Below are positions 1 to 64,000 of a stretch of DNA of 64,000 bases, piece after piece. Position numbers and translations under genes: made by a program. The stretch comes from Blautia parvula. GTDB taxonomy: Bacteria; Bacillota; Clostridia; Lachnospirales; Lachnospiraceae. Each line of letters begins with the position of its first letter. Positions within the stretch are counted from its first letter, which is position 1. Below the pieces are notes generated by a model, which was not told the DNA's origin, did not search any database, and saw nothing but the letters and a program-made list of their open reading frames with translations. The stretch spans positions 5,299,001 to 5,363,000 of the forward strand of contig NZ_CP084061.1 in NCBI RefSeq assembly GCF_020215665.1. Reading direction: 5' to 3'.

Positions 1-1
1 G

Positions 2-1057
2 GCAAAGACTATGTATCCGGACTGGCTGTCTATGAGCGGGGACGGCTATATTTCCAGTATGTACAAAAAGTATAAAAGGGTGATCAGCCCCATGGGATGC
101 CGTGCCTTTTTAAGCCCCTGGTATGAGCGCGGCGGCATGACACCTGCGGATGACAAGGATGTGCCTGTATTCGTGGGAAGGTTCAATGTGGGTGCAGTCA
201 GCCTGCATCTGCCCATGATCCTGGCAAAGGCAAGAGCGGAGAACCGGGATTTTTACGAGGTGCTTGATTTCTATCTGGAAATGATACGCCAGCTTCATAT
301 CAGAACCTATGACTATCTGGGAGAGATGAAGGCATCCACCAATCCCCTGGCCTACTGTGAAGGCGGCTTTTACGGCGGGAATCTGAAACCCTCAGACAAG
401 ATCAAACCGCTTCTGAAGCCCATGACAGCTTCCTTCGGCATCACGGCCCTTAACGAGCTGCAGGAGCTGTACAACGGAAAATCCATTCGGGAGGACGGGG
501 CCTTTGCCCTGGAAGTACTTCAGTATATCAACAGCAAGGTGACGCAGTTTAAGGAGGAGGACGGAAATCTGTATGCCATCTACGGTACCCCGGCAGAGAG
601 TCTCTGCGGTCTGCAGGTGGAGCAGTTCAGGAAAATGTACGGTATCGTGGAGGGTGTATCCGACCGTCCCTATGTAAGCAACAGTTTCCACTGTCATGTG
701 ACGGAGGAAATGACCCCGATTGAGAAGCAGGACTGTGAGGGCCGTTTCTGGGAACTGTGCAACGGCGGCAAGATCCAGTATGTGCGTTATCCCATAGGGT
801 ATAACACGGATGCGATCCGTGCTTTGGTGAGAAGGGCAATGGCGCTGGGATATTATGAGGGTGTGAATCTCTCTCTGGCCTACTGTGATGACTGCGGACA
901 TGAAGAGCTGGAGATGGATGTCTGCCCGGTCTGCGGTTCCACCAACCTGACGAAGATAGACAGGATGAACGGGTATCTGTCATACAGCCGCGTACATGGC
1001 GATACCAGACTGAACACTGCCAAGATGGCGGAAATTGCGGAGCGTAAATCCATGTAA
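2..1057 (+). CDS. nrdD: Anaerobic ribonucleoside-triphosphate reductase, C-terminal part
   Basis: The frame is open from the first bases of the window, so this is the 3' half of a gene whose start lies outside; about 350 residues of a protein usually 700 or more long are visible. NrdD reduces ribonucleoside triphosphates to deoxy forms under anoxia with a glycyl radical. The C-terminus shows the two paired cysteines of the zinc site (YCDDC and CPVC) followed by the glycyl-radical motif RMNGYL, with the radical glycine a few residues before the end region. Family knowledge: it needs the activase NrdG, often encoded next door, but nrdG does not follow here. A strong terminator closes the gene. 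Identification is confident. Confidence 0.95.
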   Translation, partial: AKTMYPDWLSMSGDGYISSMYKKYKRVISPMGCRAFLSPWYERGGMTPADDKDVPVFVGRFNVGAVSLHLPMILAKARAENRDFYEVLDFYLEMIRQLHIRTYDYLGEMKASTNPLAYCEGGFYGGNLKPSDKIKPLLKPMTASFGITALNELQELYNGKSIREDGAFALEVLQYINSKVTQFKEEDGNLYAIYGTPAESLCGLQVEQFRKMYGIVEGVSDRPYVSNSFHCHVTEEMTPIEKQDCEGRFWELCNGGKIQYVRYPIGYNTDAIRALVRRAMALGYYEGVNLSLAYCDDCGHEELEMDVCPVCGSTNLTKIDRMNGYLSYSRVHGDTRLNTAKMAEIAERKSM

Positions 1058-1061
1058 TGAT

Positions 1062-1088
1062 GGCTGCCCTTTTTGGGGCAGCCTTTTT
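1062..1088 (+). terminator. Rho-independent terminator of nrdD
   Basis: An 8-bp perfect stem (GGCTGCCC with GGGCAGCC) with a 6-base loop is followed directly by five T. It begins four bases after the nrdD stop codon, so it ends that transcript and separates it from the antiporter gene. Confidence 0.9.
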
Positions 1089-1222
1089 GCGCGGAATTTT
1101 GAGGTTTTGTGACGTTTTTCCATTTCCTTTTTTTTAGAATTGTGGTACGATTAATTGGATTTCGTTTTGTGCGGAAAACGGGAAAAGAGTAAGACACAGG
1201 GGAGAGAAAGGACGGAAAAACT

Positions 1223-2515
1223 ATGAACTCTTATACTTATTTACTGGACCTGGCGCTTATACTGCTGAGCACCAAGGTCTTCGGACTGCTTACCAGAAAA
1301 GTGAGGATGCCCCAGGTGGTGGGTGCGCTGCTTGCGGGACTGCTGCTGGGACCGGCCTGTTTCGGGATACTGAAGCAGACAGAGTTTATCCATGAGGTGT
1401 CGGAGATCGGCGTGATCGTGCTGATGTTCTGCGCAGGCCTGGAGACAGATATTGATGAACTGAAAAGGAGCGGCAAGGCATCCTTTGTCATTGCGCTGTT
1501 AGGTGTACTGGTACCGCTTGCGGGAGGTCTTGGAGTGGCCTGGTTCTTCAACAGGCCGGGCATGATAGAATCCAATGCTTCGGCAAGTATCATGCTGCAG
1601 AATATTTTTATCGGTGTTATCCTTACCGCTACCAGTGTGAGTATCTCAGTGGAGACCCTGAAAGAGATGGGCAAGCTGAACACCAAGGCCGGAAATGCCA
1701 TTCTGGGTGCAGCCATTATTGACGATGTGCTGGGGATTATCGCGCTGACAATCATCACAAGCCTGGCGGATTCCAGTGTAAATGTGGTGGTTGTGTTTGC
1801 GAAGATCGTGGGATTTTTCGTGTTCGTCGGTGTGGGAGGCTATCTGCTTCACGTTATTTTTAAAAAGTGGGTGAAGGGTTACGAGAGGGATCTGCAGCGG
1901 TTTGTCATTATCTCATTTGTGATCTGTCTGCTCTTTTCCTATTGTGCAGAGAAGTTCTTCGGAGTTGCGGACATTACAGGTGCATTTTTCGCAGGTCTGA
2001 TCATTACCAAGACAACGCATACCAATTATATTGCAAGGCGGTTTGGGATTTTATCCTATATTCTGCTGTCCCCGGTATTCTTTGCCAGCATCGGTATTCA
2101 GGTGGAGCTTCCGGATATGAGTCCCATGATCCTTGTCTTTGCAGTGGTTCTGGTCATCGTGGCAGTGCTCACGAAGATCGTGGGATGCGGAATAGGAGCC
2201 AAAGTCTGTCAGTATAAGAACAAGGACTGTATCCGCATCGGTATGGGCATGGTGTCCAGGGGTGAGGTGGCGCTGATCGTGGCAGCAAAGGGCAACGCTG
2301 TGGGTCTGATGTCCTCCTCTCTTCTGGGGCCGGTTGTTGTGGTGGTGGTCATCACAACCATCATTTCACCTATTTTACTTAAGCTGAGCTTCAGTGAGAA
2401 GAGCGGCAAGGTGGAATATGAGCAAAATGAATATGCAAGGCTTATGGAAGAGGCTGAGGCGGCCGGAAAAAGTGATGCATCCCGTTATGTGGGCGGAAAG
2501 CAGCAGGCAAAATAG
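1223..2515 (+). CDS. Cation:proton antiporter (CPA2/KefB-like)
   Basis: A 430-residue, very hydrophobic protein with about 12 predicted membrane segments, matching the Na+/H+ exchanger domain of the CPA2 family. It probably exchanges a monovalent cation for protons across the cell membrane. Family-typical stretches are seen: LLAGLLLGP near residue 40, an acidic pair in AAIIDDVLGI around residue 170 (the usual ion-binding aspartates) and GMVSRGEVALI near residue 345. No C-terminal TrkA-N/RCK domain is present, so it is the short form without the nucleotide gate of KefB/KefC. The start has GAAAGGAC upstream. It ends 21 bases before feoA and may be co-transcribed with the iron genes. Ion specificity cannot be read from the sequence. 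Confidence 0.85.
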   Translation: MNSYTYLLDLALILLSTKVFGLLTRKVRMPQVVGALLAGLLLGPACFGILKQTEFIHEVSEIGVIVLMFCAGLETDIDELKRSGKASFVIALLGVLVPLAGGLGVAWFFNRPGMIESNASASIMLQNIFIGVILTATSVSISVETLKEMGKLNTKAGNAILGAAIIDDVLGIIALTIITSLADSSVNVVVVFAKIVGFFVFVGVGGYLLHVIFKKWVKGYERDLQRFVIISFVICLLFSYCAEKFFGVADITGAFFAGLIITKTTHTNYIARRFGILSYILLSPVFFASIGIQVELPDMSPMILVFAVVLVIVAVLTKIVGCGIGAKVCQYKNKDCIRIGMGMVSRGEVALIVAAKGNAVGLMSSSLLGPVVVVVVITTIISPILLKLSFSEKSGKVEYEQNEYARLMEEAEAAGKSDASRYVGGKQQAK

Positions 2516-2536
2516 AGACGGAAGGAAGTACGACAG

Positions 2537-2764
2537 ATGAAGCTGAATCAGGCGGATATATTGCAGAATTACCGCATAACCAGCGTTCAGGAACAGGAAA
2601 AAATCCAGCGGCGCCTGGAGGCGCTGGGAATCCTGGAGGGCACAAAGGTAGTGGTTCTGAACCGAAAGCGTAACGGTTCCACTATTATCAAGGTGAGAGG
2701 GAGCAGATGGGCGCTTGGCAATGAGATCGCGGAAGGGATAGAAGTGGAGGAGCTGAAAGGATGA
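2537..2764 (+). CDS. feoA: Ferrous iron transport protein FeoA
   Basis: A 75-residue SH3-like FeoA-domain protein. FeoA is a small cytoplasmic partner of the FeoB iron permease. The sequence has the typical pattern of a middle glycine-rich turn (LEALGILEGTKV) and a C-terminal beta strand pair ending ALGNEIAEGIEV. Its TGA overlaps the ATG of feoB (ATGA), so the two are translationally coupled. No Fur box was recognised upstream, because the gene lies only 21 bases after the antiporter gene. Confidence 0.92.
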   Translation: MKLNQADILQNYRITSVQEQEKIQRRLEALGILEGTKVVVLNRKRNGSTIIKVRGSRWALGNEIAEGIEVEELKG

Positions 2765-4749
2765 AAGAGGAGATTCGTGTAGGCTTTGCAGGAAATCCTA
2801 ACTGCGGCAAGACCACTTTGTTCAATGCATATACAGGCGCCAACCTGAAGGTAGCCAACTGGCCGGGTGTTACGGTGGAGAAAAAGGAAGGGGAGACATC
2901 CTATAAGGGGCAGAAGATGAGGCTCATCGACCTGCCCGGAATCTACAGCCTTACCTCTTATTCCATGGAGGAGATGGTATCCAGAAAGGTCATTCTGGGC
3001 GGAGAGGTGGATGTGATCGTAAATGTTGTGGATGCCTCAGCCCTGGAGAGGAACCTGTACCTCACGCTGCAGCTTCTGGAGCTTGGCAAACCGGTGATCC
3101 TGGCTCTTAACATGATGGATATTGTGGAGGAGCGGGGGATGGAGCTGGATCTCCACAGGCTTCCCGAGATGCTGGGCAATATTCCTGTGGTTCCGGTATC
3201 CGCCAGGAAGAGAAGCGGCCTGGATGTACTTCTCCATGCAGTAAAGCATCATTATGAGGAGCAGGTGGCTGACCCGGTTGTCACCTATAAACCGAATATT
3301 GAAATGAAGATCCAGGAGGTTTCCAGGCGTATCGCAGTGGAACATCCGGACAGCGAGAACATCCGCTGGCACAGTATTAAGATATTGGAAAATGATGAGC
3401 AGATATTTAAGGACCATCCCATTGATGTGTCCGATCTGCTTGACAGGGATTATGAAAAGCAGATCATCAATCAGAAGTATGAGTATATTGAGACTGTTTT
3501 AGAGGAGTGTGTCTTCTATAAAGGCAACAGGGAGTCCCTGACAGAGAAGGCAGACAGGGTCCTGACCCATCCCCTATGGGGTGTTCCCGTCTTCCTGGGA
3601 ATCATGGCCATGGTGTTTTTCCTCACGTTTACCGTAGGGGACATAGTCAAGGGGCTGTTTGAATCCTGGATGGACCTGGCGTTTACGGTGGCGAGGAGTA
3701 CATTGGTGAATCTGGGAACCGCAGACTGGCTGGTCTCCCTGATCGTGGATGGTATCATGACGGGTGTGGGCGGAATCCTGACTTTCCTGCCGAACATTTT
3801 CATATTGTTTCTGGCTCTTGCTTTTCTGGAGGACAGTGGTTATATGGCCCGCGTGGCCTATGTTATGGACGGAATCATGGGTAAGGTGGGATTGTCCGGC
3901 AAGGCGTTTCTTCCCATGGTGCTGGGATTTGGATGTACGGTTCCCGCTGTCATGGCGTCACGCACATTGGAAAACCAGGAGGACAGGAAGAAGACCATTC
4001 TTCTGACGCCGTTTATGTCGTGTTCCGCCAGGCTTCCCATTTACGTTCTGTTTGCAGATATGTTTTTTGGAAAGCACGCCATGATGGCGGCATTTTCCCT
4101 CTACGCGCTGGGACTTCTCATGGCTATAGCCATAGCACTTGTCATAGGAAAGTTGTGGAAAAGCAGTGAGAAGGCAACCCTGCTCATTGAGCTGCCTGAT
4201 TATAAGGTGCCAAATGCCAGGACCATCAGGATTTATGTGTGGGAAAAGGTAAAGGATTACCTGACGAAAGCAGGTACTACGATCTTTGTGGCCTCCATTG
4301 TCATCTGGTTTATTTTAAACTATGGTATCCATGGCATGACCGCGGATGTGACGCAGAGCTTCGGCGCCCAGATCGGCAAAGTGCTGGCGCCCCTTTTAGT
4401 GCCTGCAGGACTGGGAACATGGCAGATCGTGGTGGCCCTGATCTCCGGTCTGTCGGCCAAGGAAGTGGTAATATCCAGCTTCTCCGTGCTCTATGGAGTC
4501 AACAATGTAAACTCCGTACAGGGCATGGCTGTGCTCAGTGCATCCCTGGGGTCAGTGGGATTCGGAGCCCTGAACGCCTATTCTCTGATGGTATTCTGCC
4601 TGCTGTATACACCGTGTGTGGCAACACTGGCGACCATTAAGAGAGAGACGCGTTCCTGGGGATGGACGCTGAAGATGGTATTCTTCCAGCTTCTTCTGGC
4701 CTATGCCGCCTCTGTGGTGGTTTTCCAGGCAGGAAGGCTGCTGTCCTGA
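2761..4749 (+). CDS. feoB: Ferrous iron transport protein FeoB
   Basis: A 662-residue Fe(II) transporter of the cell membrane. The N-terminal G domain has the P-loop GNPNCGKTT (residues 11-19), DLPGIYS as G3 (about residue 59) and NMMD as the G4 guanine-specificity motif (about residue 117), followed by the FeoB helical domain. The C-terminal half is a membrane domain of Gate repeats, with GYMARVAYVMD and conserved cysteines at GFGCTVPA and MSCSARLP. The last cysteine-containing segment CLLYTPCVATLA is typical. Length is near the shorter clostridial FeoBs. FeoA overlaps upstream and a Cys-rich partner follows, the usual clostridial set. Confidence 0.96.
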   Translation: MKEEIRVGFAGNPNCGKTTLFNAYTGANLKVANWPGVTVEKKEGETSYKGQKMRLIDLPGIYSLTSYSMEEMVSRKVILGGEVDVIVNVVDASALERNLYLTLQLLELGKPVILALNMMDIVEERGMELDLHRLPEMLGNIPVVPVSARKRSGLDVLLHAVKHHYEEQVADPVVTYKPNIEMKIQEVSRRIAVEHPDSENIRWHSIKILENDEQIFKDHPIDVSDLLDRDYEKQIINQKYEYIETVLEECVFYKGNRESLTEKADRVLTHPLWGVPVFLGIMAMVFFLTFTVGDIVKGLFESWMDLAFTVARSTLVNLGTADWLVSLIVDGIMTGVGGILTFLPNIFILFLALAFLEDSGYMARVAYVMDGIMGKVGLSGKAFLPMVLGFGCTVPAVMASRTLENQEDRKKTILLTPFMSCSARLPIYVLFADMFFGKHAMMAAFSLYALGLLMAIAIALVIGKLWKSSEKATLLIELPDYKVPNARTIRIYVWEKVKDYLTKAGTTIFVASIVIWFILNYGIHGMTADVTQSFGAQIGKVLAPLLVPAGLGTWQIVVALISGLSAKEVVISSFSVLYGVNNVNSVQGMAVLSASLGSVGFGALNAYSLMVFCLLYTPCVATLATIKRETRSWGWTLKMVFFQLLLAYAASVVVFQAGRLLS

Positions 4750-4854
4750 AGTTTCCTAATGACAACTTTGTAAAAATAATATATAGTAGGGGTGCGGTAC
4801 CGGGCTTCGCAGGAGGCTTAAGTGTGCGGCACCTCTTTTGGAACAGGAGGAAAT

Positions 4855-5022
4855 ATGGCAGTGACCATAATACTCGCCGCTGCGGTGGCAGTCTATGCCG
4901 GGTTTGTGATCCGGAAAAAAGTCAAAGATATAAAAAACGGGAAATTCTGCGGCTGCGGCGGAAACTGCAGGGAGTGCGGCAGGGGCTGCGGCGGGCAGAA
5001 GAAGAACGGAGATGAGAAATGA
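4855..5022 (+). CDS. FeoB-associated Cys-rich membrane protein
   Basis: A 55-residue protein with one N-terminal membrane segment (about residues 2-19) and a C-terminal tail rich in cysteine and glycine (CGCGGNCRECGRGCGG). This is the layout of the family found after feoB in many Firmicutes; its role in iron uptake is not established. The ATG at 4855 is preferred over an upstream start at 4822 because AGGAGG lies about 6 bases before it. Its end overlaps the next start by ATGA. Confidence 0.85.
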   Translation: MAVTIILAAAVAVYAGFVIRKKVKDIKNGKFCGCGGNCRECGRGCGGQKKNGDEK

Positions 5023-6812
5023 AGATTTTATTGATGGCAGTCAATGCCAAATATATACATTCCAATCTGGCTGTGTACAGCCTGCAGTCCTATGCTGCCC
5101 GGCATGGTATCCGGGCGGAGATTGCGGAGTATACCATCAATCAGCAGAAGGATGAGATCCTGCGTGGCGTGTACAGGCAGAAGCCGGAGGTGCTGTGTGT
5201 CTCCTGCTATATCTGGAATATCTCCTTTGTGGAAGACATTATGGGAGACATCAGGAAAATACTTCCGGAGACAGATATCTGGGTGGGCGGGCCTGAGGTC
5301 TCCTACGACGCGGAGGCATTTTTAGAGCGCTGTCCCTGGGCCTGCGGTGTCATGTGCGGGGAAGGGGAGGAGACCTTTCTGGAACTGGCCTCTTACTACG
5401 AAAAGAGAACAGAGAAGGAAAGCAGCGGGCCTGCTGCCATCCGGGGGCTTGTCTGCAGACAGGAAGGGCAAATCGTGCGAACGCCTTCCAGACCCATTAT
5501 GGATATGGACAAGCTGGTATTTCCCTATGGGGATATGGCTCTGTTCTCACACAAGATCATTTACTATGAGAGCAGCAGAGGGTGTCCCTTTTCCTGCAGC
5601 TACTGCCTGTCATCCATTGACAAGAAACTGCGGTTCAGAAGCCTGGACCTGGTGCTTGATGAGCTGCAGTTTTTCCTGGATGAAAAGGTGCCGCAGGTGA
5701 AGTTCGTGGACCGGACATTTAACTGCAAAAAAGAGCATGCAATGGCAGTCTGGACATATATCAGGGACCATGACAACGGCGTGACGAATTTTCATTTTGA
5801 GATCGCCGCCGATTTATTGACGGAGGAGGAGATCAGCCTGATCGCCTCCATGCGGCCGGGTCTGATTCAGTTGGAAATCGGAGTGCAGTCTACCAATGAG
5901 AGAACAATCAGGGAGATCAGGAGAAAAACCAGCTTTGACAAGATAGCGGAAACGGTCAGGAAGGTGCAGAAGGGCGGAAATGTACACCAGCATCTGGACC
6001 TGATCGCGGGTCTTCCCTATGAAGATTACGAGAGCTTCCGCCGTTCCTTTGGGCAGGTCTACGACCTCAGACCCCAGCAGCTTCAGCTTGGATTTCTGAA
6101 GGTGCTGAAAGGGTCTTATATGCATGAGATGGCAGAGGCCTATGGATGTGTCTACCAGGAGGCAGAACCCTATGAGGTCCTTAAGACAAACTGGATTTCC
6201 TACGGGGATGTGCTGAGGCTGAAGGGTGTGGAAGAGATGGTGGAGGTCTATTACAACAGCGGTCAGTTTATCCGCACGGTAAAAGCCATGGAAGAACTGT
6301 TTCCGGATGCATTTTCCATGTATGAAGCGCTGGCAGATTTTTACGATGAGAAGGGATACCAGGGAATCTCTCATACACGGATACGGAGGTATGAAATCCT
6401 GCTGGAATATCTGGAGGAGAGGCAGCAGGCGGATACGGAGTATTTCCGGGAACTGATGCTGTTTGATCTGTATGCAAGGGAGAATTTGAAGACCAGGCCG
6501 TCCTGGGCCTGTGATATGGCACCATATAAGAAGCGGCTGCAGGCGTTTTACAGAGAAGAGGAAGAAAATCCCGTACTGCTTGCTGACTACAAGGGGTATC
6601 AGGCCAGGCAGACTATGAAAATGACACATTTGGAAGTGTTTCACTATGATATACTGGGCGGTGAAAAGAAGAGAGGGGAATTCCCGGTACTTTTTGACTA
6701 CAGGAGACGGAACCCGCTGACGTATGACGCCGCCATGTGTGCTGTGAATCTGGAATCAGGAATTGACTGTCAGGGAGAAGATTATGACAAAAAGGACAAA
6801 AGAGATACTTGA
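5019..6812 (+). CDS. B12-binding domain radical SAM protein (DUF4080 type)
   Basis: A 597-residue protein. Residues 1-140 form a cobalamin-binding-like Rossmann domain, and the radical SAM domain carries the iron-sulfur motif CPFSCSYC near residue 192. The C-terminal region matches the DUF4080 extension seen in this family. Members are SAM-dependent radical enzymes; the substrate is unknown and the sequence does not reveal it. The gene starts inside the end of the FeoB-associated gene (ATGA overlap) and overlaps nth by 29 bases, so translation of the three is probably coupled. It is often annotated as a B12-binding radical SAM methyltransferase, but methyl transfer is not shown. Confidence 0.85.
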   Translation: MKILLMAVNAKYIHSNLAVYSLQSYAARHGIRAEIAEYTINQQKDEILRGVYRQKPEVLCVSCYIWNISFVEDIMGDIRKILPETDIWVGGPEVSYDAEAFLERCPWACGVMCGEGEETFLELASYYEKRTEKESSGPAAIRGLVCRQEGQIVRTPSRPIMDMDKLVFPYGDMALFSHKIIYYESSRGCPFSCSYCLSSIDKKLRFRSLDLVLDELQFFLDEKVPQVKFVDRTFNCKKEHAMAVWTYIRDHDNGVTNFHFEIAADLLTEEEISLIASMRPGLIQLEIGVQSTNERTIREIRRKTSFDKIAETVRKVQKGGNVHQHLDLIAGLPYEDYESFRRSFGQVYDLRPQQLQLGFLKVLKGSYMHEMAEAYGCVYQEAEPYEVLKTNWISYGDVLRLKGVEEMVEVYYNSGQFIRTVKAMEELFPDAFSMYEALADFYDEKGYQGISHTRIRRYEILLEYLEERQQADTEYFRELMLFDLYARENLKTRPSWACDMAPYKKRLQAFYREEEENPVLLADYKGYQARQTMKMTHLEVFHYDILGGEKKRGEFPVLFDYRRRNPLTYDAAMCAVNLESGIDCQGEDYDKKDKRDT

Positions 6813-7431
6813 TAAACTGGATGAAGTCTATACAACAGAATATAAATGTTATCTGAACCATGAAAATCCGGGCCAGCTTCTGATCGCCACCATGCTCAGT
6901 GCCCAGTGCACAGATGCCAGGGTGAATATAGTGACCAGGGATTTATTTGTAAAATACCCCAATATGCAGGCGTTTGCCGATGCGGATCTGAAGGAACTGG
7001 AGCAGGATATTAAGCCTACGGGATTCTATCACAACAAGGCAAAGAATATTATAGGATGTGCGCAGATGATCTGTGGAAAGTATGGGGGAGAAGTGCCCAG
7101 TGCGCTGGAGGATCTGGTACAGCTTCCGGGAGTGGGGCGCAAGACGGCCAATGTGATCCGGGGAAATATTTTCCACGAACCCAGCGTAGTGGTGGATACT
7201 CATGTAAAACGTATTTCCAAACGTCTGGGATTCACAAAAGAGGAAGACCCGGAGAAGATTGAGATGGAGCTTATGAAGGTTCTGCCAAAGGACCACTGGA
7301 TTCTCTACAATATACAGATCATCACCTTCGGACGGCAGATATGCTTTGCCAGGAATCCAAAGTGTGAGGAATGCTTTCTGACAGATTACTGCAGGGAATA
7401 CAGGGAGCGGCAAAAAAAGAAAAGGAAATAG
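6784..7431 (+). CDS. nth: Endonuclease III (DNA glycosylase/AP lyase)
   Basis: A 215-residue base-excision repair enzyme that removes oxidised pyrimidines and cleaves the abasic site. The helix-hairpin-helix is LPGVGRKTANVI (lysine of the motif is the catalytic one), followed by VDTHVKRISKRLG with the catalytic aspartate, and a C-terminal 4Fe-4S loop with cysteines spaced C-x6-C-x2-C-x5-C. The ATG at 6784 is chosen over a TTG at 6763 because CAGGGAGAAG sits just ahead of it and the protein then begins like other Nth. It overlaps the upstream gene by 29 bases. Confidence 0.95.
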   Translation: MTKRTKEILDKLDEVYTTEYKCYLNHENPGQLLIATMLSAQCTDARVNIVTRDLFVKYPNMQAFADADLKELEQDIKPTGFYHNKAKNIIGCAQMICGKYGGEVPSALEDLVQLPGVGRKTANVIRGNIFHEPSVVVDTHVKRISKRLGFTKEEDPEKIEMELMKVLPKDHWILYNIQIITFGRQICFARNPKCEECFLTDYCREYRERQKKKRK

Positions 7432-7436
7432 ACGAT

Positions 7437-8147
7437 ATGGATGCATATATAGCTCTGGATTTGGAGACCACAGGCCTGTCCCCAAAATCGGACAGAATAC
7501 TGGAAATAGGTGCCGCCAGGGTGGTAAACGGAGTGGTTGTGGACAGTTACAGCACCCTCATTGATCCGGAAAGGGTGATTCCCGGGAGGATCACAGAGCT
7601 GACCGGAATCACGCAGGATATGGTAAAGGGCATGCCGAAGATAAAGGACGCGGTCCCGGGGCTTGTGGCATTCTGCGGGGAGCTGCCGCTTCTGGGCCAT
7701 AATATCATGTTTGACTACAGCTTTATAAAACACAGCGCAGTCAATAACGGATTTACTTTTGAAAAAGAGGGAATTGATACTCTGAAGATTTCCAGGGCGC
7801 TGCTTGCAGATCTTCCGAGCCGCAGTCTCCAAAGCCTCCGGCTCCACTATGAAATACCACAGGAAAATGCCCACAGGGCTCTGGATGACGCGCTGACGGC
7901 ACATCTTCTCTACCGGAGACTGAAAAGCGAATACGGTGAGGAGAATTCGGAGCTTTTTGCGCCGAAAATACTGAATTATAAGGTGAAAAAGCAGGGGCCG
8001 GCCACACCGGCACAAAAACGCCACTTGCAGGAATTAGTAAAATATCATAGAATAGAGCTTAGCACAGAAGTGGAGAGCCTGACTAAAAATGAAGCCTCCC
8101 GACTGATAGATACCATTTTAGGGTCTTATGGAAAGATTATGAGGTGA
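7437..8147 (+). CDS. DnaQ-like 3'-5' exonuclease (DEDDh)
   Basis: A 236-residue protein with an RNase T/DnaQ exonuclease fold. Exo I is DLETTG at residues 7-12, Exo II lies around GHNIMFD, and Exo III is HRALDDA with the histidine and aspartate of the DEDDh class. These residues bind two metal ions for hydrolysis of DNA or RNA 3' ends. The C-terminal about 60 residues form a lysine-rich helical extension after the nuclease domain. It could be a DNA polymerase III epsilon-like proofreading or repair nuclease. The start at 7437 is five bases after the nth stop; AAGGA lies upstream. Confidence 0.85.
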   Translation: MDAYIALDLETTGLSPKSDRILEIGAARVVNGVVVDSYSTLIDPERVIPGRITELTGITQDMVKGMPKIKDAVPGLVAFCGELPLLGHNIMFDYSFIKHSAVNNGFTFEKEGIDTLKISRALLADLPSRSLQSLRLHYEIPQENAHRALDDALTAHLLYRRLKSEYGEENSELFAPKILNYKVKKQGPATPAQKRHLQELVKYHRIELSTEVESLTKNEASRLIDTILGSYGKIMR

Positions 8148-8154
8148 TATGACA

Positions 8155-8262
8155 ATGATGAATATGAACAATAATAAGGTAAAGCGCGTGGTAGCAGGCA
8201 TTGTGGCGGGAATTCTGGTTCTGGCTATGGTACTTCCCATGGCATTGTCCTTTTTAAGCTGA
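8155..8262 (+). CDS. Small single-pass membrane protein (35 aa)
   Basis: A tiny open frame in the gap between the exonuclease and AIR-synthase-like genes. It has an AGGTGA ribosome site 8 bases ahead, overlapping the previous stop codon, two adjacent ATG codons, a basic asparagine-rich head (MNNNKVKRV) and one hydrophobic helix of about 20 residues to near the C-terminus. The layout resembles Prli42-like mini membrane proteins of Firmicutes, but the sequence match is not enough to name it. Function unknown. The good ribosome site and intact signal-anchor pattern argue that it is expressed. Confidence 0.6.
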   Translation: MMNMNNNKVKRVVAGIVAGILVLAMVLPMALSFLS

Positions 8263-8282
8263 CAGACAGAGAGGACAGAAAC

Positions 8283-9272
8283 ATGAAGATAGGAAAATTA
8301 CCGGAACCGGTGCTGATCCGTTCCGTTTTAAAAGAAGTACAACATAGAAGGCCGGAGGTCCTGGTTGGTCCTGCGGTTGGCCAGGACTGCGCAGTCCTGG
8401 AGCCGGCCAAAGGGGATGTGCTGGTATTCTCCTCCGACCCCATCACCGGTACCATCAAGGATATGGGCAGCCACAGCGTGCATATCACAGCCAATGACCT
8501 GGCAGCTTCAGGGGCAGAGCCTCTGGGGATCATGGTGACCATTCTTCTGACTCCCGAGACAGAGGAGGCACAGTTAAAAGAGATGATGCGCGGCCTGGAG
8601 TCAGCCTGTGAAGAGCTGAATATCGAGGTTATGGGGGGACACACAGAGATCACGGATGTGGTGAAGCAGCCGCTCATTTCCATCACAGGTGTGGGCAGGA
8701 TAAAAAAAGAGGAGGTTCTTACAACCTCCGCCGCCAAACCGGGACAGGATGTTGTCATAACGAAATGGATCGGTCTGGAGGGCACATCCATTGCGGCAAA
8801 AGAGAAAGAGAAGAAGCTGCTGGAGCGCTTTGCACCTTCTTTTGTGGAGACAGCAAAGAGGTTTGACCGGTATCTCTCCGTGGTACCGGAGGCAAAAATT
8901 GCTAAGGCATGGGGTGTATCAGCCATGCATGATATTACGGAGGGCGGCGTGTTCGGCGCACTCTGGGAGATGGGCAGCGGCTCAGGCACAGGTCTTGATA
9001 TTGATCTGAAGAAGATACCCATCCGGCAGGAAACTGTGGAGGTGTGTGAGGTACTGGGTCTGAATCCCTATATACTCATGTCCAGCGGTTCTATGCTGAT
9101 CACAACAGATGACGGATTCGGTCTGGTCAGAAAGCTGGAACAGGCGGGAATCCACGCTGCAGTTGTGGGAAAAGTCACAGACAGCAATGACAGGATCCTC
9201 AGAAACGGCGAGGATACCAGATACCTGGACAAACCCCAGAGCGATGAGCTCTATAAAATATATCTTGGATAA
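8283..9272 (+). CDS. AIR synthase-related protein (PurM/HypE fold)
   Basis: A 329-residue protein of the PurM/ThiL/SelD/HypE superfamily, ATP-binding enzymes that activate a substrate by phosphorylation. The N-terminal half has VGQDCAVL and the ITANDLAASGAEPLG segment with the conserved aspartate, the middle has MGGHTEITD, and the C-terminal half has HDITEGGVFGALWEM. It is closest in layout to HypE, but lacks the C-terminal PRVC-type cysteine tail used for cyanide transfer, and no hyp genes are nearby, so a hydrogenase maturation role is not supported. Reaction unknown. It has AGGACAG upstream. Confidence 0.75.
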   Translation: MKIGKLPEPVLIRSVLKEVQHRRPEVLVGPAVGQDCAVLEPAKGDVLVFSSDPITGTIKDMGSHSVHITANDLAASGAEPLGIMVTILLTPETEEAQLKEMMRGLESACEELNIEVMGGHTEITDVVKQPLISITGVGRIKKEEVLTTSAAKPGQDVVITKWIGLEGTSIAAKEKEKKLLERFAPSFVETAKRFDRYLSVVPEAKIAKAWGVSAMHDITEGGVFGALWEMGSGSGTGLDIDLKKIPIRQETVEVCEVLGLNPYILMSSGSMLITTDDGFGLVRKLEQAGIHAAVVGKVTDSNDRILRNGEDTRYLDKPQSDELYKIYLG

Positions 9273-9323
9273 AAATCCGCAGGCCGGCTGAAATAAGGTT
9301 CTGGAAAAAAGAGGCGTAATGAT

Positions 9324-9824
9324 ATGGCAAAATTAAACATTGTACTTTTTGAGCCGGAGATCCCGGCAAATACAGGGAATATCGGAAGAACCTGTGTGGC
9401 CACAGGCACCAGGCTGCATCTGATCGAGCCTTTGGGATTTAAATTGAATGAGAAGGCAATCAGACGTGCGGGAATGGATTACTGGAAGGACCTGGATGTG
9501 ACCACTTATATTAACTATCAGGACTTTCTGGAGCGCAATCCCGGGGCGAAAATTTACATGGCTACAACAAAAGGCCCTCAGACGTATGTGGATGTCCGTT
9601 ATGAGGAGGACTGTTACATTATGTTCGGCAAGGAAAGTGCCGGTATTCCGGAGGAGATTCTTCTGGACAACCAGGAGACAGCGATCCGTATCCCCATGAT
9701 CGGTAATATCCGTTCCCTGAATCTGGCCAATTCTGTTGCCATTGTGCTGTATGAGGCGCTGCGGCAGAATCATTTTGACCATATGCAGTTAGAAGGGCAT
9801 CTGACAAAGTATGACTGGAAGTAA
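9324..9824 (+). CDS. trmL: tRNA (cytidine(34)-2'-O)-methyltransferase
   Basis: A 166-residue SPOUT-family methyltransferase that modifies the wobble nucleotide of tRNA-Leu isoacceptors with S-adenosylmethionine. The start (IVLFEPEIPANTGNIGRTC) is nearly invariant in TrmL, and the C-terminal knot has FGKESAGIPEE, IRIPM and IRSLNLANSVAIVLYE. Length matches the family. It is followed by a strong hairpin shared with the convergent histidine kinase gene. Confidence 0.95.
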   Translation: MAKLNIVLFEPEIPANTGNIGRTCVATGTRLHLIEPLGFKLNEKAIRRAGMDYWKDLDVTTYINYQDFLERNPGAKIYMATTKGPQTYVDVRYEEDCYIMFGKESAGIPEEILLDNQETAIRIPMIGNIRSLNLANSVAIVLYEALRQNHFDHMQLEGHLTKYDWK

Positions 9825-9861
9825 ATAGAATATTCCGTGAAAAACGGTGAGAAAACAGAAG

Positions 9862-9925
9862 ACGGCAGACAGACGGTACCGGCCAAAAACCCGGTTCCGG
9901 CTGTCTGCCGTTTTTTAATTTTTAT
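9862..9925. terminator. Bidirectional terminator between trmL and the kinase gene
   Basis: An 11-bp outer stem (ACGGCAGACAG with CTGTCTGCCGT) encloses a second GC-rich stem with one mismatch. On the + side it is followed by TTTTTTAATTTTTATTTT. It lies between convergent genes and overlaps the last codons of the kinase gene. Confidence 0.85.
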
Positions 9926-11336
9926 TTTCTGTCCCTTTGGAGAGGGTGAAGATAAATTCCGTACCCACACCTTCTGTGCTTATGACATTGATGTGCTGGT
10001 TGTGGGAGTTGATGATCTCCTTCACAATGGAGAGCCCAAGACCGGTGCCTTTTCTGTCTTTTCCTCTTGAAGGATCTGTCTTGTAGAAACGGTCCCAGAT
10101 TTTTGGGAGGCTGCTTTTGGGTATGCCGCAGCCCGAGTCCTTGACAGAGACAAATACGGTCTCATGCTTTATGGTGGTCTCCACCTTGATGATGGAATCC
10201 GGCGGGCTGAATTTGCTGGCATTGTCTATCAGGTTGTAGAGAACCTGCTGTATTTTACCCATATCCGCGGATACATACAGGGTCTGCCCGGTGAGCAGCA
10301 GTTCAATGGAAATGCGTTTTTCACGGCAGATGCCCTCAAAGGCGGCGGCGGTAGTCTTGATGGTATTGTTGATATCAAAGTTTGTATATTCCAGCATTCT
10401 GCCCTTTTCGTCCATGTCGTTCAGGGTGAGGAGGCTCTGGGTCAGTTTGTACAGGCGGTCTGTCTCGTACACCACGATGTTCAGATATTTATTCTGAAGC
10501 TCAGGCGGAATCGTGCCGTCCAGAATGGCTTCCGTGTAACCTTTGATGGAAGTCAGGGGGGAGCGGAAGTCATGGGATACATTGGAGACAAATTTTCGCT
10601 GGTATTCCCCTGTCTTGTCAAGCTCATCGGACATGTAATTCAGGGTCAGAGCCAGATAGCCCATCTCATCCCTTGTGTACACCGGGATATTGTGCTTCAG
10701 GTTACCGGAGGCAAACTGATCAGCTCCTGCGATGATCTTCTTCAGCGGGCGGTAGACCATGAAGGAAAATACAGCCAGCATGAGCAGCATGATCAGAAGT
10801 AGGATCAGGATCAGAAGATAGATAATATTCATCACATCGTTCTCCTGCTCCTGCAGAATGGACATGGGAAGATGCATGGCCACATATCCCTGAATGGACA
10901 TTTTCCAGGTGACAGGTACCATGACACTCAGATGATCCTCTGCAAACTGGTCGTAAAAACAGCCGATCTGGTAGTAGGAGCCGCTGGAGTGCCCGGGATT
11001 AAAATGCTCTATGGTCCTGGTCTCATCCTCAGAAAAATCATCGGATGTACTCAGGAGAATCTCACCCTGGGGACTGATCAGCCAGATCTCCGCATCCTGA
11101 TAGATGGACAGGGTTTTCAGGTTCATGGCAACGCTGTCCAGAGTCGCCTGTTCCTGATAGTATTTGGAGGCTCTGTTTTCTGCGATGGAGGAAGCCTCCC
11201 GGTATAAATCTCCGCTGTAGACATCCTCCAGATGGTTCTCCACCATGGAGGGGCCTATCATGGAAACTGTGAAGAAACCGATAAACCCCAGAATCAGGAA
11301 GAATGCCACAAACTTGATATAAAGCGATTTTTTCAT
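9915..11336 (-). CDS. Sensor histidine kinase with HAMP domain
   Basis: A 473-residue membrane kinase. An N-terminal membrane helix (about 8-28) is followed by an extracytoplasmic sensor region of about 140 residues, a second helix (about 170-195), a HAMP linker (YRPLKKIIAGADQF), the phospho-acceptor box SNVSHDFRSPLTSIKGY and a HATPase domain with N (LIDNASKF), G1 (DSGCGIP) and G2 (GTGLGLSI) boxes. It would phosphorylate the regulator encoded just upstream, whose stop codon overlaps its ATG. The signal is unknown. Resembles ResE/VicK-type kinases but lacks a PAS domain. Confidence 0.9.
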   Translation of the reverse strand: MKKSLYIKFVAFFLILGFIGFFTVSMIGPSMVENHLEDVYSGDLYREASSIAENRASKYYQEQATLDSVAMNLKTLSIYQDAEIWLISPQGEILLSTSDDFSEDETRTIEHFNPGHSSGSYYQIGCFYDQFAEDHLSVMVPVTWKMSIQGYVAMHLPMSILQEQENDVMNIIYLLILILLLIMLLMLAVFSFMVYRPLKKIIAGADQFASGNLKHNIPVYTRDEMGYLALTLNYMSDELDKTGEYQRKFVSNVSHDFRSPLTSIKGYTEAILDGTIPPELQNKYLNIVVYETDRLYKLTQSLLTLNDMDEKGRMLEYTNFDINNTIKTTAAAFEGICREKRISIELLLTGQTLYVSADMGKIQQVLYNLIDNASKFSPPDSIIKVETTIKHETVFVSVKDSGCGIPKSSLPKIWDRFYKTDPSRGKDRKGTGLGLSIVKEIINSHNQHINVISTEGVGTEFIFTLSKGTENKN

Positions 11337-12037
11337 CCGTTTTTGACCTCGAATTTATAGCCGATACCCCATACGGTGCTGATGGACCAGGCGGGGTGGT
11401 CCTTTATTTTTTCCCTCAGACGTTTGATATGTACGTCCACGGTTCTTGTGTCCCCGATATACTCATATCCCCAGATATGGTCCAGGAGCTGTTCCCTTGT
11501 AAAGACCTGATTGGGGGAGGCAGCCAGGAAATACAGAAGCTCCAGTTCTTTTGGCGGCATATCCACCTGTTTTCCGTAATATACAACAGAATAGTTGGTC
11601 AGGTTGATAGCCAGGTCAGGATACTCCACGTATTTGCCTGAGGGCTGGTTTCCCGGAGCCACAGTGGGCTGGTAGCGGCGGAGGACAGCCTTCACCCTTG
11701 CAACCAGTTCCTTGGAGTCAAAGGGTTTGATCATATAGTCATCCGCGCCCAGTTCCAGTCCCAGGACCTTGTCGAAGATCTCCCCTTTTGCGGAGAGCAT
11801 AATGATAGGAACATTGGATTTGTGGCGGATTTCCCGGCAGACCTGATAGCCATCCATTCCGGGAAGCATTAAATCCAGTAAAATGAGGTTAGGGCCGAAG
11901 GAAGCAAATGCCTTCAGCGCCTCCTCACCGTCATTGACAATCATGGTGTCAAAGCATTCCTTGGTGAGGTACAGAGAGATAAGCTCTGCAATGTTGTTGT
12001 CGTCGTCAACGATCAGTATTTTCTGTTTCGCAGCCAT
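11333..12037 (-). CDS. OmpR/PhoB-family response regulator
   Basis: A 234-residue DNA-binding regulator. The receiver domain has the acidic pair DDDN near residues 10-13, the phospho-accepting aspartate in LILLDLMLPG (about residue 55) and the conserved lysine in MIKPFDS. The C-terminal winged helix has FTREQLLDHIWGYEY and VDVHIKRLREKI. The ribosome site AGGGGGT lies before the ATG. The gene starts only 17 bases after the mutS2 stop, so it may be read from the mutS2 promoter as well as its own. Confidence 0.93.
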   Translation of the reverse strand: MAAKQKILIVDDDNNIAELISLYLTKECFDTMIVNDGEEALKAFASFGPNLILLDLMLPGMDGYQVCREIRHKSNVPIIMLSAKGEIFDKVLGLELGADDYMIKPFDSKELVARVKAVLRRYQPTVAPGNQPSGKYVEYPDLAINLTNYSVVYYGKQVDMPPKELELLYFLAASPNQVFTREQLLDHIWGYEYIGDTRTVDVHIKRLREKIKDHPAWSISTVWGIGYKFEVKNG

Positions 12038-12054
12038 GATATACCCCCTATGGT

Positions 12055-14433
12055 TTATTTCTTGAATTCTACGATGGTGACTCCGGCGTCCCCTTCGCCG
12101 AATTCAGCCAGATGATAGTCCTTTACATATTTCAGGCGTTTGAGGTAGTTGTGGATGCCTTTCCGCAGGGCGCCTGTGCCCTTGCCGTGGACAATGCGGA
12201 CACTGTTTAAATGTGCCAGGTATGCGTCATCCAGGTATTTGTCCAGTTCAGCCACAGCTTCGTCCACGGTCTTGCCGAGCAGATTGATCTCTGTGCTGAC
12301 TGAGGCGGATTTGTTCATCTTTATCTTGCCGGCGCCTGTTCTCGAAAGTGCCGGGCCGGTGATGACCGGTTCGTCCAGAAGCTGCAGATCGGAAATGTGT
12401 ACCCTGGAGCGCAGGATGCCCATCTGTACAAAGAGCATGCCCTTGGCATCGGGCTTGGAGCTTACGGTTCCCTTTACATTCATACTCAGAACCTTGACGG
12501 AATCGCCTAGGGACAGATCCTGGGGGCGGAGCGTGGATGCTTTTTTGGGAGGTGTCTTAAGCGCCACCTTTTTGCCTGCGGAATCCATTTTTTTACGCAG
12601 TTCGGAGCGTCTCTGTTCCAGTTCTTTTGCGGAGAGGGTTTCCTTTCCGGCTTTATTGAAGACTTTCATAGTCTGGTCAGCGTATTCCTTGGCTTCCCGA
12701 AGAACACGGTGTGCCTCCTCATTGGCCTCCGCCAGGATGCGCTCTTTCCGCTGTTCCAGTTTATCCTGTTTTTCCTCTAACTGGGCTTTGAGGGCCTTGA
12801 TCTCCTCTTTGTAGGAGGCGATCTCTTCCCGCTCAGTCTCAATGGTGATGCGGCTCTGTTCCAGGCTGGTCAGTACATCCTCAAAGGATTCGTCCTCCTG
12901 GCTGATCTGTTCTCTGGCACGGTCAATGATATATTCCGGCAGTCCCAGCTTGCCTGAAATGGCAAATGCGTTGCTCTTTCCGGGAACGCCGATGAGCAGG
13001 CGGTAAGTGGGACGCAGGGTCTCCACATCAAATTCACAGGAAGCATTCTCCACGCCGGGGGTGGAGAGGGCATAGACCTTTAATTCGCTGTAGTGGGTGG
13101 TTGCCATAACGCGCACACCGCGGTCATGGAGGGAGGAGAGAATGGCAATTGCCAGAGCCGCGCCCTCTGTGGGGTCTGTGCCGGCGCCCAGCTCATCAAA
13201 GAGCACCAGGGAATCTTTATCCGCTTTTTCAATAAAATGCACCACATTGGTCATGTGGGAGGAGAAGGTACTGAGGCTCTGCTCAATGCTCTGTTCATCC
13301 CCGATATCCGCGTAAACTTCCTTGAAAACGCTGAGACGGGAATTATCAAAGGCAGGTATATGAAGGCCTGACTGTCCCATCAGGGTCAATAATCCGACGG
13401 TCTTTAAGGAGACGGTTTTACCACCCGTGTTTGGACCTGTGACTACCAGCAGATCAAAGGATTCGCCCAGGCGCACATCGATGGGAACCACCTGATGCTT
13501 TTCGATAAGCGGGTGGCGGGCCTTCTTGATATCAATGATTCCTTCCCGGTTAAATACCGGTTCTGAGGCATTTTGGGATTTGGCCAGCAGGGCGCGGGCA
13601 AAGATGAAATCCAGTTCCACCATAATTTTCAGGTTGTCATCTATAAGTTCCAGATTCCCGGCAGCCAGTTCGCTTAAGTTTGACAGCACGATCTCAATTT
13701 CCTGCTGTTCTTTTATTTCCAGTTCCCTCAGGTCGTTGTTTAGCTTTACAACCGCCATGGGTTCCACGAAAATGGTGGAGCCGGTGGAGGACTGGTCATG
13801 GATCATGCCGGGGACTTGGCCTTTGTGCTCTGCCTTTACAGGAATACAGTAGCGGCCGTTGCGCATGGTGATCACCGCATCCTGGAGATAGGAGCGGGAA
13901 CCGCCGTTCACAATGGAATTTAACTGGCTGTGAATCTTGTCATTGGTATTTTTCATGGAGCGGCGCACCTGGCGCAGTCCGGGACTAGCGTCATCAGCAA
14001 TCTCCTCCTCGGAGAGAATACAGCGCCGGATCTCTGCAGACAGAGGAGTCAGGGGCTGTAAAACCTCAAACATGCCGTCCAGGGAGTCTGTGCGCTCGTC
14101 CTCATTCTCTTTTCTGGAGTAGGCTTTGGCACGGTTTGTATTTTCCAGAAGAGAGCAGATGGCCAGCAGTTCGCCGGCGCCTAAGGTACTTCCCACTTCC
14201 AGGCGTTTCAGAGAGCCGCGGACATCCTTCACTCCGCCGAAAGACAGGCTGCCCTTCTGATAGATACGGGCCAGAGCATCTGCGGTTTCCTGCTGCATGA
14301 CCTCAATCTTACCGATCTCATCCAGAGGAGTCAGTTCCCGGCAGAGTGCCTTTCCCATGGAGCAGGTGGCAAAGCTCTCCAGCTGTTCTATGATTTTATA
14401 ATATTCCAGAGTTCGTAATGCTTTTTCATTCAT
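12055..14433 (-). CDS. mutS2: Endonuclease MutS2
   Basis: A 792-residue homologue of MutS2, which in Firmicutes acts on branched DNA or collided ribosomes rather than in mismatch repair. It has no mismatch-recognition domain. The ATPase has the Walker A motif TGPNTGGKT (about residue 333), the DE-box LVLFDELGAGTDPTEG and a long coiled coil (about 520-640). The C-terminal Smr nuclease-type domain shows IVHGKGTGALRKGI. The ATG at 14433 is preferred over an ATG at 14496 because AAGGTG precedes it and the protein then starts like known MutS2. Length agrees with the 785-residue Bacillus protein. Confidence 0.95.
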   Translation of the reverse strand: MNEKALRTLEYYKIIEQLESFATCSMGKALCRELTPLDEIGKIEVMQQETADALARIYQKGSLSFGGVKDVRGSLKRLEVGSTLGAGELLAICSLLENTNRAKAYSRKENEDERTDSLDGMFEVLQPLTPLSAEIRRCILSEEEIADDASPGLRQVRRSMKNTNDKIHSQLNSIVNGGSRSYLQDAVITMRNGRYCIPVKAEHKGQVPGMIHDQSSTGSTIFVEPMAVVKLNNDLRELEIKEQQEIEIVLSNLSELAAGNLELIDDNLKIMVELDFIFARALLAKSQNASEPVFNREGIIDIKKARHPLIEKHQVVPIDVRLGESFDLLVVTGPNTGGKTVSLKTVGLLTLMGQSGLHIPAFDNSRLSVFKEVYADIGDEQSIEQSLSTFSSHMTNVVHFIEKADKDSLVLFDELGAGTDPTEGAALAIAILSSLHDRGVRVMATTHYSELKVYALSTPGVENASCEFDVETLRPTYRLLIGVPGKSNAFAISGKLGLPEYIIDRAREQISQEDESFEDVLTSLEQSRITIETEREEIASYKEEIKALKAQLEEKQDKLEQRKERILAEANEEAHRVLREAKEYADQTMKVFNKAGKETLSAKELEQRRSELRKKMDSAGKKVALKTPPKKASTLRPQDLSLGDSVKVLSMNVKGTVSSKPDAKGMLFVQMGILRSRVHISDLQLLDEPVITGPALSRTGAGKIKMNKSASVSTEINLLGKTVDEAVAELDKYLDDAYLAHLNSVRIVHGKGTGALRKGIHNYLKRLKYVKDYHLAEFGEGDAGVTIVEFKK

Positions 14434-14657
14434 AAAATTCACCTTTTTAAGTATCTGATTAATATGTCCGGTTCTGTCACGGCATAATTTCGCCATGATA
14501 CAGATACTCTTATTCTAACGCATATCGGGCGGAAAGAAAAGGGACTTTTTGAGGGCAGCAGGAAATAATTTTCGCCTTCTTCATAAATTGTTCACATATA
14601 TCTGGTAAAATAATTAAAAGTTTATGGCATCTTTTACAGAGCGGCAGGAGATGTGTT

Positions 14658-16001
14658 ATGGATGATGAAAAAAAAGAAGATTTAAGGCACGAGGATGAAA
14701 AGCAGGAACAGGACACCGGAGCAGATAATTACGAGTTCCTGAAAGAGACAATCAAAGAGCGCCCTATTGATAAAAAAAAGCTGGCCAGGCACGCCGGCTT
14801 TCTTGCAGCCGGAGGGGTTCTTTTCGGCCTTGCGGCTGCGCTGACATTTGCCTATGTGGAACCCAAGATAGAGAAAAACGTACAGAGCAAAGAGGTTCCC
14901 TATGTAAACATTCCGGGAGACGAAGAGCCGGGAACCCAGGAGGAGCAGAATCCCCAGGACAATGGGCAGTCAGAGCAGCAGGCAGCAGATGAATCCGCTG
15001 AGGACAGCCAGGCAGCTCAGGCGGAATCCAGGGAGATCACACTGGATGATTACAAGAACCTGTACACAGAGATTCTGAAGCAGGCGGAAGAGCCAAAGAA
15101 GGCCATGGTGACGGTGATCGGCAGCAAGAAGGATGAGGACTGGTTTCAGACACCTTATGAAAACCAGATATCAGGTCTGATCGTTGCGGATAACGGGCAG
15201 GAGATGTTTATACTCACAGAGTACAGAATCGTGGAAAATGTGGACCGGATACAGGTGGTATTCTGCGATGGGAGCGTGGTGGATGCCAGGTTCCAGAAAG
15301 CGGATAAGAATACGGGATTTGCCATCCTGAAGGTTCCCGTGTCCGACATCTCAGCAGAGACAAAGGAAAAGATCATAACAGCGCCTCTGGGCAATTCATA
15401 CGGATTAAATCAGGGAGAACCTGTTATTGCAATTGGAAGCCCGATGGGGTATAGTGATTCTATAGCTTATGGAGTGGTGACTTCGACCACCAATTCGGTG
15501 TCTAAAGTGGACGCGGAGTACGGCATTCTCACAACCGATATTGTGGGGAGCGGAGACGGAAGCGGGATTCTTGTGAATCTGAAAGGGGAAGTTGTGGGTG
15601 TGATAGCCCAGTCTTTCGCCAAGGCCGACACAAAGAATATCATCACCGGTCTGTCCATATCCCAGACAAAGGATCTGATTGAAAATCTGTCCAATAATAA
15701 GGATATCGTTTATATGGGAGTCACCGGGCAGACGATCACCTCAGAGATTTCCGAGAAGAAAGGCATCCCCAAAGGTGTCTTCGTAGAAGGTGTGGAGATA
15801 GATTCACCGGCCATGCAGGCCGATATCCGCAATGCGGATGTGATCGTGGAGGTCAACAAAGAAAAGGTGGAGACAGTAAAAGGCTATCAGCAGCAGCTAA
15901 AATCCTGCAAAGCCGGTTCTGTCATAGAAGTCAAGGCAATGCGCCAGGGAACCGAAGGCTATGTGGAAGTTACTTTTGAAGTGACTTTGGGGGCATTATA
16001 A
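14658..16001 (+). CDS. HtrA/DegP-like protein lacking the catalytic triad
   Basis: A 447-residue protein with a charged cytoplasmic head (1-45), one membrane helix (about 46-66), an acidic glutamine-rich linker, a trypsin-like S1C domain (about 130-330) and a C-terminal PDZ domain (about 345-440). It is most like HtrA membrane proteases. All three catalytic positions appear replaced: the usual TNNHV is TEYRI (Arg190 for His), TDLA is TGFA (Gly220 for Asp) and GNSGG reads GDGSG (Gly301 for Ser, with Ser302 shifted one place). It is probably not a protease but may bind unfolded or envelope proteins through the fold and PDZ domain. A free-standing gene after a 220-base divergent gap from mutS2. 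Confidence 0.85.
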   Translation: MDDEKKEDLRHEDEKQEQDTGADNYEFLKETIKERPIDKKKLARHAGFLAAGGVLFGLAAALTFAYVEPKIEKNVQSKEVPYVNIPGDEEPGTQEEQNPQDNGQSEQQAADESAEDSQAAQAESREITLDDYKNLYTEILKQAEEPKKAMVTVIGSKKDEDWFQTPYENQISGLIVADNGQEMFILTEYRIVENVDRIQVVFCDGSVVDARFQKADKNTGFAILKVPVSDISAETKEKIITAPLGNSYGLNQGEPVIAIGSPMGYSDSIAYGVVTSTTNSVSKVDAEYGILTTDIVGSGDGSGILVNLKGEVVGVIAQSFAKADTKNIITGLSISQTKDLIENLSNNKDIVYMGVTGQTITSEISEKKGIPKGVFVEGVEIDSPAMQADIRNADVIVEVNKEKVETVKGYQQQLKSCKAGSVIEVKAMRQGTEGYVEVTFEVTLGAL

Positions 16002-16011
16002 AAAGAAAGGA

Positions 16012-16036
16012 TTCTGTGTGAAACAGACACACAGAA
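16012..16036 (+). other. Perfect 9-bp hairpin between htrA-like gene and yhaM
   Basis: TTCTGTGTG and CACACAGAA flank a 7-base loop 10 bases after the stop of the HtrA-like gene. No T-run follows, so it is not a standard terminator; it may stabilise or separate the two messages. Confidence 0.45.
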
Positions 16037-16076
16037 CCGGCAGCGGCATGCATTTTACCGCGCCGGTGGTTGAAAT

Positions 16077-17027
16077 ATGAGATTTATCAATGAACTGCAC
16101 GAAGGCGAAAAGTTAGCGGGAATTTATCTGTGCAAACATAAGCAGCCGGCAGTCACAAAAAACGGAAAACCCTATGAAAATGTGATTTTACAGGACAAGA
16201 CAGGCACCATAGACGCAAAGATCTGGGACCCTAATTCGCTGGGGATTGATGATTTTGATACCTTGGACTACGTGGATGTTGTGGGAGATGTGACCAGCTT
16301 CCAGGGATCTCTGCAGGTGAGCATCAAGCGGGCCCGCAAGGCATCTGAGGGAGAATACGAGCCCGGAAATTATCTTCCGGTCAGTGATAAAAGCGTGGAG
16401 GCCATGTATGGCGAGCTTCTGAATTTCGTAAGCCGGGTGAAGAATATTTATCTTTCTCGTCTTCTGCACAGCTTTTTTGCGGAAGATGAGGCGTTTATCA
16501 GGGCATTCAAGGGGAATTCCGCTGCAAAAACCGTGCATCATGGATTTATCGGTGGACTTTTGGAGCATACTCTGAGTGTAGTGAAGCTCTGCAGCTATTA
16601 CTGCAGTACATATCCCATTCTCAATGAAGACTTGCTGATCACAGCAGCCATGCTTCATGATATCGGCAAGACCAAGGAACTCAGCCCGTTTCCCATGAAT
16701 GACTATACGGATGACGGACAGCTTCTGGGACACATTATGATCGGAGCCGAGATGATCCATGATAAAGCCCGGGAAATCCCGGGATTTCCGGAGAAGCTGG
16801 AGAGCGAGCTGAAACACTGTATTCTGGCCCACCACGGCGAACTGGAATACGGATCACCGAAAAAACCTGCGCTTGCAGAGGCAGTGGCACTGAACCTTGC
16901 GGATAATACGGATGCCAAGATGGAGACATTGACGGAAATCTTCCGTGCAGCAGGGGAAAATAAGGAATGGCTGGGATATAACCGGCTGTTTGAGTCCAAT
17001 TTGAGAAAAAGCGGCTGTGAAGAATAA
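16077..17027 (+). CDS. yhaM: 3'-5' exoribonuclease YhaM family
   Basis: A 316-residue cytoplasmic enzyme with an N-terminal OB-fold nucleic-acid binding domain (about 1-100, with NVILQDKTGTIDAKIWD) and a C-terminal HD domain (about 155-300). The HD metal ligands are seen as HHGFIGGLLEHT, the pair MLHDIGK and the later HCILAHHG. YhaM trims RNA and single-stranded DNA from the 3' end in Firmicutes. Length matches the family. The ribosome site is weak (GGTGGTTG), so the start depends mainly on homology. Confidence 0.92.
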   Translation: MRFINELHEGEKLAGIYLCKHKQPAVTKNGKPYENVILQDKTGTIDAKIWDPNSLGIDDFDTLDYVDVVGDVTSFQGSLQVSIKRARKASEGEYEPGNYLPVSDKSVEAMYGELLNFVSRVKNIYLSRLLHSFFAEDEAFIRAFKGNSAAKTVHHGFIGGLLEHTLSVVKLCSYYCSTYPILNEDLLITAAMLHDIGKTKELSPFPMNDYTDDGQLLGHIMIGAEMIHDKAREIPGFPEKLESELKHCILAHHGELEYGSPKKPALAEAVALNLADNTDAKMETLTEIFRAAGENKEWLGYNRLFESNLRKSGCEE

Positions 17028-17144
17028 CAGGAACAGAATATTTAGGTAGAAAAAGGGGAGCGGCAGTCAGCCATAAGGCAGAAGCCACTCCCTTTTTGGA
17101 CGAAAGCAGACAGTGAAAAGTTTTCGGATGGAAGGAAGATAGAG

Positions 17145-18512
17145 ATGGAATTTAAGAAGAATGATATGGTCACAGTGAAAATAGAAGACATGAGTCATGA
17201 CGGTTCCGGCATTGGAAAAGCGGACGGGTATACCCTTTTTATCAAAGACGCAGTGATCGGTGACGAGGTGGAAGCCAAGATCATGAAGACAAAAAAGAAT
17301 TATGGATTTGCCCGCCTTATGAACGTCCTGGTCCCATCCCCTGACCGCACCGAACCAAAATGCCCGAAGGCCAGGGCATGCGGGGGATGTCAGCTTCAGT
17401 TTCTCAGCTATGAAAAACAGTTGGAATTCAAGAAAAACAAGGTGGAAGGCAACCTGCGCCGTATCGGAGGCTTCCGGGATTTTTCCATAGAAAAGGTAAT
17501 GGGAATGGAGAATCCCTGGAGATATAGGAATAAGGCTCAGTTTCCCTTTGGAAAAGACAAAGACGGCAATATTGTGACCGGCTTCTACGCAGGCAGGACC
17601 CATGCGATTATCCCAAACAGAAACTGTTATCTGGGAGTGGAGGAAAATGAGGAGATATTAAACCTTATCATAGAATATATGGAAGAGAACCATGTGGAGC
17701 CTTACCATGAGGAGACCGGGAAAGGTCTTGTCCGCCATGCACTGATCCGTTATGGTTTTACCACAAAGGAGATCATGGTATGTCTGATCATCAACGGGGA
17801 CAGCCTTCCGAAAAAGGACAGACTCATTGAGCGGCTTGTAAAAATTCCGGGAATGACCAGCATTACGGCCAATGTGAACAAGAAGCGCAGCAATGTGATC
17901 TTAGGGGAGAAGATACTTCCGCTGTGGGGACAGGGATATATTACGGACTACATCGGTAATGTAAAATACCAGATTTCCCCCCTCTCCTTTTACCAGGTCA
18001 ATCCGGTGCAGACTGTGAAGCTGTATGAAACAGCGCTTGCATACGCAGGCCTTACGGGAAATGAGACAGTCTGGGACCTGTACTGCGGGATTGGGACCAT
18101 TTCCCTTTTTCTGGCACAGAAAGCTAAGCAGGTGTACGGTGTGGAGATTGTTCCGGCGGCCATAGAGGATGCAGAGAAAAATGCAGAGCTGAACGGAATC
18201 GAAAATGCAGAGTTTTATGTGGGGAAAGCAGAGGAGGTTCTGCCTAGGGAATATAAAGAGAAGGGGATTTATGCGGATGTTATCGTGGTGGACCCTCCAA
18301 GGAAAGGCTGCGATGAGGAACTGCTGTCAACCATGCTGGCTATGAGACCGGAGCGGATCGTGTATGTGAGCTGCGATTCCTCTACACTGGCAAGGGATCT
18401 GAAGATTTTGTGCAGTGAGGAGTATCGGCTTGAGAGGGTGGCGGTTTGTGATATGTTTCCGGCTTCAGTGCATGTGGAAACCGTGGTTCTGCTGGAGAGG
18501 AAAGGGCAGTAA
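17145..18512 (+). CDS. rlmD: 23S rRNA (uracil-5-)-methyltransferase, RlmD/RumA family
   Basis: A 455-residue SAM-dependent RNA methyltransferase. The N-terminal TRAM domain is followed by an iron-sulfur cluster site (CPKARACGGCQ near residue 75), and the catalytic domain has SAM motif DLYCGIGTISLFL (about 308), VVDPPRKGCDEE and the nucleophile loop YVSCDSSTLARDL. Whether it targets U747, U1939 or both (RlmCD) cannot be told. The ribosome site is GGAAGG. The gene's last 60 bases are partly duplicated downstream on both sides of the next gene, marking an integration site, but the reading frame itself is complete. Confidence 0.93.
   Translation: MEFKKNDMVTVKIEDMSHDGSGIGKADGYTLFIKDAVIGDEVEAKIMKTKKNYGFARLMNVLVPSPDRTEPKCPKARACGGCQLQFLSYEKQLEFKKNKVEGNLRRIGGFRDFSIEKVMGMENPWRYRNKAQFPFGKDKDGNIVTGFYAGRTHAIIPNRNCYLGVEENEEILNLIIEYMEENHVEPYHEETGKGLVRHALIRYGFTTKEIMVCLIINGDSLPKKDRLIERLVKIPGMTSITANVNKKRSNVILGEKILPLWGQGYITDYIGNVKYQISPLSFYQVNPVQTVKLYETALAYAGLTGNETVWDLYCGIGTISLFLAQKAKQVYGVEIVPAAIEDAEKNAELNGIENAEFYVGKAEEVLPREYKEKGIYADVIVVDPPRKGCDEELLSTMLAMRPERIVYVSCDSSTLARDLKILCSEEYRLERVAVCDMFPASVHVETVVLLERKGQ
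18470..18484 (+). repeat. 15-bp direct repeat, copy 1 (inside rlmD end)
   Basis: GCATGTGGAAACCGT in the rlmD C-terminal coding sequence (residues HVETV). The identical 15 bases recur at 20332-20346, bracketing the AT-rich ATPase gene. This is the arrangement left by site-specific insertion at the 3' end of a gene. Confidence 0.75.
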
Positions 18513-18576
18513 ATCAAAGGGGTTCGGGGATTTGGAGTGGATATGTTGGTGTGTTTATGTGGCTGGTTGGGATGAA

Positions 18577-18590
18577 ATATGTTTCCGGCT
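18577..18590 (+). repeat. 14-bp repeat of rlmD tail in the spacer
   Basis: ATATGTTTCCGGCT here is identical to 18451-18464 within rlmD, and is followed by a loosely similar CTGTGGTGG. It lies in the 181-base gap between rlmD and the ATPase gene and looks like a decayed further copy of the rlmD end. The remaining part of the gap has no convincing gene. Confidence 0.6.
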
Positions 18591-18634
18591 ACTGTGGTGG
18601 GGTAAGGAAATGAATGTTTTGGCAAAAGTGTAGA

Positions 18635-18662
18635 TAGACTTAAATGTTGAAGTCAGTATAGT
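18635..18662 (+). promoter_or_regulatory. Candidate promoter of the P-loop ATPase gene
   Basis: TAGACT and TATAGT are separated by 16 bases, in an AT-rich stretch 32 bases before the ATG at 18694, which has its own AAGGAGA site. The match to sigma-A is moderate. Confidence 0.4.
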
Positions 18663-18693
18663 AAACATAAATATATTGTAGAAGGAGACGAAG

Positions 18694-20271
18694 ATGAAAA
18701 AAATTGATGAGCTAAATTTAGGATTTTCGGATGCACAAAATTATTCTCGTAGGGATAATAAAAAAATGTTTAATGATATTTTTGTGAAGAATTATTTTTT
18801 AGAGAAGCTTATTAACCCTAATATTTATTTTCTGATTGGAGAAAAGGGAACGGGAAAGACAGCTTACTCTGTTTTTCTTAAAAATAATAACTATAAAGAA
18901 AATAAAACTATGCTGACGTATATTTCAGCAACAGATTATGATAAGTTTTATAATATAAAGAAGCAGAAGAATTTAGAATTAACAGACTTTGTGGGAATAT
19001 GGAAGGTTATACTTCTATTGCTGCTAAGTAAAAGCATAACTGATGATGATAAGGTTATTTCAATATTTCATAAAAGTAATATTGATAATTTAATTAGTGC
19101 CATTGATGAATATTATATGAATGCATTTACCCCTGAAATTATCACAGCATTAAAAATTGTTGATGAAACAGAGTTAGCAGCAAAGTTAATATGTAAATAT
19201 TCAGAAGTTGGAGGGAAAACAGGAACAAAACTCGAATTTTCTGAAACACGGTTTCAAATGAATCTATATTATATAGAAAAAAATTTTAGTGATGCAATTA
19301 GGAAACTGAAATTAAATAAAAATGTAAATTTATTTATAGATGGTATTGATGTAAGACCAAATACTATTCCATATGATGATTATATTCAATGTATTCGTGG
19401 GCTAGCGGATGCGTGCTGGTCTTTAAACACAGAATTATTTCAAAATGTTAAGGATTCAAAAGGTCATTTTAAGATTGTCTTGTTGCTAAGACCAGATATA
19501 TATTCGGCTTTGAATCTTCAAAACGCAACGAATAAACTAAGGGATAATGCTGTGTTTTTGGATTGGAGAACTACATATAAGGATTATAAAACATCAAATT
19601 TATATAAAGTATCAGAAAGAATCTTGGAATACCAACAATCAGAGCAGATAGTGGATATATGGGAAAAGTATCTTCCTTGGAAATTACCAACTACAAATCA
19701 GGGAAGAGAATATGACACAGCATTCATGGAATTTCTTAGAATTTCGTTATCAAGGCCGAGAGATATAGTGGTCATATTGCAAATATTACATGAACTTATG
19801 TTAAGAGATGGTCTAGGAGATGAAATGGAATTTTCATTTAATATTTATCAGAATGATGATTTTCAAAATGCCTATTCAGAATATTTTATGAGTTCTTTGA
19901 AAGATCAGTTATCATTTTACTATTCTATTGAGGATTTTAATCATTTTATAAAGTTCTTTGATTATTTTAGAGATAGTGATTTTTCATATGAAGAGTATTA
20001 TCAATTATATGAAAAATTTACAGATTATATTTTAACAAACGCGAGTGATATTCCAGAATTTGTAGATGACCCAAAGAAGTTCTTGCAGTTACTATATGAT
20101 AGTAATGTAATTGCTGCTATTGAAAATTGTGGAGAGCCCAACGCATATTATCATTTTTCTTACAGAGAAAAAAGTATATCTAATATTGAGCCTAAGGTGC
20201 CAGTTGATACGAATGTTTCGTACAGATTTCATTATGGTTTATACAAACGCGCGAAATTTGGAAGATTTTAG
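18694..20271 (+). CDS. AT-rich P-loop ATPase (FunZ/Sll1717-like)
   Basis: A 525-residue protein with an N-terminal conserved block (LNLGFSDAQNYSRRDNKK), a Walker A motif GEKGTGKTA at about residues 49-57, a Walker B-like strand NLFIDGID near residue 212 and a RPRDI motif near residue 350 typical of the lid of AAA/STAND ATPases. It resembles proteins annotated as FunZ or P-loop ATPase Sll1717 family, of unknown function and patchy distribution. No partner nuclease or membrane gene is next to it. Its base composition is far more AT-rich than all neighbours and codon use differs, which with the flanking repeats indicates horizontal arrival. A stand-alone defence or stress role is possible but only inferred. 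Confidence 0.75.
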   Translation: MKKIDELNLGFSDAQNYSRRDNKKMFNDIFVKNYFLEKLINPNIYFLIGEKGTGKTAYSVFLKNNNYKENKTMLTYISATDYDKFYNIKKQKNLELTDFVGIWKVILLLLLSKSITDDDKVISIFHKSNIDNLISAIDEYYMNAFTPEIITALKIVDETELAAKLICKYSEVGGKTGTKLEFSETRFQMNLYYIEKNFSDAIRKLKLNKNVNLFIDGIDVRPNTIPYDDYIQCIRGLADACWSLNTELFQNVKDSKGHFKIVLLLRPDIYSALNLQNATNKLRDNAVFLDWRTTYKDYKTSNLYKVSERILEYQQSEQIVDIWEKYLPWKLPTTNQGREYDTAFMEFLRISLSRPRDIVVILQILHELMLRDGLGDEMEFSFNIYQNDDFQNAYSEYFMSSLKDQLSFYYSIEDFNHFIKFFDYFRDSDFSYEEYYQLYEKFTDYILTNASDIPEFVDDPKKFLQLLYDSNVIAAIENCGEPNAYYHFSYREKSISNIEPKVPVDTNVSYRFHYGLYKRAKFGRF

Positions 20272-20311
20272 CCTTTTTAAGGACGGGGTAGAGCAAACTT
20301 TCGCCATGTAG

Positions 20312-20374
20312 TATAAAATTTCCGTCCCACCGCATGTGGAAACCGTTTGTTTGCTTTCGCGGAAATCCAGCTGA
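20312..20374 (+). pseudogene. Orphan rlmD C-terminal fragment
   Basis: After a TAG at 20309, a short open stretch ends in residues PPHVETVCLLSRKSS and stop. This aligns with the RlmD tail SVHVETVVLLERKGQ. It lacks everything upstream and so is a leftover tail of an rlmD-family gene, displaced beyond the ATPase gene. It carries copy 2 of the 15-bp repeat. Confidence 0.65.
20332..20346 (+). repeat. 15-bp direct repeat, copy 2
   Basis: GCATGTGGAAACCGT, identical to 18470-18484. The two copies enclose 1.85 kb including the AT-rich ATPase gene, as left and right attachment-like sites. Confidence 0.75.
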
Positions 20375-20408
20375 ATTAAAGGCTTTCGGCGTTTACCAGC
20401 AGATATAG

Positions 20409-20777
20409 AATTGTGTTTTTCTGTTCGAATGGACAGATATATATTCCCTTGTATCGATCATCAGCCGCATCCGTAAAAAATTTGCTCTTATGCGCTCCGT
20501 AGGAATGTCGCAGAAGCAGCTTACAAGGATGATATGCTGCGAAGGACTGATCGTTGTTGCGGCCGGATTGGTTTTATCCATTTTGGCAGGCGGTGGTATG
20601 GGATTTATTTTGTGCGGATTTTTGAAGCAGGAATTGATGACGTATTTAAAGTATCAATTTCCGGTTGGCATTCTTTTGATCTATTGTATCGTTGTCCTTT
20701 TATGCTCACTGGCAATCACTAAAGGAGTATTAAGACGCCAGAGGATATCCCCACAGATAGATCTTTTAAGAGGATGA
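20409..20777 (+). pseudogene. C-terminal remnant of an FtsX-type ABC permease
   Basis: An open frame after a TAG at 20406 encodes about 122 residues. It contains the FtsX-family linker RKKFALMRSVGMSQKQL followed by two or three membrane helices and the closing QRISPQIDLLRG, which is how bacitracin/lantibiotic-type permeases end. The N-terminal membrane and extracellular parts, and the partner ATPase, are missing. An internal ATG at 20490 could give 95 residues, but a functional product is unlikely. It sits beside the rlmD tail remnant and is probably debris of the same or an earlier mobile element. Confidence 0.75.
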
Positions 20778-20930
20778 GGGAGAGGGGCACCAGTTTACGG
20801 ATGAACCACAGGCAATCTGGATAGTAAGACCAGCGCCGGTGTATTAGGACTGATTCAGAGAACAGGCCATAGGCCACAGCAGTAAGGACAGAGTATAAAA
20901 TAAATATTAAATATTCCCCATACCTTCTAT

Positions 20931-20958
20931 TTGCATCACCTTTATGGTAAAATATAGA
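20931..20958 (+). promoter_or_regulatory. Candidate promoter for the 20988 gene
   Basis: TTGCAT and TATAGA with a 16-base spacer, 30 bases ahead of the start. The region 20778-20930 before it holds no convincing gene or structure. Confidence 0.4.
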
Positions 20959-20987
20959 TATTCCAAAAGAAAGAAGGTATGTCAATT

Positions 20988-21344
20988 ATGGAAAAAGAAG
21001 TATTGGATTTTGTTGTTGGGAAAACACACGATTTAATGAATGCGGCATCATGCAGCAGTGAGGCAAAGACAGCAGCTCAGGCCTGGCTGGATGCACTCGG
21101 AACGGAAAATGAGGCAGAAGAAACGAAAAAATACATTGCTGAGCTGGAAGCCGATATTATGCCCATTGACGGCTTGATCGCTTTTGCAGAATCAGATGCC
21201 GGAGCACAGGTTTTCGGAGCTGATGTTGCGAAGAACGTTGCAGCACACGCGAAGGAGATCAAAGCAGCCGGAGCAAAATACTGTGACTGCCCGGCATGTG
21301 CAGCCGCTGAAGCGATTCTCGAAAAGAAGGATATGATGCTTTAA
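20988..21344 (+). CDS. Conserved uncharacterised protein (118 aa)
   Basis: An alanine- and glutamate-rich, probably all-helical soluble protein with no membrane segment or signal. It has a cysteine near the N-terminus (ASCSSEAK) and a C-terminal CDCPAC cluster that could bind metal. From memory, similar clostridial proteins carry unreliable chaperone-type names; no chaperone domain is visible here, so no function is given. AGAAGG sits 10 bases before the ATG at 20988; an ATG at 20979 would be too close to it. It stands alone with its own promoter and terminator. Confidence 0.7.
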   Translation: MEKEVLDFVVGKTHDLMNAASCSSEAKTAAQAWLDALGTENEAEETKKYIAELEADIMPIDGLIAFAESDAGAQVFGADVAKNVAAHAKEIKAAGAKYCDCPACAAAEAILEKKDMML

Positions 21345-21440
21345 GCAGTGACCGCATTTCACAGAATTACCGAAGGCGGGCAACACAGCCGGGAATATCA
21401 GATTGACAGCCAATACATTTTTGACAGCCAATAATTTCAA

Positions 21441-21479
21441 AGAGCATCAGTCGGAGGCGATTGATGCTCTGATTTTTTG
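21441..21479 (+). terminator. Terminator after the 118-aa gene
   Basis: A 9-bp stem AGAGCATCA with TGATGCTCT and a 12-base loop is followed by GATTTTTTG. Upstream at 21403-21415 and 21421-21433 there is a 13-base direct repeat TTGACAGCCAATA. Confidence 0.8.
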
Positions 21480-21492
21480 TATTTATCCCGTG

Positions 21493-21540
21493 GAGCCATG
21501 TCCCTGTAAATGGACAATATCATTTACAGGGGCATGGCTC
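21493..21540. repeat. 20-bp near-perfect inverted repeat
   Basis: Arms 21493-21512 and 21521-21540 pair over 20 positions with one G-T wobble around the loop GACAATAT. The hairpin stands just upstream of the rpiA promoter, is followed by TGTCTATATAA and has no T-run. It may be a second terminator or insulator, a regulator site, or a small mobile-element relic. Confidence 0.7.
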
Positions 21541-21564
21541 TGTCTATATAAACATAAAAATACA

Positions 21565-21593
21565 TTGACAAATATAACTGTAACAAATATAAT
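21565..21593 (+). promoter_or_regulatory. Consensus sigma-A promoter of the rpiA operon
   Basis: TTGACA and TATAAT match the consensus at every base with a 17-base spacer. A dyad TGTAA-(9)-TTACA at 21579-21597 overlaps the -10 box and could be a repressor site. The 85-base leader to the rpiA ATG shows no known riboswitch. Confidence 0.85.
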
Positions 21594-21678
21594 TACATTA
21601 ACAACATGAATTTATCTAACCTCAAAAGCAGCAGAGTGAGATTCATCCATTTGGGGAATAACAAAAAGGGGTGGGAAA

Positions 21679-22374
21679 ATGGATCATAAAAAAGAGCAGC
21701 AAAAGCAGCAGGCAGCCCGGGCCGCGGCTGATTACATCAAAGAGGGCATGACGATCGGACTTGGTTCAGGTACGACCTCCCGTTATCTGATCCGGGAAGC
21801 AGGGAAAAGGTATGGGCAGGGACTTCACTTTTACGGAATCGCCACATCAAGGGATTCCGAGCAGCTGGCAGCGTCCCTTGGGATACCGCTTCTTGAACCG
21901 GAGCAGGCAGGGAAGATCCATCTGGCAATTGACGGCGTGGATGAGATAGACCGGGAGTTCAGAGCGGTCAAAGGAGGCGGCGGTGCTCTTTTGAGGGAGA
22001 AGATCATTGCCTCCTGGGCAGAGGAAGTCATCTGGATCATGGATGAGAGCAAGCTGGTGGAACGACTGGGAGCGTTTCCGTTTCCTGTGGAGACCGTTCC
22101 TTTTGGTATGCCCTTTGTAAAACGCAGAATCGCAGATATGGGAGCAGTTCCCGCCCTGCGCATGGGAGATGGAAAATCGTATTTGACGGACAGCGGAAAT
22201 TTTATACTGGATGTGCAGTTTGCCGAAAATACGGATATTTCCCAGGCGGCAGAGCAGATCCGCAATATGCCGGGAGTTGTGGAGACCGGGTACTTTGGAC
22301 AGATGTGCAGCCGTATTGCGGCAGGTACTTCATCAGGGGTCAAAGTCATGGAAAACCCGCATAGAGCAGTTTAG
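21679..22374 (+). CDS. rpiA: Ribose-5-phosphate isomerase A
   Basis: A 231-residue cytosolic enzyme interconverting ribose 5-phosphate and ribulose 5-phosphate. The phosphate-binding motif is GLGSGTTSRYLI (about residue 28), and the active site is DGVDEIDREF followed by KGGGGALLREKI, with catalytic aspartate, glutamate and lysine. Length is usual. It opens an operon with the oxidative pentose phosphate genes, with a GGGGTGG ribosome site. Ribulose 5-phosphate from Gnd downstream is its substrate. Confidence 0.95.
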   Translation: MDHKKEQQKQQAARAAADYIKEGMTIGLGSGTTSRYLIREAGKRYGQGLHFYGIATSRDSEQLAASLGIPLLEPEQAGKIHLAIDGVDEIDREFRAVKGGGGALLREKIIASWAEEVIWIMDESKLVERLGAFPFPVETVPFGMPFVKRRIADMGAVPALRMGDGKSYLTDSGNFILDVQFAENTDISQAAEQIRNMPGVVETGYFGQMCSRIAAGTSSGVKVMENPHRAV

Positions 22375-22403
22375 GAAGAACAGCAGGTCAGGAGGCGGAA
22401 GAC

Positions 22404-23381
22404 ATGGGAATCACAAATGGATTTATAGGCACATATGCTTCTGAAAACAGCAGGGGCGTATACCGGTTTACATTCGACACAGACAGCGGGGCGTTAGGAC
22501 AGCCGGAACTGTTCTATGAGGCAGGGGATGCGAAATGGGTTTCTCTGTACAAGAACACCATGGCAGTTCCCGTGGCAAAGGATAAGGCAGCAGGCACCTG
22601 TCTTTTAGACATATCAGAGGGGAAAGCGAAGGTTCTGGGAGAGGTTTTGGGGGAGACGCATACGCCCTGCTATATCCTTCAGGATGAAACTTATGTGTAT
22701 ACCGCAAACTATCATGAGGGTCTGGTCATGATATATGAAAAAAGGTTCGGGGAAAAGGATGCACTGTGTACGGTAAAGAAGATTGCCATAGCACCCCTGG
22801 CAGGCTGCCATCAGATTTTATTTCATGGGCCGCTTATGCTTGTTCCCTGTCTGACACAAAACAGAATCCTGTACTTTGACAGGAAAAGGAATTTTGAAAA
22901 GGCCGGAGAGCTGCTTTTCCCGGAAAAGAGCGGACCCAGGCACGGGATATTTAACAGGACCCACAGTAGATTCTGGGTCGTCGGCGAGTGGAGCAATGAA
23001 GTATATTCCTTTGCGGTGAGGGAAGACAGGTTTCAGCTCCTGGAGGCGTTTCCCCTTCTTAAGAAGGAGGCAGGTGCGGCTGCGGCTGTCCGCTTATCTG
23101 GCGATGAACGTTTTCTGTATATCTCTCTGCGGGGAACCAATCAGATTGCTGTATTGTATGTGGGCGGGGAACGTATGGAACTGGTGGAGCGCGTTTCCAG
23201 CCAGGGAGAACATCCCCGAGATTTTATCCTCAGTGAGGACGGACAGTTTCTACTGGCAGTAAACAGGAACCGGGGTGGTCTTGTCAGTATGAAAAGGGAC
23301 CTGAAAAGCGGAAAAATTGTAAAAATAACAGGACAGGCGGAGATTCCGGAAGGGGTTTCTGTAATACTGGAGGAAATATAA
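22404..23381 (+). CDS. pgl: 6-phosphogluconolactonase (beta-propeller type)
   Basis: A 325-residue protein of the lactonase family with a seven-bladed propeller, as in E. coli Pgl, rather than the DevB type. It opens with GTYASENSRGVYRF and has the motifs NYHEG, GPRHGIFNRTH (with the conserved arginine and histidine of the active cleft) and DGQFLLAVNRN near the end. It hydrolyses 6-phosphogluconolactone between Zwf and Gnd, whose genes follow in the same operon, which supports the assignment over a general lactonase. The ribosome site is AGGAGGCGG. Confidence 0.88.
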   Translation: MGITNGFIGTYASENSRGVYRFTFDTDSGALGQPELFYEAGDAKWVSLYKNTMAVPVAKDKAAGTCLLDISEGKAKVLGEVLGETHTPCYILQDETYVYTANYHEGLVMIYEKRFGEKDALCTVKKIAIAPLAGCHQILFHGPLMLVPCLTQNRILYFDRKRNFEKAGELLFPEKSGPRHGIFNRTHSRFWVVGEWSNEVYSFAVREDRFQLLEAFPLLKKEAGAAAAVRLSGDERFLYISLRGTNQIAVLYVGGERMELVERVSSQGEHPRDFILSEDGQFLLAVNRNRGGLVSMKRDLKSGKIVKITGQAEIPEGVSVILEEI

Positions 23382-23392
23382 GGAGGCACACC

Positions 23393-24823
23393 ATGCGGAA
23401 AACAGATATAGGAATCATAGGCCTGGCAGTGATGGGCAGAAGCCTGGCGCTGAACATGGCGGATCACGGCTTTCAGGTAGGAGGCTATAACAGAAGTAAA
23501 GAGGTGACAGAAGCTGTCATAAAGGAACATCCCCATAAAAATCTCATCCCATTTTATACTCTGGAAGATCTGGTGGGATCACAGGAACGCCCCAGAAAAT
23601 TCATGATGATGGTAAAAGCGGGCAGACCTGTGGACGCAGTGATCGCCCAGTTGGAGCCTCTTCTGGAAGAAGGGGATATTCTCATTGACGGTGGAAATTC
23701 TTTTTTTGAAGACACCAGAAGACGAACAGAAGCACTTGGAAAAAAGGGCATCCACTATTTCGGCGTTGGTGTTTCCGGCGGGGAAAAGGGCGCGCGTTTC
23801 GGTCCGTCCATTATGCCGGGGGGGAATGCCCGGGCTTACCGGGAGATCGCGCCCATTCTGGAGGCGATTGCCGCAAAGGCCCAGGGTGAGCCCTGCTGCG
23901 CATACATGGGACCGGACGGTGCAGGCCATTATGTGAAAATGGTGCACAACGGAATCGAGTACGCGGATATGCAGCTCATCGCAGAGGCTTACCTGCTCTT
24001 AAAATACGCAGGCGGGTTTAACAATCAGGAGCTGGCAGAGGAATTTTCAAAATGGAATAAAGGAGAATTAAAAAGTTTCCTTATCGGCATTACAGCGGGT
24101 ATCTTCGGGGAGGCAGACGATTTTTCAGAGGGACAGCTTGTGGATTACATTGTGGACAGTGCCGGGCAGAAAGGCACCGGAAGGTGGACAAGTCTGGAAT
24201 CTCTGAAACAGGGCGTGAATGTGTCCATGATCACCGCGGCCTGCAATGCAAGGATTATGTCAAACCGGCTGGAACAGCGCGCCGAGGCGAAAAAAGTCAT
24301 CCCGGGTCCCCAAATTACGGAGGCGGTGCCAAAAACAGACTCCCGCAAGGAGACATTTGCAGATCTGGTCAGGGAAGGGCTTTATGCGGCCAAGATTGTG
24401 GCCTATGCACAGGGATTTGATCTGCTCTTTCATGCCTCCGCGGAATACGGATGGAATCTGGATTTCGGAAGGATCGCGGCTATATTCCGTGCCGGCTGTA
24501 TTATCCAGGCAGAGTTTTTAAATGACATCACAAGAGCATTTGAGAAGAATCCGAAACTTAACAACCTGATCCTGGATGAATTTTTCCTGGATAAGATCAG
24601 CAGAAACCAGGAGAGCCTGCGAAAAGTGCTTTCCTGCGGTATCCTGTCAGGCATTCCCATGCCGGCCATGAGCCAGGCCGCTGCTTATCTGGATGCATTC
24701 CGGGGAATGCCCGTGGGGGCCAATCTGATTCAGGCACAGAGGGACTGTTTTGGTGCCCATACCTATGAGCGGACTGACAGGGAAGGCACTTTCCACCATG
24801 AATGGGGGCAGGGATATGAATAA
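23393..24823 (+). CDS. gnd: 6-phosphogluconate dehydrogenase (decarboxylating)
   Basis: A 476-residue enzyme converting 6-phosphogluconate to ribulose 5-phosphate and CO2 with NADP or NAD. The dinucleotide site is GLAVMGRSLALNMA (residue 10 on), the substrate loop is VSGGEKGARFGPSIMPGG and the catalytic KMVHNGIEYADMQ is near residue 185. Length fits the long NADP-type Gnd. It follows pgl by 11 bases with AAGGAGG upstream and overlaps zwf by 8 bases. Confidence 0.96.
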   Translation: MRKTDIGIIGLAVMGRSLALNMADHGFQVGGYNRSKEVTEAVIKEHPHKNLIPFYTLEDLVGSQERPRKFMMMVKAGRPVDAVIAQLEPLLEEGDILIDGGNSFFEDTRRRTEALGKKGIHYFGVGVSGGEKGARFGPSIMPGGNARAYREIAPILEAIAAKAQGEPCCAYMGPDGAGHYVKMVHNGIEYADMQLIAEAYLLLKYAGGFNNQELAEEFSKWNKGELKSFLIGITAGIFGEADDFSEGQLVDYIVDSAGQKGTGRWTSLESLKQGVNVSMITAACNARIMSNRLEQRAEAKKVIPGPQITEAVPKTDSRKETFADLVREGLYAAKIVAYAQGFDLLFHASAEYGWNLDFGRIAAIFRAGCIIQAEFLNDITRAFEKNPKLNNLILDEFFLDKISRNQESLRKVLSCGILSGIPMPAMSQAAAYLDAFRGMPVGANLIQAQRDCFGAHTYERTDREGTFHHEWGQGYE

Positions 24824-26213
24824 AAAACTTACGTTTACTATTTTCGGAGGGACCGGTGATCTGACGTTTCGAAAATTGCTTCCGGCACTCTACAATATGT
24901 CGGTTTCCAATAAAACAGAATCCGTGGGACAGGTGATCATCATCGGCAGAAGGGACTATACCAGTGAGCAGTACCGGATGATCGCCAGGGACTGGGTGGA
25001 AAAGTTTGCCCGCCTTCCCTACACGGAGCAGGATTATGACAGGCTGGCAGCAGGGATTTTCTACTATAAAATGGACTTTACAGATGAGGAGGCCTATGCA
25101 CAGCTCAATGCATTTTATAAAGAGATGGAGGCAGGCAGCCATATTTTCTATTTTGCAGTAGCACCCAGATTTTTCTCTTCCATTGTGACAGGGCTTGTCC
25201 ATGTGGAGCATGCCTGCCGGGGAAAAGTGGTGCTGGAGAAGCCCTTCGGTGAAAATCTGGCGGCAGCAAAAGAGCTGAACGAGAAAATGGAGCATTTCTT
25301 CCATCCGGATCATATTTACCGGATCGATCATTATCTGGGAAAGGAAATGGTGCGGAATATACAGACCATACGGTTTGCCAACCCTATTTTTTCAGGTGTG
25401 TGGGATGCAGAGCACATAGAATGCATACAGATTTCAGCCCTGGAGGAAGTGGGCGTGGAGACCAGGGGCGGATACTATGACCACAGCGGAGCCATGAAGG
25501 ATATGGTGCAGAATCATCTGTTTCAGATACTTTCCATTGTAGCCATGGAACAGCCCGGGGAACTGATGCTGGCAGGAGAGGAGATGCACAGGGAACAGAT
25601 CCGTGTGCTGTCCTCCCTGCATACGCCGGAAAATATCGAGGACAGTCTGGTCCTGGGGCAGTACAGGGGATACCGGGAAGAGAAAGCAGTGGCAGAGGAT
25701 TCCGTGACCGAGACCTATGCTGCCCTGAAGGTCTTTCTGGATAATGACAGATGGAGGGGCATGCCTTTTTACATCCGTACCGGAAAGAAGCTGGGACATC
25801 GGGAGATGCAGGTCCTTGTGGTCTTTAAATCCGCCGCGCCTCAGGTGGAGTCTAATATTTTGAACATTAAGATACAGCCCACAGAGGGCGTTTATCTGCA
25901 GTTCAATATTAAAAAGCCCGGCGAGGAGGATGAGATTGCCCAGGCAAAAATGGATTTCTGCCAGAGCTGTTCCTTCATCAACCAGATGAACACACCGGAA
26001 GCATATGAGAGGCTGCTGGGTGCCTGTGTCAGAGGAGAGCGGTTCTGGTTCTCCCAGTGGGATCAGATCGAGGCGAGCTGGAAATATGTAGATGACATAC
26101 GGAAGAGGTATCATGAAAAGAATCTTCCCGTCTATGAATATGAACCGGGGACTTATGGTCCTGGCGCAGCGGAAAAAATGCTGGAGATGTCAGGGGATTT
26201 CTGGCTGGATTGA
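24816..26213 (+). CDS. zwf: Glucose-6-phosphate 1-dehydrogenase
   Basis: A 465-residue enzyme oxidising glucose 6-phosphate to the lactone, entry step of the pathway. The coenzyme site is FGGTGDLTFRKLLPAL at the N-terminus, EKPFGENL follows, and the catalytic RIDHYLGKEMVRN is near residue 175. The ATG at 24816 overlaps the gnd end; it has GGGGGCAGGG ahead and places the glycine motif at the expected residue, so the longer frame from 24750 is rejected. Last gene of the rpiA-pgl-gnd-zwf operon. The order, with zwf last, is reversed relative to the pathway. Confidence 0.96.
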   Translation: MNKKLTFTIFGGTGDLTFRKLLPALYNMSVSNKTESVGQVIIIGRRDYTSEQYRMIARDWVEKFARLPYTEQDYDRLAAGIFYYKMDFTDEEAYAQLNAFYKEMEAGSHIFYFAVAPRFFSSIVTGLVHVEHACRGKVVLEKPFGENLAAAKELNEKMEHFFHPDHIYRIDHYLGKEMVRNIQTIRFANPIFSGVWDAEHIECIQISALEEVGVETRGGYYDHSGAMKDMVQNHLFQILSIVAMEQPGELMLAGEEMHREQIRVLSSLHTPENIEDSLVLGQYRGYREEKAVAEDSVTETYAALKVFLDNDRWRGMPFYIRTGKKLGHREMQVLVVFKSAAPQVESNILNIKIQPTEGVYLQFNIKKPGEEDEIAQAKMDFCQSCSFINQMNTPEAYERLLGACVRGERFWFSQWDQIEASWKYVDDIRKRYHEKNLPVYEYEPGTYGPGAAEKMLEMSGDFWLD

Positions 26214-26267
26214 GAAGTGTCTTTGGAAGCAGGTCTATCCAATATATGATTGGGATATTCATATGTA

Positions 26268-26297
26268 AAGGCGGCACCTAACTGAGGTGTCCGCCTT
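26268..26297. terminator. Hairpin between convergent zwf and FUSC genes
   Basis: AAGGCGG-CACCT pairs with AGGTG-CCGCCTT over 12 bp with a single bulged T and a short loop. It covers the stop of the minus-strand gene. T-runs are short on both sides, so termination is probable rather than certain. Confidence 0.5.
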
Positions 26298-28023
26298 CAA
26301 ATACAGGGGCATTTGTCCGCCCCGCGATCAGTTTTCTGTGAGCCTTTCGTATCTTTTCCTGATACATGGCCAAAAGTCCGGGAAATTCTTTCCACTTTTC
26401 CAAATCCGCGTTTTGAGATAATTTTTCTTCCAGCAGATAGGCCTGGATGACCAGATGGTAATAGAGCTGGGAGTCCATGGATTCGGAGCGGCATATTTTA
26501 TCCAGAAGTTCCGTGACGGATTTATATTTATTCCATAACTGCCTCGTTGCTTTGGCGCGGCTGTAAGGGAGGATAATGCAGTTCAATATATAAGCCGCGG
26601 CTGCTCCTGCCAGAATGTAGCCAAGCCGGATCAGGAACATACTGCTCACAGCCTGAAAACCGAAACTGCCCGTAAAGACAGCGCCTCCCAGGGCACCTAT
26701 GGTGGAGCAGGCGAAGGTTTCCCTGTAATCCGTAAAATAAAAGGACAGGTATCCCGAGAGCATCATGGCAGCCGTCCGTCCGGCCGGGGACGGGATCAGA
26801 GAATAGATCACAACAGATAAGATACCGCCGGTTATGGTGGCGAGTATACGCTTTTTCATTTTGGCGGGAACATCGTCTGCGTAGGGCAGGGAGACAGAGG
26901 CCAGGGTAAACAGAAGCCATTTGCCGTGAGGCAGGCCGAGATACTGTACAAGCAGGGTGGCGCAGGACAAAACAAACGCGGTACGGAAGGCATAGACGGC
27001 TCTTACAGGGCTCAAATCAAGCGCTGCCTGCAGACGCACCTTAAAGGAGAGGGCGGTTTTCCTGTAATGTGTTTTGTTCAGCGGGTCAGTCATGTGCAGG
27101 AGTCTGTCCTGTGTATACTGCAGGGTGCTGCGGAACAGACGGTCTGTTTTACTGTCTCCGCTGTCAGGAAAATCAGAGAAAACGGGGAGCGGAAGTTTTA
27201 CGGTATCCCTCTGCAGAAAGGCGCGGAAGGATTTAAGCTGGTCAGAGGTGTACAGCAGAATCGCCGTTTCCCGGTCAGACAGTTTCTCCGGCAGTTCATG
27301 GACCAGCATCAGCAGGTGTTCCAGTCCACGTCCCGCGGCGATCATGGAGAAGCTGGCGTCGGACACACACATGACTTTTTTCCTGCGCTCGTATACGGTT
27401 CTGCCAAGGCGGCAGAGCTTGCTGCGGATATCCGCAGGATTCGGTTCCTCCTCTGTCTCGCCCAGCCGATTGGCAATGAGTAGAGAGATGTCATCGATCA
27501 TTTCAGTCAGCACATCTTTTGCAGTCTCCACCACTCTTTTTCTTCCCATGATCCACTGATACAGCATAATAGACACAGCGCCGGCTGCCATACCCAGCAT
27601 TCTTTTCGGAAGCTGCGGTGCATTTACCGGAGAAATAAATATAAGGAATAAATAAGATAAAATATAAGGAAAATATATATGATTTGAATATTCATATGTA
27701 AAAGCATACAAAATTACCAATAATGTGATAAAATTAATGACAAAGGACAGAGGAGCGGGTAATGTGCTGACCCAGAATGCGGCAGCCGCCATCCAGACAA
27801 GTACCAGCGCCTGAATGAAAAGATGCCGGAAGGGTGTGGCAGTCAGGTCACGCACCATGGAGGCTGACATCATGATGGTAAAGATGACACCCACAATGGA
27901 GTTTTCGGGGCCGAATAAAATTTGAAATATGTTCACATAGAAAATGATGAAGATAAAACTCAGTGTGCTGAAACGAAAGTTATCTTTTATCACATTCGTT
28001 ATGTTCCGTTTACTTTTTGACAT
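26278..28023 (-). CDS. FUSC-family membrane protein (aromatic acid exporter-like)
   Basis: A 581-residue protein with two blocks of about five to six membrane helices (about 20-165 and 345-480), separated by a soluble region of about 180 residues, and a C-terminal cytoplasmic tail. This duplicated membrane layout is that of the FUSC/ArAE family, whose known members export hydroxylated aromatic acids. PHGKWLLFTLASVSLPY, the start of the second block, resembles the FUSC core. It is transcribed away from a MarR gene, the usual setting of a MarR-controlled exporter for phenolic or toxic compounds. Substrate not known. Confidence 0.8.
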   Translation of the reverse strand: MSKSKRNITNVIKDNFRFSTLSFIFIIFYVNIFQILFGPENSIVGVIFTIMMSASMVRDLTATPFRHLFIQALVLVWMAAAAFWVSTLPAPLSFVINFITLLVILYAFTYEYSNHIYFPYILSYLFLIFISPVNAPQLPKRMLGMAAGAVSIMLYQWIMGRKRVVETAKDVLTEMIDDISLLIANRLGETEEEPNPADIRSKLCRLGRTVYERRKKVMCVSDASFSMIAAGRGLEHLLMLVHELPEKLSDRETAILLYTSDQLKSFRAFLQRDTVKLPLPVFSDFPDSGDSKTDRLFRSTLQYTQDRLLHMTDPLNKTHYRKTALSFKVRLQAALDLSPVRAVYAFRTAFVLSCATLLVQYLGLPHGKWLLFTLASVSLPYADDVPAKMKKRILATITGGILSVVIYSLIPSPAGRTAAMMLSGYLSFYFTDYRETFACSTIGALGGAVFTGSFGFQAVSSMFLIRLGYILAGAAAAYILNCIILPYSRAKATRQLWNKYKSVTELLDKICRSESMDSQLYYHLVIQAYLLEEKLSQNADLEKWKEFPGLLAMYQEKIRKAHRKLIAGRTNAPVFEGGHLS

Positions 28024-28081
28024 ATATGTCTGCGTCTCCTTTTCTGATTCTTTTAACGTGTAAAAACTGCTGTTACAAAAT

Positions 28082-28136
28082 CAATATATATTGTAATACA
28101 AATATGATAGTCATATTTTATTTACTAATTTATTAG
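28082..28136. promoter_or_regulatory. Operator-like dyads in the FUSC-MarR divergent gap
   Basis: Three dyads are packed in an AT-rich stretch: CAATATATATTG (28082-28093, perfect), AAATATGA-TAG-TCATATTT (28100-28118, perfect 8-3-8) and CTAAT-TT-ATTAG (28125-28136). MarR dimers bind such palindromes, so these likely serve repression of the exporter and autoregulation. Confidence 0.6.
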
Positions 28137-28177
28137 AATAGCACGATTCCATATATTTGTCAACGGGGAGAAAAAGG

Positions 28178-28624
28178 ATGAAGACTGAAAAGATATCGGA
28201 ACAATTTGTTCAAAATCTGCTGCTTGTGATGCCTAACTGGCATGCCAAGCTGATCAAACCATTTAAGGACACACTGAACCGGGAGATGAGCCTGGAAACC
28301 TATTACTGTCTGGAAACCGTGAAGAGGTGCGGTGCCATTACCATGACAAATCTGGCCCGGGAACTGAAGGTGCCCAAGCAGCAGGTCACCAAGCTGATCG
28401 ACAAGCTGAGTGAATATCAGTTCGTGGAGCGTGTGAGCAATGAGAGGGACAGAAGGTCTGTCCGGATTCAGCTTACGCCGAAGGCCTCCGCTTATCTGGA
28501 TGAGTATTATCTGAAAAACAGGGTCTTTATACAGATGCTGGAGGAGCAGCTTACAGAAGAGGAGCTGCAGCGGCTGAATGAAGCCGCCCGGGTTCTGAAT
28601 GAGATACTTCCTAAGCTGAAATAA
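28178..28624 (+). CDS. MarR-family transcriptional regulator
   Basis: A 148-residue winged-helix repressor. The recognition helix region is MTNLARELKVPKQQVTKLIDKL (split about residues 57-78), and the wing has NERDRRSVRIQLT, the typical D-x-R-x-x-R motif. Helices at both ends would form the dimer. The ATG at 28178 is 7 bases after GGGAGA; an upstream TTG at 28157 has no site. Divergent from the FUSC gene, which it probably controls through the dyads between them; the ligand may be a phenolic acid. Confidence 0.9.
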   Translation: MKTEKISEQFVQNLLLVMPNWHAKLIKPFKDTLNREMSLETYYCLETVKRCGAITMTNLARELKVPKQQVTKLIDKLSEYQFVERVSNERDRRSVRIQLTPKASAYLDEYYLKNRVFIQMLEEQLTEEELQRLNEAARVLNEILPKLK

Positions 28625-28733
28625 CGGCATTTCCCCTAAATGCAACCGCCGGATGCGGGATTATACACAGGGATTGCTGGCACGCAACTGCCGTGTCTGT
28701 TATATTTGGGGAAAGAAAAAGGAGGAACAATAA

Positions 28734-29225
28734 ATGGATATATCAGAAAAAATACTGCAGCTCAGAAAGGCAAAAGGCTTTACCCAGGAGGAACTGGCAG
28801 AGAAGCTCAATGTTTCCAGACAGTCCGTTTCCAAATGGGAATCAGGCCAGTCTGTGCCGGAACTGGAGAAACTTGTGACTCTTTGCGAAGTCTTCCAGGT
28901 GTCCGCAGATTACCTGTTGAAACCCTCAGAACTGGATCAGCTTTCCATAAAAACGGAGATGCTGGAAAAACAGCAGCAGGAGCTTGCCATGGAGAGCAGG
29001 AAAAGGAAAGAGAAACAGTTCTGCATTTGGAGCTGTGTGGGGATTTATCTTACGGCATTTGCACTTTTGATACTTCTTCGGAATATTTCTTTAGAGAATG
29101 ATTTCCTCTGGAATATCTTTCCGGGATTTACGCTGCCGTTCATAATACTGGCGGTGGCCACAGCCGCTGCGATCATGGTCTGCCTGCGCCACAGAAACAG
29201 GCATGGGGCTGATTCGCGGCAGTGA
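28734..29225 (+). CDS. XRE-family regulator with membrane anchor
   Basis: A 163-residue protein. Residues 1-65 are a Cro/CI-type helix-turn-helix ([21 protein letters not shown]), followed by a short coiled linker, a basic stretch and two hydrophobic helices (about 100-120 and 128-150). A DNA-binding head with a membrane tail suggests a membrane-tethered regulator sensing the envelope. AAGGAGG precedes the start. It is a single gene with its own terminator; no target is evident, although the sigma factor operon follows. Confidence 0.85.
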
Positions 29226-29246
29226 TCATTAAGGAATATTTTTACG

Positions 29247-29290
29247 GGCAGGTTCTGCGGTTCTAACCGAATCGGCAAAACCTGCCTTTT
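29247..29290 (+). terminator. Terminator after the XRE gene
   Basis: GGCAGGTT and AACCTGCC form an 8-bp stem around a 24-base loop that itself holds a small CGGTT/AACCG hairpin; TTTT follows, then a second T-run at 29295. Confidence 0.75.
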
Positions 29291-29299
29291 GTGATTTTT

Positions 29300-29327
29300 T
29301 GTAACCATTTTGGAAGAACAGGTACTA
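29300..29327 (+). promoter_or_regulatory. Candidate ECF-type promoter of the sigma factor operon
   Basis: TGTAACC, like the AAC-containing -35 of ECF sigma factors (for example sigma X), is followed 16-17 bases later by GGTACTA, about 20 bases before the sigma gene start. It suggests autoregulation. The -10 half is less typical. Confidence 0.4.
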
Positions 29328-29348
29328 ATTAGAAGAGGGGGTGGGAAT

Positions 29349-29858
29349 ATGCAGGAATTTCAGGAACTGTACGAAAAATATAGCCGGTATGTCTACCACT
29401 TTTTGCTGAAACTCACCAACTCCAATGCGGACCTGGCAGATGAACTGACCCAGGAGACCTTTTTTCAGGTATACCTTTCACTTCCGAAATACAAAGGAGA
29501 TTCCGGTATTCTCACCTGGATCTGCGGAATTGCGAAAAATGTCTGCCGCAGATATTATAAGAAGAATCCTGTCACAGTGGAGTTTTCTGGGATTGAATCT
29601 GAGCTTTTAAAGGGTGGTGGATTTCCGGGCATGGAGGAGAAAGCGGAACAGAGGGAGCTGTATACCCGTGCGGTGCAGGAAATCATGGAAATGAAAGGAA
29701 AATACAGGGAGGTACTGATTTACCGCCTGTTTTTTGATATGTCCTTTCACGAGATTGCTGAGATCATGGGGATAAAGGAAAATTCAGCGAAAGTGATCTA
29801 TCACCGGGGGAAAAATATGATCCGCGGTAGAATGGAGGAATATGGGGATGACAGATAA
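29349..29858 (+). CDS. ECF-type RNA polymerase sigma factor
   Basis: A 169-residue group IV sigma factor. Region 2 has DELTQETFFQVYLSLPKYKG and LTWICGIAKNVCRRYYKK (promoter melting and -10 recognition) and region 4 near the C-terminus has LIYRLFFDMSFHEIAEIMG followed by KENSAKVIYHRGK (-35 recognition). The ATG at 29349 follows a GAGGGGG site; the earlier TTG at 29310 is unlikely. The next gene, overlapping by 11 bases, encodes an anti-sigma domain, the usual translationally coupled pair. Confidence 0.93.
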   Translation: MQEFQELYEKYSRYVYHFLLKLTNSNADLADELTQETFFQVYLSLPKYKGDSGILTWICGIAKNVCRRYYKKNPVTVEFSGIESELLKGGGFPGMEEKAEQRELYTRAVQEIMEMKGKYREVLIYRLFFDMSFHEIAEIMGIKENSAKVIYHRGKNMIRGRMEEYGDDR

Positions 29859-30516
29859 AAGTTTTTGTCCGGCGGTTAAGGATTTGCTGCCCCTCTATGA
29901 AGACGGGGCTTTGAGCCGGGAGACAGAGGAACTGGTCAGCGGACATTTGAGGCAGTGCGGGGCGTGCAGGGCGTATTATGAAGAGATGAAGGGAGAGGAG
30001 CCCAATCGGGAGGAGGAAACTGAAGAGAGGATGCGGTACCGAAAGATTGCAAAGCGCATCCATTACAGACGCTTAGGGGCCGCAGGTCTTGTCCTTTTGT
30101 TATGTATGGGTATTTTTATTGTAACAACCAGCATGTTTCAGAGAGCCATTGTCTCAGGGGACTGCATGGCGCCCACAGTCAGAGACCGGGAGACTTATAT
30201 CATGAATAAATGGGCGTACAAAACGGGTGCACCATGCCGCAGGGATATCCTTGTATACGAGAGAGACGGAGTTTTCTATATCACCAGAGTGATTGGGCTT
30301 CCGGGAGAGCAGGTGGAGTTAAAACAGGGCAGCGTGTACATAGACGGCCGGTTATATGAGGAATCCGGAACGTATCCCGGGGACTGCTCCATGGAGCTGA
30401 CAGAGCTTGGAGAAAATGAATATTTTGTGCTGGAGGATAATCGGCAGGCGGCAGACGGGAAAAATCATATAATCAGGAAAAGTGACATTGCCGGCAAAGT
30501 GATGGTCACACATTGA
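29848..30516 (+). CDS. Anti-sigma zinc finger fused to signal peptidase I-like domain
   Basis: A 222-residue protein of unusual architecture. Residues 1-42 are a zf-HC2 anti-sigma domain (Cys7, then H33-x3-C37-x2-C40, in HLRQCGAC). One membrane helix (about 73-93) follows. Residues 100-220 match the outer domain of signal peptidase I: SGDCMAPT, MNKW, RRDILVY, RVIGLPGE, a VYIDG loop and ENEYFVLEDNR near the end. The catalytic serine of the usual GxSMxPT is Cys106 and the lysine of YxKRVIG is Thr146, so standard activity is doubtful. It likely holds the sigma factor at the membrane and uses the outer domain as a sensor. The ATG at 29848 is 8 bases after GGAGGA. Confidence 0.85.
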   Translation: MTDKSFCPAVKDLLPLYEDGALSRETEELVSGHLRQCGACRAYYEEMKGEEPNREEETEERMRYRKIAKRIHYRRLGAAGLVLLLCMGIFIVTTSMFQRAIVSGDCMAPTVRDRETYIMNKWAYKTGAPCRRDILVYERDGVFYITRVIGLPGEQVELKQGSVYIDGRLYEESGTYPGDCSMELTELGENEYFVLEDNRQAADGKNHIIRKSDIAGKVMVTH

Positions 30517-30525
30517 GGAGGGCAG

Positions 30526-31350
30526 ATGAGAGAAATCATCAAATTGAATCAAATTTCAAAGGTATATAACCATAAACAGATCCTGGATCAGGTCGACCTG
30601 TCCATATACGAAGGGCAGTCCATTGCGTTTACGGGGCATAACGGCAGCGGAAAAAGCACCATGCTCAAAATTATCGCCGGGCTTGTAAGACCTTCCGGCG
30701 GGAAGGTGGTTTACAGGGAAAAACTGCTGTTTCACTACGTGCCGGAACGTTTTCCGAAGATGAATCTAACGGCATGGCAGTATCTGAAGAGAATGGGGGA
30801 GATAGACGGGATACCCGGGAAGGTTCTGGCGGACAGATGCGAAAAATTGTTTGCTGATTTTTTCCTGACAGAGATGGTACATACCCCCATGAAAGATCTG
30901 TCAAAGGGTACCTTGCAGAAGATTGGTGTAATACAGGCTCTTCTGCGGAGACCACAGGTGCTGCTGTTGGACGAGCCGCTGTCGGGACAGGATATGGACT
31001 CCCAGATGGTATTCATTCAGAAAATGAATGCCCTCAGAGCGGAAAAGGTAACGCTTCTCATGTCCTGCCATGAAAAATATCTGGTTGAAAGTCTGTCGGA
31101 TACGGTAATGGCTGTGGGACACGGACAGGTGAATGAGGTTGACATAACTGCAGGGCTTTTCGCCAAAGAATATATCCTGTGGTTTGAAAGGCAGGAAAAT
31201 GCTTCTTGGCCGGAAGAATACCGGCCATATATCCAGATAGCGGGAAAGGGCTGCAGAGCAAGGATTCCGGAGCATGAGAGCAGCCGGATGATAGTGGAGA
31301 TGATCCGGCACGGATGGAAACTGAGGGGGATGAGTGATGCGCAGGTTTAG
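30526..31350 (+). CDS. ABC transporter ATP-binding protein
   Basis: A 274-residue ATPase subunit. Walker A is GHNGSGKST (about residue 38), the signature is DLSKGTLQK, Walker B is VLLLDEPLSG and the switch histidine is SCHEK. The C-terminal 60 residues go beyond the ATPase core. It pairs with the membrane protein whose start lies within its end. Being in the sigma/anti-sigma operon, it probably exports a lipid, peptide or antibiotic in response to envelope stress; the substrate is not visible. The ribosome site GAGGAGG is 4-6 bases from the ATG. Confidence 0.9.
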   Translation: MREIIKLNQISKVYNHKQILDQVDLSIYEGQSIAFTGHNGSGKSTMLKIIAGLVRPSGGKVVYREKLLFHYVPERFPKMNLTAWQYLKRMGEIDGIPGKVLADRCEKLFADFFLTEMVHTPMKDLSKGTLQKIGVIQALLRRPQVLLLDEPLSGQDMDSQMVFIQKMNALRAEKVTLLMSCHEKYLVESLSDTVMAVGHGQVNEVDITAGLFAKEYILWFERQENASWPEEYRPYIQIAGKGCRARIPEHESSRMIVEMIRHGWKLRGMSDAQV

Positions 31351-32065
31351 CGGATTAGTAAAATATCAGATGCAGCAGTATTTCAGTACAAGCAGGTTTG
31401 CCATGCCCTTTGCTGTACTTATGATCTTACTGTACAGTATCTATTCCTCCAGACCTGTGGGGGTGGTGGACAGTCTGATGGTTTCCTGCGTATTTTTATT
31501 CCTGCTCATGGTGTGGATCGGGGTTACGGCCTGTGACATGGAACATGAGGTTTCAGAACAGATATTGATCCTGCGGGTACAGAGTGCCTGGAAATATTAT
31601 AGCAGCCATGCATGTTTCCTGTTTCTGATTGGAATGATAAGCAGTGCCATAGCCATTCTCTTTCCTGTGATCATGGATCTGTGCAGCCGGGGGCAGCTTT
31701 TTGAACGGCCGCTTAAGGCGGCTGATCTGCTGTACGGTTTCCCGCTTATGTCCGTAAGTGCCTTTTTGGGAGGCGCGCTGGGAGAAATCTCACATCCCGG
31801 ATTGAACAGGAACAGGAAAACAACCATTCTATTTACCTTCCTGCTGGCAGTCACAGCGGTAACAAAGGCAGCCATACTGAAAAATGTTCCGGTGCTGGCT
31901 GTTCTTTTATGGGTGGTTCCTCCCATATCGGATGTGACGGCAATGTTCGCGGGGGAATCTTGTTTTTCTGTAAATAAATGCAGTACGGCATTTATTATTC
32001 TGCTCATATCTGGTATGATTTGGACAGTAGTAAAAATCATGGGACTGAAGAAAAAAGGATTTTAG
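31337..32065 (+). CDS. ABC transporter membrane subunit
   Basis: A 242-residue hydrophobic protein with about six membrane helices, no signal peptide and no recognisable catalytic motif; the layout is that of ABC-2 type permeases. It overlaps the ATPase gene by 14 bases and has GAGGGGG 7 bases before the ATG at 31337. The assignment rests on membrane pattern and position. It is the fourth gene of the sigma factor operon. Confidence 0.75.
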   Translation: MRRFSGLVKYQMQQYFSTSRFAMPFAVLMILLYSIYSSRPVGVVDSLMVSCVFLFLLMVWIGVTACDMEHEVSEQILILRVQSAWKYYSSHACFLFLIGMISSAIAILFPVIMDLCSRGQLFERPLKAADLLYGFPLMSVSAFLGGALGEISHPGLNRNRKTTILFTFLLAVTAVTKAAILKNVPVLAVLLWVVPPISDVTAMFAGESCFSVNKCSTAFIILLISGMIWTVVKIMGLKKKGF

Positions 32066-32085
32066 GCGGCAGAAAGGAGAGCACT

Positions 32086-32616
32086 TTGAGGAAAACAGTA
32101 TTATATATTGCGGAAAGTCTTGATGGGTTCATCGCGGCGCCGGACGGAGGTGTGGGCTGGCTGACAGAGCAGCATCCGGACGGCCTGGAGGAGGGCAGTT
32201 ACCCGGAATTTATCAGGACCGTGGACACGGTGCTCATGGGATATACAACGTATCACCAGATCGTTACTGAGCTTTCACCGGACAAATGGGCCTATGAGGG
32301 GATGCATACCTATGTGTTTACCCATAAGGAGATTCCGGATAAGCCGGGAATCTCTTTCACGGATGAAGCCCCGGAGGATCTTGTGGAGCGCCTGAAGGAG
32401 CAGCCGGGAAAGGATATCTGGATCTGCGGAGGAGCAGAGACAGCCGGTCAGTTGATTCGGAAGGACCGAATTGACTGTTACTGGATCACAGTGATTCCCG
32501 TGATTTTGGGAAAAGGCATCCGTCTGTTTGACGGGGAGAATCCGGAGCTGCAGCTTCGTCTTATTTCCGCTGAGAGTTATAACGGCATGACGGATCTGGT
32601 ATACCAGAGGAGATAG
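32086..32616 (+). CDS. Dihydrofolate reductase family protein (RibD C-terminal type)
   Basis: A 176-residue DHFR-fold protein. It starts RKTVLYIAESLDGFIA, has MGYTTYHQ and ICGGAETAGQLI (cofactor-binding glycine pair) and TVIPVILGKGIRLF, as in the YwjB/RibD-C family, whose substrate is often unknown. The TTG at 32086 is taken as start, since AAAGGAG sits 8 bases before and no ATG fits. It is 20 bases after the permease, so may belong to the sigma operon. True folate reduction is not shown. Confidence 0.82.
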   Translation: MRKTVLYIAESLDGFIAAPDGGVGWLTEQHPDGLEEGSYPEFIRTVDTVLMGYTTYHQIVTELSPDKWAYEGMHTYVFTHKEIPDKPGISFTDEAPEDLVERLKEQPGKDIWICGGAETAGQLIRKDRIDCYWITVIPVILGKGIRLFDGENPELQLRLISAESYNGMTDLVYQRR

Positions 32617-32643
32617 GAAGAGGGCAAAAGAGGAGGATATAAG

Positions 32644-33204
32644 ATGAAGGGATTTCAAAGGGAGGACAGGATGTTTTCCCTGTGCGGGCTGAACTGTATG
32701 CTGTGTCCAATGCAGATTGGCGGGTACTGCCCCGGCTGCGGAGGCGGCGAAGGAAATCAGTCCTGTGCCATTGCCAGATGCAGTCTGGAGCATGACAAAG
32801 TGGAATACTGTCACCAGTGCGGGGAATACCCCTGCAGCAGATATGACGGGATTGACGAATACGACAGTTTTATCACACACCGCCACATGAAAAGAGATAT
32901 GCAGAAGGCAGAGGAGGCGGGAAGCAGGGCATACGGGGAAGAGCAGGCAGAGAAAGCGGAGATTTTAAGATATCTTTTGGAGCATTATAATGACGGAAGA
33001 AAGAAAAATTTTTACTGTGTGGCAGTGAATCTTCTGGAACTGCAGGATATCAGAAATGTGATGAAGGAAATTGCAGGTATAGAAGGCCTGGATGAGCTTT
33101 CGGAAAAAGAGAGAGCTTCCTGTGCGGCAAAACTTTTCCAGGCAGCCGCCGCCAAACAGGGGATAGAATTGAAACTGAAGAAAAAGCCGGGAAAGAAGAA
33201 GTGA
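32644..33204 (+). CDS. DUF3795 domain Cys-rich protein
   Basis: A 186-residue protein whose first 70 residues hold ten cysteines in pairs (CGLNCMLC, CPGC, CHQCGEYPC), a likely metal or iron-sulfur site, followed by a charged helical region ending in a lysine-rich tail. This is the DUF3795 pattern, function unknown. AAGAGGAGG precedes it. It is 27 bases after the DHFR-like gene, and a terminator begins at its last codons. Confidence 0.8.
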   Translation: MKGFQREDRMFSLCGLNCMLCPMQIGGYCPGCGGGEGNQSCAIARCSLEHDKVEYCHQCGEYPCSRYDGIDEYDSFITHRHMKRDMQKAEEAGSRAYGEEQAEKAEILRYLLEHYNDGRKKNFYCVAVNLLELQDIRNVMKEIAGIEGLDELSEKERASCAAKLFQAAAAKQGIELKLKKKPGKKK

Positions 33205-33219
33205 AAAGCCGGCTTTTTT
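33184..33219 (+). terminator. Terminator at the end of the DUF3795 gene
   Basis: AAGCCGG within the last codons pairs with CCGGCTT after the stop, followed by TTTTTT. Confidence 0.75.
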
Positions 33220-33333
33220 CTATTTTCATTTATCGCATATTTTGATAAAATGGAACACAGAACGCGGGTTTAGCCGGAAAGGGGCGGACAACGTGGAAGA
33301 AAGAGACAAGAGATAAGAAGGCAGGAAAAGAAA

Positions 33334-34053
33334 ATGGAAGGAAAGAAAAAGAGAATTCTCCGTGCATTCCGCGCGGCATTTCCCTATACCATCCCTATTT
33401 TTGCAGGGTTTTGGTTTGTGGGGCTGACGTATGGTATTTATATGAATGTATCGGGGTTCAGTTTTTGGTACCCTATGATCATGAGCCTGACAATATTTGC
33501 AGGCTCCATAGAATTTGTGGTGGTCAACATGCTGCTTGGGGCGTTTAACCCGCTTCAGGCTCTTGTGATGACTCTTATGATAAATGCAAGGCATTTATTT
33601 TACGGCATTTCTATGCTGGACAAATACAGGAACACGGGCTGGAAAAAAGGATTTCTGATTTTCGGAATGTGTGACGAGAGCTTTACCATTAACTATACGG
33701 CAAAGATACCGGAGGATGTGGATGAGGGCTGGTTTATGTTCTTTGTGACGCTGTTGAATTATCTCTACTGGTTTTCCGGCGCCACTTTGGGAGGTATCTT
33801 CGGTTCCCTTCTGAAATTCAATACAGAAGGGCTTGATTTTGTTATGACGGCCATGTTTGTGGTCATCTTTATGGAGCAGTGGCTGAAGGAGAAGAACCAT
33901 GTCAGTTCCCTTCTGGGGCTTGGCCTGTCTCTTCTGTGCCTGCTGGCGTTCGGGGCGGAGAATTTCATGATCCCTGCCATGCTGGCCATTATCAGCGTGC
34001 TGACGCTGCTTAGGAAACCCATTGAGAAAGAAAGCGAGGAAGTTTGCCAATGA
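33334..34053 (+). CDS. azlC: Branched-chain amino acid exporter, large subunit
   Basis: A 239-residue membrane protein of the AzlC family with about six to seven helices. The conserved [13 protein letters not shown] lies near residue 75, and [14 protein letters not shown] near residue 45. AzlC with AzlD exports branched-chain amino acids or their analogues. AzlD overlaps its end by 10 bases, so the two are made together. GGCAGGAAAAG is the ribosome site. No regulator adjoins, other than the MerR gene after azlD. Confidence 0.92.
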
Positions 34054-34376
34054 CTCTTACACAGCAGATCATAACCATAGCCATGGTGGTGCTTGGAACC
34101 GTACTCACACGTTTTCTGCCTTTTCTGCTCTTTCCGGCAGGAAAGCCTACCCCGAAATACATACAGTATCTTGGCAAAGTGCTGCCCGCTTCTGTTTTTG
34201 GGCTTCTGGTCATTTACTGTCTGAAAAATGTCAGTATTTTCACAGGCAGCCATGGGATACCGGAACTTCTGGCAATCCTGCTGGTGATCGCGCTGCATTT
34301 GTGGAAACGGCAGATGCTGTTGTCCATAGCGGGAGGCACTGTGTTTTATATGCTTTTGGTCCAGAATGTTTTTTGA
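34044..34376 (+). CDS. azlD: Branched-chain amino acid exporter, small subunit
   Basis: A 110-residue AzlD-family protein with three to four membrane helices (TRFLPFLLF near the start, [13 protein letters not shown] in the middle and a hydrophobic C-terminus). It is the partner of AzlC, overlapping it by 10 bases. Length is typical. Confidence 0.9.
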
Positions 34377-34385
34377 GAAAACGTA

Positions 34386-34416
34386 TTGACTCTCCCACAC
34401 TGTTACACCCTATACT
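34386..34416 (+). promoter_or_regulatory. MerR-type promoter with 19-bp spacer
   Basis: TTGACT and TATACT are separated by exactly 19 bases, the overlong spacing that MerR activators twist into an active form. It lies 42 bases before the merR-type gene and suggests autoregulation. Confidence 0.75.
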
Positions 34417-34433
34417 GTAAGTGAGCTCAGAAA

Positions 34434-34447
34434 TTCACATATGTGAA
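34434..34447. repeat. Perfect 14-bp palindrome before the MerR gene
   Basis: TTCACATATGTGAA is a perfect palindrome in the leader, ending just ahead of the ribosome site. It may be a second operator or block ribosome access. Confidence 0.6.
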
Positions 34448-34458
34448 AGGTGGAAACT

Positions 34459-35280
34459 ATGTTAAAGATTGGAGATTTCTCAAAGCTGTCGAGAATCAGT
34501 ATCCGCATGCTGCGGCATTACGATGAAACAGGCCTGTTAAAGCCGGGAAAGGTGGATGCGTTTACCGGATACCGGTACTATGAAGAATCCCAGCTTCTGG
34601 ACGCAGAGCGTATTCAGGTGCTGAAGAATATGGGCTTTGGCCTGTCCGTGATCCGGGAGATCATGGGAAAGTATGCAGACGCGGAGGAGCTTAAGCATTT
34701 CCTGGAGATCAAGAGGCAGGAAACCGCGGAACAGGAGCAGATACTGAGGCAGCGGAAACATCTGATCGACAGTACCATTGAATGGATGAGAAAGGATGGA
34801 AGCATTATGGGATATGATGTAAGTCTGAAGACGCTGCCGAAACGGTATGTAGCCAGTGTACGTCAGGTCATTCCTGCCTATGAGGAGGAGGGAAGACTGT
34901 GGCATATCATGAGGGATGAGACGGCAGATATGGAGCTGCGCTTTGACAGCCCCTGCTATGACATGGCTGTCTTTTATGACGGGGATTATAAGGAGAGCGA
35001 TGTGGATGTGGAGGTACAGCGGACGGTCATCGGCACATACCGGGATACCGAACATGTAAAATTTAAGACCATGCCCTCAGTGCAGTATGCAGGCGCGGTT
35101 TTTCAGGGACGGTATGAAAAGATCACCCGGGTAAACGAAGCTGTGGCCAGGTGGTGCGCGGATAACGGATATGAGTTTGACGGGGTGGGATTTAACATTT
35201 ACCACGTGGGACCAAAGGATACAGAGAATCCGGAGGAATTTGTGACGGAGGTTTGTTATCCGGTAAAAAAGAAACAGTAA
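34459..35280 (+). CDS. MerR-family regulator with GyrI-like effector domain
   Basis: A 273-residue activator. Residues 1-70 are the MerR winged helix (ISIRMLRHYDETGLL and GYRYYEESQL), 75-110 the dimer coiled coil, and about 120-270 a GyrI/Rob-type ligand domain (PKRYVASVRQVIPAYEEE). This layout is that of BmrR-type multidrug sensors. The ATG at 34459 has AAGGTGG; the GTG at 34450 is unlikely. No efflux gene adjoins downstream, so apart from its own promoter, its target is unknown. Confidence 0.9.
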   Translation: MLKIGDFSKLSRISIRMLRHYDETGLLKPGKVDAFTGYRYYEESQLLDAERIQVLKNMGFGLSVIREIMGKYADAEELKHFLEIKRQETAEQEQILRQRKHLIDSTIEWMRKDGSIMGYDVSLKTLPKRYVASVRQVIPAYEEEGRLWHIMRDETADMELRFDSPCYDMAVFYDGDYKESDVDVEVQRTVIGTYRDTEHVKFKTMPSVQYAGAVFQGRYEKITRVNEAVARWCADNGYEFDGVGFNIYHVGPKDTENPEEFVTEVCYPVKKKQ

Positions 35281-35291
35281 CAGGTGATGCG

Positions 35292-35320
35292 GGAGCTTCC
35301 TTTTTGAGGAAGCTCCTTTT
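35292..35320 (+). terminator. Terminator after the MerR gene
   Basis: GGAGCTTCC and GGAAGCTCC form a perfect 9-bp stem with a loop of TTTTTGA, followed by TTTT. Confidence 0.9.
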
Positions 35321-35342
35321 GCTTTCCATACAATGGCATTCC

Positions 35343-35389
35343 ATATTAATAATTAATTAATATGCATTCATATTTCCTTATGTTATAAT
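35343..35389 (+). promoter_or_regulatory. Promoter and AT-rich dyad of the surface polymer operon
   Basis: An extended -10 box (TGTTATAAT, 35381-35389) lacks a good -35. Just upstream, ATATTAAT-AATTA-ATTAATAT (35343-35363) is a perfect 8-5-8 dyad flanked by direct GCATTC copies. A weak promoter with an operator at the -35 position fits a regulated operon. No c-di-GMP riboswitch was recognised in the leader. Confidence 0.55.
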
Positions 35390-35454
35390 GAAATTGTTTT
35401 GAAATTATATAAAATTTAATTTTAATCCAATAGAGTAAGAAGCAGGAGGTAATC

Positions 35455-36363
35455 ATGGCAGGTGGAAGAAAAGCCGTGGTTTTTTTGGCACTCTGTATTC
35501 TGATCTGCTGCGTGGGAGGCTGCCAAAATGACAGAAAAGACGTGGAAGTAAAAGTTTGTAAAACCAGTATTTTTTCATGGGAAGAGGAATACATGCTTCC
35601 GGGTGCGGAGGAAGAGGTGCAGAAGGCTATGGAAATGCTGGATTGTGAGGCCATATACCAGCAGGTTCCGGCAGATACGGATATGGATGTGATAAAAGAT
35701 TATCTGAGACGCCGCAGAAAGGCAGGCCAGGATGTCTACTATCTGGCCGGGGACTCAAAGTGGGCAGTTCAGAAAAGCGGGGAGTCCATGCTTACGGCTG
35801 TTGATACTGTGGGCAGATGGAATGAAGAGGCGGAAGCGGACGGAGAATTCTGCGGCATTGTGTGGGATGTGGAACCCTATCTTTTGGAGCGGTGGGACAC
35901 AGATCCGGTCACGGTAATGGCGCAGTTTGTGCAGAACGCCGCCAAAGCGTATGAGGCGGCAGAGAAGCGGAATCTGCTTGTGATCCTCTGCATCCCCAAT
36001 TTTTACGATTCCATGGGTCTTGAACAGTCACTGGAGAAGCTGATCCGGACGGGCTGTGACGCTGTAGCTGTCATGAATTATGATAAAACAGATGAGGCGG
36101 GCCAGATATGGGGCGAAGCAGAGATCGCGGAAAAATACGGAAAGGGAATCATCCATATTACGGAAATGCAGAGGCCCGGCACCCATGATCTGGAACCCAA
36201 GAACACCTATTACGAAGACGGGATAGAAGCAGTTAAAGAGAGCTGGGAGCATCTCAGGGAGGAGATACCAAATGAGAATCTGGGATTTTCCTGGCACTAT
36301 CTGAAACCGGTGCTGGAACTGCTGGAGTTGGACACATTCCAGGAGAAAGGGGAAAATACATGA
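35455..36363 (+). CDS. Lipoprotein, putative TIM-barrel glycosidase-like
   Basis: A 302-residue exported lipoprotein with a signal peptide ending in the lipobox VGGC (Cys at about residue 22). The mature part has alternating strands and helices; GIVWDVEPYLLERW near residue 138 and VAVMNYDKT near 205 recall glycoside hydrolase barrels (acidic residues on strand ends), but no family match is certain. It is the first gene of an eight-gene operon and overlaps the VTC-type gene by ATGA. It may process or bind the polymer made by this operon. AGGAGGT precedes the start. Confidence 0.65.
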   Translation: MAGGRKAVVFLALCILICCVGGCQNDRKDVEVKVCKTSIFSWEEEYMLPGAEEEVQKAMEMLDCEAIYQQVPADTDMDVIKDYLRRRRKAGQDVYYLAGDSKWAVQKSGESMLTAVDTVGRWNEEAEADGEFCGIVWDVEPYLLERWDTDPVTVMAQFVQNAAKAYEAAEKRNLLVILCIPNFYDSMGLEQSLEKLIRTGCDAVAVMNYDKTDEAGQIWGEAEIAEKYGKGIIHITEMQRPGTHDLEPKNTYYEDGIEAVKESWEHLREEIPNENLGFSWHYLKPVLELLELDTFQEKGENT

Positions 36364-37055
36364 GAGAAGTATTGCGTCAGGAGAAGAAGTATCTGATGTC
36401 ATATGATCAGTTCAGAAGGCTGGACAACACATTTGAGAAAGTACTGCATCCGGATCCCCACAACGGGGTGAGCGGATATGCTGTCCGAAGCCTGTATTTT
36501 GATACACTGCAGGAAAGGGATTTTTACGAGAAGGAAGACGGGCTGGAGATCCGCAGAAAGATCCGTCTGCGGACCTATTCGCCCACCTCTGATTTTGCTA
36601 TGCTGGAAATGAAGCAGAAGCAGGGGGATAATCAGAAAAAGAGGTCTCTGCGCGTATCCAGAGAAGATGCCATAGAACTGTCCCGGGGCAGGTACGGGTG
36701 TCTGCTTAAGTATGAGGACCCCTTTGCAAAGGAATGCTACGGGCTTATGAATATGATGCTGTACCGTCCGAAATCCATTGTGGAGTACCAGAGAAAAGCC
36801 TATATAGCAAGTGAAAATAAGACCCGCATCACCTTTGACTTTGATATCAAAGCCACGGAAAGTGACTTCCGCATTTTTGCGGCAGATCTGAACCAGAATC
36901 CTGTGATGGATAAATACCTGGTGGTGATGGAAGTAAAATACAGCGGTTTTATGCTGAGTTATATTAAACAGATGGTTAGCTTGGAGGGAAAAAGCCCACT
37001 TTCCGTGAGCAAATACAGTCTTTCCAGAAGCGCCAGCCTTCATTTTTTATTCTGA
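36360..37055 (+). CDS. Polyphosphate polymerase (VTC) domain protein
   Basis: A 231-residue cytoplasmic protein of the VTC-type triphosphate tunnel fold. The tunnel residues are seen in strand order: RQEKKYLM, IRRKIRLRTY, MLEMKQK, KKRSLRV, YQRKAYI, RITFDFDI, VMEVKYSG and SKYSLS, so the catalytic basic and acidic set looks complete. Eukaryotic VTC4 makes polyphosphate; the bacterial CotH/DUF4956-linked members are of unproven product. Its genomic neighbours DUF4956 and CotH form the common trio. Confidence 0.88.
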   Translation: MREVLRQEKKYLMSYDQFRRLDNTFEKVLHPDPHNGVSGYAVRSLYFDTLQERDFYEKEDGLEIRRKIRLRTYSPTSDFAMLEMKQKQGDNQKKRSLRVSREDAIELSRGRYGCLLKYEDPFAKECYGLMNMMLYRPKSIVEYQRKAYIASENKTRITFDFDIKATESDFRIFAADLNQNPVMDKYLVVMEVKYSGFMLSYIKQMVSLEGKSPLSVSKYSLSRSASLHFLF

Positions 37056-37096
37056 CATACAGCAGCCGGGCTGCAGAAAGAGAGGAAAAAGCATAA

Positions 37097-37774
37097 ATGA
37101 AAAATTATCTTTATTCTATGTTTGAGGAGACAGGTTCTCTGAATACAGAGCAGATCATTCTGAATATACTCGTAGCGGTGATTCTCGGAGGCGTTATTTA
37201 CCTGTCCTATTATTTCACCCATGCAGGCGGAGTGTATTCCAAAAAATTCAATGTGTCCCTCATAACCCTTACGGTCTTAACCGCCACTGTCATGACGGTT
37301 ATAGGCAACAACATTGCCCTGTCCCTCGGTATGGTAGGTGCGCTGTCCATTGTGAGATTCAGGACGGCGATCAAGGATTCCCGGGATACTACTTATATTT
37401 TCTGGACCATCATTGTGGGAATCTGCTGCGGTGTGGGCGATTATGTGGTGGCCTGTGTGGGCAGCGGTGTGGTGTTCCTGGTCCTGTTGGTTCTGGGAAG
37501 AGTGAAAAACGACAACAGGATCCTTCTCATCATCCGGGGCGCGAGGAATATGGAGCGCAGGATGGAAGCCATTGTATTTGACTATTTTGAGGCAAAGGCC
37601 ATGCTGAGAGTCAAGAACACAAGCCGGGAATCCATTGAGCTTATATATGAGATGCCCAGAAAGATATATCTTCTCTCCAATAAAAAGGAGAAGAGTATTG
37701 CGGAGATGCTGTATGAACTGGAATCTATCGAATATGTCAATATTGTAACTCAGAATGATGAGATCAGCGGGTAA
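37097..37774 (+). CDS. DUF4956 membrane protein
   Basis: A 225-residue protein with about four membrane helices (about 19-42, 54-72, 95-113 and 116-135), and a C-terminal cytosolic part of about 85 residues with an alpha-beta pattern. The signature LGMVGALSIVRFRTAI-DSRDT between helices 2 and 3 defines the DUF4956 family, always near VTC and CotH genes. Function unknown; it may channel or anchor the polymerase. Six bases separate it from the CotH gene. Confidence 0.88.
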   Translation: MKNYLYSMFEETGSLNTEQIILNILVAVILGGVIYLSYYFTHAGGVYSKKFNVSLITLTVLTATVMTVIGNNIALSLGMVGALSIVRFRTAIKDSRDTTYIFWTIIVGICCGVGDYVVACVGSGVVFLVLLVLGRVKNDNRILLIIRGARNMERRMEAIVFDYFEAKAMLRVKNTSRESIELIYEMPRKIYLLSNKKEKSIAEMLYELESIEYVNIVTQNDEISG

Positions 37775-37779
37775 CAACA

Positions 37780-39228
37780 ATGAAAAGTAAATGGTTATAC
37801 GTGGGAGCAGTTCTGCTGTCACTGCTTGCAGTGCTGGGAATCGCGAAATTCATAGAACCTGAGAATGTGAGGGTACAGCAGCATCTGTCTTACAATACAG
37901 AGGTAGAGGACACCAATCTGTCCATAGAACCGTCCTCCTTTTCCTCCCGCCTTCCGGTGGTCAGCATTGAGACAGGCGGGCAGGCCATACCGGGAAGACC
38001 GGAGGAGGGCCAGAAAGTAAGCCAGGTGAAGAATACCTTTATCCATGCAGAGATGAAGATCATGGAAAATAAAGGGGAGCTAAATACTCTGCAGGACACG
38101 CCCCAGGTGGAGTCAGATATACAGATCCGTGTCAGGGGAAATTCCTCCCGGCTGTTTGATAAGCCCGGGTATCTGTTTAAATTCACGGATGAGGACGGCA
38201 TGGACAAGGGATATGAGGTTATGGGAATGGAAAAGGACAGTACCTGGGTACTGCACGGCCCTTATCTGGATAAGACCCTGATGCGGAATTATATGTGGTA
38301 TAACCTCTCGGGCCAGATCATGGAATGGGCACCGGATGTGCGTTTTTGCGAGGTGTTCTTGAACGATAAATACCAGGGCGTATACGTGATGGCAGAACAG
38401 ATCAGTGTAGGGGAAGGCAGAGTAGAGGTGACTGAGTATGACGGGAAATCCAATGCCTCCAGCTATATTGTCTGTGTGGACAGGGAGAGTGTCAATGATG
38501 TGGATTATCTGGATAACTTCACAGAGTACGCAAGGCGGATGACGAGCAAGGTGGAGGTTAAATATCCGGGTGCCAGAAAGCTGACACCGGAGATCACGGA
38601 TTATATCAGCCGGGATTTTTCAGAGTTTGAGAAGTCCCTGTATTCGTATGATTATACATCCAGGCGCTATGGCTATCGGAACTTTATAGACGTAGATAAT
38701 TTTGTGGATTATTTCATTATCAATGAGGTGACGCAGAATACAGATGCCGGTATTTTTTCCACCTATTTTTACAAGGATATATCGGGTAAGCTGAAGACAG
38801 CGGTCTGGGATTTTAACAACTGTTGTGATAACTACATGGAATACCAGCAGTCCATGGCAGGTTTTTTTATGCAGAACAGAACATGGTTTTTCATGCTTGC
38901 CAAGGATGAGGCGTTTACCGAAAAGGTGATCGACAGATACAGAGAACTCAGAAAAGGGATACTCAGCGATGACCATGTAAAGGCATATATGGAAGAGGTA
39001 CAGGAATACCTGGGATGTGCTATAGACCGAAATTTCCAGGTATGGGGATATACCTTCGAACCGCAGAACGACCTTCTGAAAGGGGAAGGGCGGCAGATCA
39101 GCTCTTATGATGAGGCAGTGGAACAGTATGAAAAACGCCTTGTCAGCCGTATGGGCTGGATGGATAAGCATATAGATGCCCTGTACTCCTACAGCCACGA
39201 GTCTGTCAACAAAAAATTTAATGATTAG
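37780..39228 (+). CDS. CotH kinase family protein
   Basis: A 482-residue exported protein with an N-terminal membrane anchor (about 5-22). The CotH kinase core begins with IRVRGNSSRLFDKPGYLFKF, continues VFLNDKYQGVYVMAEQI and has WDFNNCCDNY near residue 350 as the metal-binding loop. Spore coat CotH is an atypical protein kinase; this one is predicted to act outside the cell, where ATP is scarce, so its natural reaction is uncertain. Fifth-position asparagine (WDFNN) replaces the WDFD often found. It belongs to the surface polymer operon. Confidence 0.88.
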   Translation: MKSKWLYVGAVLLSLLAVLGIAKFIEPENVRVQQHLSYNTEVEDTNLSIEPSSFSSRLPVVSIETGGQAIPGRPEEGQKVSQVKNTFIHAEMKIMENKGELNTLQDTPQVESDIQIRVRGNSSRLFDKPGYLFKFTDEDGMDKGYEVMGMEKDSTWVLHGPYLDKTLMRNYMWYNLSGQIMEWAPDVRFCEVFLNDKYQGVYVMAEQISVGEGRVEVTEYDGKSNASSYIVCVDRESVNDVDYLDNFTEYARRMTSKVEVKYPGARKLTPEITDYISRDFSEFEKSLYSYDYTSRRYGYRNFIDVDNFVDYFIINEVTQNTDAGIFSTYFYKDISGKLKTAVWDFNNCCDNYMEYQQSMAGFFMQNRTWFFMLAKDEAFTEKVIDRYRELRKGILSDDHVKAYMEEVQEYLGCAIDRNFQVWGYTFEPQNDLLKGEGRQISSYDEAVEQYEKRLVSRMGWMDKHIDALYSYSHESVNKKFND

Positions 39229-39255
39229 AATGCGTTGTAACGGAGGAAACATACT

Positions 39256-41412
39256 TTGAAGAAATTTTTGATCGGTGCTGTTTCGCTGATAATTCTGGTT
39301 CTCTTTTTGAACACGGCATATTACCGGTGGGGATTTTATATTGATTTTCGGCCGGACAAAGAACCGGATACTTTTACAACGGTCAGCGGTAAAGAAATCC
39401 TGGTGGATGAAGGAAAAGGGCCCAAGCCATTTGAGATAAAAGGGGTAGATCTGGGTGCCGGAATACCGGGACATTTTGCCACGGAGTATGCCATTGACAA
39501 GGAAACGTATCTGAGATGGTTCCGCATGATCCAGGATATGGGGGCAAATACCATCCGTGTGTATACCATTCTTTCCAGTGATTTTTATGAAGCTGTGTAT
39601 GAATATAACAGGGATAACCCGGAGCCTCTTTACATTATCCACGGGGTATGGGTCAATGATTATATACAGAATTCACACGTGGATGCCTTTGATGATTCCT
39701 TTTTAAAAACTTTTAAGGAGGACTGCAGGACTTTGGTAGATATCATCCACGGCAGGAAGAAAATGAACCTGGGATACAGCACATCCAACGCCAGCGGTTC
39801 CTATACAAAGGATATCTCCCGGTGGGTGCTGGGATATATCATGGGTGTAGAGTGGGAGGATGTGACGGTTGCGTATACGGACCATATGCGCCGGGAGAAC
39901 AGTTCCTACCGGGGGGAGTATATGTATACGACCGAAGATGCCACACCCTTTGAAGCCATGCTGGCAGAGGCCGGTGACCAGATCATCATGTATGAGAGTA
40001 AAAAATATAAAGAACAGCGCCTGGTGGCATTTTCCAACTGGCCTACAACGGACCCCATGGACTATCCGGAGGAGATCAACCAGTTGTTTATGAAATGTGC
40101 ACAGGTGGATGTGGAGCATATTGCCTCCACAGATAAATTTCTTTCCGGTCAGTTTGCGTCCTACCATGTGTATTCCTATTATCCGGACTATCTGAGTCAT
40201 TATGATTCCTGGAAAGAGGAGATACCTTATGCGAAGGACTATCTGCAGGAGGACGGCAGCTATAACACCTACGGAATCTATCTGGAAATGCTGAACCGCC
40301 ATCATACCATGCCTGTGGTCATATCCGAGTTTGGCGTGCCCACGTCAAGAGGCAGGGCACAGCTTGATTTTCACACAGCCCGTTCCCAGGGATATATGTC
40401 GGAGAAAGAGCAGGGAAATGCCCTGGTGTCCAGCTATGAGGACATCAAAAAGGCGGGGTGCGCGGGGAGTATTATCTTCTCCTGGCAGGATGAGTGGTTC
40501 AAGAGAACCTGGAATACCATGGCAAATGTAGACCTGACCAAGACGGCCTATTGGAGTGATTTTCAGACAAATGAACAGTTTTTCGGACTGATGTCCTTTG
40601 ACCCCGGGGAAGAGGAGAGCGTCTGCTATACGGACGGAGACACAGAGGAGTGGAGCAGGGACGATATACTCTCAGAAAACGGAGATTACACCTTGTCCAT
40701 GAAATACGATGAGAAGTTCATCTATTTCCGTATCCACAAGGAGAATCTGGATTTTGAAAATGAGAAAATCTATATTCCGCTGGATATCACGCCCAAGTCA
40801 GGGAGTTATTATGCGGAGGGCGAGGATGTAAAATTTGACCGGCAGGCTGATTTTCTGGTTGTATTGGACGGAAAAGAGAACAGCCGTGTTCTTGTACAGC
40901 AGCGCTATGATGTCTTCCGGGTGGTGTACAGTGAGGCATATGGGGAGGATAACCCGTATTTTGAAGTGCCGGATAAGGATACTCCTGTTTTTGACAAGAT
41001 ATATATGGCACTCCAGATCGGCAATGTGAATGCAGCGGACGAGGAGGATAGGATGTCAGAAAAGTTTGAGACGGGAAGACTTACCTATGGAAACGGAAAT
41101 CCCTACGACCGGGATTACCATTCTGTGTCGGATTTTATTGCCGATGGGGATGATATTGAGATCCGGCTTCCATGGGATCTGCTGAATTTCTCCAATCCAT
41201 CCCAGATGCAGGTCCATGATGATTATTATGAGAACTATGGAATCGAAAATCTGTCCGTGAAAGGGATATATGCCGGAATCGGAACAGAGGCGGGGAAGGA
41301 TAACAGGATTAAAATGAACCGGAAGGAGCTGAAGGGGTGGGGGAAGGATCCCACGTACCATGAACGGCTGAAGCAGTCCTATTATATGATACAGGATATC
41401 TGGAACAGATAA
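39256..41412 (+). CDS. Membrane-anchored glycoside hydrolase-like protein
   Basis: A 718-residue exported protein anchored by one N-terminal helix (about 3-22). Residues about 50-440 form a clan A-type TIM barrel: ANTIRVY early, GYIMGVEWEDV (possible acid/base glutamate) near 200 and VVISEFGVPT near 357 (nucleophile-type glutamate). The C-terminal 280 residues look beta-rich, with a carbohydrate-binding-like pattern. It could trim the polymer made by the adjacent synthase. The TTG at 39256 is taken as the start (GGAGG site, 9 bases ahead). Substrate unknown. Confidence 0.75.
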   Translation: MKKFLIGAVSLIILVLFLNTAYYRWGFYIDFRPDKEPDTFTTVSGKEILVDEGKGPKPFEIKGVDLGAGIPGHFATEYAIDKETYLRWFRMIQDMGANTIRVYTILSSDFYEAVYEYNRDNPEPLYIIHGVWVNDYIQNSHVDAFDDSFLKTFKEDCRTLVDIIHGRKKMNLGYSTSNASGSYTKDISRWVLGYIMGVEWEDVTVAYTDHMRRENSSYRGEYMYTTEDATPFEAMLAEAGDQIIMYESKKYKEQRLVAFSNWPTTDPMDYPEEINQLFMKCAQVDVEHIASTDKFLSGQFASYHVYSYYPDYLSHYDSWKEEIPYAKDYLQEDGSYNTYGIYLEMLNRHHTMPVVISEFGVPTSRGRAQLDFHTARSQGYMSEKEQGNALVSSYEDIKKAGCAGSIIFSWQDEWFKRTWNTMANVDLTKTAYWSDFQTNEQFFGLMSFDPGEEESVCYTDGDTEEWSRDDILSENGDYTLSMKYDEKFIYFRIHKENLDFENEKIYIPLDITPKSGSYYAEGEDVKFDRQADFLVVLDGKENSRVLVQQRYDVFRVVYSEAYGEDNPYFEVPDKDTPVFDKIYMALQIGNVNAADEEDRMSEKFETGRLTYGNGNPYDRDYHSVSDFIADGDDIEIRLPWDLLNFSNPSQMQVHDDYYENYGIENLSVKGIYAGIGTEAGKDNRIKMNRKELKGWGKDPTYHERLKQSYYMIQDIWNR

Positions 41413-41432
41413 AAAACACGAAGGAGGAGACA

Positions 41433-42578
41433 ATGCACATACTTTCAATCAAACCGGAAGTGATTTTATATGTCTATATGGCAAGCTGTGTTGCTGTCCT
41501 TGTGTTTAATGTACTCTACATTTTTATTGACAAGTACAGGGGGCGGCGTCTGGAGCACCAAAGCCTGGAGATGGTAGATGAGATTACGGGACAGATACAG
41601 CAGATGGAAGCCGGCGTTGATGTCCGGGAGGAATATTTTACGGGGCTGATACGGAGGCTGAAAAAACTGGAAAAATTAAGAGCCTTTGAATTATCCATGG
41701 AGGAGATACGAAGACAGATGCCGGCCGGGCGAACGGAAAAGTATCTGGAACAAATGCGCCGGGTTTTTCTGGAATTAGTCCCTGTATATGAGAAAAGGGA
41801 TGAAATTGAGCAGGCTTATTTTGCCAGTCTTGTAGAGAAGTTCGGCATAGACAAAGGTCACACGGCTTATGACGGCCTGATGGATTTTATGATCCGTATG
41901 GTAGTCCACAAGGGTGTCTTCGTCAGGGAGAACGCGCTGAGGGCTCTTTATATGATCGGGAACAAAGAGGCAGTGCTGGCCGCCTGGGAGAAAATGGAGG
42001 ATAATGAGATCTGCCACAGCAAAAAGCTGCTGTCTGACGGGCTTCTTAAATTTACAGGTGACAGGGGAGAACTTGCCCGCCTGCTGTTTGAGCACAGGAG
42101 CAGGTTTGATACCCGGCTGGTACTTCCTGTCATGCAGTTCATCCGGTTTCTGGGTGAGGATTTCCGGAAAGAGTTCCTGGAACTTCTCTCCAAGGAGACA
42201 GTAGATAAGGAAATCCGTCTGGAGGCAGTCCGTTATTTCAGAAAATATCCGTATGAGCCGGTCCGTGCGCTGCTGCAGCGCTTTTTGCAGTACCATGAAT
42301 ATTTGGACTGGGAATATGCCGCGGTTGCGGCCCAGGCTTTGGAATCCTATCCCGGTCCTGATACAGTGGATTGTCTGAAAGAAGGGCTGAAGGCTGTCAA
42401 CTGGTATGTGCGGCTGAACAGCGCGGAGACCCTAATCATGGGTCTTAAAATACCAAAGAAGGATTTATTCGATGTGTATAACGGACGTGACCGTTATGCC
42501 AGAGAGATCCTGAATTATGTCACAGAGAAAATAGAGATCAAAGGCCAGGAAATGGAGCTGAGGGAGACAGATGTTTGA
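41433..42578 (+). CDS. Membrane-anchored HEAT-repeat protein
   Basis: A 381-residue protein with one N-terminal membrane helix (about 11-30) and a cytosolic all-helical body with repeating pairs, such as VFVRENALRALYMIGNKEAV, EIRLEAVRYFRKYP and DWEYAAVAAQALESYP, which look like HEAT/armadillo repeats. It has no catalytic motif and is probably a scaffold for the glycosyltransferase whose gene overlaps its end by 8 bases. AGGAGG precedes the start. Similar helical genes accompany family 2 synthases in other exopolysaccharide operons. Confidence 0.7.
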   Translation: MHILSIKPEVILYVYMASCVAVLVFNVLYIFIDKYRGRRLEHQSLEMVDEITGQIQQMEAGVDVREEYFTGLIRRLKKLEKLRAFELSMEEIRRQMPAGRTEKYLEQMRRVFLELVPVYEKRDEIEQAYFASLVEKFGIDKGHTAYDGLMDFMIRMVVHKGVFVRENALRALYMIGNKEAVLAAWEKMEDNEICHSKKLLSDGLLKFTGDRGELARLLFEHRSRFDTRLVLPVMQFIRFLGEDFRKEFLELLSKETVDKEIRLEAVRYFRKYPYEPVRALLQRFLQYHEYLDWEYAAVAAQALESYPGPDTVDCLKEGLKAVNWYVRLNSAETLIMGLKIPKKDLFDVYNGRDRYAREILNYVTEKIEIKGQEMELRETDV

Positions 42579-44013
42579 GTTTGTTAAGTGTTTTTATACA
42601 GTGGTGGGTGCCCTGTTTGTCATCTACCTGCTGGGCTATTCCACATTTCTTATCGCTTCTGTGATCGCCGGCTCTCTTGACCTGTACAAGGAGAGTAAAA
42701 AGAGACGATACCACAATGAGATCAGCCATGACTATTACGTTCCTGTGTCCATTGTAGTTCCCGCCTATAATGAGGAGGTCACAGTGGTTGACACGGTGAA
42801 ATCCCTGCTCATGATGGATTACAGGCTGTATGAGATCGTTGTCGTGGATGACGGATCAAAGGACGCGACTACCCAGGTACTGCTGGATGCCTTTCATCTG
42901 AAAAAGGTGATGCGGCCTATTAACCGGCAGATCAAATGCAGAAAGGAACAGAATGTATACGAGGCTGTGGTCAATGGGATCAATATCACTTTGGTCCAGA
43001 AGATAAACGGCGGTAAGGCGGATGCCCTGAATATGGGTATCAATGCGTCCAGATACCCGTATTTTATCTGTATGGATGCGGACAGTGTGCTGCAGAAGGA
43101 TTCTCTGAAATATATTGTCCGCCCGGTGCTGGAGGATGACACCATTGTGGCGGTGGGCGGCCTGGTGAGGATATCCAACTGTGCGGTGCTGAGTGAGGGC
43201 GAGCTTGTGGACTATCACATGCCTTGGAACCCCATTGTGGGAATGCAGATACTGGAGTATGACCGCTCTTTCATGGCATCCAGAATCCTTATGGATAAAT
43301 TTAACGGCAACCTGATCATATCCGGGGCGTTCGGACTTTTTAAGAAAGATATGGTCGCCAGCGTGGGCGGTTACGATGCCTCCACTATGGGAGAGGATAT
43401 GGAGCTGGTCGTAAAACTTCATGCCTTCTGCCGTATCAATAAAATACCCTATGGGATACGATACATACCGGACGCGATCTGCTGGAGTCAGTGTCCTTCC
43501 AGTATCGGGGATTTAAAGAAACAGAGGAGAAGATGGTTCTTAGGACTCTTCCAGTGTCTGAACAAACACAGAAGAATGTTCCTGGCACCGGAATTCGGAG
43601 TGGTGGGATACATTTCATATCTGTATTATCTTCTGTATGAACTGCTGTCCCCGTTTATCGAGTTGTTTGGGCTTTTGACCATTGTGCTGGCATATATGGT
43701 GAATCTGATCAATGTGCCTTTTATGATCATGTTTTTCCTGATCTATGCGCTCTATGGAGCGGTTTTGACTATAACGGCGTTTTTTGCCAGGATTTACACG
43801 CAGAATATCAGACTGTCTGTGCTGGATGTGGTGAAGGCTGTCTATCTGTGCATTGCGGAGAGCGTATTTTTCCGGTTTATCCAGGCGTTTACAAGAATGA
43901 CGGCATTTTTCGGATATAAGAAAAAGAAAAATGTTTGGGGACAGATCAAGAGACAGAAGATACAGCTTCATCAGACATCTGAAGAAAAGGGGAAAATGGG
44001 AGATGCGAAATAA
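42571..44013 (+). CDS. Processive family 2 glycosyltransferase
   Basis: A 480-residue integral membrane synthase. One helix (about 8-32) precedes a GT-A domain with SIVVPAYNEE, VVDDGS, the DxD motif ICMDADS (about 168), GED as acceptor-binding acidic box and the QRRRW motif (about 314), the hallmark of processive synthases such as PgaC, cellulose and hyaluronan synthases. Three or more C-terminal helices follow. It should polymerise a beta-linked sugar from a nucleotide donor and move it across the membrane; the sugar is unknown. Centre of the polymer operon, overlapping both neighbours. Confidence 0.9.
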   Translation: MFEFVKCFYTVVGALFVIYLLGYSTFLIASVIAGSLDLYKESKKRRYHNEISHDYYVPVSIVVPAYNEEVTVVDTVKSLLMMDYRLYEIVVVDDGSKDATTQVLLDAFHLKKVMRPINRQIKCRKEQNVYEAVVNGINITLVQKINGGKADALNMGINASRYPYFICMDADSVLQKDSLKYIVRPVLEDDTIVAVGGLVRISNCAVLSEGELVDYHMPWNPIVGMQILEYDRSFMASRILMDKFNGNLIISGAFGLFKKDMVASVGGYDASTMGEDMELVVKLHAFCRINKIPYGIRYIPDAICWSQCPSSIGDLKKQRRRWFLGLFQCLNKHRRMFLAPEFGVVGYISYLYYLLYELLSPFIELFGLLTIVLAYMVNLINVPFMIMFFLIYALYGAVLTITAFFARIYTQNIRLSVLDVVKAVYLCIAESVFFRFIQAFTRMTAFFGYKKKKNVWGQIKRQKIQLHQTSEEKGKMGDAK

Positions 44014-45877
44014 GATTATCCGTTATCTGGCAGTGATTACAGCAGCCATGTTTATTTTCACACCCTCAGTGTGCCGGGCCGGAAATGAGGTGTATGTGGC
44101 CGGCATGCCGGATTCCTGGCCTTTTGAATTTTACGACGAGACAGCAGAGGATTACAGAGGTGTCCTGCCTGACCTTCTGAGGCAGGCAGGGGAAGCCGCA
44201 GATATTACCATAAAGTATATCAAGCCCTCTGATCAGGACAGGCGCCTGGCTTTGGCCGGGAATATACAGGCAGATGCGGTATGGACGCTGGGTCTTACAG
44301 AGGAGGAGATAAAAGACACCGGGCTTGTAAAGGGCCGGGATTTGATCGTCTATGAGGAGGACAGAGAAGAGAAAAGCATAAGTCTGGCCTATACAAAGAG
44401 TATGGAAACGGCAGATATTGAGAAGCTGGAAAAAGCGTTTCAGAATATTGACACAGCGAAAATACAGGGGGCATATGCCGGCTATGCCGCCAAAGGGGAT
44501 AACCCGGAAGGAAAGTCCGGCATTTATCTTAGGATCATTTTCGGCCTTATTCTGTTTTCCATTGCCATACTTGTATTTTTTCCTGTGTACTTTTGGCAAA
44601 AAAGGCGTCAGATGGAGCAGATGGCATATAAGGATGACGTTACCGGAAGGGACAATCTGACATCCTGGAAACAAAAGTTTTCCAAATGTATCGTTGAGGA
44701 GAACAGGAATCACTATGCGGTGCTCTTTTTATACGCCGGCATTGATGTGGTGAGTCATATATACGGATACAAGGAGGCGGAGAATGCACTGCGGCTTATC
44801 AGTGATACCTGTGAAGAGCTGGTCATGCACGAAAAAGAGGCGTTTGCCCGCTTTAATGAATTTTATTATATTTTCTTTGTGGAGTATACCGGAATTGAAG
44901 GGCTGAAGAAGCGGATCCGGGATATGCAGGAAAATATAGTTGAGGAATTTAAAAAGAAAGAGAAGAAATATTTTCTGGAGCTGCACACAGGTATCTACAG
45001 AATGACCAATGTGGATGAAGATCCCCTGAAGACGATCCAGTTCAGTGAAGTGGCTATGGAATATGCCAAGATACATGTCCTGGATTACGCCCTCTATGAC
45101 GAATATGTGGAGAGAGAGACCATATCCGGTTATGCAATGGAACATGAGGCAATCCACGGACTGATGCATGAAGAATTTCTCATGTATCTGCAGCCCATGG
45201 TAAGCCTGGACAGCGGCAGGATCTGCGGTGCCGAGGCACTGGTCCGGTGGCAGAACCCAAACAGGGGGCTTTTAAGGCCAAATGAATTTCTGGATGTCAT
45301 GAAGCGCAAGCAGCTCACGGGTAAGATGAACATGGAGATCTACCGCCAGGGCTGCCAGTTTCTGAAGCGGGAGGCAGAGAAGGGGCGTTCTCTCAGGCTG
45401 CTGTTTAATTTTACCGTTGAGAATATTGGTGATGAACAGTTCGCAAACCATTTGTATGCCATAGCAGAACAGTATCATATTGACAGGAAGCAGATCATTG
45501 TCCAGCTAAATCAGATGGTGGAGATGAGCCAGTCGGAAATTTATGCGAAAACAATCAAACAGCTCAGGCAGTTCGGCTTTGATGTATATCTGGCGGGTCT
45601 GGAACTGGACCGTGTATTTTTTCATTATCTCTACTGCGGAATCAACGGCATTAAACTGAGGCAGGAAATGATCAGCGAGATCGACAAGCCGGAGGGGAAA
45701 GTGGTAGTGAAAAGCGTGGTGGAATTGTGCAGGAAGCTGAATCTGGAAGTGCTCAGCGTAGGGGTAGAAAATGAGGAGCAGGAAAGATTCCTGAGAGACC
45801 TTGGCTGTACCATGGTCAGCGGATTCCACTATTATTATCCCGTCAGTCAGGAGGTATTTGGTGAGCTTGAGAAATGA
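44003..45877 (+). CDS. Transmembrane sensor with degenerate GGDEF and EAL domains
   Basis: A 624-residue protein: signal peptide (cleaved near PSVCRA), an extracytoplasmic domain like a half periplasmic-binding protein (about 28-170), a membrane helix (about 175-200), a GGDEF-like domain (about 215-385) and an EAL-like domain (about 395-620). The GGDEF site is reduced to ARFNEF. The EAL domain keeps AEALVRW, but ELTE is QLNQ and the metal-binding DDFG is AGLE, so synthesis and cleavage of c-di-GMP both look lost. It may bind the nucleotide to gate the synthase. The ATG at 44003 overlaps the GT2 end. Confidence 0.85.
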   Translation: MRNKIIRYLAVITAAMFIFTPSVCRAGNEVYVAGMPDSWPFEFYDETAEDYRGVLPDLLRQAGEAADITIKYIKPSDQDRRLALAGNIQADAVWTLGLTEEEIKDTGLVKGRDLIVYEEDREEKSISLAYTKSMETADIEKLEKAFQNIDTAKIQGAYAGYAAKGDNPEGKSGIYLRIIFGLILFSIAILVFFPVYFWQKRRQMEQMAYKDDVTGRDNLTSWKQKFSKCIVEENRNHYAVLFLYAGIDVVSHIYGYKEAENALRLISDTCEELVMHEKEAFARFNEFYYIFFVEYTGIEGLKKRIRDMQENIVEEFKKKEKKYFLELHTGIYRMTNVDEDPLKTIQFSEVAMEYAKIHVLDYALYDEYVERETISGYAMEHEAIHGLMHEEFLMYLQPMVSLDSGRICGAEALVRWQNPNRGLLRPNEFLDVMKRKQLTGKMNMEIYRQGCQFLKREAEKGRSLRLLFNFTVENIGDEQFANHLYAIAEQYHIDRKQIIVQLNQMVEMSQSEIYAKTIKQLRQFGFDVYLAGLELDRVFFHYLYCGINGIKLRQEMISEIDKPEGKVVVKSVVELCRKLNLEVLSVGVENEEQERFLRDLGCTMVSGFHYYYPVSQEVFGELEK

Positions 45878-45907
45878 TCACAGGCTGGCTGGACACTCTG
45901 TAGTATT

Positions 45908-45937
45908 GGGGATATCTCTTCGGGGATATCCCTTTTT
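45908..45937 (+). terminator. Terminator of the polymer operon
   Basis: GGGATATC and GATATCCC pair over 8 bp around a 8-base loop, followed by TTTTT, 31 bases after the last stop of the operon. The following 200 bases up to 46139 have no convincing gene. Confidence 0.85.
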
Positions 45938-46053
45938 ATGTGGAAAAAAGCCTTCCGGGCGGGATATGTACTTCGCGTAGGAAGAAAACGACTGTGAGGG
46001 GCGTTTGGATACTTAGTATCAAAAAGGCATCTATAGCACTTTCAAGTGCGCTC

Positions 46054-46083
46054 TTGTGGAGCGGGAGAGCCCTGTTTTATAAT
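46054..46083 (+). promoter_or_regulatory. Promoter of the flavin/ferredoxin-sirtuin-macrodomain genes
   Basis: TTGTGG and TATAAT with an 18-base spacer, 57 bases before the ATG at 46140. A small hairpin GCACTT-TC-AAGTGC lies just upstream at 46037-46050. Confidence 0.55.
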
Positions 46084-46139
46084 AAAATAAAAGGGAAGAC
46101 AGCATTTCATTTCCGGAAATTCAGAAGGGGGAAAGCAGT

Positions 46140-46772
46140 ATGGAAACAGCAGAGATTCTCAGGATATTGAGAGAAGAGATACATTCCGCAGTGTTTGCAA
46201 CTGTGGATGAACAGGGGCTTCCTGCAACGAGAGTGATTGATATTATGTTAACTGATGAGGACAGTCTTTATTTTATTACGGCAAAGGGAAAAGCCTTTTA
46301 CCGACAGCTTACGGACAGAAAATACGCGGCTGTCAGCGGCATGACACAAGGGAAGGGTTCACTGGAGAGGAAAGCCGTATCCGTGAGAGGAAAGGTGGAG
46401 AATATAGGGAGCGGCAGACTTGCCCAGGTATTTGAAGCGAATCCTTATATGGCGGAGATTTATCCGGAGGAGGAAAGCCGTACTGCACTGGAGGTATTCC
46501 GCATGTATGAGGGGGAGGGCGAATATTTTGACCTCTCAGCAAAACCCGTGGTGCGGCATACTTTTTCCCTGGGCGGCGCACAGGAAAGACATCCTGTCAG
46601 CGGAGACTATTATATTGACGAGACCTGCAGCGGCTGCGGGGAATGTCTTAAAAAGTGCCCGCAGAAGTGTATTGATATGTCTGCAGTTCCATATGTGATC
46701 CTGCAGGAGCACTGCCTGCGCTGCGGAAACTGTCAGGAGGTATGTCCCTGCAAGGCAGTACATCGAAGATAG
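46140..46772 (+). CDS. Flavin-split-barrel and 2[4Fe-4S] ferredoxin fusion
   Basis: A 210-residue protein. Residues 1-140 match the pyridoxamine-5'-phosphate oxidase-like flavin barrel (VFATVDEQGLPATRVID, LYFITAKGKAFYRQL) and the C-terminus carries two 4Fe-4S motifs, CSGCGECLKKCPQKC and CLRCGNCQEVCPCKA. It probably passes electrons between a flavin and iron-sulfur clusters in the cytosol; partners unknown. It is 12 bases before the sirtuin gene, so it may serve that module. A genuine PNPOx role in vitamin B6 synthesis is not supported. Confidence 0.82.
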   Translation: METAEILRILREEIHSAVFATVDEQGLPATRVIDIMLTDEDSLYFITAKGKAFYRQLTDRKYAAVSGMTQGKGSLERKAVSVRGKVENIGSGRLAQVFEANPYMAEIYPEEESRTALEVFRMYEGEGEYFDLSAKPVVRHTFSLGGAQERHPVSGDYYIDETCSGCGECLKKCPQKCIDMSAVPYVILQEHCLRCGNCQEVCPCKAVHRR

Positions 46773-46784
46773 GAGGGAGGTTTA

Positions 46785-47675
46785 TTGGGGCTGATGGAGG
46801 CTTTGAACGCTTTGAACAGAAAAGAGGAGAAGAAAGAGGAAAATCTGTACCGTGAACTGCGGGCAGCCGAAACGGTGGTGATCGGAGCCGGAGCCGGACT
46901 TTCCACTTCTGCCGGATTTGTATACACCGGGGAGAGGTTCCGGGAAAACTTCCGTGATTTTGAGGCGAAGTACGGGTTTCATGATATGTACAGCGGAGGT
47001 TTTTATCCCTATGAGACTCTGGAAGAATATTGGGCTTATTGGAGCAGATATATTTACCTGAACCGGTACCGGGAGGTGCCGAAGCCGGTCTATACGGATC
47101 TGCTTCAGTTAGTAAAGGATAAGGATTATTTTGTGCTGACCACAAATGTGGACCATTGTTTTCAGAGAGCCGGGTTTGACAAGAAGCGGCTTTTCTATAC
47201 CCAGGGGGACTTTGGGCTGTGGCAGTGTTCCGTACCGTGCCATAAGAAAACCTATGATAATGAGGAGACCGTGCGCCGCATGATCGCCAAACAGAAGGAT
47301 ATGCGCATTCCGGGTGAACTGATTCCGCTTTGCCCTGTCTGCAAAAAGCCCATGACTATGAATCTGAGAGCAGACAGCACGTTTGTGGAGGATGAGGGAT
47401 GGCACGAAGCCTGCGGGCGGTATGAGAATTTTTTGGAGACCCATAAAGGAAGCAGGGTCTTATTTCTGGAGCTGGGCTGCGGGATGAATACACCCGGTAT
47501 CATCAAGTTCAGTTTTTGGCGCCTTACCAGTCAATGGCCGGAGGCGGTGTATGGGTGCATCAATCTGGGGGAAGCCTATGCGCCGCAGGAAATAGAGGGA
47601 AAGTCTGTCTGTATCAGTGAAGATATCGGCAGGATTCTGAGCGTTTGGAAGAGGAGAATGGAAGATGAGAGCTAA
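46785..47675 (+). CDS. Class M sirtuin (SirTM-like ADP-ribosyltransferase)
   Basis: A 296-residue SIR2-fold protein. The NAD site has GAGAGLSTSAGF, then TTNVDHCFQRAGF with the conserved asparagine and aspartate. Instead of the deacetylase histidine (usually HG), the loop reads YTQGDFGLWQC with glutamine, the mark of SirTM, which ADP-ribosylates rather than deacetylates. Paired cysteines (CSVPC and CPVC) form the zinc site. The next gene is a macrodomain, overlapping by 11 bases, as in the reported SirTM pairs. The TTG at 46785 is preferred because AGGAGG lies 8 bases ahead. Confidence 0.88.
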   Translation: MGLMEALNALNRKEEKKEENLYRELRAAETVVIGAGAGLSTSAGFVYTGERFRENFRDFEAKYGFHDMYSGGFYPYETLEEYWAYWSRYIYLNRYREVPKPVYTDLLQLVKDKDYFVLTTNVDHCFQRAGFDKKRLFYTQGDFGLWQCSVPCHKKTYDNEETVRRMIAKQKDMRIPGELIPLCPVCKKPMTMNLRADSTFVEDEGWHEACGRYENFLETHKGSRVLFLELGCGMNTPGIIKFSFWRLTSQWPEAVYGCINLGEAYAPQEIEGKSVCISEDIGRILSVWKRRMEDES

Positions 47676-48480
47676 GGATATGACCCAGGAAGAGCGTTTG
47701 GATTATCTGATCCATTATTTATGTGAGGATTCCGTTCAGTACCGGGGCCTGCGGGTGGAAAAGGCAGAACGGCGCGCCACACTGCGTTCACTCATGAACA
47801 TCCGTATGCCGGGTCACGTCTCGGCGGAATTTCTGGAAATACAGGATGCTTTTCTGCAGAAGGAGGCTTGGGAGAAGGGGATTGTGGATGTGGAGCACAT
47901 TCCCACGATTCGTGAGGCATACGGCATAACCGGACAGAACAGCACCAGAATATCCCTGTGGCAGGGGGATATCACCAGATTATCCGTGGATGCCATTGTA
48001 AACGCTGCCAATTCCCGGATGCTGGGGTGCTTTGTTCCCTGCCACGGGTGCATCGATAATGCCATACACTCTGCGGCAGGTATAGAACTGCGGGAGGAAT
48101 GCAGCAGGCTTATGGAGAGAAAGGGGCATGAGGAGGCCACCGGAGAGGCAGAGATCACAGGAGCATACAACCTGCCTTGTAAATATGTTCTGCATACAGT
48201 GGGCCCCATTGTCTATGAGAACCTTACAAAACACCACTGCCGGCAGCTCGCATCCTGCTACAAATCCTGTCTCAGTCTGGCTGAGGAGAAGGGCCTTAAA
48301 AGCGTAGCTTTCTGCTGTATATCTACCGGGGAATTTCATTTCCCCAACCATAAGGCCGCGGAGATCGCAGTGAAGACCGTGGGAGAGTGGCTGGGGCACA
48401 GCGGGATGGAGAGGGTGGTGTTTAATGTGTTTAAGGATGAGGATTTAAGGATATATGAAGAGATTTTGAAAACATTATAA
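47665..48480 (+). CDS. Zinc macrodomain protein-ADP-ribose hydrolase
   Basis: A 271-residue protein with an N-terminal helical extension (1-85) and a macrodomain (about 90-270). It has GDITRLSVDAIVNAANS with the binding asparagines and GCFVPCHGCIDNAIHSAAG, the CHGC zinc site unique to the macrodomains linked to SirTM, and STGEFHFPNHKAA as the phosphate loop. It removes ADP-ribose placed by the sirtuin upstream. In Staphylococcus and Streptococcus this pair modifies a lipoylated GcvH-like protein; no gcvH-like or lipoate ligase gene is found here. Confidence 0.9.
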   Translation: MRAKDMTQEERLDYLIHYLCEDSVQYRGLRVEKAERRATLRSLMNIRMPGHVSAEFLEIQDAFLQKEAWEKGIVDVEHIPTIREAYGITGQNSTRISLWQGDITRLSVDAIVNAANSRMLGCFVPCHGCIDNAIHSAAGIELREECSRLMERKGHEEATGEAEITGAYNLPCKYVLHTVGPIVYENLTKHHCRQLASCYKSCLSLAEEKGLKSVAFCCISTGEFHFPNHKAAEIAVKTVGEWLGHSGMERVVFNVFKDEDLRIYEEILKTL

Positions 48481-48497
48481 TTTCCAGCATGACGGAA

Positions 48498-48526
48498 CCG
48501 TCTGCCTGATACAGGGCAGGCGGTTT
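48498..48526 (+). terminator. Terminator after the macrodomain gene
   Basis: CCGTCTGCC and GGCAGGCGG (with one G-T pair) form a 9-bp stem around TGATACAG, followed by TTTTT. Confidence 0.85.
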
Positions 48527-48648
48527 TTGTGTGCGTGTATAAGATTTCATGCGATATAGGGGGAATTACTTAGTTGTCAAAAACTTCTATAAACTTTTTC
48601 TTACTATACGAAAGAAAGATTATATAATATAATTTTTTGATAGCAAAG

Positions 48649-48685
48649 ATTTAACAATTTTTGATGCGCATCAGAATTATTAAAT
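48649..48685. promoter_or_regulatory. 37-bp imperfect palindrome ahead of the sugar operon
   Basis: ATTTAACAATTT-TTGATGC meets GCATCAGAATTATTAAAT; the core TGATGCGCATCA (48662-48673) is a perfect 12-bp palindrome. It lies after TATA-rich boxes (TATATAATATAAT, 48621-48633) and 50 bases before the binding protein gene. It could be an operator for the YesN-type regulator or a repressor. Confidence 0.6.
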
Positions 48686-48735
48686 AATGAAATGGACAAA
48701 AAAAACTATACCAGGTACGAACAAGGAGAAAAGGT

Positions 48736-50130
48736 ATGAAAAAAAGATTAAGTATGCTGCTTGCAGCCAGTGCAGCAGTCAGCCTTCTGTTGGCAGGATG
48801 CGGTGGGAATTCTGAACCATCCGAAGATAAAAATTCAGAAGAAAAAGTCAATACAGAGAGCAATGATACGCAGAAAAAAGAGGAGGAAGAAAAAGAATCA
48901 GGGGAGACAGCCAAAATTACATTCTGGGATATGATGTGGGGAGAAGCAGGTGTGTACGATGTGGCCGCGGAAGCACTGGTGGACCAGTACAACCAGGAAA
49001 ATCCCAATGTGAAAGTAGAATATCAGAGTGTGCCCTGGGATAACTACTATCAGACATTTTTGACGGCGATCACCAGCGGAACAGGGCCGGATGTAGCCAC
49101 AGCAGGATCTCAGACTCCAATGCAGTTTGCGACCATGGGGGAAATCATGCCGCTTACCCCTATTGTAGAAAAATGGCAGAGCGAAAAGGATCCGATCCTG
49201 GATGATATGATGGAGGGGATACTGGAAACAAACAAACTTGAAGACGAGTATATTGCGCTTTCCTGGCAGTGTGATACAAGGATTTTTACATATCGGACGG
49301 ATATGTTCAAGGAGGCAGGAATTGAGAAACTTCCGTCTACATGGGAGGAATTACTGGATGTGCTTCGCACGCTGAAGGAGAAAAATCCAGATGTCTTTCC
49401 GCTTGTGACAGCCGGGGATTTGGGCGGAGCACAGAACATTATGATGTATCTGACCGTGGGAAATAATGTGGGTCCCGTAACAGCAGACGCCAAATCAGAT
49501 TTTACTTCACCTAAGATGCAGGAATGTTTGGAGTTTGTTGCAGCCCTTATGGATGAAGAGCTGATTCCGGAAGCAACCATCAGCTACAAAGATGCAGATG
49601 CGCAGAAACTTTTCTATTCCGGTCAGGCTGCCATTTTTTATGGGGCACCTGTTATAGGATTTTTTGAGGATGAAAATCTGAAAGATAATCTGGACATTCT
49701 TGATCCCCTGCAGGGACCGTCAGCGGACAAACCGCAGACTGTGTACTGGGCAAACAGTATAGCGGCATATAACAAAGACTCTGAAAATGCGCAGGCAACC
49801 CTGGACTTTGTGGAGTGGTGGGTAAAAAATTCAAAGACATTGTTCACAGAGGGGAAATGCGGCAAAACGCCGGTGCTGAAATCTATCACAACAGATCCTT
49901 ACTACGATAACGCAGTCTTAGAAAAGCTTGTTAATGAAAAGATCATGCCTACCTTTGTACATGCGACAGAACCCATCCAGAATTTCTATCCTGCATTTGG
50001 ACAGATCAACGGGGAACGTTATCTGGGAAATGCGGCACAAAAGGTTCTGAGCGGCAGACGGGATTATGAGGCAATCCTGGAAGAGGACAATGGAAATGTG
50101 GAAGCAGCGCTGGAGCTGCAGGCAGAATAG
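48736..50130 (+). CDS. ABC sugar-binding lipoprotein
   Basis: A 464-residue family 1 solute-binding lipoprotein. The signal peptide ends in the lipobox LLAGC (Cys about residue 22), then an acidic serine/glutamate linker and the mature domain from ITFWDMMWGEAG. VPWDNYYQTFLTAITSGTGPDV is the typical sugar SBP motif. It catches an oligosaccharide or sugar alcohol for the permeases downstream; the ligand cannot be told. It opens an operon with two permeases, a two-component pair and enzymes. Confidence 0.92.
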   Translation: MKKRLSMLLAASAAVSLLLAGCGGNSEPSEDKNSEEKVNTESNDTQKKEEEEKESGETAKITFWDMMWGEAGVYDVAAEALVDQYNQENPNVKVEYQSVPWDNYYQTFLTAITSGTGPDVATAGSQTPMQFATMGEIMPLTPIVEKWQSEKDPILDDMMEGILETNKLEDEYIALSWQCDTRIFTYRTDMFKEAGIEKLPSTWEELLDVLRTLKEKNPDVFPLVTAGDLGGAQNIMMYLTVGNNVGPVTADAKSDFTSPKMQECLEFVAALMDEELIPEATISYKDADAQKLFYSGQAAIFYGAPVIGFFEDENLKDNLDILDPLQGPSADKPQTVYWANSIAAYNKDSENAQATLDFVEWWVKNSKTLFTEGKCGKTPVLKSITTDPYYDNAVLEKLVNEKIMPTFVHATEPIQNFYPAFGQINGERYLGNAAQKVLSGRRDYEAILEEDNGNVEAALELQAE

Positions 50131-50196
50131 CAGACATTTTAGGGGCTGCCCACAGAAGATTTTCTGTAGGCAGCCTTTCGTAAAGGGAGTATAACT

Positions 50197-51078
50197 ATGC
50201 AGAAAAAGAAAAAATCCAAACGCCTTGGTTATCTTATGCTTTTGCCCGCACTGGCAGTGATCTTGCTGATTCAGATCTATCCGTTTCTGGATGGTTTTAA
50301 GCTGAGCTTTACTAACAGCAATCTGTTAAGCCCGGGAAAAGAAAAATTCATAGGGGTGCAGAATTATATTGATATTCTCACAAAAGATAAAGAGTTCTAC
50401 AGTTCACTGTCGTTCTCCTTTATCTACGCTATTTCTATTGTTGTATTCAGCTATGTCCTGGGAATGCTGATCGCAGCACTTTTGAATATGAATATGAAAG
50501 GGCGGGGAATTTACCGTGCAGTCATACTGATGCCCTGGGTCATCGCGCCTATGGTAATGGCTGCAAACTGGCTCTGGCTGTTAAATGACCAATTCGGCTT
50601 GATAAACCATGTGCTCATGGAGCTGAAGATAATTGAGAAACCCATTTTGTTTTTGACGACCAGGTATATGTCACGCTTTACAGTTACCATGATAGGGGTA
50701 TGGAAAAACCTGCCCTTTATGACGATCACGCTGCTGGCAGGAATGCAGGGGATCCCGGGAGAATTATATGAGGCAGCCAGAATTGACGGCGGCGGGAAGA
50801 TAAAAAGCTTTTTTTACATAACACTTCCGTCCCTTCGTTCCGTGTCAAAAGTGTCAGTCACCCTGCTGCTCATCTGGGCTTTTAATGGGTTTGAGAACAT
50901 CTTTCTGCTCACAGAAGGGGGGCCTTCCGGCAATACTATGGTGCTTCCCATATACGCGTATAACACAGCATTTTTCAGATCAAAGATGGGGTACGCATCT
51001 GCGGCATCCGTATTAATGCTTCTGTGCATGATAGTGCTGTGTCTGATCAATCAAAAATTCAGCAGGAATAACGAATAG
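50197..51078 (+). CDS. ABC sugar permease (MalF/UgpA type)
   Basis: A 293-residue membrane protein with six helices. The cytoplasmic EAA loop is YEAARIDGGGKIKSFFYITLP near residue 195, which docks the ATPase. The N-terminal LPALAVILLIQIYPFLDGFKLSF is typical. No ATP-binding protein gene lies in the operon, so a shared MsmX/UgpC-like ATPase from elsewhere is inferred. Confidence 0.92.
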   Translation: MQKKKKSKRLGYLMLLPALAVILLIQIYPFLDGFKLSFTNSNLLSPGKEKFIGVQNYIDILTKDKEFYSSLSFSFIYAISIVVFSYVLGMLIAALLNMNMKGRGIYRAVILMPWVIAPMVMAANWLWLLNDQFGLINHVLMELKIIEKPILFLTTRYMSRFTVTMIGVWKNLPFMTITLLAGMQGIPGELYEAARIDGGGKIKSFFYITLPSLRSVSKVSVTLLLIWAFNGFENIFLLTEGGPSGNTMVLPIYAYNTAFFRSKMGYASAASVLMLLCMIVLCLINQKFSRNNE

Positions 51079-51089
51079 GAGGCGGCAGA

Positions 51090-51920
51090 ATGAAAAGGGC
51101 AATTTCAAGGATGATCATGTATCTGGTAACATTTGCAGTGTGCTTTTTGCTGGCACTGCCTGTTATCTCCATGTTCGGGACTTCTCTGAAAACAAAGACA
51201 ATGGCTATGAGTGATCTGGGGATGTTTCCCAAATTTCAGGACGTGTATCTGGGAAATTTCAGCAAGGTACTTCATGTGGAATCCTTTGTAAAAAGTATTT
51301 TCAACAGTATATTTGTATCGGTTGTGGCCATGATTTTCTGCGTATTGATCGCCGCGTTTGCGGGATATGCGATTTCAAGATTTAAGGGGAAGATTTTCAG
51401 TGGATTTATAGGGCTTCTTCTTGTACTGCAGATGCTGCCCATGATGCTGACACTGATACCAATGTTCATGATATACAAAGGACTGGGGCTGAATAATACC
51501 CATGCCGGGCTGATCGTGGCATATATCTCATTTTCACTGACATTTGCCATCTGGCTGCTGAAAGGGTTCTTTGATTCGGTGCCCATGGAATTGGAGGAAT
51601 CCGGTCTGATTGACGGATGCAGCCAGTTTCAGGCATTTATCAGGATCATCCTGCCTATATCAAAGCCGGGATTGGCAACAGTAGCGATTTTTACGTTTGT
51701 CCGTTCCTGGAATGAGTATATGATGGCAAGGATACTGATCCAGACAGACGAACTGAAAACAATCAACCTGGCACTGCAGAAATTCGTACAGGAGAACCTG
51801 GTTGACTGGTCACTGCTTTCCGCCGGTGCAGTGATAGCCACAGTGCCGACTCTTTTATTTCTTCTGTTCGCACAGAAATATCTGGTACAGGGCCTGATGG
51901 CCGGGGCGGTTAAGGGATAA
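51090..51920 (+). CDS. ABC sugar permease (MalG/UgpE type)
   Basis: A 276-residue membrane partner with six helices and the EAA loop ELEESGLIDGCSQFQAF near residue 175. FAVCFLLALPVISMFGTSLK is the usual first helix. It pairs with the previous permease, 12 bases upstream. AGGAGGCGG precedes the start. Confidence 0.92.
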   Translation: MKRAISRMIMYLVTFAVCFLLALPVISMFGTSLKTKTMAMSDLGMFPKFQDVYLGNFSKVLHVESFVKSIFNSIFVSVVAMIFCVLIAAFAGYAISRFKGKIFSGFIGLLLVLQMLPMMLTLIPMFMIYKGLGLNNTHAGLIVAYISFSLTFAIWLLKGFFDSVPMELEESGLIDGCSQFQAFIRIILPISKPGLATVAIFTFVRSWNEYMMARILIQTDELKTINLALQKFVQENLVDWSLLSAGAVIATVPTLLFLLFAQKYLVQGLMAGAVKG

Positions 51921-51937
51921 GGAGGACGCAGGGCAGA

Positions 51938-53806
51938 ATGAAAGAGCATTGGAAAAAATTTGTCAACAGAATGATCAGAATAGTGCGCCGGCTGGGGCTG
52001 CAGAAACGATTTCTGCTGCTTGTGGTTTTTGCGGTCATATTTCCTCTGCTTTTTCTGGAAACAGCAACATTTTTTTCCGTGCGCAGAGTCTTTCAGTTGA
52101 GTAATTACGAGAATATGCAGCAGGAATTGGACTCTTATAATGTGCTGGTGAACAACCGTCTCAGGGAATACAGTTCTGTGGGAAATAAAATCGCAACCAG
52201 CCTGTATACCATCAAGATGTTGGAGAAAACATCAAGTGATAAACAATTGGATGATTTTATACAGACAAATGAGTATTACAAATTTTTGGACGAATGGGCC
52301 GGTGAGCTGGAAGATTATATAGCTGTGGAAGTTATAAATAAAAGAGGATTTATAGCCTACAAGCCATATCAGTTCACGGACAGCCGCCTGGAAGAGAGTG
52401 TGCTCTTTTCCCATATCATGAGTCTGGAGGAAAGGCAGGTGTGGCTCGGGGCATTCAAATGGGAGAATACGGATAAGTATTCCTCTCCTCCCAGCAGGAA
52501 AAACCTGCAGTACCCGCTGATCATATCCACCAAAGTAAAGGGCGCGTATTCCTCAGACTATCTGGGATGCGTAAATCTGTATATCGATCAGTTTCTGCTG
52601 TCAGATTTATTGTCAGAGGTTTTGAATTACAGAGAAAAAACAAGTTCACTGTTTTCGGAGGAAGAACTGTTTTTTATTGACAGAAGCGGCAAGATCGTTT
52701 CCCATAAAGATCCCGGACAGATTGGGACTTATATTGAAAAGGAGCTGAAAGAAAATTTAAAGCAGAATAAGATTGATCAACCGGAATCTAAAGTCGTGTT
52801 TCTGAATGGGGGCAGGGAGAAAAAACTTGTATTCTATTCGGAATCCAAATTAACCGGCATGCGCATGGTGGCACTGGTGGATTATAAGGAGTTCTATCAG
52901 GTGATCAACCAGATATTTAAAATGATGGTATTTTTCAGTGTACTTGTACTGGTGGTAGCAGGGATTGTGTCCTGGCTGTATTTTATCAGTATTAAAAAAC
53001 CGATCAATCAGATTGTTGCAGGTATGAAGCAGGTAGAGAAGAATAATTTCTCTGTTGTGGTGGAGGATGAGGGAAAAGACGAGTTAAATTATCTTACCCA
53101 GAGATTTAATAAGATGGTAAACCGGACCGGAGAACTGATAGACCAGAAGATCAGCATGGAGACCGAGAAGAAAGATGCAGAACTGCGCGTATTGGAGGAA
53201 CAGATCAATCCGCATTTTCTCTATAATACACTGGATATGATCAACTGGATCGCATTTGAGCGCAACGATGAAAAAACATGTCATATTATAGAATCCCTTT
53301 CTGAGTTCTACCGGACGGGGCTTAACTCCGGGGAACGGATATACACCGTCAGACAAGAAATCACACATGTAAGCGCTTATATTGAGATTCAGAAAGAACG
53401 TTATCAGGGAAAAATAAAATATCATTTCGATATTCAGGAAGAGACCTACCCATATGAAATGGTAAAAGTTGCGCTGCAGCCTCTTGTGGAAAATGCTATT
53501 GTCCACGGAATCATTCCCAAGGGAAGCAAGGGGAATATCTGGATCGCGGTGAAGATGGAAAACCATGAAATCCTTTTTCGGGTGGCCGATGACGGACAGG
53601 GACTTTCGGAAAAACAGACCATGGAAAAGAAAAGCGGAAGATCCAGTTATGGCCTGCGAAATGTAGATGCCAGAATCAAGATGTACTTTGGTGAGGATTA
53701 TGGGGTCAGACTTGAACCGGGGGAAAATGGGAACGGCGCTGTATCCGTTATCAGGATTCCCGCAAGGATGGGAGGAGACGGAAATGAAGATCTTATTGGT
53801 GGATGA
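51938..53806 (+). CDS. YesM-type sensor histidine kinase
   Basis: A 622-residue membrane kinase. Two helices (about 23-45 and 325-350) enclose a double-Cache-like extracytoplasmic sensor of about 280 residues; a HAMP region (IVAGMKQVEKNNFS) and the LytS/YesM kinase core follow, with INPHFLYNTLDMINW around residue 425 carrying the phospho-histidine and VADDGQGLS with SYGLRNV as the ATP lid. It would sense the sugar or the binding protein. It starts 18 bases after the permease and overlaps the regulator gene by 23 bases. Confidence 0.93.
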   Translation: MKEHWKKFVNRMIRIVRRLGLQKRFLLLVVFAVIFPLLFLETATFFSVRRVFQLSNYENMQQELDSYNVLVNNRLREYSSVGNKIATSLYTIKMLEKTSSDKQLDDFIQTNEYYKFLDEWAGELEDYIAVEVINKRGFIAYKPYQFTDSRLEESVLFSHIMSLEERQVWLGAFKWENTDKYSSPPSRKNLQYPLIISTKVKGAYSSDYLGCVNLYIDQFLLSDLLSEVLNYREKTSSLFSEEELFFIDRSGKIVSHKDPGQIGTYIEKELKENLKQNKIDQPESKVVFLNGGREKKLVFYSESKLTGMRMVALVDYKEFYQVINQIFKMMVFFSVLVLVVAGIVSWLYFISIKKPINQIVAGMKQVEKNNFSVVVEDEGKDELNYLTQRFNKMVNRTGELIDQKISMETEKKDAELRVLEEQINPHFLYNTLDMINWIAFERNDEKTCHIIESLSEFYRTGLNSGERIYTVRQEITHVSAYIEIQKERYQGKIKYHFDIQEETYPYEMVKVALQPLVENAIVHGIIPKGSKGNIWIAVKMENHEILFRVADDGQGLSEKQTMEKKSGRSSYGLRNVDARIKMYFGEDYGVRLEPGENGNGAVSVIRIPARMGGDGNEDLIGG

Positions 53807-55343
53807 TGAGTACTATATTCTGAACGGTTTATATCAGTTGATCCATGCACGTTTTCCCGAACTGGAGATTTTTACGGGAGACTATGTGACAAAAGCAAGA
53901 GAAATTCTGTACCGGGAAGAACCTGATATTTTGATCACGGATATCAGAATAGCGGAAGAGAACGGCCTTGATTTTATAAAAAGCATTAAGACAGATTTTC
54001 CCCATATGCATGTGTATATTATCAGCGGCTACAGTGAGTTTGAATATGCGAAAACGGCCATTGAGTTAAATGTGAGATATTATATTTTAAAGCCTATAAA
54101 TCAAAAGAAAGTCGTCGAACTTGTGAGGCAGTCCATAGACCAGATCGCAGAGGAGAAAATCCGCAGGGAAGATGAAAGAAAGACACTGATGCTGGCAAAG
54201 AAAAAAGTGGTTTTGGACATGATCTTTGAGGGCGGCTGTTCCGCAGAACTGCAGGTGGAAATCCGGCGGCTTGGCCTGGCCTCACTGTTTGCCGGATACC
54301 GTGTGGTCAATATCAGCATAAAGGAATATTGGACGATTGCCACATACTCCCGTTCGGTACAGTTATCTAATCTGAAGATGTTTATACGCAGAAAGCTGGA
54401 TGACATTTTAGGTGAGGCGGCAGGCAGCCGCTATCTGTGTATCGAAGATGAAACGGGAAATTACACACTGATCACAGGTATGCAGGATGAGCTGTTAGAA
54501 GCAGTTCTGGAACAGATTTATTCTGTGCTTTATGAGGATTTTAAGCTTTATACGGAATTTCAGATAAGCAGTTTATATGAGGGAGAATTGAGTTTTTATG
54601 CGGCTTACTGCGAATCCAGGGGAATAGGTACGAAGGCATCCAGAGTACTTTTTTACAGCGGCAGTGACAGCAGAATCGTCAAGGAGCTGGAAAAGATCAG
54701 ATACAAGGCTGTAGATACTATGGAGCAGGAAAACTATATCCAGCTTGCCTCTCTGATAGAGCTTATGATAGTTCGTTTCAGCAGGGAATACGCAGAAAAC
54801 CGAGTGGTGCAGAACTTTTCCAGAGAGCTGTACAGGGATATTGTAAGTTATCTCAAAGCAAAAATGACAGAATCGGATATACAAATTAATGACGGGCCGG
54901 AAGACTTTATTACGGATAATGATGAAACAAAGCTTGTAAATGCATACACGGCATTGGCGGAATGTCTGCGGACATGCCAGCAGCAGATGAATACCCGGAA
55001 AAACCGGGAGATGATTAAAAAGGTGATCGCTTATATGGAGGGAGACATCAGTTGTGTATCCCTAGACAGTGCCGCGGAACATGTGAATACAACACCCATA
55101 TACCTCAGCATTATATTTAAGGAAGTGGAGGGAATCCATTTCAAAGAGTGTCTTATTCAAAAGAAAATAGAGAAGGCAAAAAGGCTTCTGGAAGATACGG
55201 AACTGCGTATCTATGAAATCGGTGCACTTGTGGGTTATGCGGATATAAAGTATTTCAGCAAAATGTTCAAACGTTATATCGGTATTACCCCTCAGGAGTA
55301 CAGAAACCAATTTGATGAGAAAAAGGAGGATGAAAGCAGATGA
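53784..55343 (+). CDS. YesN-type AraC response regulator
   Basis: A 519-residue regulator. Residues 1-120 form a receiver (LLVDDEYY, phospho-aspartate in LITDIR near residue 54 and KPI with lysine), the middle 260 residues are a variable ligand or dimer region, and the last about 100 form an AraC helix-turn-helix (TTPIYLSIIFKEVEGIHFK, GALVGYADIKYFSKMFKRYIG). The ATG at 53784, inside the kinase end, has GGAGGAGACGG ahead. It likely activates this operon, perhaps at the palindrome before it. Confidence 0.93.
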   Translation: MKILLVDDEYYILNGLYQLIHARFPELEIFTGDYVTKAREILYREEPDILITDIRIAEENGLDFIKSIKTDFPHMHVYIISGYSEFEYAKTAIELNVRYYILKPINQKKVVELVRQSIDQIAEEKIRREDERKTLMLAKKKVVLDMIFEGGCSAELQVEIRRLGLASLFAGYRVVNISIKEYWTIATYSRSVQLSNLKMFIRRKLDDILGEAAGSRYLCIEDETGNYTLITGMQDELLEAVLEQIYSVLYEDFKLYTEFQISSLYEGELSFYAAYCESRGIGTKASRVLFYSGSDSRIVKELEKIRYKAVDTMEQENYIQLASLIELMIVRFSREYAENRVVQNFSRELYRDIVSYLKAKMTESDIQINDGPEDFITDNDETKLVNAYTALAECLRTCQQQMNTRKNREMIKKVIAYMEGDISCVSLDSAAEHVNTTPIYLSIIFKEVEGIHFKECLIQKKIEKAKRLLEDTELRIYEIGALVGYADIKYFSKMFKRYIGITPQEYRNQFDEKKEDESR

Positions 55344-56212
55344 AAACAGGGGTTTTTACAGTGAGTATGCCGGAATACAGTCCAAAGGAGGCTGTTAGGA
55401 TATTAAAAGAACTGGGGTATGATGGAGTGGAGTGGCGGGTCGCGCCGTTACCGGACAAAAAGAAAGAAAATATTGCTTATGAGGACAGATACTGGCAGGA
55501 TAATCAATGTACATTAGATTTAGAGACGATAGAGGAAACAGCAGAGATCATAAAACAGATATGTGCGGAGCAGCAAATCGCTGTATTTGGACTTACCACT
55601 TATTTGAAGCCCCATGAGCACAAACAGATAGAGAAGGTTCTGCGGGCTGCAGACATAATGGGGTGCAGGCAGGTTCGTGTATTTACACCGGATTATGATG
55701 AGACAAGGAACTATGAAGAGTTGTTTCAGGAGGCCAGAGAGAATGTTAAAATGCTGGAGACACTGGCACATAAATACAAGGTAAAGATTGTATTTGAAAT
55801 CCATATGGACAATATTCTGGCCAGCGCAAGTGCAGCGCACCGGCTTCTGTGCGGATGCAGACCTGAGGATATGGGGGTCATTTATGACCCGGGAAACCTG
55901 GTATATGAGGGGTATGAAAATTATAAGAAAGCATTTGAAATGCTGGGGGATTACATTGCCCATATACATATTAAAAACGGAATGCTGAAACCGGAAGGAA
56001 CAGATGAAAACGGTGTGCGGCAGTGGAAAAGAAGCTGGACACCATTGAAAGAGGGGAGTGCGGACCTTAAGAAATTGTTTCGTGTGATGAAAGAGATGAA
56101 TTATCAGGGAAACATATCCGTGGAGGACTTTTCAAATGAAGAAAGTACATACGATAAGCTGAGGCATAATCTGGAATACCTGCATTGGCTTATGGATGTA
56201 GAGAAGGACTGA
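55340..56212 (+). CDS. Sugar phosphate isomerase/epimerase-like protein (first)
   Basis: A 290-residue TIM-barrel of the AP-endonuclease-2-like family (IolE/IolI/xylose isomerase-like). The metal-binding residues appear as VFEIHMDN, IYDPGN and HIHIKN, followed by EDF near the end. It overlaps the regulator gene by ATGA and is four bases before the second copy. The likely role is keto-aldose conversion of the sugar imported by the ABC system; the substrate is not known. Confidence 0.85.
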   Translation: MKTGVFTVSMPEYSPKEAVRILKELGYDGVEWRVAPLPDKKKENIAYEDRYWQDNQCTLDLETIEETAEIIKQICAEQQIAVFGLTTYLKPHEHKQIEKVLRAADIMGCRQVRVFTPDYDETRNYEELFQEARENVKMLETLAHKYKVKIVFEIHMDNILASASAAHRLLCGCRPEDMGVIYDPGNLVYEGYENYKKAFEMLGDYIAHIHIKNGMLKPEGTDENGVRQWKRSWTPLKEGSADLKKLFRVMKEMNYQGNISVEDFSNEESTYDKLRHNLEYLHWLMDVEKD

Positions 56213-56215
56213 TAT

Positions 56216-57124
56216 ATGAAATATGAAAAAATTTCTGGGTTTACAGACGAAATCAGCAGTCATCTGGAACAGCAGCTTATAGAAGCCGGCAGGACAGGGA
56301 TATCTTATCTGGCATTACGGAATATAGACGGGAAAAACATCTGCAGCTATACACCCGGGGAGATTAAAAGGACAGTGCTGCCATTACTGAAAAAATATAA
56401 GATGAGAGTTTCATCCCTGGGTTCCCCGCTTGGAAAAATACCAATCTGTGACGAGGAAGCGTTTGCAGAACAGATGCTGCAGGCGGAAAATGCGGCACAT
56501 ATAGCAGAGATATTGGAATGCAGTTATGTGAGGATATTCAGTTTTTACATTCCCACAGGAGATTCCCATTCCATGTGGAGTGAATGTGCTGCAGATAAGG
56601 TAGGCAGGCTGGCAGAGGTATTAGGCAGGTATGGAATCAAAGCCCTGCATGAAAATGAAAAAGAAATATTCGGAGATACAAAAGAACATTGTCTGGAATT
56701 ATTTGAAAAGGTGAACAGTCCTTTTTTGCAGGCAGCTTTTGACTTTGCCAATTTTGTGCAGTGTAAAGAGGAACCGTTAAAAGCATACCGGATGCTGGAA
56801 CCATATGTGGCCTATTTCCATATCAAAGATGCATTGTCTGAAAATGGTGATACGGTTGTCTGCGGGCAGGGAGATGGCTGTATGGAAACGATTTTGGGGG
56901 ATGCATTTGGGAAAGGGTACAACGGATTCCTTACATTGGAACCTCATCTTACAAGATTTGAAGGGCTGGAATTATTGGAGCGCAGAGCGGTAAAGGAAAT
57001 AATCCGGGAAAACAGGGCAGAAGACGGAGCGGAAGCATTTCACATGCAGTATAATGCACTGAATCATATCCTGGAGAGAATTGACAGAAGGAAGAAGAAC
57101 GGGGGAAAAGATTATGAGAGCTGA
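56216..57124 (+). CDS. Sugar phosphate isomerase/epimerase-like protein (second)
   Basis: A 302-residue barrel of the same family but only distantly similar to the first. Its ligands appear as LHENEKE, AFDFANF, YFHIKDA and LTLEPH, complete. Two divergent isomerase-like genes in tandem suggest different steps (such as epimerisation and dehydration) of one catabolic route. It ends inside the next gene start. Confidence 0.85.
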   Translation: MKYEKISGFTDEISSHLEQQLIEAGRTGISYLALRNIDGKNICSYTPGEIKRTVLPLLKKYKMRVSSLGSPLGKIPICDEEAFAEQMLQAENAAHIAEILECSYVRIFSFYIPTGDSHSMWSECAADKVGRLAEVLGRYGIKALHENEKEIFGDTKEHCLELFEKVNSPFLQAAFDFANFVQCKEEPLKAYRMLEPYVAYFHIKDALSENGDTVVCGQGDGCMETILGDAFGKGYNGFLTLEPHLTRFEGLELLERRAVKEIIRENRAEDGAEAFHMQYNALNHILERIDRRKKNGGKDYES

Positions 57125-58091
57125 TAAAATATGTGCTTATGAAAAGGGGAAAGTCAGGCTGGAGAGCTGTGAGGTGAAGCCCCCCGGTGAGAACGAAGTG
57201 CTCATTAAAACGTTGTTCAGCACGATCTCTCCGGGCACAGAGCTTGCATGGCTGAACCATATGGAAAATACGCCGGGCGAATATCCCTATTATCCCGGTT
57301 ACAGTTGCTGCGGCCGTATTGAGGAAGCCGGCAGCGGTGTCCGCGGTCTGGCAGCAGGTGATTTGGTGGTGTGTAATCAAATACATTGTTCACGATTCAC
57401 CGCCGACGCGCAAAAATGCACAAAAATACCGGAAAAGATAAATCCCCGGGAAGCGTCCGCATTCAGACTGGCCTCTATTTCCCTGCAGGGAATCAGAAAG
57501 GCAGATATTCAATTGGGGGATAAAGTGGCAGTTCTGGGCCTTGGGCCTATTGGAAATCTGGCGGCACAGCTTGGATTCTGTGCAGGGGCGGGCAGTGTGA
57601 CAGGCTTTGATTTTGTGGAGTGGAGGCGTGTGCTGGCAAAGAAATGCGGGATTTTGAGGACAGAGGAAAATGGGGAGGACGAAGCATTCGACAGTGTTTT
57701 TGATGTTGTGATTGAAGCTACCGGAGTTCCCCAGGCTGTTAATACAGCACTTAAAATGGTGAAACCACTTGGACGTGTAGTTCTTCTGGGGTCCACAAGG
57801 GGAAATACGGACGGCGTCAATTTTTATCGTGATGTACACAGGAAAGGAATCGCTGTCATCGGAGCTCACGAAATGCATAGGGCACAGGATGAGAGGGATC
57901 AGTTCGGACATTTTAGAAGTCATCAGAGAGATGAGGAGACGATCATAGATCTTCTTGCACAGAGGAGAATTGTACTGGAACCGCTCATCAGCGAGAACGC
58001 TGCTCCTGAATGTGCGCAGACGATTTATGACAGACTGCTCAGTAAAAAAGAGCCGCTGATGCTGGCTGCATTTTGCTGGTGCAGGGAATAG
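57114..58091 (+). CDS. MDR-family dehydrogenase (alcohol dehydrogenase-like)
   Basis: A 325-residue NAD(P)-dependent dehydrogenase of the medium-chain family. The cofactor fold has LGLGPIGNLAAQLG near residue 150 and the start has the GroES-like domain with TISPGTEL. The usual GHE zinc motif and the structural cysteine cluster are not seen at their places (PGYSCCGRIEEAG instead), so the chemistry may not be zinc-based. It probably oxidises a polyol or sugar. The ATG at 57114, overlapping the previous gene by 11 bases, follows GGGGGAAAAG. Confidence 0.82.
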   Translation: MRADKICAYEKGKVRLESCEVKPPGENEVLIKTLFSTISPGTELAWLNHMENTPGEYPYYPGYSCCGRIEEAGSGVRGLAAGDLVVCNQIHCSRFTADAQKCTKIPEKINPREASAFRLASISLQGIRKADIQLGDKVAVLGLGPIGNLAAQLGFCAGAGSVTGFDFVEWRRVLAKKCGILRTEENGEDEAFDSVFDVVIEATGVPQAVNTALKMVKPLGRVVLLGSTRGNTDGVNFYRDVHRKGIAVIGAHEMHRAQDERDQFGHFRSHQRDEETIIDLLAQRRIVLEPLISENAAPECAQTIYDRLLSKKEPLMLAAFCWCRE

Positions 58092-58100
58092 GAGGTATCC

Positions 58101-59129
58101 ATGGAGAAGCTTGGATTTGGTGTTATCGGGTGTGGGTTTATAGGGATGCTCCATGCAGGTGTGATTGCCGCATTGGATGGGGCTTATCTGGCAGCGGTGG
58201 CAGATAGTGATGCGGGAAAAACAGAGGAGGCAGTTAGAAAATGGGGCTGCAGAAGTTACAAGGACTACCATGAGATGTTACGGGACCCGGATGTCGCAGT
58301 GGTTTCTGTCTGTCTGCCTTCGGGGATGCACAGCAGTGTCACCATAGAGGCAGCCAGGGCCGGGAAACATGTCATCTGTGAAAAGCCCATAGATATTCAT
58401 GTGGAACGAGCACAGGAGATGGTGGATACCTGCAGGGAATGCGGAGTAGAACTTGGGGTTATTATGCAGCATCGTTTTGATAAGCCCATAGTTTTACTCA
58501 AACAGGCGGCGGCTGAGGGAAAACTCGGCAAGCTGCTATGGGGAGCATCAAGAACAATCTGGTACAGAGACGAGGAATATTTTTCAAATCCATGGAGAGG
58601 CACCTGGGAGTTTGACGGGGGAGGATCTCTTATGAACCAGTCCATCCATTATATTGACCTGCTGCTTGATATTTTCGGGAAAGTGAAAAGTGTGAACGGA
58701 AAGTGCAGACGCCTGCTTCATCAGGAAATCGAGACAGAAGATGTGGGGATAGCTAATCTTGAATTTGCAAACGGCTGTCTTGGAACTGTGGAGGGAACGA
58801 CAACTGCTTATCCGGGATTGTACGCGGAACTGGCTGTTTTTGCTGAAAAGGGCACAGTTATCATAAGGAACGATGAACTGTTGTTTTATCAGCTGAAAGA
58901 CGGGGAAAGCAAGGCGTTCAGCTGTCTGCTGAATCCTGCAAAAGCAAATACACTGCATCAGGACGCAGCCATTTCCACAGATTCACACGAACGTCAGTAC
59001 CGGGATTTTGTACAGGCTGTCACAGAGGGCAGAAAGCCTCTGGTAACAGGAGAGGATGCCCTGGAGAGCCTGAAACTGATAAAAGCCATCTATGAATCGT
59101 CAGAACAGGGCAGAGAAATTTATCTGTGA
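58101..59129 (+). CDS. Gfo/Idh/MocA-family oxidoreductase
   Basis: A 342-residue NAD(P)-dependent sugar dehydrogenase. The nucleotide site is GVIGCGFIGMLHAGVI at the N-terminus, the EKP motif is CEKPIDIH near residue 95, and the catalytic region has GGGSLMNQSIHYIDLLLDI with the histidine near residue 178. Typical substrates are inositol, scyllo-inositol, glucose or related sugars. It is the last gene of the operon; no clear terminator is visible before the convergent LysR gene. Confidence 0.9.
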   Translation: MEKLGFGVIGCGFIGMLHAGVIAALDGAYLAAVADSDAGKTEEAVRKWGCRSYKDYHEMLRDPDVAVVSVCLPSGMHSSVTIEAARAGKHVICEKPIDIHVERAQEMVDTCRECGVELGVIMQHRFDKPIVLLKQAAAEGKLGKLLWGASRTIWYRDEEYFSNPWRGTWEFDGGGSLMNQSIHYIDLLLDIFGKVKSVNGKCRRLLHQEIETEDVGIANLEFANGCLGTVEGTTTAYPGLYAELAVFAEKGTVIIRNDELLFYQLKDGESKAFSCLLNPAKANTLHQDAAISTDSHERQYRDFVQAVTEGRKPLVTGEDALESLKLIKAIYESSEQGREIYL

Positions 59130-59233
59130 CGGTAAAGGGACTGCAGGCACAGCCTGGTGCGTGATGCGGATGCCGATTGCAGCGCCAAAGTATATTTCAG
59201 GGGCACTATGGGCATTCTGTAAGGGAATTCCAT

Positions 59234-60169
59234 TTACCGTTTATGCAGATCACCGCCAAAATAATCCTTTGATATCTGAATAAAATCCAGTGCATAGGAG
59301 GTCAGATAAGCCCCCTTCCGATATGCGATAATGGTACGTGTAAAGGCATCCGGATCATGAAGGGAAAAGCAGACCGGCGGTGTAGAAAACGTCATGTTCT
59401 TAATGTAAGTCTCCGGTGCGAAACAGATTCCTTCATTTTGCTGCACCAGCAGGAGTGCAGCCTGGGTATTCCGGGTATAGAACGGAACCTTAGGCTCAAT
59501 GCCGTATTTTTTCAGAAGCTGTTCCGTTATGGCGCCTGTATTCTGCTCCGGAAAATGCAGTATGAATTTTTCGCTGCCGAGCTGTGACAAATCCACCTTG
59601 GGATAAGGGCCATCCTGACAGACTTTACACTTGGCCTCTTTCGCCAGAGGATGTCGGGGGGAAACTGCCAGCAGGATTTCTTCCCGGCCCAGAGTTTCAT
59701 ATTCCAGCTTGGGGTGCAGGTTTCCGTCGCTGAAAATTGCAAAGTCAATCCGGCTGTCAGTGAGAAGACGCTCCTGGATCGCATATGTCTCCTCCAGAAA
59801 ATTCAGACGGATGTTGGGATGTATCCGGCGAAATGCCGGCAGGATCCTGGGTATCATGCAGGAGCTGCGCATGAGGGGGAAAGCCACATTCAGTTCTCCG
59901 TCATTGAGAGAGCGCAGATCCGCAAGCTCCTTCTCCCAGTCATGAGTCAGTTCCAGTACGCTTGAGGCGTATTCCATATACCGCCTTCCCGCATAAGTGG
60001 GGATATAGCAGTTGTCAACTCTGCTGAACAGTTTGATGCCCAGTTCCCGCTCCAGCTTTCCCAGATGTTTGCTGAGGGTCGGCTGGGAAATAAAAAGCTC
60101 CTGGGCGGCTTTCGTCATATTCTGATGTTTGGCAATACAAAGCACATAGTTCAATTCGTGGATATTCAT
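59234..60169 (-). CDS. LysR-family transcriptional regulator
   Basis: A 311-residue regulator. Residues 1-60 are the winged helix (NMTKAAQELFISQPTLSKHLGKLE) and the rest the two-lobe ligand domain, with a periplasmic-binding-like fold. It is divergent from the purine permease/adenine deaminase genes, and a dyad with LysR features lies between, so it probably controls purine uptake and may sense a purine or its product. The ribosome site is GGAGAAAT. Confidence 0.92.
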   Translation of the reverse strand: MNIHELNYVLCIAKHQNMTKAAQELFISQPTLSKHLGKLERELGIKLFSRVDNCYIPTYAGRRYMEYASSVLELTHDWEKELADLRSLNDGELNVAFPLMRSSCMIPRILPAFRRIHPNIRLNFLEETYAIQERLLTDSRIDFAIFSDGNLHPKLEYETLGREEILLAVSPRHPLAKEAKCKVCQDGPYPKVDLSQLGSEKFILHFPEQNTGAITEQLLKKYGIEPKVPFYTRNTQAALLLVQQNEGICFAPETYIKNMTFSTPPVCFSLHDPDAFTRTIIAYRKGAYLTSYALDFIQISKDYFGGDLHKR

Positions 60170-60262
60170 AGATTTCTCCTGACCTCTTCTCAGCGAATGG
60201 CTGGAATACCGGATGGTACAGCAAGGTACCGGGTCCTATGCCGGATATGGTTTTTGGGGGCA

Positions 60263-60281
60263 CTATTCCACTTTGGAATAG
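60263..60281. promoter_or_regulatory. LysR-type operator in the divergent gap
   Basis: CTATTCCA-CTT-TGGAATAG, a perfect 8-3-8 dyad that contains the T-N11-A form of LysR boxes, sits 94 bases before the LysR start and 106 bases before the permease start. Nothing like a purine riboswitch was recognised in the rest of the 217-base gap. Confidence 0.6.
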
Positions 60282-60386
60282 AATTTATAGTTAAGATGAA
60301 TTAGACTTCCGATTACGGTTATCATACAATGAAAATGGAAAAGAATCAAGGAGTTATACGATTGAGAAAGGCAGGAGAAAATCTAT

Positions 60387-61691
60387 ATGAAACAGTGGTT
60401 GGAAAAACAATTTAAATTATCAGAGTTTCATTCCAATGTCAGAACAGAGCTTCTGGCCGGTCTGACTACATTTGTGACCATGGCCTATGTTCTGGCAACA
60501 GTGCCCAACATGATGGAGTCCGCAGGACTGGACAAGCACGTAATGTTCACGGTGCTGATCTTACTGGTCATCCTTACAACCTGTGCGATGGCATTCTACA
60601 CGAACCGGCCGTTTGCGCTTGCCCCGGGACTGGGCAGTGTGGGTATTGTGACAGCAATGATAGCTAACGACGGCATTGCGCCTGATGTGGCTTCCGGTGT
60701 TATTTTCTGGAGCGGCGTGCTGTTCATTGCAATCTCTTTTCTGGGACTCAGAGAAGCTGTAGTGAAAGTCATTCCCGTCAGTCTGAAACACGCGGTGAGT
60801 GCCGGCATCGGTCTGTTCATCGCGCTTTTAGGAGCGAAAAGCTGTGGTCTTATTATCGCAAATGAAGCAAAGAAAAGCCTGGGATTCGGTGACCTGACCG
60901 CTCCTACGGTTATTGTTGCAGTCATCGGTTTTGTGATCTTACTGGTACTTAAAACCAGAAATGTGCCGGGAGATATGATTCTGGCCATTGCCCTTACCAC
61001 ACTGGTGGGGATTCCCTTTGGCGTCACAAAAATGCCGGAAAGCCTGTTTACCATGCCGGCCAATATCAGCGGGCAGTTCCTGCATGTGGATTTCCTGGGC
61101 GCACTTAATTTTGCATATATTCCATTTTTGATCGCACTTTTTGTACCCGACTTTTTCTCTACTTTCGGAACCGTGCTGGGGGTTGGCGCAAAGGCGGGGT
61201 ATCTGGATGAGGACGGCAATCTTCCGGGCATTGACAAATGCTTCAAGGTGGATGCAGTGGCTACCAGTTTCGGCGCTCTGTTCGGAATGCCCAGTATGAC
61301 AACATACCTGGAGTCCTCTGCAGGCGTGGAGGCAGGAGGTAAGACAGGACTTTCCGTAGTGTTTACTTCTGTTTTCTTCGGGCTGGCCCTGTTCCTGGCT
61401 CCGATCGCGCTGATGATTCCCTCAGCAGCTACTGCGCCGGTGCTGATGTACATTGGAATCAATATGCTGGGAGCAATGAAAAACATCAAATTCCATGATT
61501 TTACAGAGGCATTTCCGTCCTTTGTATGTATTGCATTTACCATCTTCGGAAACAACATTGCCAACGGCATCTGCGCTGCCCTTCCCACCTATGTGGTGAT
61601 GAAGATCTCAGCAGGAAAGATAAAAGAGATTCGTCCTGTCATGTGGGTGCTGGTGGCAGTCTGTCTGCTTTATTTCTACTCAATTGTGTAA
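60387..61691 (+). CDS. NCS2-family purine permease
   Basis: A 434-residue transporter with about 13 membrane helices. It belongs to the guanine/hypoxanthine/adenine AzgA-like branch, with the start FKLSEFHSNVRTELLAGLTT, LAPGLGSVG near residue 77, FVPDFFSTFGT near 245 and SSAGVEAGGKTGLS near 312. It imports a purine with protons. Adenine deaminase follows by 15 bases, so adenine or hypoxanthine is the likely substrate. The ribosome site is GGCAGGAG. Confidence 0.9.
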   Translation: MKQWLEKQFKLSEFHSNVRTELLAGLTTFVTMAYVLATVPNMMESAGLDKHVMFTVLILLVILTTCAMAFYTNRPFALAPGLGSVGIVTAMIANDGIAPDVASGVIFWSGVLFIAISFLGLREAVVKVIPVSLKHAVSAGIGLFIALLGAKSCGLIIANEAKKSLGFGDLTAPTVIVAVIGFVILLVLKTRNVPGDMILAIALTTLVGIPFGVTKMPESLFTMPANISGQFLHVDFLGALNFAYIPFLIALFVPDFFSTFGTVLGVGAKAGYLDEDGNLPGIDKCFKVDAVATSFGALFGMPSMTTYLESSAGVEAGGKTGLSVVFTSVFFGLALFLAPIALMIPSAATAPVLMYIGINMLGAMKNIKFHDFTEAFPSFVCIAFTIFGNNIANGICAALPTYVVMKISAGKIKEIRPVMWVLVAVCLLYFYSIV

Positions 61692-61706
61692 GATGGGAGG
61701 TGCCCT

Positions 61707-63434
61707 GTGGAAAAGGCGGATTTACTCATAAAGAATACGAAAGTTTACAATTCCTACCTGAAATGCTTTATGCCGGCTGATGTATATGTGCAGGATGGAA
61801 GGATTTATTATGTGGATACCAGGCAGGAGAATGCGCTTTCTCCGGATGAGGTGCTGGACGGCAGCGGCTGTCTGATGCTGCCGGGGTTTATCGATATACA
61901 CATGCATATTGAAAGCTCCATGATGACACCTGTTTCCTTTGGGGAACGGGCAGCCTCCTGCGGGGTTACCACGCTGGTGTCCGAGCCTCACGAGATTGCC
62001 AATGTCATGGGTGTGCAGGGAATCCATGAGATGATCAACGGGGCAAAAGATTCACCGATTGATATTTTCTACGGAATCCCCAGCAGTGTTCCCTCCACAA
62101 ATGAAAGCCTGGAGACGACCGGAGGTGTCATCGGATTTGAGGAAATGAAGCACCTCATGAGGGAAGAAGGCGTTGTCTGTGTAGGGGAAATCATGAATTA
62201 CCGCCAGATTGTCAAGGGGACTGAGATGGAGATCACAAAGTTTCTGGATTACCTTAGAGAGGAAGATCCGCAGGCTGTTATTGAGGGCCACTGCCCTTCT
62301 CTTGTCGGCCTGGATCTGGCGAAGTTCCTGTTCAGGGGAATTGACGGTGACCATACAGAGCACACCCTTGAGGAAATCAGACAGCGTTTTGAAAACGGCA
62401 TGTTCGTGGAACTGCAGGAGAAAATGCTGAAACCGGAGATTTTGGATTATATTATAAAAAATAACCTCTTTGAGCATTGTTGTTTTGTCACGGATGACAC
62501 CATGGCAGATGCCCTTCTGGAAAAAGGCCAGCTCAATTATATTGTGAAAAAGGCAGTAGAGATGGGATTTCCCCTTGAGGAAGCTGTTTACTGCGCCTCC
62601 TATACCCCGGCAAGACGTATGAATCTCAGGGACAGAGGCGCTTTGGCACCGGGGAGAAAGGCAGATTTCCAGCTTATCAGGGAACGGGCAGTCTCTGCCT
62701 TTGAACCGGATCGCGTGTTCAAGGACGGTAAGGAGATCTTTTGCAAAGGGGAGACAAAAAGGCAGCTAAAACCCTATGGTTTTCCCACTGAATTTTATCA
62801 CTCCGTGCACCTTGATAAGATCGAAGCAGAAGACCTGGAACCGAAAGTACCAAAAAGCCGGGGAACCGTTAAAGTCCGTGTCATAGAGGTAAGAGACGGA
62901 CGCACCCAGACAAGGGAAAAGCAGGTTCGGATGGAAGTGGAAAACGGTCATTTAAAATGGCAAAAAAGCGGCTGCGTGCTGGCAGTTGTGCTGGAACGCC
63001 ATGGCAAAAACGGTAATATAGGGTACGGATTCGTGACCGGAAACTGTCTGAAACGCGGTGCGGCGGCCACCACATATTACCATGACCATCACAATCTCAT
63101 GGTGATTGGTGCTGATCCGGAGGATATGCTCATAGCAGCAAGACGGCTGATAGAGCTGCAGGGCGGCATCTGTACTGCCGAAAACGGGCAGATAACAGCA
63201 GAACTGCCTCTCCCTGTATGCGGCATTCTTTCAGAGCTTCCGGCGGATGATATCGGAAGAATGCTGGGTGATGTGAGAAGGAGCCTGGAGAATCTGGGAT
63301 ATGAACACTACAATCCAATTATGTCCCTGTGTACCCTGGGCCTGCCGGTCAGCCCGGCTCTGAAGCTGACAGACTGCGGGCTGATCGATGTGGAAAAAGG
63401 GGCAGTGGTGCCTCTGGTCATAGAGGAATCATGA
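61707..63434 (+). CDS. ade: Adenine deaminase
   Basis: A 575-residue amidohydrolase converting adenine to hypoxanthine and ammonia. The metal-binding start is GFIDIHMHIESSMMTP near residue 60, then EPHEIANV, EIMNYRQI, EGHCPSL and the FVTDDTMADALLEKGQL segment; the C-terminal domain is the Ade-specific extension. GTG is the start codon. The length fits the bacterial Ade family. With the permease it forms an adenine salvage pair under the LysR regulator. Confidence 0.95.
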   Translation: MEKADLLIKNTKVYNSYLKCFMPADVYVQDGRIYYVDTRQENALSPDEVLDGSGCLMLPGFIDIHMHIESSMMTPVSFGERAASCGVTTLVSEPHEIANVMGVQGIHEMINGAKDSPIDIFYGIPSSVPSTNESLETTGGVIGFEEMKHLMREEGVVCVGEIMNYRQIVKGTEMEITKFLDYLREEDPQAVIEGHCPSLVGLDLAKFLFRGIDGDHTEHTLEEIRQRFENGMFVELQEKMLKPEILDYIIKNNLFEHCCFVTDDTMADALLEKGQLNYIVKKAVEMGFPLEEAVYCASYTPARRMNLRDRGALAPGRKADFQLIRERAVSAFEPDRVFKDGKEIFCKGETKRQLKPYGFPTEFYHSVHLDKIEAEDLEPKVPKSRGTVKVRVIEVRDGRTQTREKQVRMEVENGHLKWQKSGCVLAVVLERHGKNGNIGYGFVTGNCLKRGAAATTYYHDHHNLMVIGADPEDMLIAARRLIELQGGICTAENGQITAELPLPVCGILSELPADDIGRMLGDVRRSLENLGYEHYNPIMSLCTLGLPVSPALKLTDCGLIDVEKGAVVPLVIEES

Positions 63435-63463
63435 CAGTCAGAACTGCATGAAATACAACTGAA

Positions 63464-63499
63464 AAATACCTGTCCTGTCCGCAAACGGGGCGGGTATTT
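63464..63499. other. Hairpin after ade
   Basis: AAATACC and GGTATTT close a 14-bp stem, with some G-T pairs inside, 30 bases after the stop. There is no T-run on the + side, so it may be a weak or imperfect terminator. Confidence 0.35.
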
Positions 63500-63542
63500 C
63501 TGCGTTCGGAAAATTTTCCAGCAGACAATTTGACCCTCCGTA

Positions 63543-63571
63543 GTGACTTTTTTTCTCCGCAATGTTATAGT
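63543..63571 (+). promoter_or_regulatory. Candidate promoter of the flavodoxin-like gene
   Basis: GTGACT and TATAGT separated by 17 bases, 29 bases before the ATG, with AGGAGG in between. Confidence 0.5.
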
Positions 63572-63600
63572 GATAGAAACAGGTACAGGAGGAAAAATGA

Positions 63601-64000
63601 ATGAATATATTAGTATTAAACGGCAGTCCCCGCAAAAAGGGAAATACAGAGATCATGGCAGATGCCTTCATAAAAGGAGCATTGGAACAGGGACATCAGG
63701 TGGAAAAAGTAAACCTCGGGCATATGAAAATTGCACCCTGTCTGGCCTGTGAATTCTGTTTTACACATAACGGAGTGTGTGTGCAGAAGGATGATATGGC
63801 AGAGATACTGGACAAAGTAGACAATGCGGATATGATTGTTTTTGCGTCCCCCATTTACTGGTTTTCCATCAGTGCACAGTTAAAGGCAGCCATAGACAGA
63901 CTCTACGCCAGGGCAAAAAAAGGATTCAATATCCGCTATGCTGCGCTGCTTTTGGATTCCGCTTCCGATGGTGTTTACCGCTCTGCGGTTGCTGCTTATG
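63601..64000 (+). CDS. NADPH-dependent FMN reductase/flavodoxin family protein (5' part)
   Basis: The first 133 residues of a gene cut by the window end. The flavin phosphate loop is NILVLNGSPRKKGNT, the cysteine-containing segment is CLACEFCF, and VFASPIYWFSISAQLKAAIDR is typical of iron-sulfur flavoproteins and FMN reductases. The protein is about 180-200 residues in full. AGGAGG lies 8 bases before the ATG. The substrate is unknown. Confidence 0.88.
   Translation, partial: MNILVLNGSPRKKGNTEIMADAFIKGALEQGHQVEKVNLGHMKIAPCLACEFCFTHNGVCVQKDDMAEILDKVDNADMIVFASPIYWFSISAQLKAAIDRLYARAKKGFNIRYAALLLDSASDGVYRSAVAAY

Follow-up and report, generated by a model that had tools for sequence, protein, structure and literature searches.

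What is a signal-peptidase fold doing at the end of an anti-sigma factor, when the two residues that would let it cut have been replaced? The question is raised by an operon of Blautia parvula, which we have studied in its genomic context (the window, a stretch of 64,000 nucleotides).

An operon with a fused anti-sigma factor

An initial annotation described four consecutive genes here, for an ECF sigma factor, an anti-sigma factor joining a zf-HC2 zinc finger to an S26 peptidase domain, an ABC ATPase, and a permease. All four are in place and form one tight operon, in which the sigma and anti-sigma genes overlap by 11 bp, a gap of 9 bp separates the anti-sigma and ATPase genes, and ATPase and permease overlap by 17 bp. 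The features are these:

28734-29222: Cro/CI-type gene, upstream of the operon; it stops before the putative promoter
29300..29328, + strand: putative promoter of ECF type, TGTAACC-N16-TACTAA; 20 bp separate it from the start codon of the sigma gene
29349..29858, + strand: ECF sigma factor, 169 aa (Pfam: Sigma70_r2 7e-13, Sigma70_r4_2 4.9e-10)
29848..30516, + strand: anti-sigma/pseudo-signal-peptidase fusion, 222 aa, from ATG 29848
29866..29970, + strand: zf-HC2 domain, residues 7-41; the presumed zinc ligands C7, H33, C37, and C40 are invariant in 7/7 fusions
30073..30129, + strand: one membrane helix (residues 76-94), its positive side facing inward by charge count
30136..30507, + strand: S26 (signal peptidase I) fold facing outward, roughly residues 97-220 (Pfam, AF2 model, Foldseek)
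30163..30165, + strand: Cys106 at the catalytic serine position (SGDCMAPT), by alignment to solved signal peptidases; same in both orthologues
30283..30285, + strand: Thr146 at the catalytic lysine position (YITRVIGLPGE), by alignment
30433..30468, + strand: degenerate motif, which we take to be box E, EDNRQAADGKNH; ordinary relatives have GDNxxxSxDSR here
30526..31350, + strand: ABC ATPase, 274 aa (ABC_tran 7.6e-22); both orthologues are 81% identical
31334..32065, + strand: membrane permease, 243 aa, at least five hydrophobic segments, no Pfam family

For the sigma factor, the best start is ATG 29349, which is conserved in two orthologues; TTG 29310 is a possible alternative start of the open frame.

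Both halves of the fusion pass the profile checks that the annotation had proposed. The N-terminal part matches zf-HC2 (2.6e-8; 34.3 bits against a curated Pfam cut-off of 22.2), and the C-terminal half matches Peptidase_S26 (7.2e-21; 75.3 bits against 22.9) as well as TIGR02227 (88.3 bits against 47). We do not file the protein as a type I signal peptidase, because Cys106 and Thr146 replace the Ser-Lys dyad. There are 8 lysines or arginines in the 15 residues before the membrane segment vs. 1 after it, which fits a zinc finger inside and an S26 domain outside. An AF2 model of the fusion (mean pLDDT 77.8) has one long helix at residues 56-96, and Foldseek finds for it SpsB as the best match (E 2.7e-8), followed by SipA (E 1.1e-6). 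A chance or frameshift origin is ruled out, as both domains share one frame in each of the seven fusion proteins, which come from seven genomes and include three close orthologues. In 7/7 fusion loci the ECF sigma gene directly adjoins the fusion gene, and we infer that the sigma factor is tethered to the membrane by the zinc-finger end.

In the ATPase, the Walker A, Walker B, and H-loop are apparently intact by eye, and the signature reads LSKGT. Distant relatives of the permease adjoin an ABC ATPase in 10/10 loci. A model of the permease reached a pLDDT of 40 and was set aside. The pair presumably exports, the direction of transport that the word exporter in the annotation implies.

Catalytic residues missing from the S26 domain

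The annotation had invoked the Ser-Lys dyad of signal peptidase I as background, but that dyad is missing from the window protein. The orthologues of the window protein (69-70% identity) share the Ser to Cys and Lys to Thr replacements and the eroded box E, with threonine in 3/3 members of the window clade. Across the family, the dyad is lost in 4/5 fusion lineages (6/7 sequences), while 7/58 other S26 sequences are without Ser-Lys (Fisher p 0.0025, comparing five fusion lineages with 58 sequences that are partly related to each other). Those 58 non-fusion sequences were chosen by the motif [SGACTN]M.[PN]T, and enzymes that diverge further there are missing from the count. Before counting and before building the S26 tree we removed one duplicate, S_L058_1477, which is the G256 fusion again, translated from an earlier start.

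The losses differ between lineages. Serine is gone in the G127 and L103 fusions and lysine in the G268 fusion, while the G054 fusion has Ser, Lys, and the GDN/DSR box all intact. Since G054 keeps its dyad and two other fusion lineages retain the lysine, "dead" would be untrue of the family as a whole.

These observations bear on whether the domain is an active protease, acting on itself or on other proteins and here using a cysteine as nucleophile, which is the cleavage switch of the initial annotation. A cysteine nucleophile is possible in principle, and the G054 fusion keeps its catalytic residues; nevertheless, the residue at the general-base position in the window clade is threonine in all three members, box E is eroded, and the other lineages have lost one or the other member of the dyad. 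We regard an active protease as highly improbable. The annotation had offered "sensor or cleavage switch", and it is the sensor that gains from the data: the S26 part lacks its catalytic residues and yet is under purifying selection, with pairwise dN/dS of about 0.13-0.21 at dS near 1.

How rare is the fusion, and can such a sigma/anti-sigma pair do without it? At strict cut-offs we find it in at least 3/397 genomes of the family, at least 3/20 of the genus, and at least 1/398 of a draw from the phylum (the window's own genome); these figures are lower bounds because of the strict cut-offs and because scoring in the large draws was limited to each genome's best candidates. In a draw of 392 genomes from the order, a match beginning at residue 1 occurs, among the matches listed, only in the window's genome and G268. 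Seven other listed matches, beginning at residues 22-45, proved to be signal peptidases, with no HxxxCxxC in the first 90 residues (three of them) or anywhere (four).

Coming from the side of the sigma factor, a scan of genome contigs gave 544 relatives, the best 80 of which were kept. Among these 80, 78 loci have an anti-sigma-like frame (in 2/79 checked loci, L134 and L135, no downstream frame was seen), and only in L103 is S26 fused to the anti-sigma factor. At L178 the S26 match belongs to a separate, unfused signal peptidase, encoded about 2.7 kb upstream of sigma. The window protein resembles the zf-HC2 (class I) anti-sigma factors in its zinc finger, membrane helix, and overlap with the ECF gene, and differs in an outer domain that is S26 in one of those best 80 of 544. 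Such ECF pairs therefore work without S26, as one would expect if this were an ordinary anti-sigma factor in which the zinc finger or the membrane helix senses the signal and the S26 domain is a leftover with no role of its own. A leftover is hard to reconcile with a dN/dS close to that of the neighboring genes (0.07-0.17), or with fold-defining S26 motifs preserved over five fusion lineages, and we consider this account improbable.

Ancestry of the fusion and reach of the operon

The sigma factors linked to fusions form one clade (support 99/97, in a tree whose bootstrap is not fully settled). In the S26 tree, which has long branches, the fusions fall in three places, and a single fusion clade is not rejected (p-AU 0.211 with all 7 sequences, 0.355 without G268). 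The single sigma clade suggests one fusion event, after which catalysis was lost repeatedly.

The ABC genes follow a different distribution. Four-gene order is kept in 3/3 fusion-bearing genomes of the genus, out of 20 genus genomes examined. No match to the ATPase or permease occurs in the fetched flanks of the other four of the five fusion lineages (G054, G127, G268, and L103), so that among fusions the ABC pair is confined to the window clade; it cannot be the general output of the family, and we rejected the idea of a general four-gene module. Relatives of the permease in 10/391 other genomes of the order adjoin an ATPase, and the stretches fetched around them contain neither a sigma frame nor an S26 frame. 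Conversely, the order sigma, anti-sigma, ABC ATPase, permease appears without S26 at L131 and L167 (2 of the best 80 of 544 sigma loci), with other types of ABC transporter. The annotation knew of no characterized system with this layout; in that respect the layout is shared with other loci. Among the papers listed by our literature search, which reached few subscription journals, none deals with a signal-peptidase domain joined to an anti-sigma factor, and term look-ups within PMC7406223 and PMC8103513 gave none either.

The pattern TGTAACY-N16-YACTAA lies upstream of the first gene in 7/7 fusion operons. It matches once in the window and not at all in 100 shuffles. In six whole genomes, the 16-base spacing gives 7 matches, of which 6 fall at the fusion operon and one lies within a GntR-like coding frame, which leads us to reject a broad regulon. 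When spacers of 13 to 19 are allowed in the same six genomes, there are 18 matches to the site vs. 41 to a reversed control pattern; the pattern overall is not enriched, and the 16-base spacing alone is exceptional. An exact copy of the site is also found before 4/76 non-fusion sigma genes (loci with enough upstream DNA), and TGTAAC alone before 49/76, so that the -35-like half is shared by a wider group of ECF factors. With 6/7 of the N16 matches at the fusion operon, the switch appears to control itself and to act for the most part locally. The proposal that the exporter is the output gains ground here: in the window's genome the strict pattern has its only intergenic match of this spacing right before the operon.

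A possible receptor for secretion stress

The outer domain, which has lost its cutting residues but kept its shape, probably senses trouble in protein export, and this catalytically dead domain probably switches on the neighboring transporter. Going further, and judging from sequence, we tentatively put forward a self-contained envelope-stress switch with a pseudo-enzyme as receptor, sensing a shortage or inhibition of signal peptidase; we would give this specific proposal somewhat less than an even chance. The dead S26 domain would be a decoy of signal peptidase I, engaging what the real enzyme clears or binds, most likely the uncleaved signal peptides of preproteins, which would accumulate whenever signal peptidase is scarce or blocked. 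Binding would release the sigma factor, either directly or via proteolysis of the anti-sigma factor, and the freed sigma factor would raise its own operon, including the ABC transporter, which may relieve the stress by extracting preproteins stuck in the membrane or by exporting the insult. The eroded box E could weaken signal-peptide binding.

With an ECF sigma factor as its regulator, the whole scheme would parallel the AyrRABC response of Staphylococcus aureus. By the description in PMC5727409, ayrRABC is induced by signal-peptidase inhibition, and the ABC transporter AyrBC has been proposed to free preproteins. In both systems, so described, the gene of a membrane sensor neighbors that of a regulator, the same operon continues with an ABC ATPase and a permease, and the sensor-regulator pair often occurs without the ABC pair, as do ayrRA homologues without ayrBC. 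The differences are that AyrR is a repressor and the window regulator an ECF sigma factor, and that AyrA, which senses in staphylococci, belongs to DUF3169 and has six predicted helices, whereas the window sensor domain has an S26 fold. It would thus be wrong to take AyrA for a signal-peptidase homologue; a Pfam scan of 8 window proteins gave no match to DUF3169.

Is the fold kept because drugs bind it? The dead domain could be a receptor for antimicrobial lipopeptides or other compounds of the arylomycin type that attack signal peptidase, with the ABC pair exporting them. The S26 fold is preserved without catalysis, the operon is self-contained, and the Foldseek matches include E. coli signal peptidase with arylomycin-type lipopeptides (1t7d, 3s04, 3iiq). 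Such inhibitors presumably bind at the catalytic Ser and Lys positions, though, and both are changed here, which makes a drug receptor rather unlikely in our view. Penicillin-binding sensors follow a comparable logic, and PbpP is reported to sense beta-lactams and to work through an ECF sigma factor (PMC8092216).

The sensing of export trouble that we prefer also has to be set beside anti-sigma factors that a signal peptidase cuts in trans. As PMC4183432 outlines for Bacillus subtilis, RsiV itself binds lysozyme and is then cut at site 1 by signal peptidase; RsiP of B. thuringiensis is reported to be cut in like manner (PMC8844934). RsiV/SigV and RsiP/SigP are like our pair in that an ECF sigma factor is held by a membrane anti-sigma factor tied to signal peptidase, and unlike it in that a separate enzyme acts there, while the window anti-sigma factor has the signal-peptidase fold built in. 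The window's genome does have a signal peptidase with an intact dyad (L056:1259-1798). A housekeeping signal peptidase might cut the anti-sigma factor in trans, with the dead S26 domain controlling its access or recruiting it. To our knowledge neither RsiV nor RsiP has an S26 domain, and we hold such a scaffold to be distinctly unlikely.

That a signal-peptidase fold can be retained without its dyad has a precedent. SipA of Streptococcus pyogenes (PDB 4n31) has Asp and Gly in place of Ser and Lys, and mutating the Asp has no effect on its role, according to the portion of PMC4049620 used here; that portion presents SipA as a pilus assembly factor and describes for it no anti-sigma domain or sigma factor. 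The closest structural match, the type I signal peptidase SpsB (PDB 4wvg), agrees with the window domain in fold and in sequence near boxes B to D; the window domain differs from it by the replaced Ser and Lys, the eroded box E, and the zf-HC2 domain before the membrane helix.

Our broadest proposal is that a dead copy of signal peptidase became an ECF receptor that gauges signal-peptidase shortage, arising once in Lachnospirales-like bacteria and losing catalysis repeatedly; we advance it as a possibility, with more doubt than conviction. AyrRA of S. aureus is the only published means that we found of noticing an overtaxed signal peptidase. If our proposal is true, a disabled signal peptidase coupled to an ECF sigma factor would solve the same problem in a second, unrelated way. 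It would offer a ready reporter for signal-peptidase inhibitors, and it would show the fold of a drug target reused as a sensor.

The operon and its fusion protein

The genome is a single contig of 6.25 Mb, and the window covers its positions 5,299,001-5,363,000. The four genes that the initial annotation described are all present:

29349-29858, forward strand, ECF sigma factor
29848-30516, forward strand, anti-sigma fusion protein (222 residues)
30526-31350, forward strand, ABC ATPase
31334-32065, forward strand, permease

The best reading of the sigma factor start is the ATG at 29349. The sigma and anti-sigma genes overlap by 11 bp, a gap of 9 bp precedes the ATPase gene, and ATPase and permease genes overlap by 17 bp. 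The four-gene order proved to be the same in both genus orthologues (G255 and G256, which with the window genome form the window clade). Directly upstream is a Cro/CI-type regulator (28734-29222) with C-terminal hydrophobic stretches, whose position is also kept in G255 and G256; by eye, a GC-rich hairpin and a T run lie between it and the operon.

The anti-sigma protein exceeds the curated cut-offs of both zf-HC2 and Peptidase_S26, the two assignments to be checked, and also the NCBIfam signal peptidase I cut-off. It has a single membrane helix, with the positive side facing the zinc finger. An AlphaFold2 model built from the seven fusion sequences has a mean pLDDT of 77.8 and a pTM of 0.56, and its top Foldseek match is the type I signal peptidase SpsB, followed by the pseudo-enzyme SipA.

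Erosion of the catalytic dyad

Aligned to solved enzymes, the S26 domain in the window has Cys at the Ser position and Thr at the Lys position, and its box E reads EDNRQAADGKNH. The orthologues in G255 and G256, at 69-70% identity, carry identical substitutions, so Cys/Thr characterizes the whole window clade. Because of these residues and the altered box E, the outer domain, judged by its sequence, cannot be an ordinary signal peptidase, and the proposal of a cleavage switch with a working Ser-Lys protease is not supported for this protein. The pairwise dN/dS of the S26 part (~0.13-0.21) is close to that of neighbouring genes (0.07-0.17), values that are rough because dS is near 1 in most pairs. 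Our reading is that the domain is retained for some role other than Ser-Lys chemistry. Likewise SipA, according to the available text of PMC4049620, is a signal-peptidase fold that lacks the dyad and is kept for another role.

Such fusions occur in at least 3 of 20 genomes of the genus and, counting the window genome with G054 and G127, in at least 3 of 397 of the family at a strict cut-off; an order-level scan of genomes added G268, and a sigma-factor scan, among its best 80 of 544 matches, one more (L103, from an Anaerocolumna MAG). Beyond the window clade they are rare. The dyad is intact in G054, whose fusion is possibly a working protease tethered to a sigma factor. G127 and L103 have Gly for Ser and retain Lys, and G268 retains Ser and has Tyr for Lys. 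Thus one of five fusion lineages has the dyad, compared with 51 of the 58 S26 rows that are not fusions (Fisher p 0.0025), a comparison in which the 58 rows were chosen by motif and are partly related, with only five lineages on the fusion side.

The G054 gene (L044:5560-6258) encodes a zf-HC2 anti-sigma factor with a signal-peptidase domain in which Ser, Lys and box E are intact. The window genome has a second signal-peptidase gene (L057:1479-2051), 5′ of rbgA-like and rnhB-like genes, that reads QEGGMEPT versus QESSMEPT in many genus relatives (Ser to Gly, Lys retained), and an intact-dyad gene elsewhere (L056:1259-1798). In two ordinary-looking signal peptidases (L076:1465 and L085:1483), Ala replaces Ser and Arg replaces Lys (QESAMEPT, HIRRVIGLPGE). 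The family may have many pseudo-signal-peptidases.

One sigma clade and a promoter-like site

In a tree of 89 rows, all seven fusion-linked sigma factors group together as one clade (support 99/97), and the motif KKNP is exclusive to them (7/89). The simplest history is therefore one fusion event, then erosion in separate lines; the S26 tree does not recover a single origin, nor does it reject one.

A site, TGTAACY-N16-YACTAA, is conserved before the first gene in 7/7 fusion operons, including G268, where the order is reversed and the site precedes the anti-sigma gene. Searching six whole genomes with spacers of 13 to 19 gave 18 matches. Seven have the 16-base spacer, six of them at fusion operons and the seventh within a GntR-like frame, and the remaining 11 are spread over five of the other six spacers. 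A reversed control pattern gave 41 matches versus 18; therefore the exact spacing alone, not the whole pattern, stands out. Judged this strictly, the sigma factor would control mainly its own operon, which in the window clade would make the ABC pair the sigma factor's output. Of 76 related sigma genes that lack the fusion, 4 also have the exact site upstream, which would be expected if autoregulation is widespread in this ECF group. TGTAAC lies upstream in 49 of the 76 related ECF loci (among L103-L182). It is likely the −35 element in a wider group of clostridial ECF factors.

The ABC pair and a possible mechanism

The exporter as output, as initially proposed, is thus favoured in the window clade and does not extend to the other fusions, whose fetched flanks show no ABC pair. 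Distant permease relatives occur in 10 of 391 other genomes of the order, all ten with an ATPase alongside; the DNA fetched around them has no frame for a sigma factor or an S26 protein. For both reasons, the pair was probably added to the switch. This resembles, in the accessible portion of PMC5727409, the staphylococcal and streptococcal homologues of the regulator-sensor pair ayrRA, often found without the transporter genes ayrBC. The permease (31334-32065) and L197-L206 are a family of ~240 residues, ATPase-adjacent and without a convincing Pfam model; a Pfam scan of 12 permeases gave no convincing hit. A comparable row with other ABC types occurs at two of the 80 related sigma loci:

Rows of sigma factor, anti-sigma factor without S26, ABC ATPase and permease
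L131:2132-7403
L167:42-5308

Therefore an ECF pair followed by an ABC transporter is not, as such, a new arrangement.

There are precedents for the parts, as far as the cited excerpts go. RsiV (PMC4183432) and RsiP (PMC8844934) are ECF anti-sigma factors linked with signal peptidase, and S. aureus can detect a shortage of signal peptidase and respond to it through an operon that includes an ABC transporter (PMC5727409). In the window, the zinc-finger domain would hold the sigma factor, as follows from its family, and the operon would be autoregulated, as the site suggests. We infer a substrate for the ABC transporter, and a signal that may be uncleaved signal peptides, signal-peptidase inhibitors, or signal peptidase itself.
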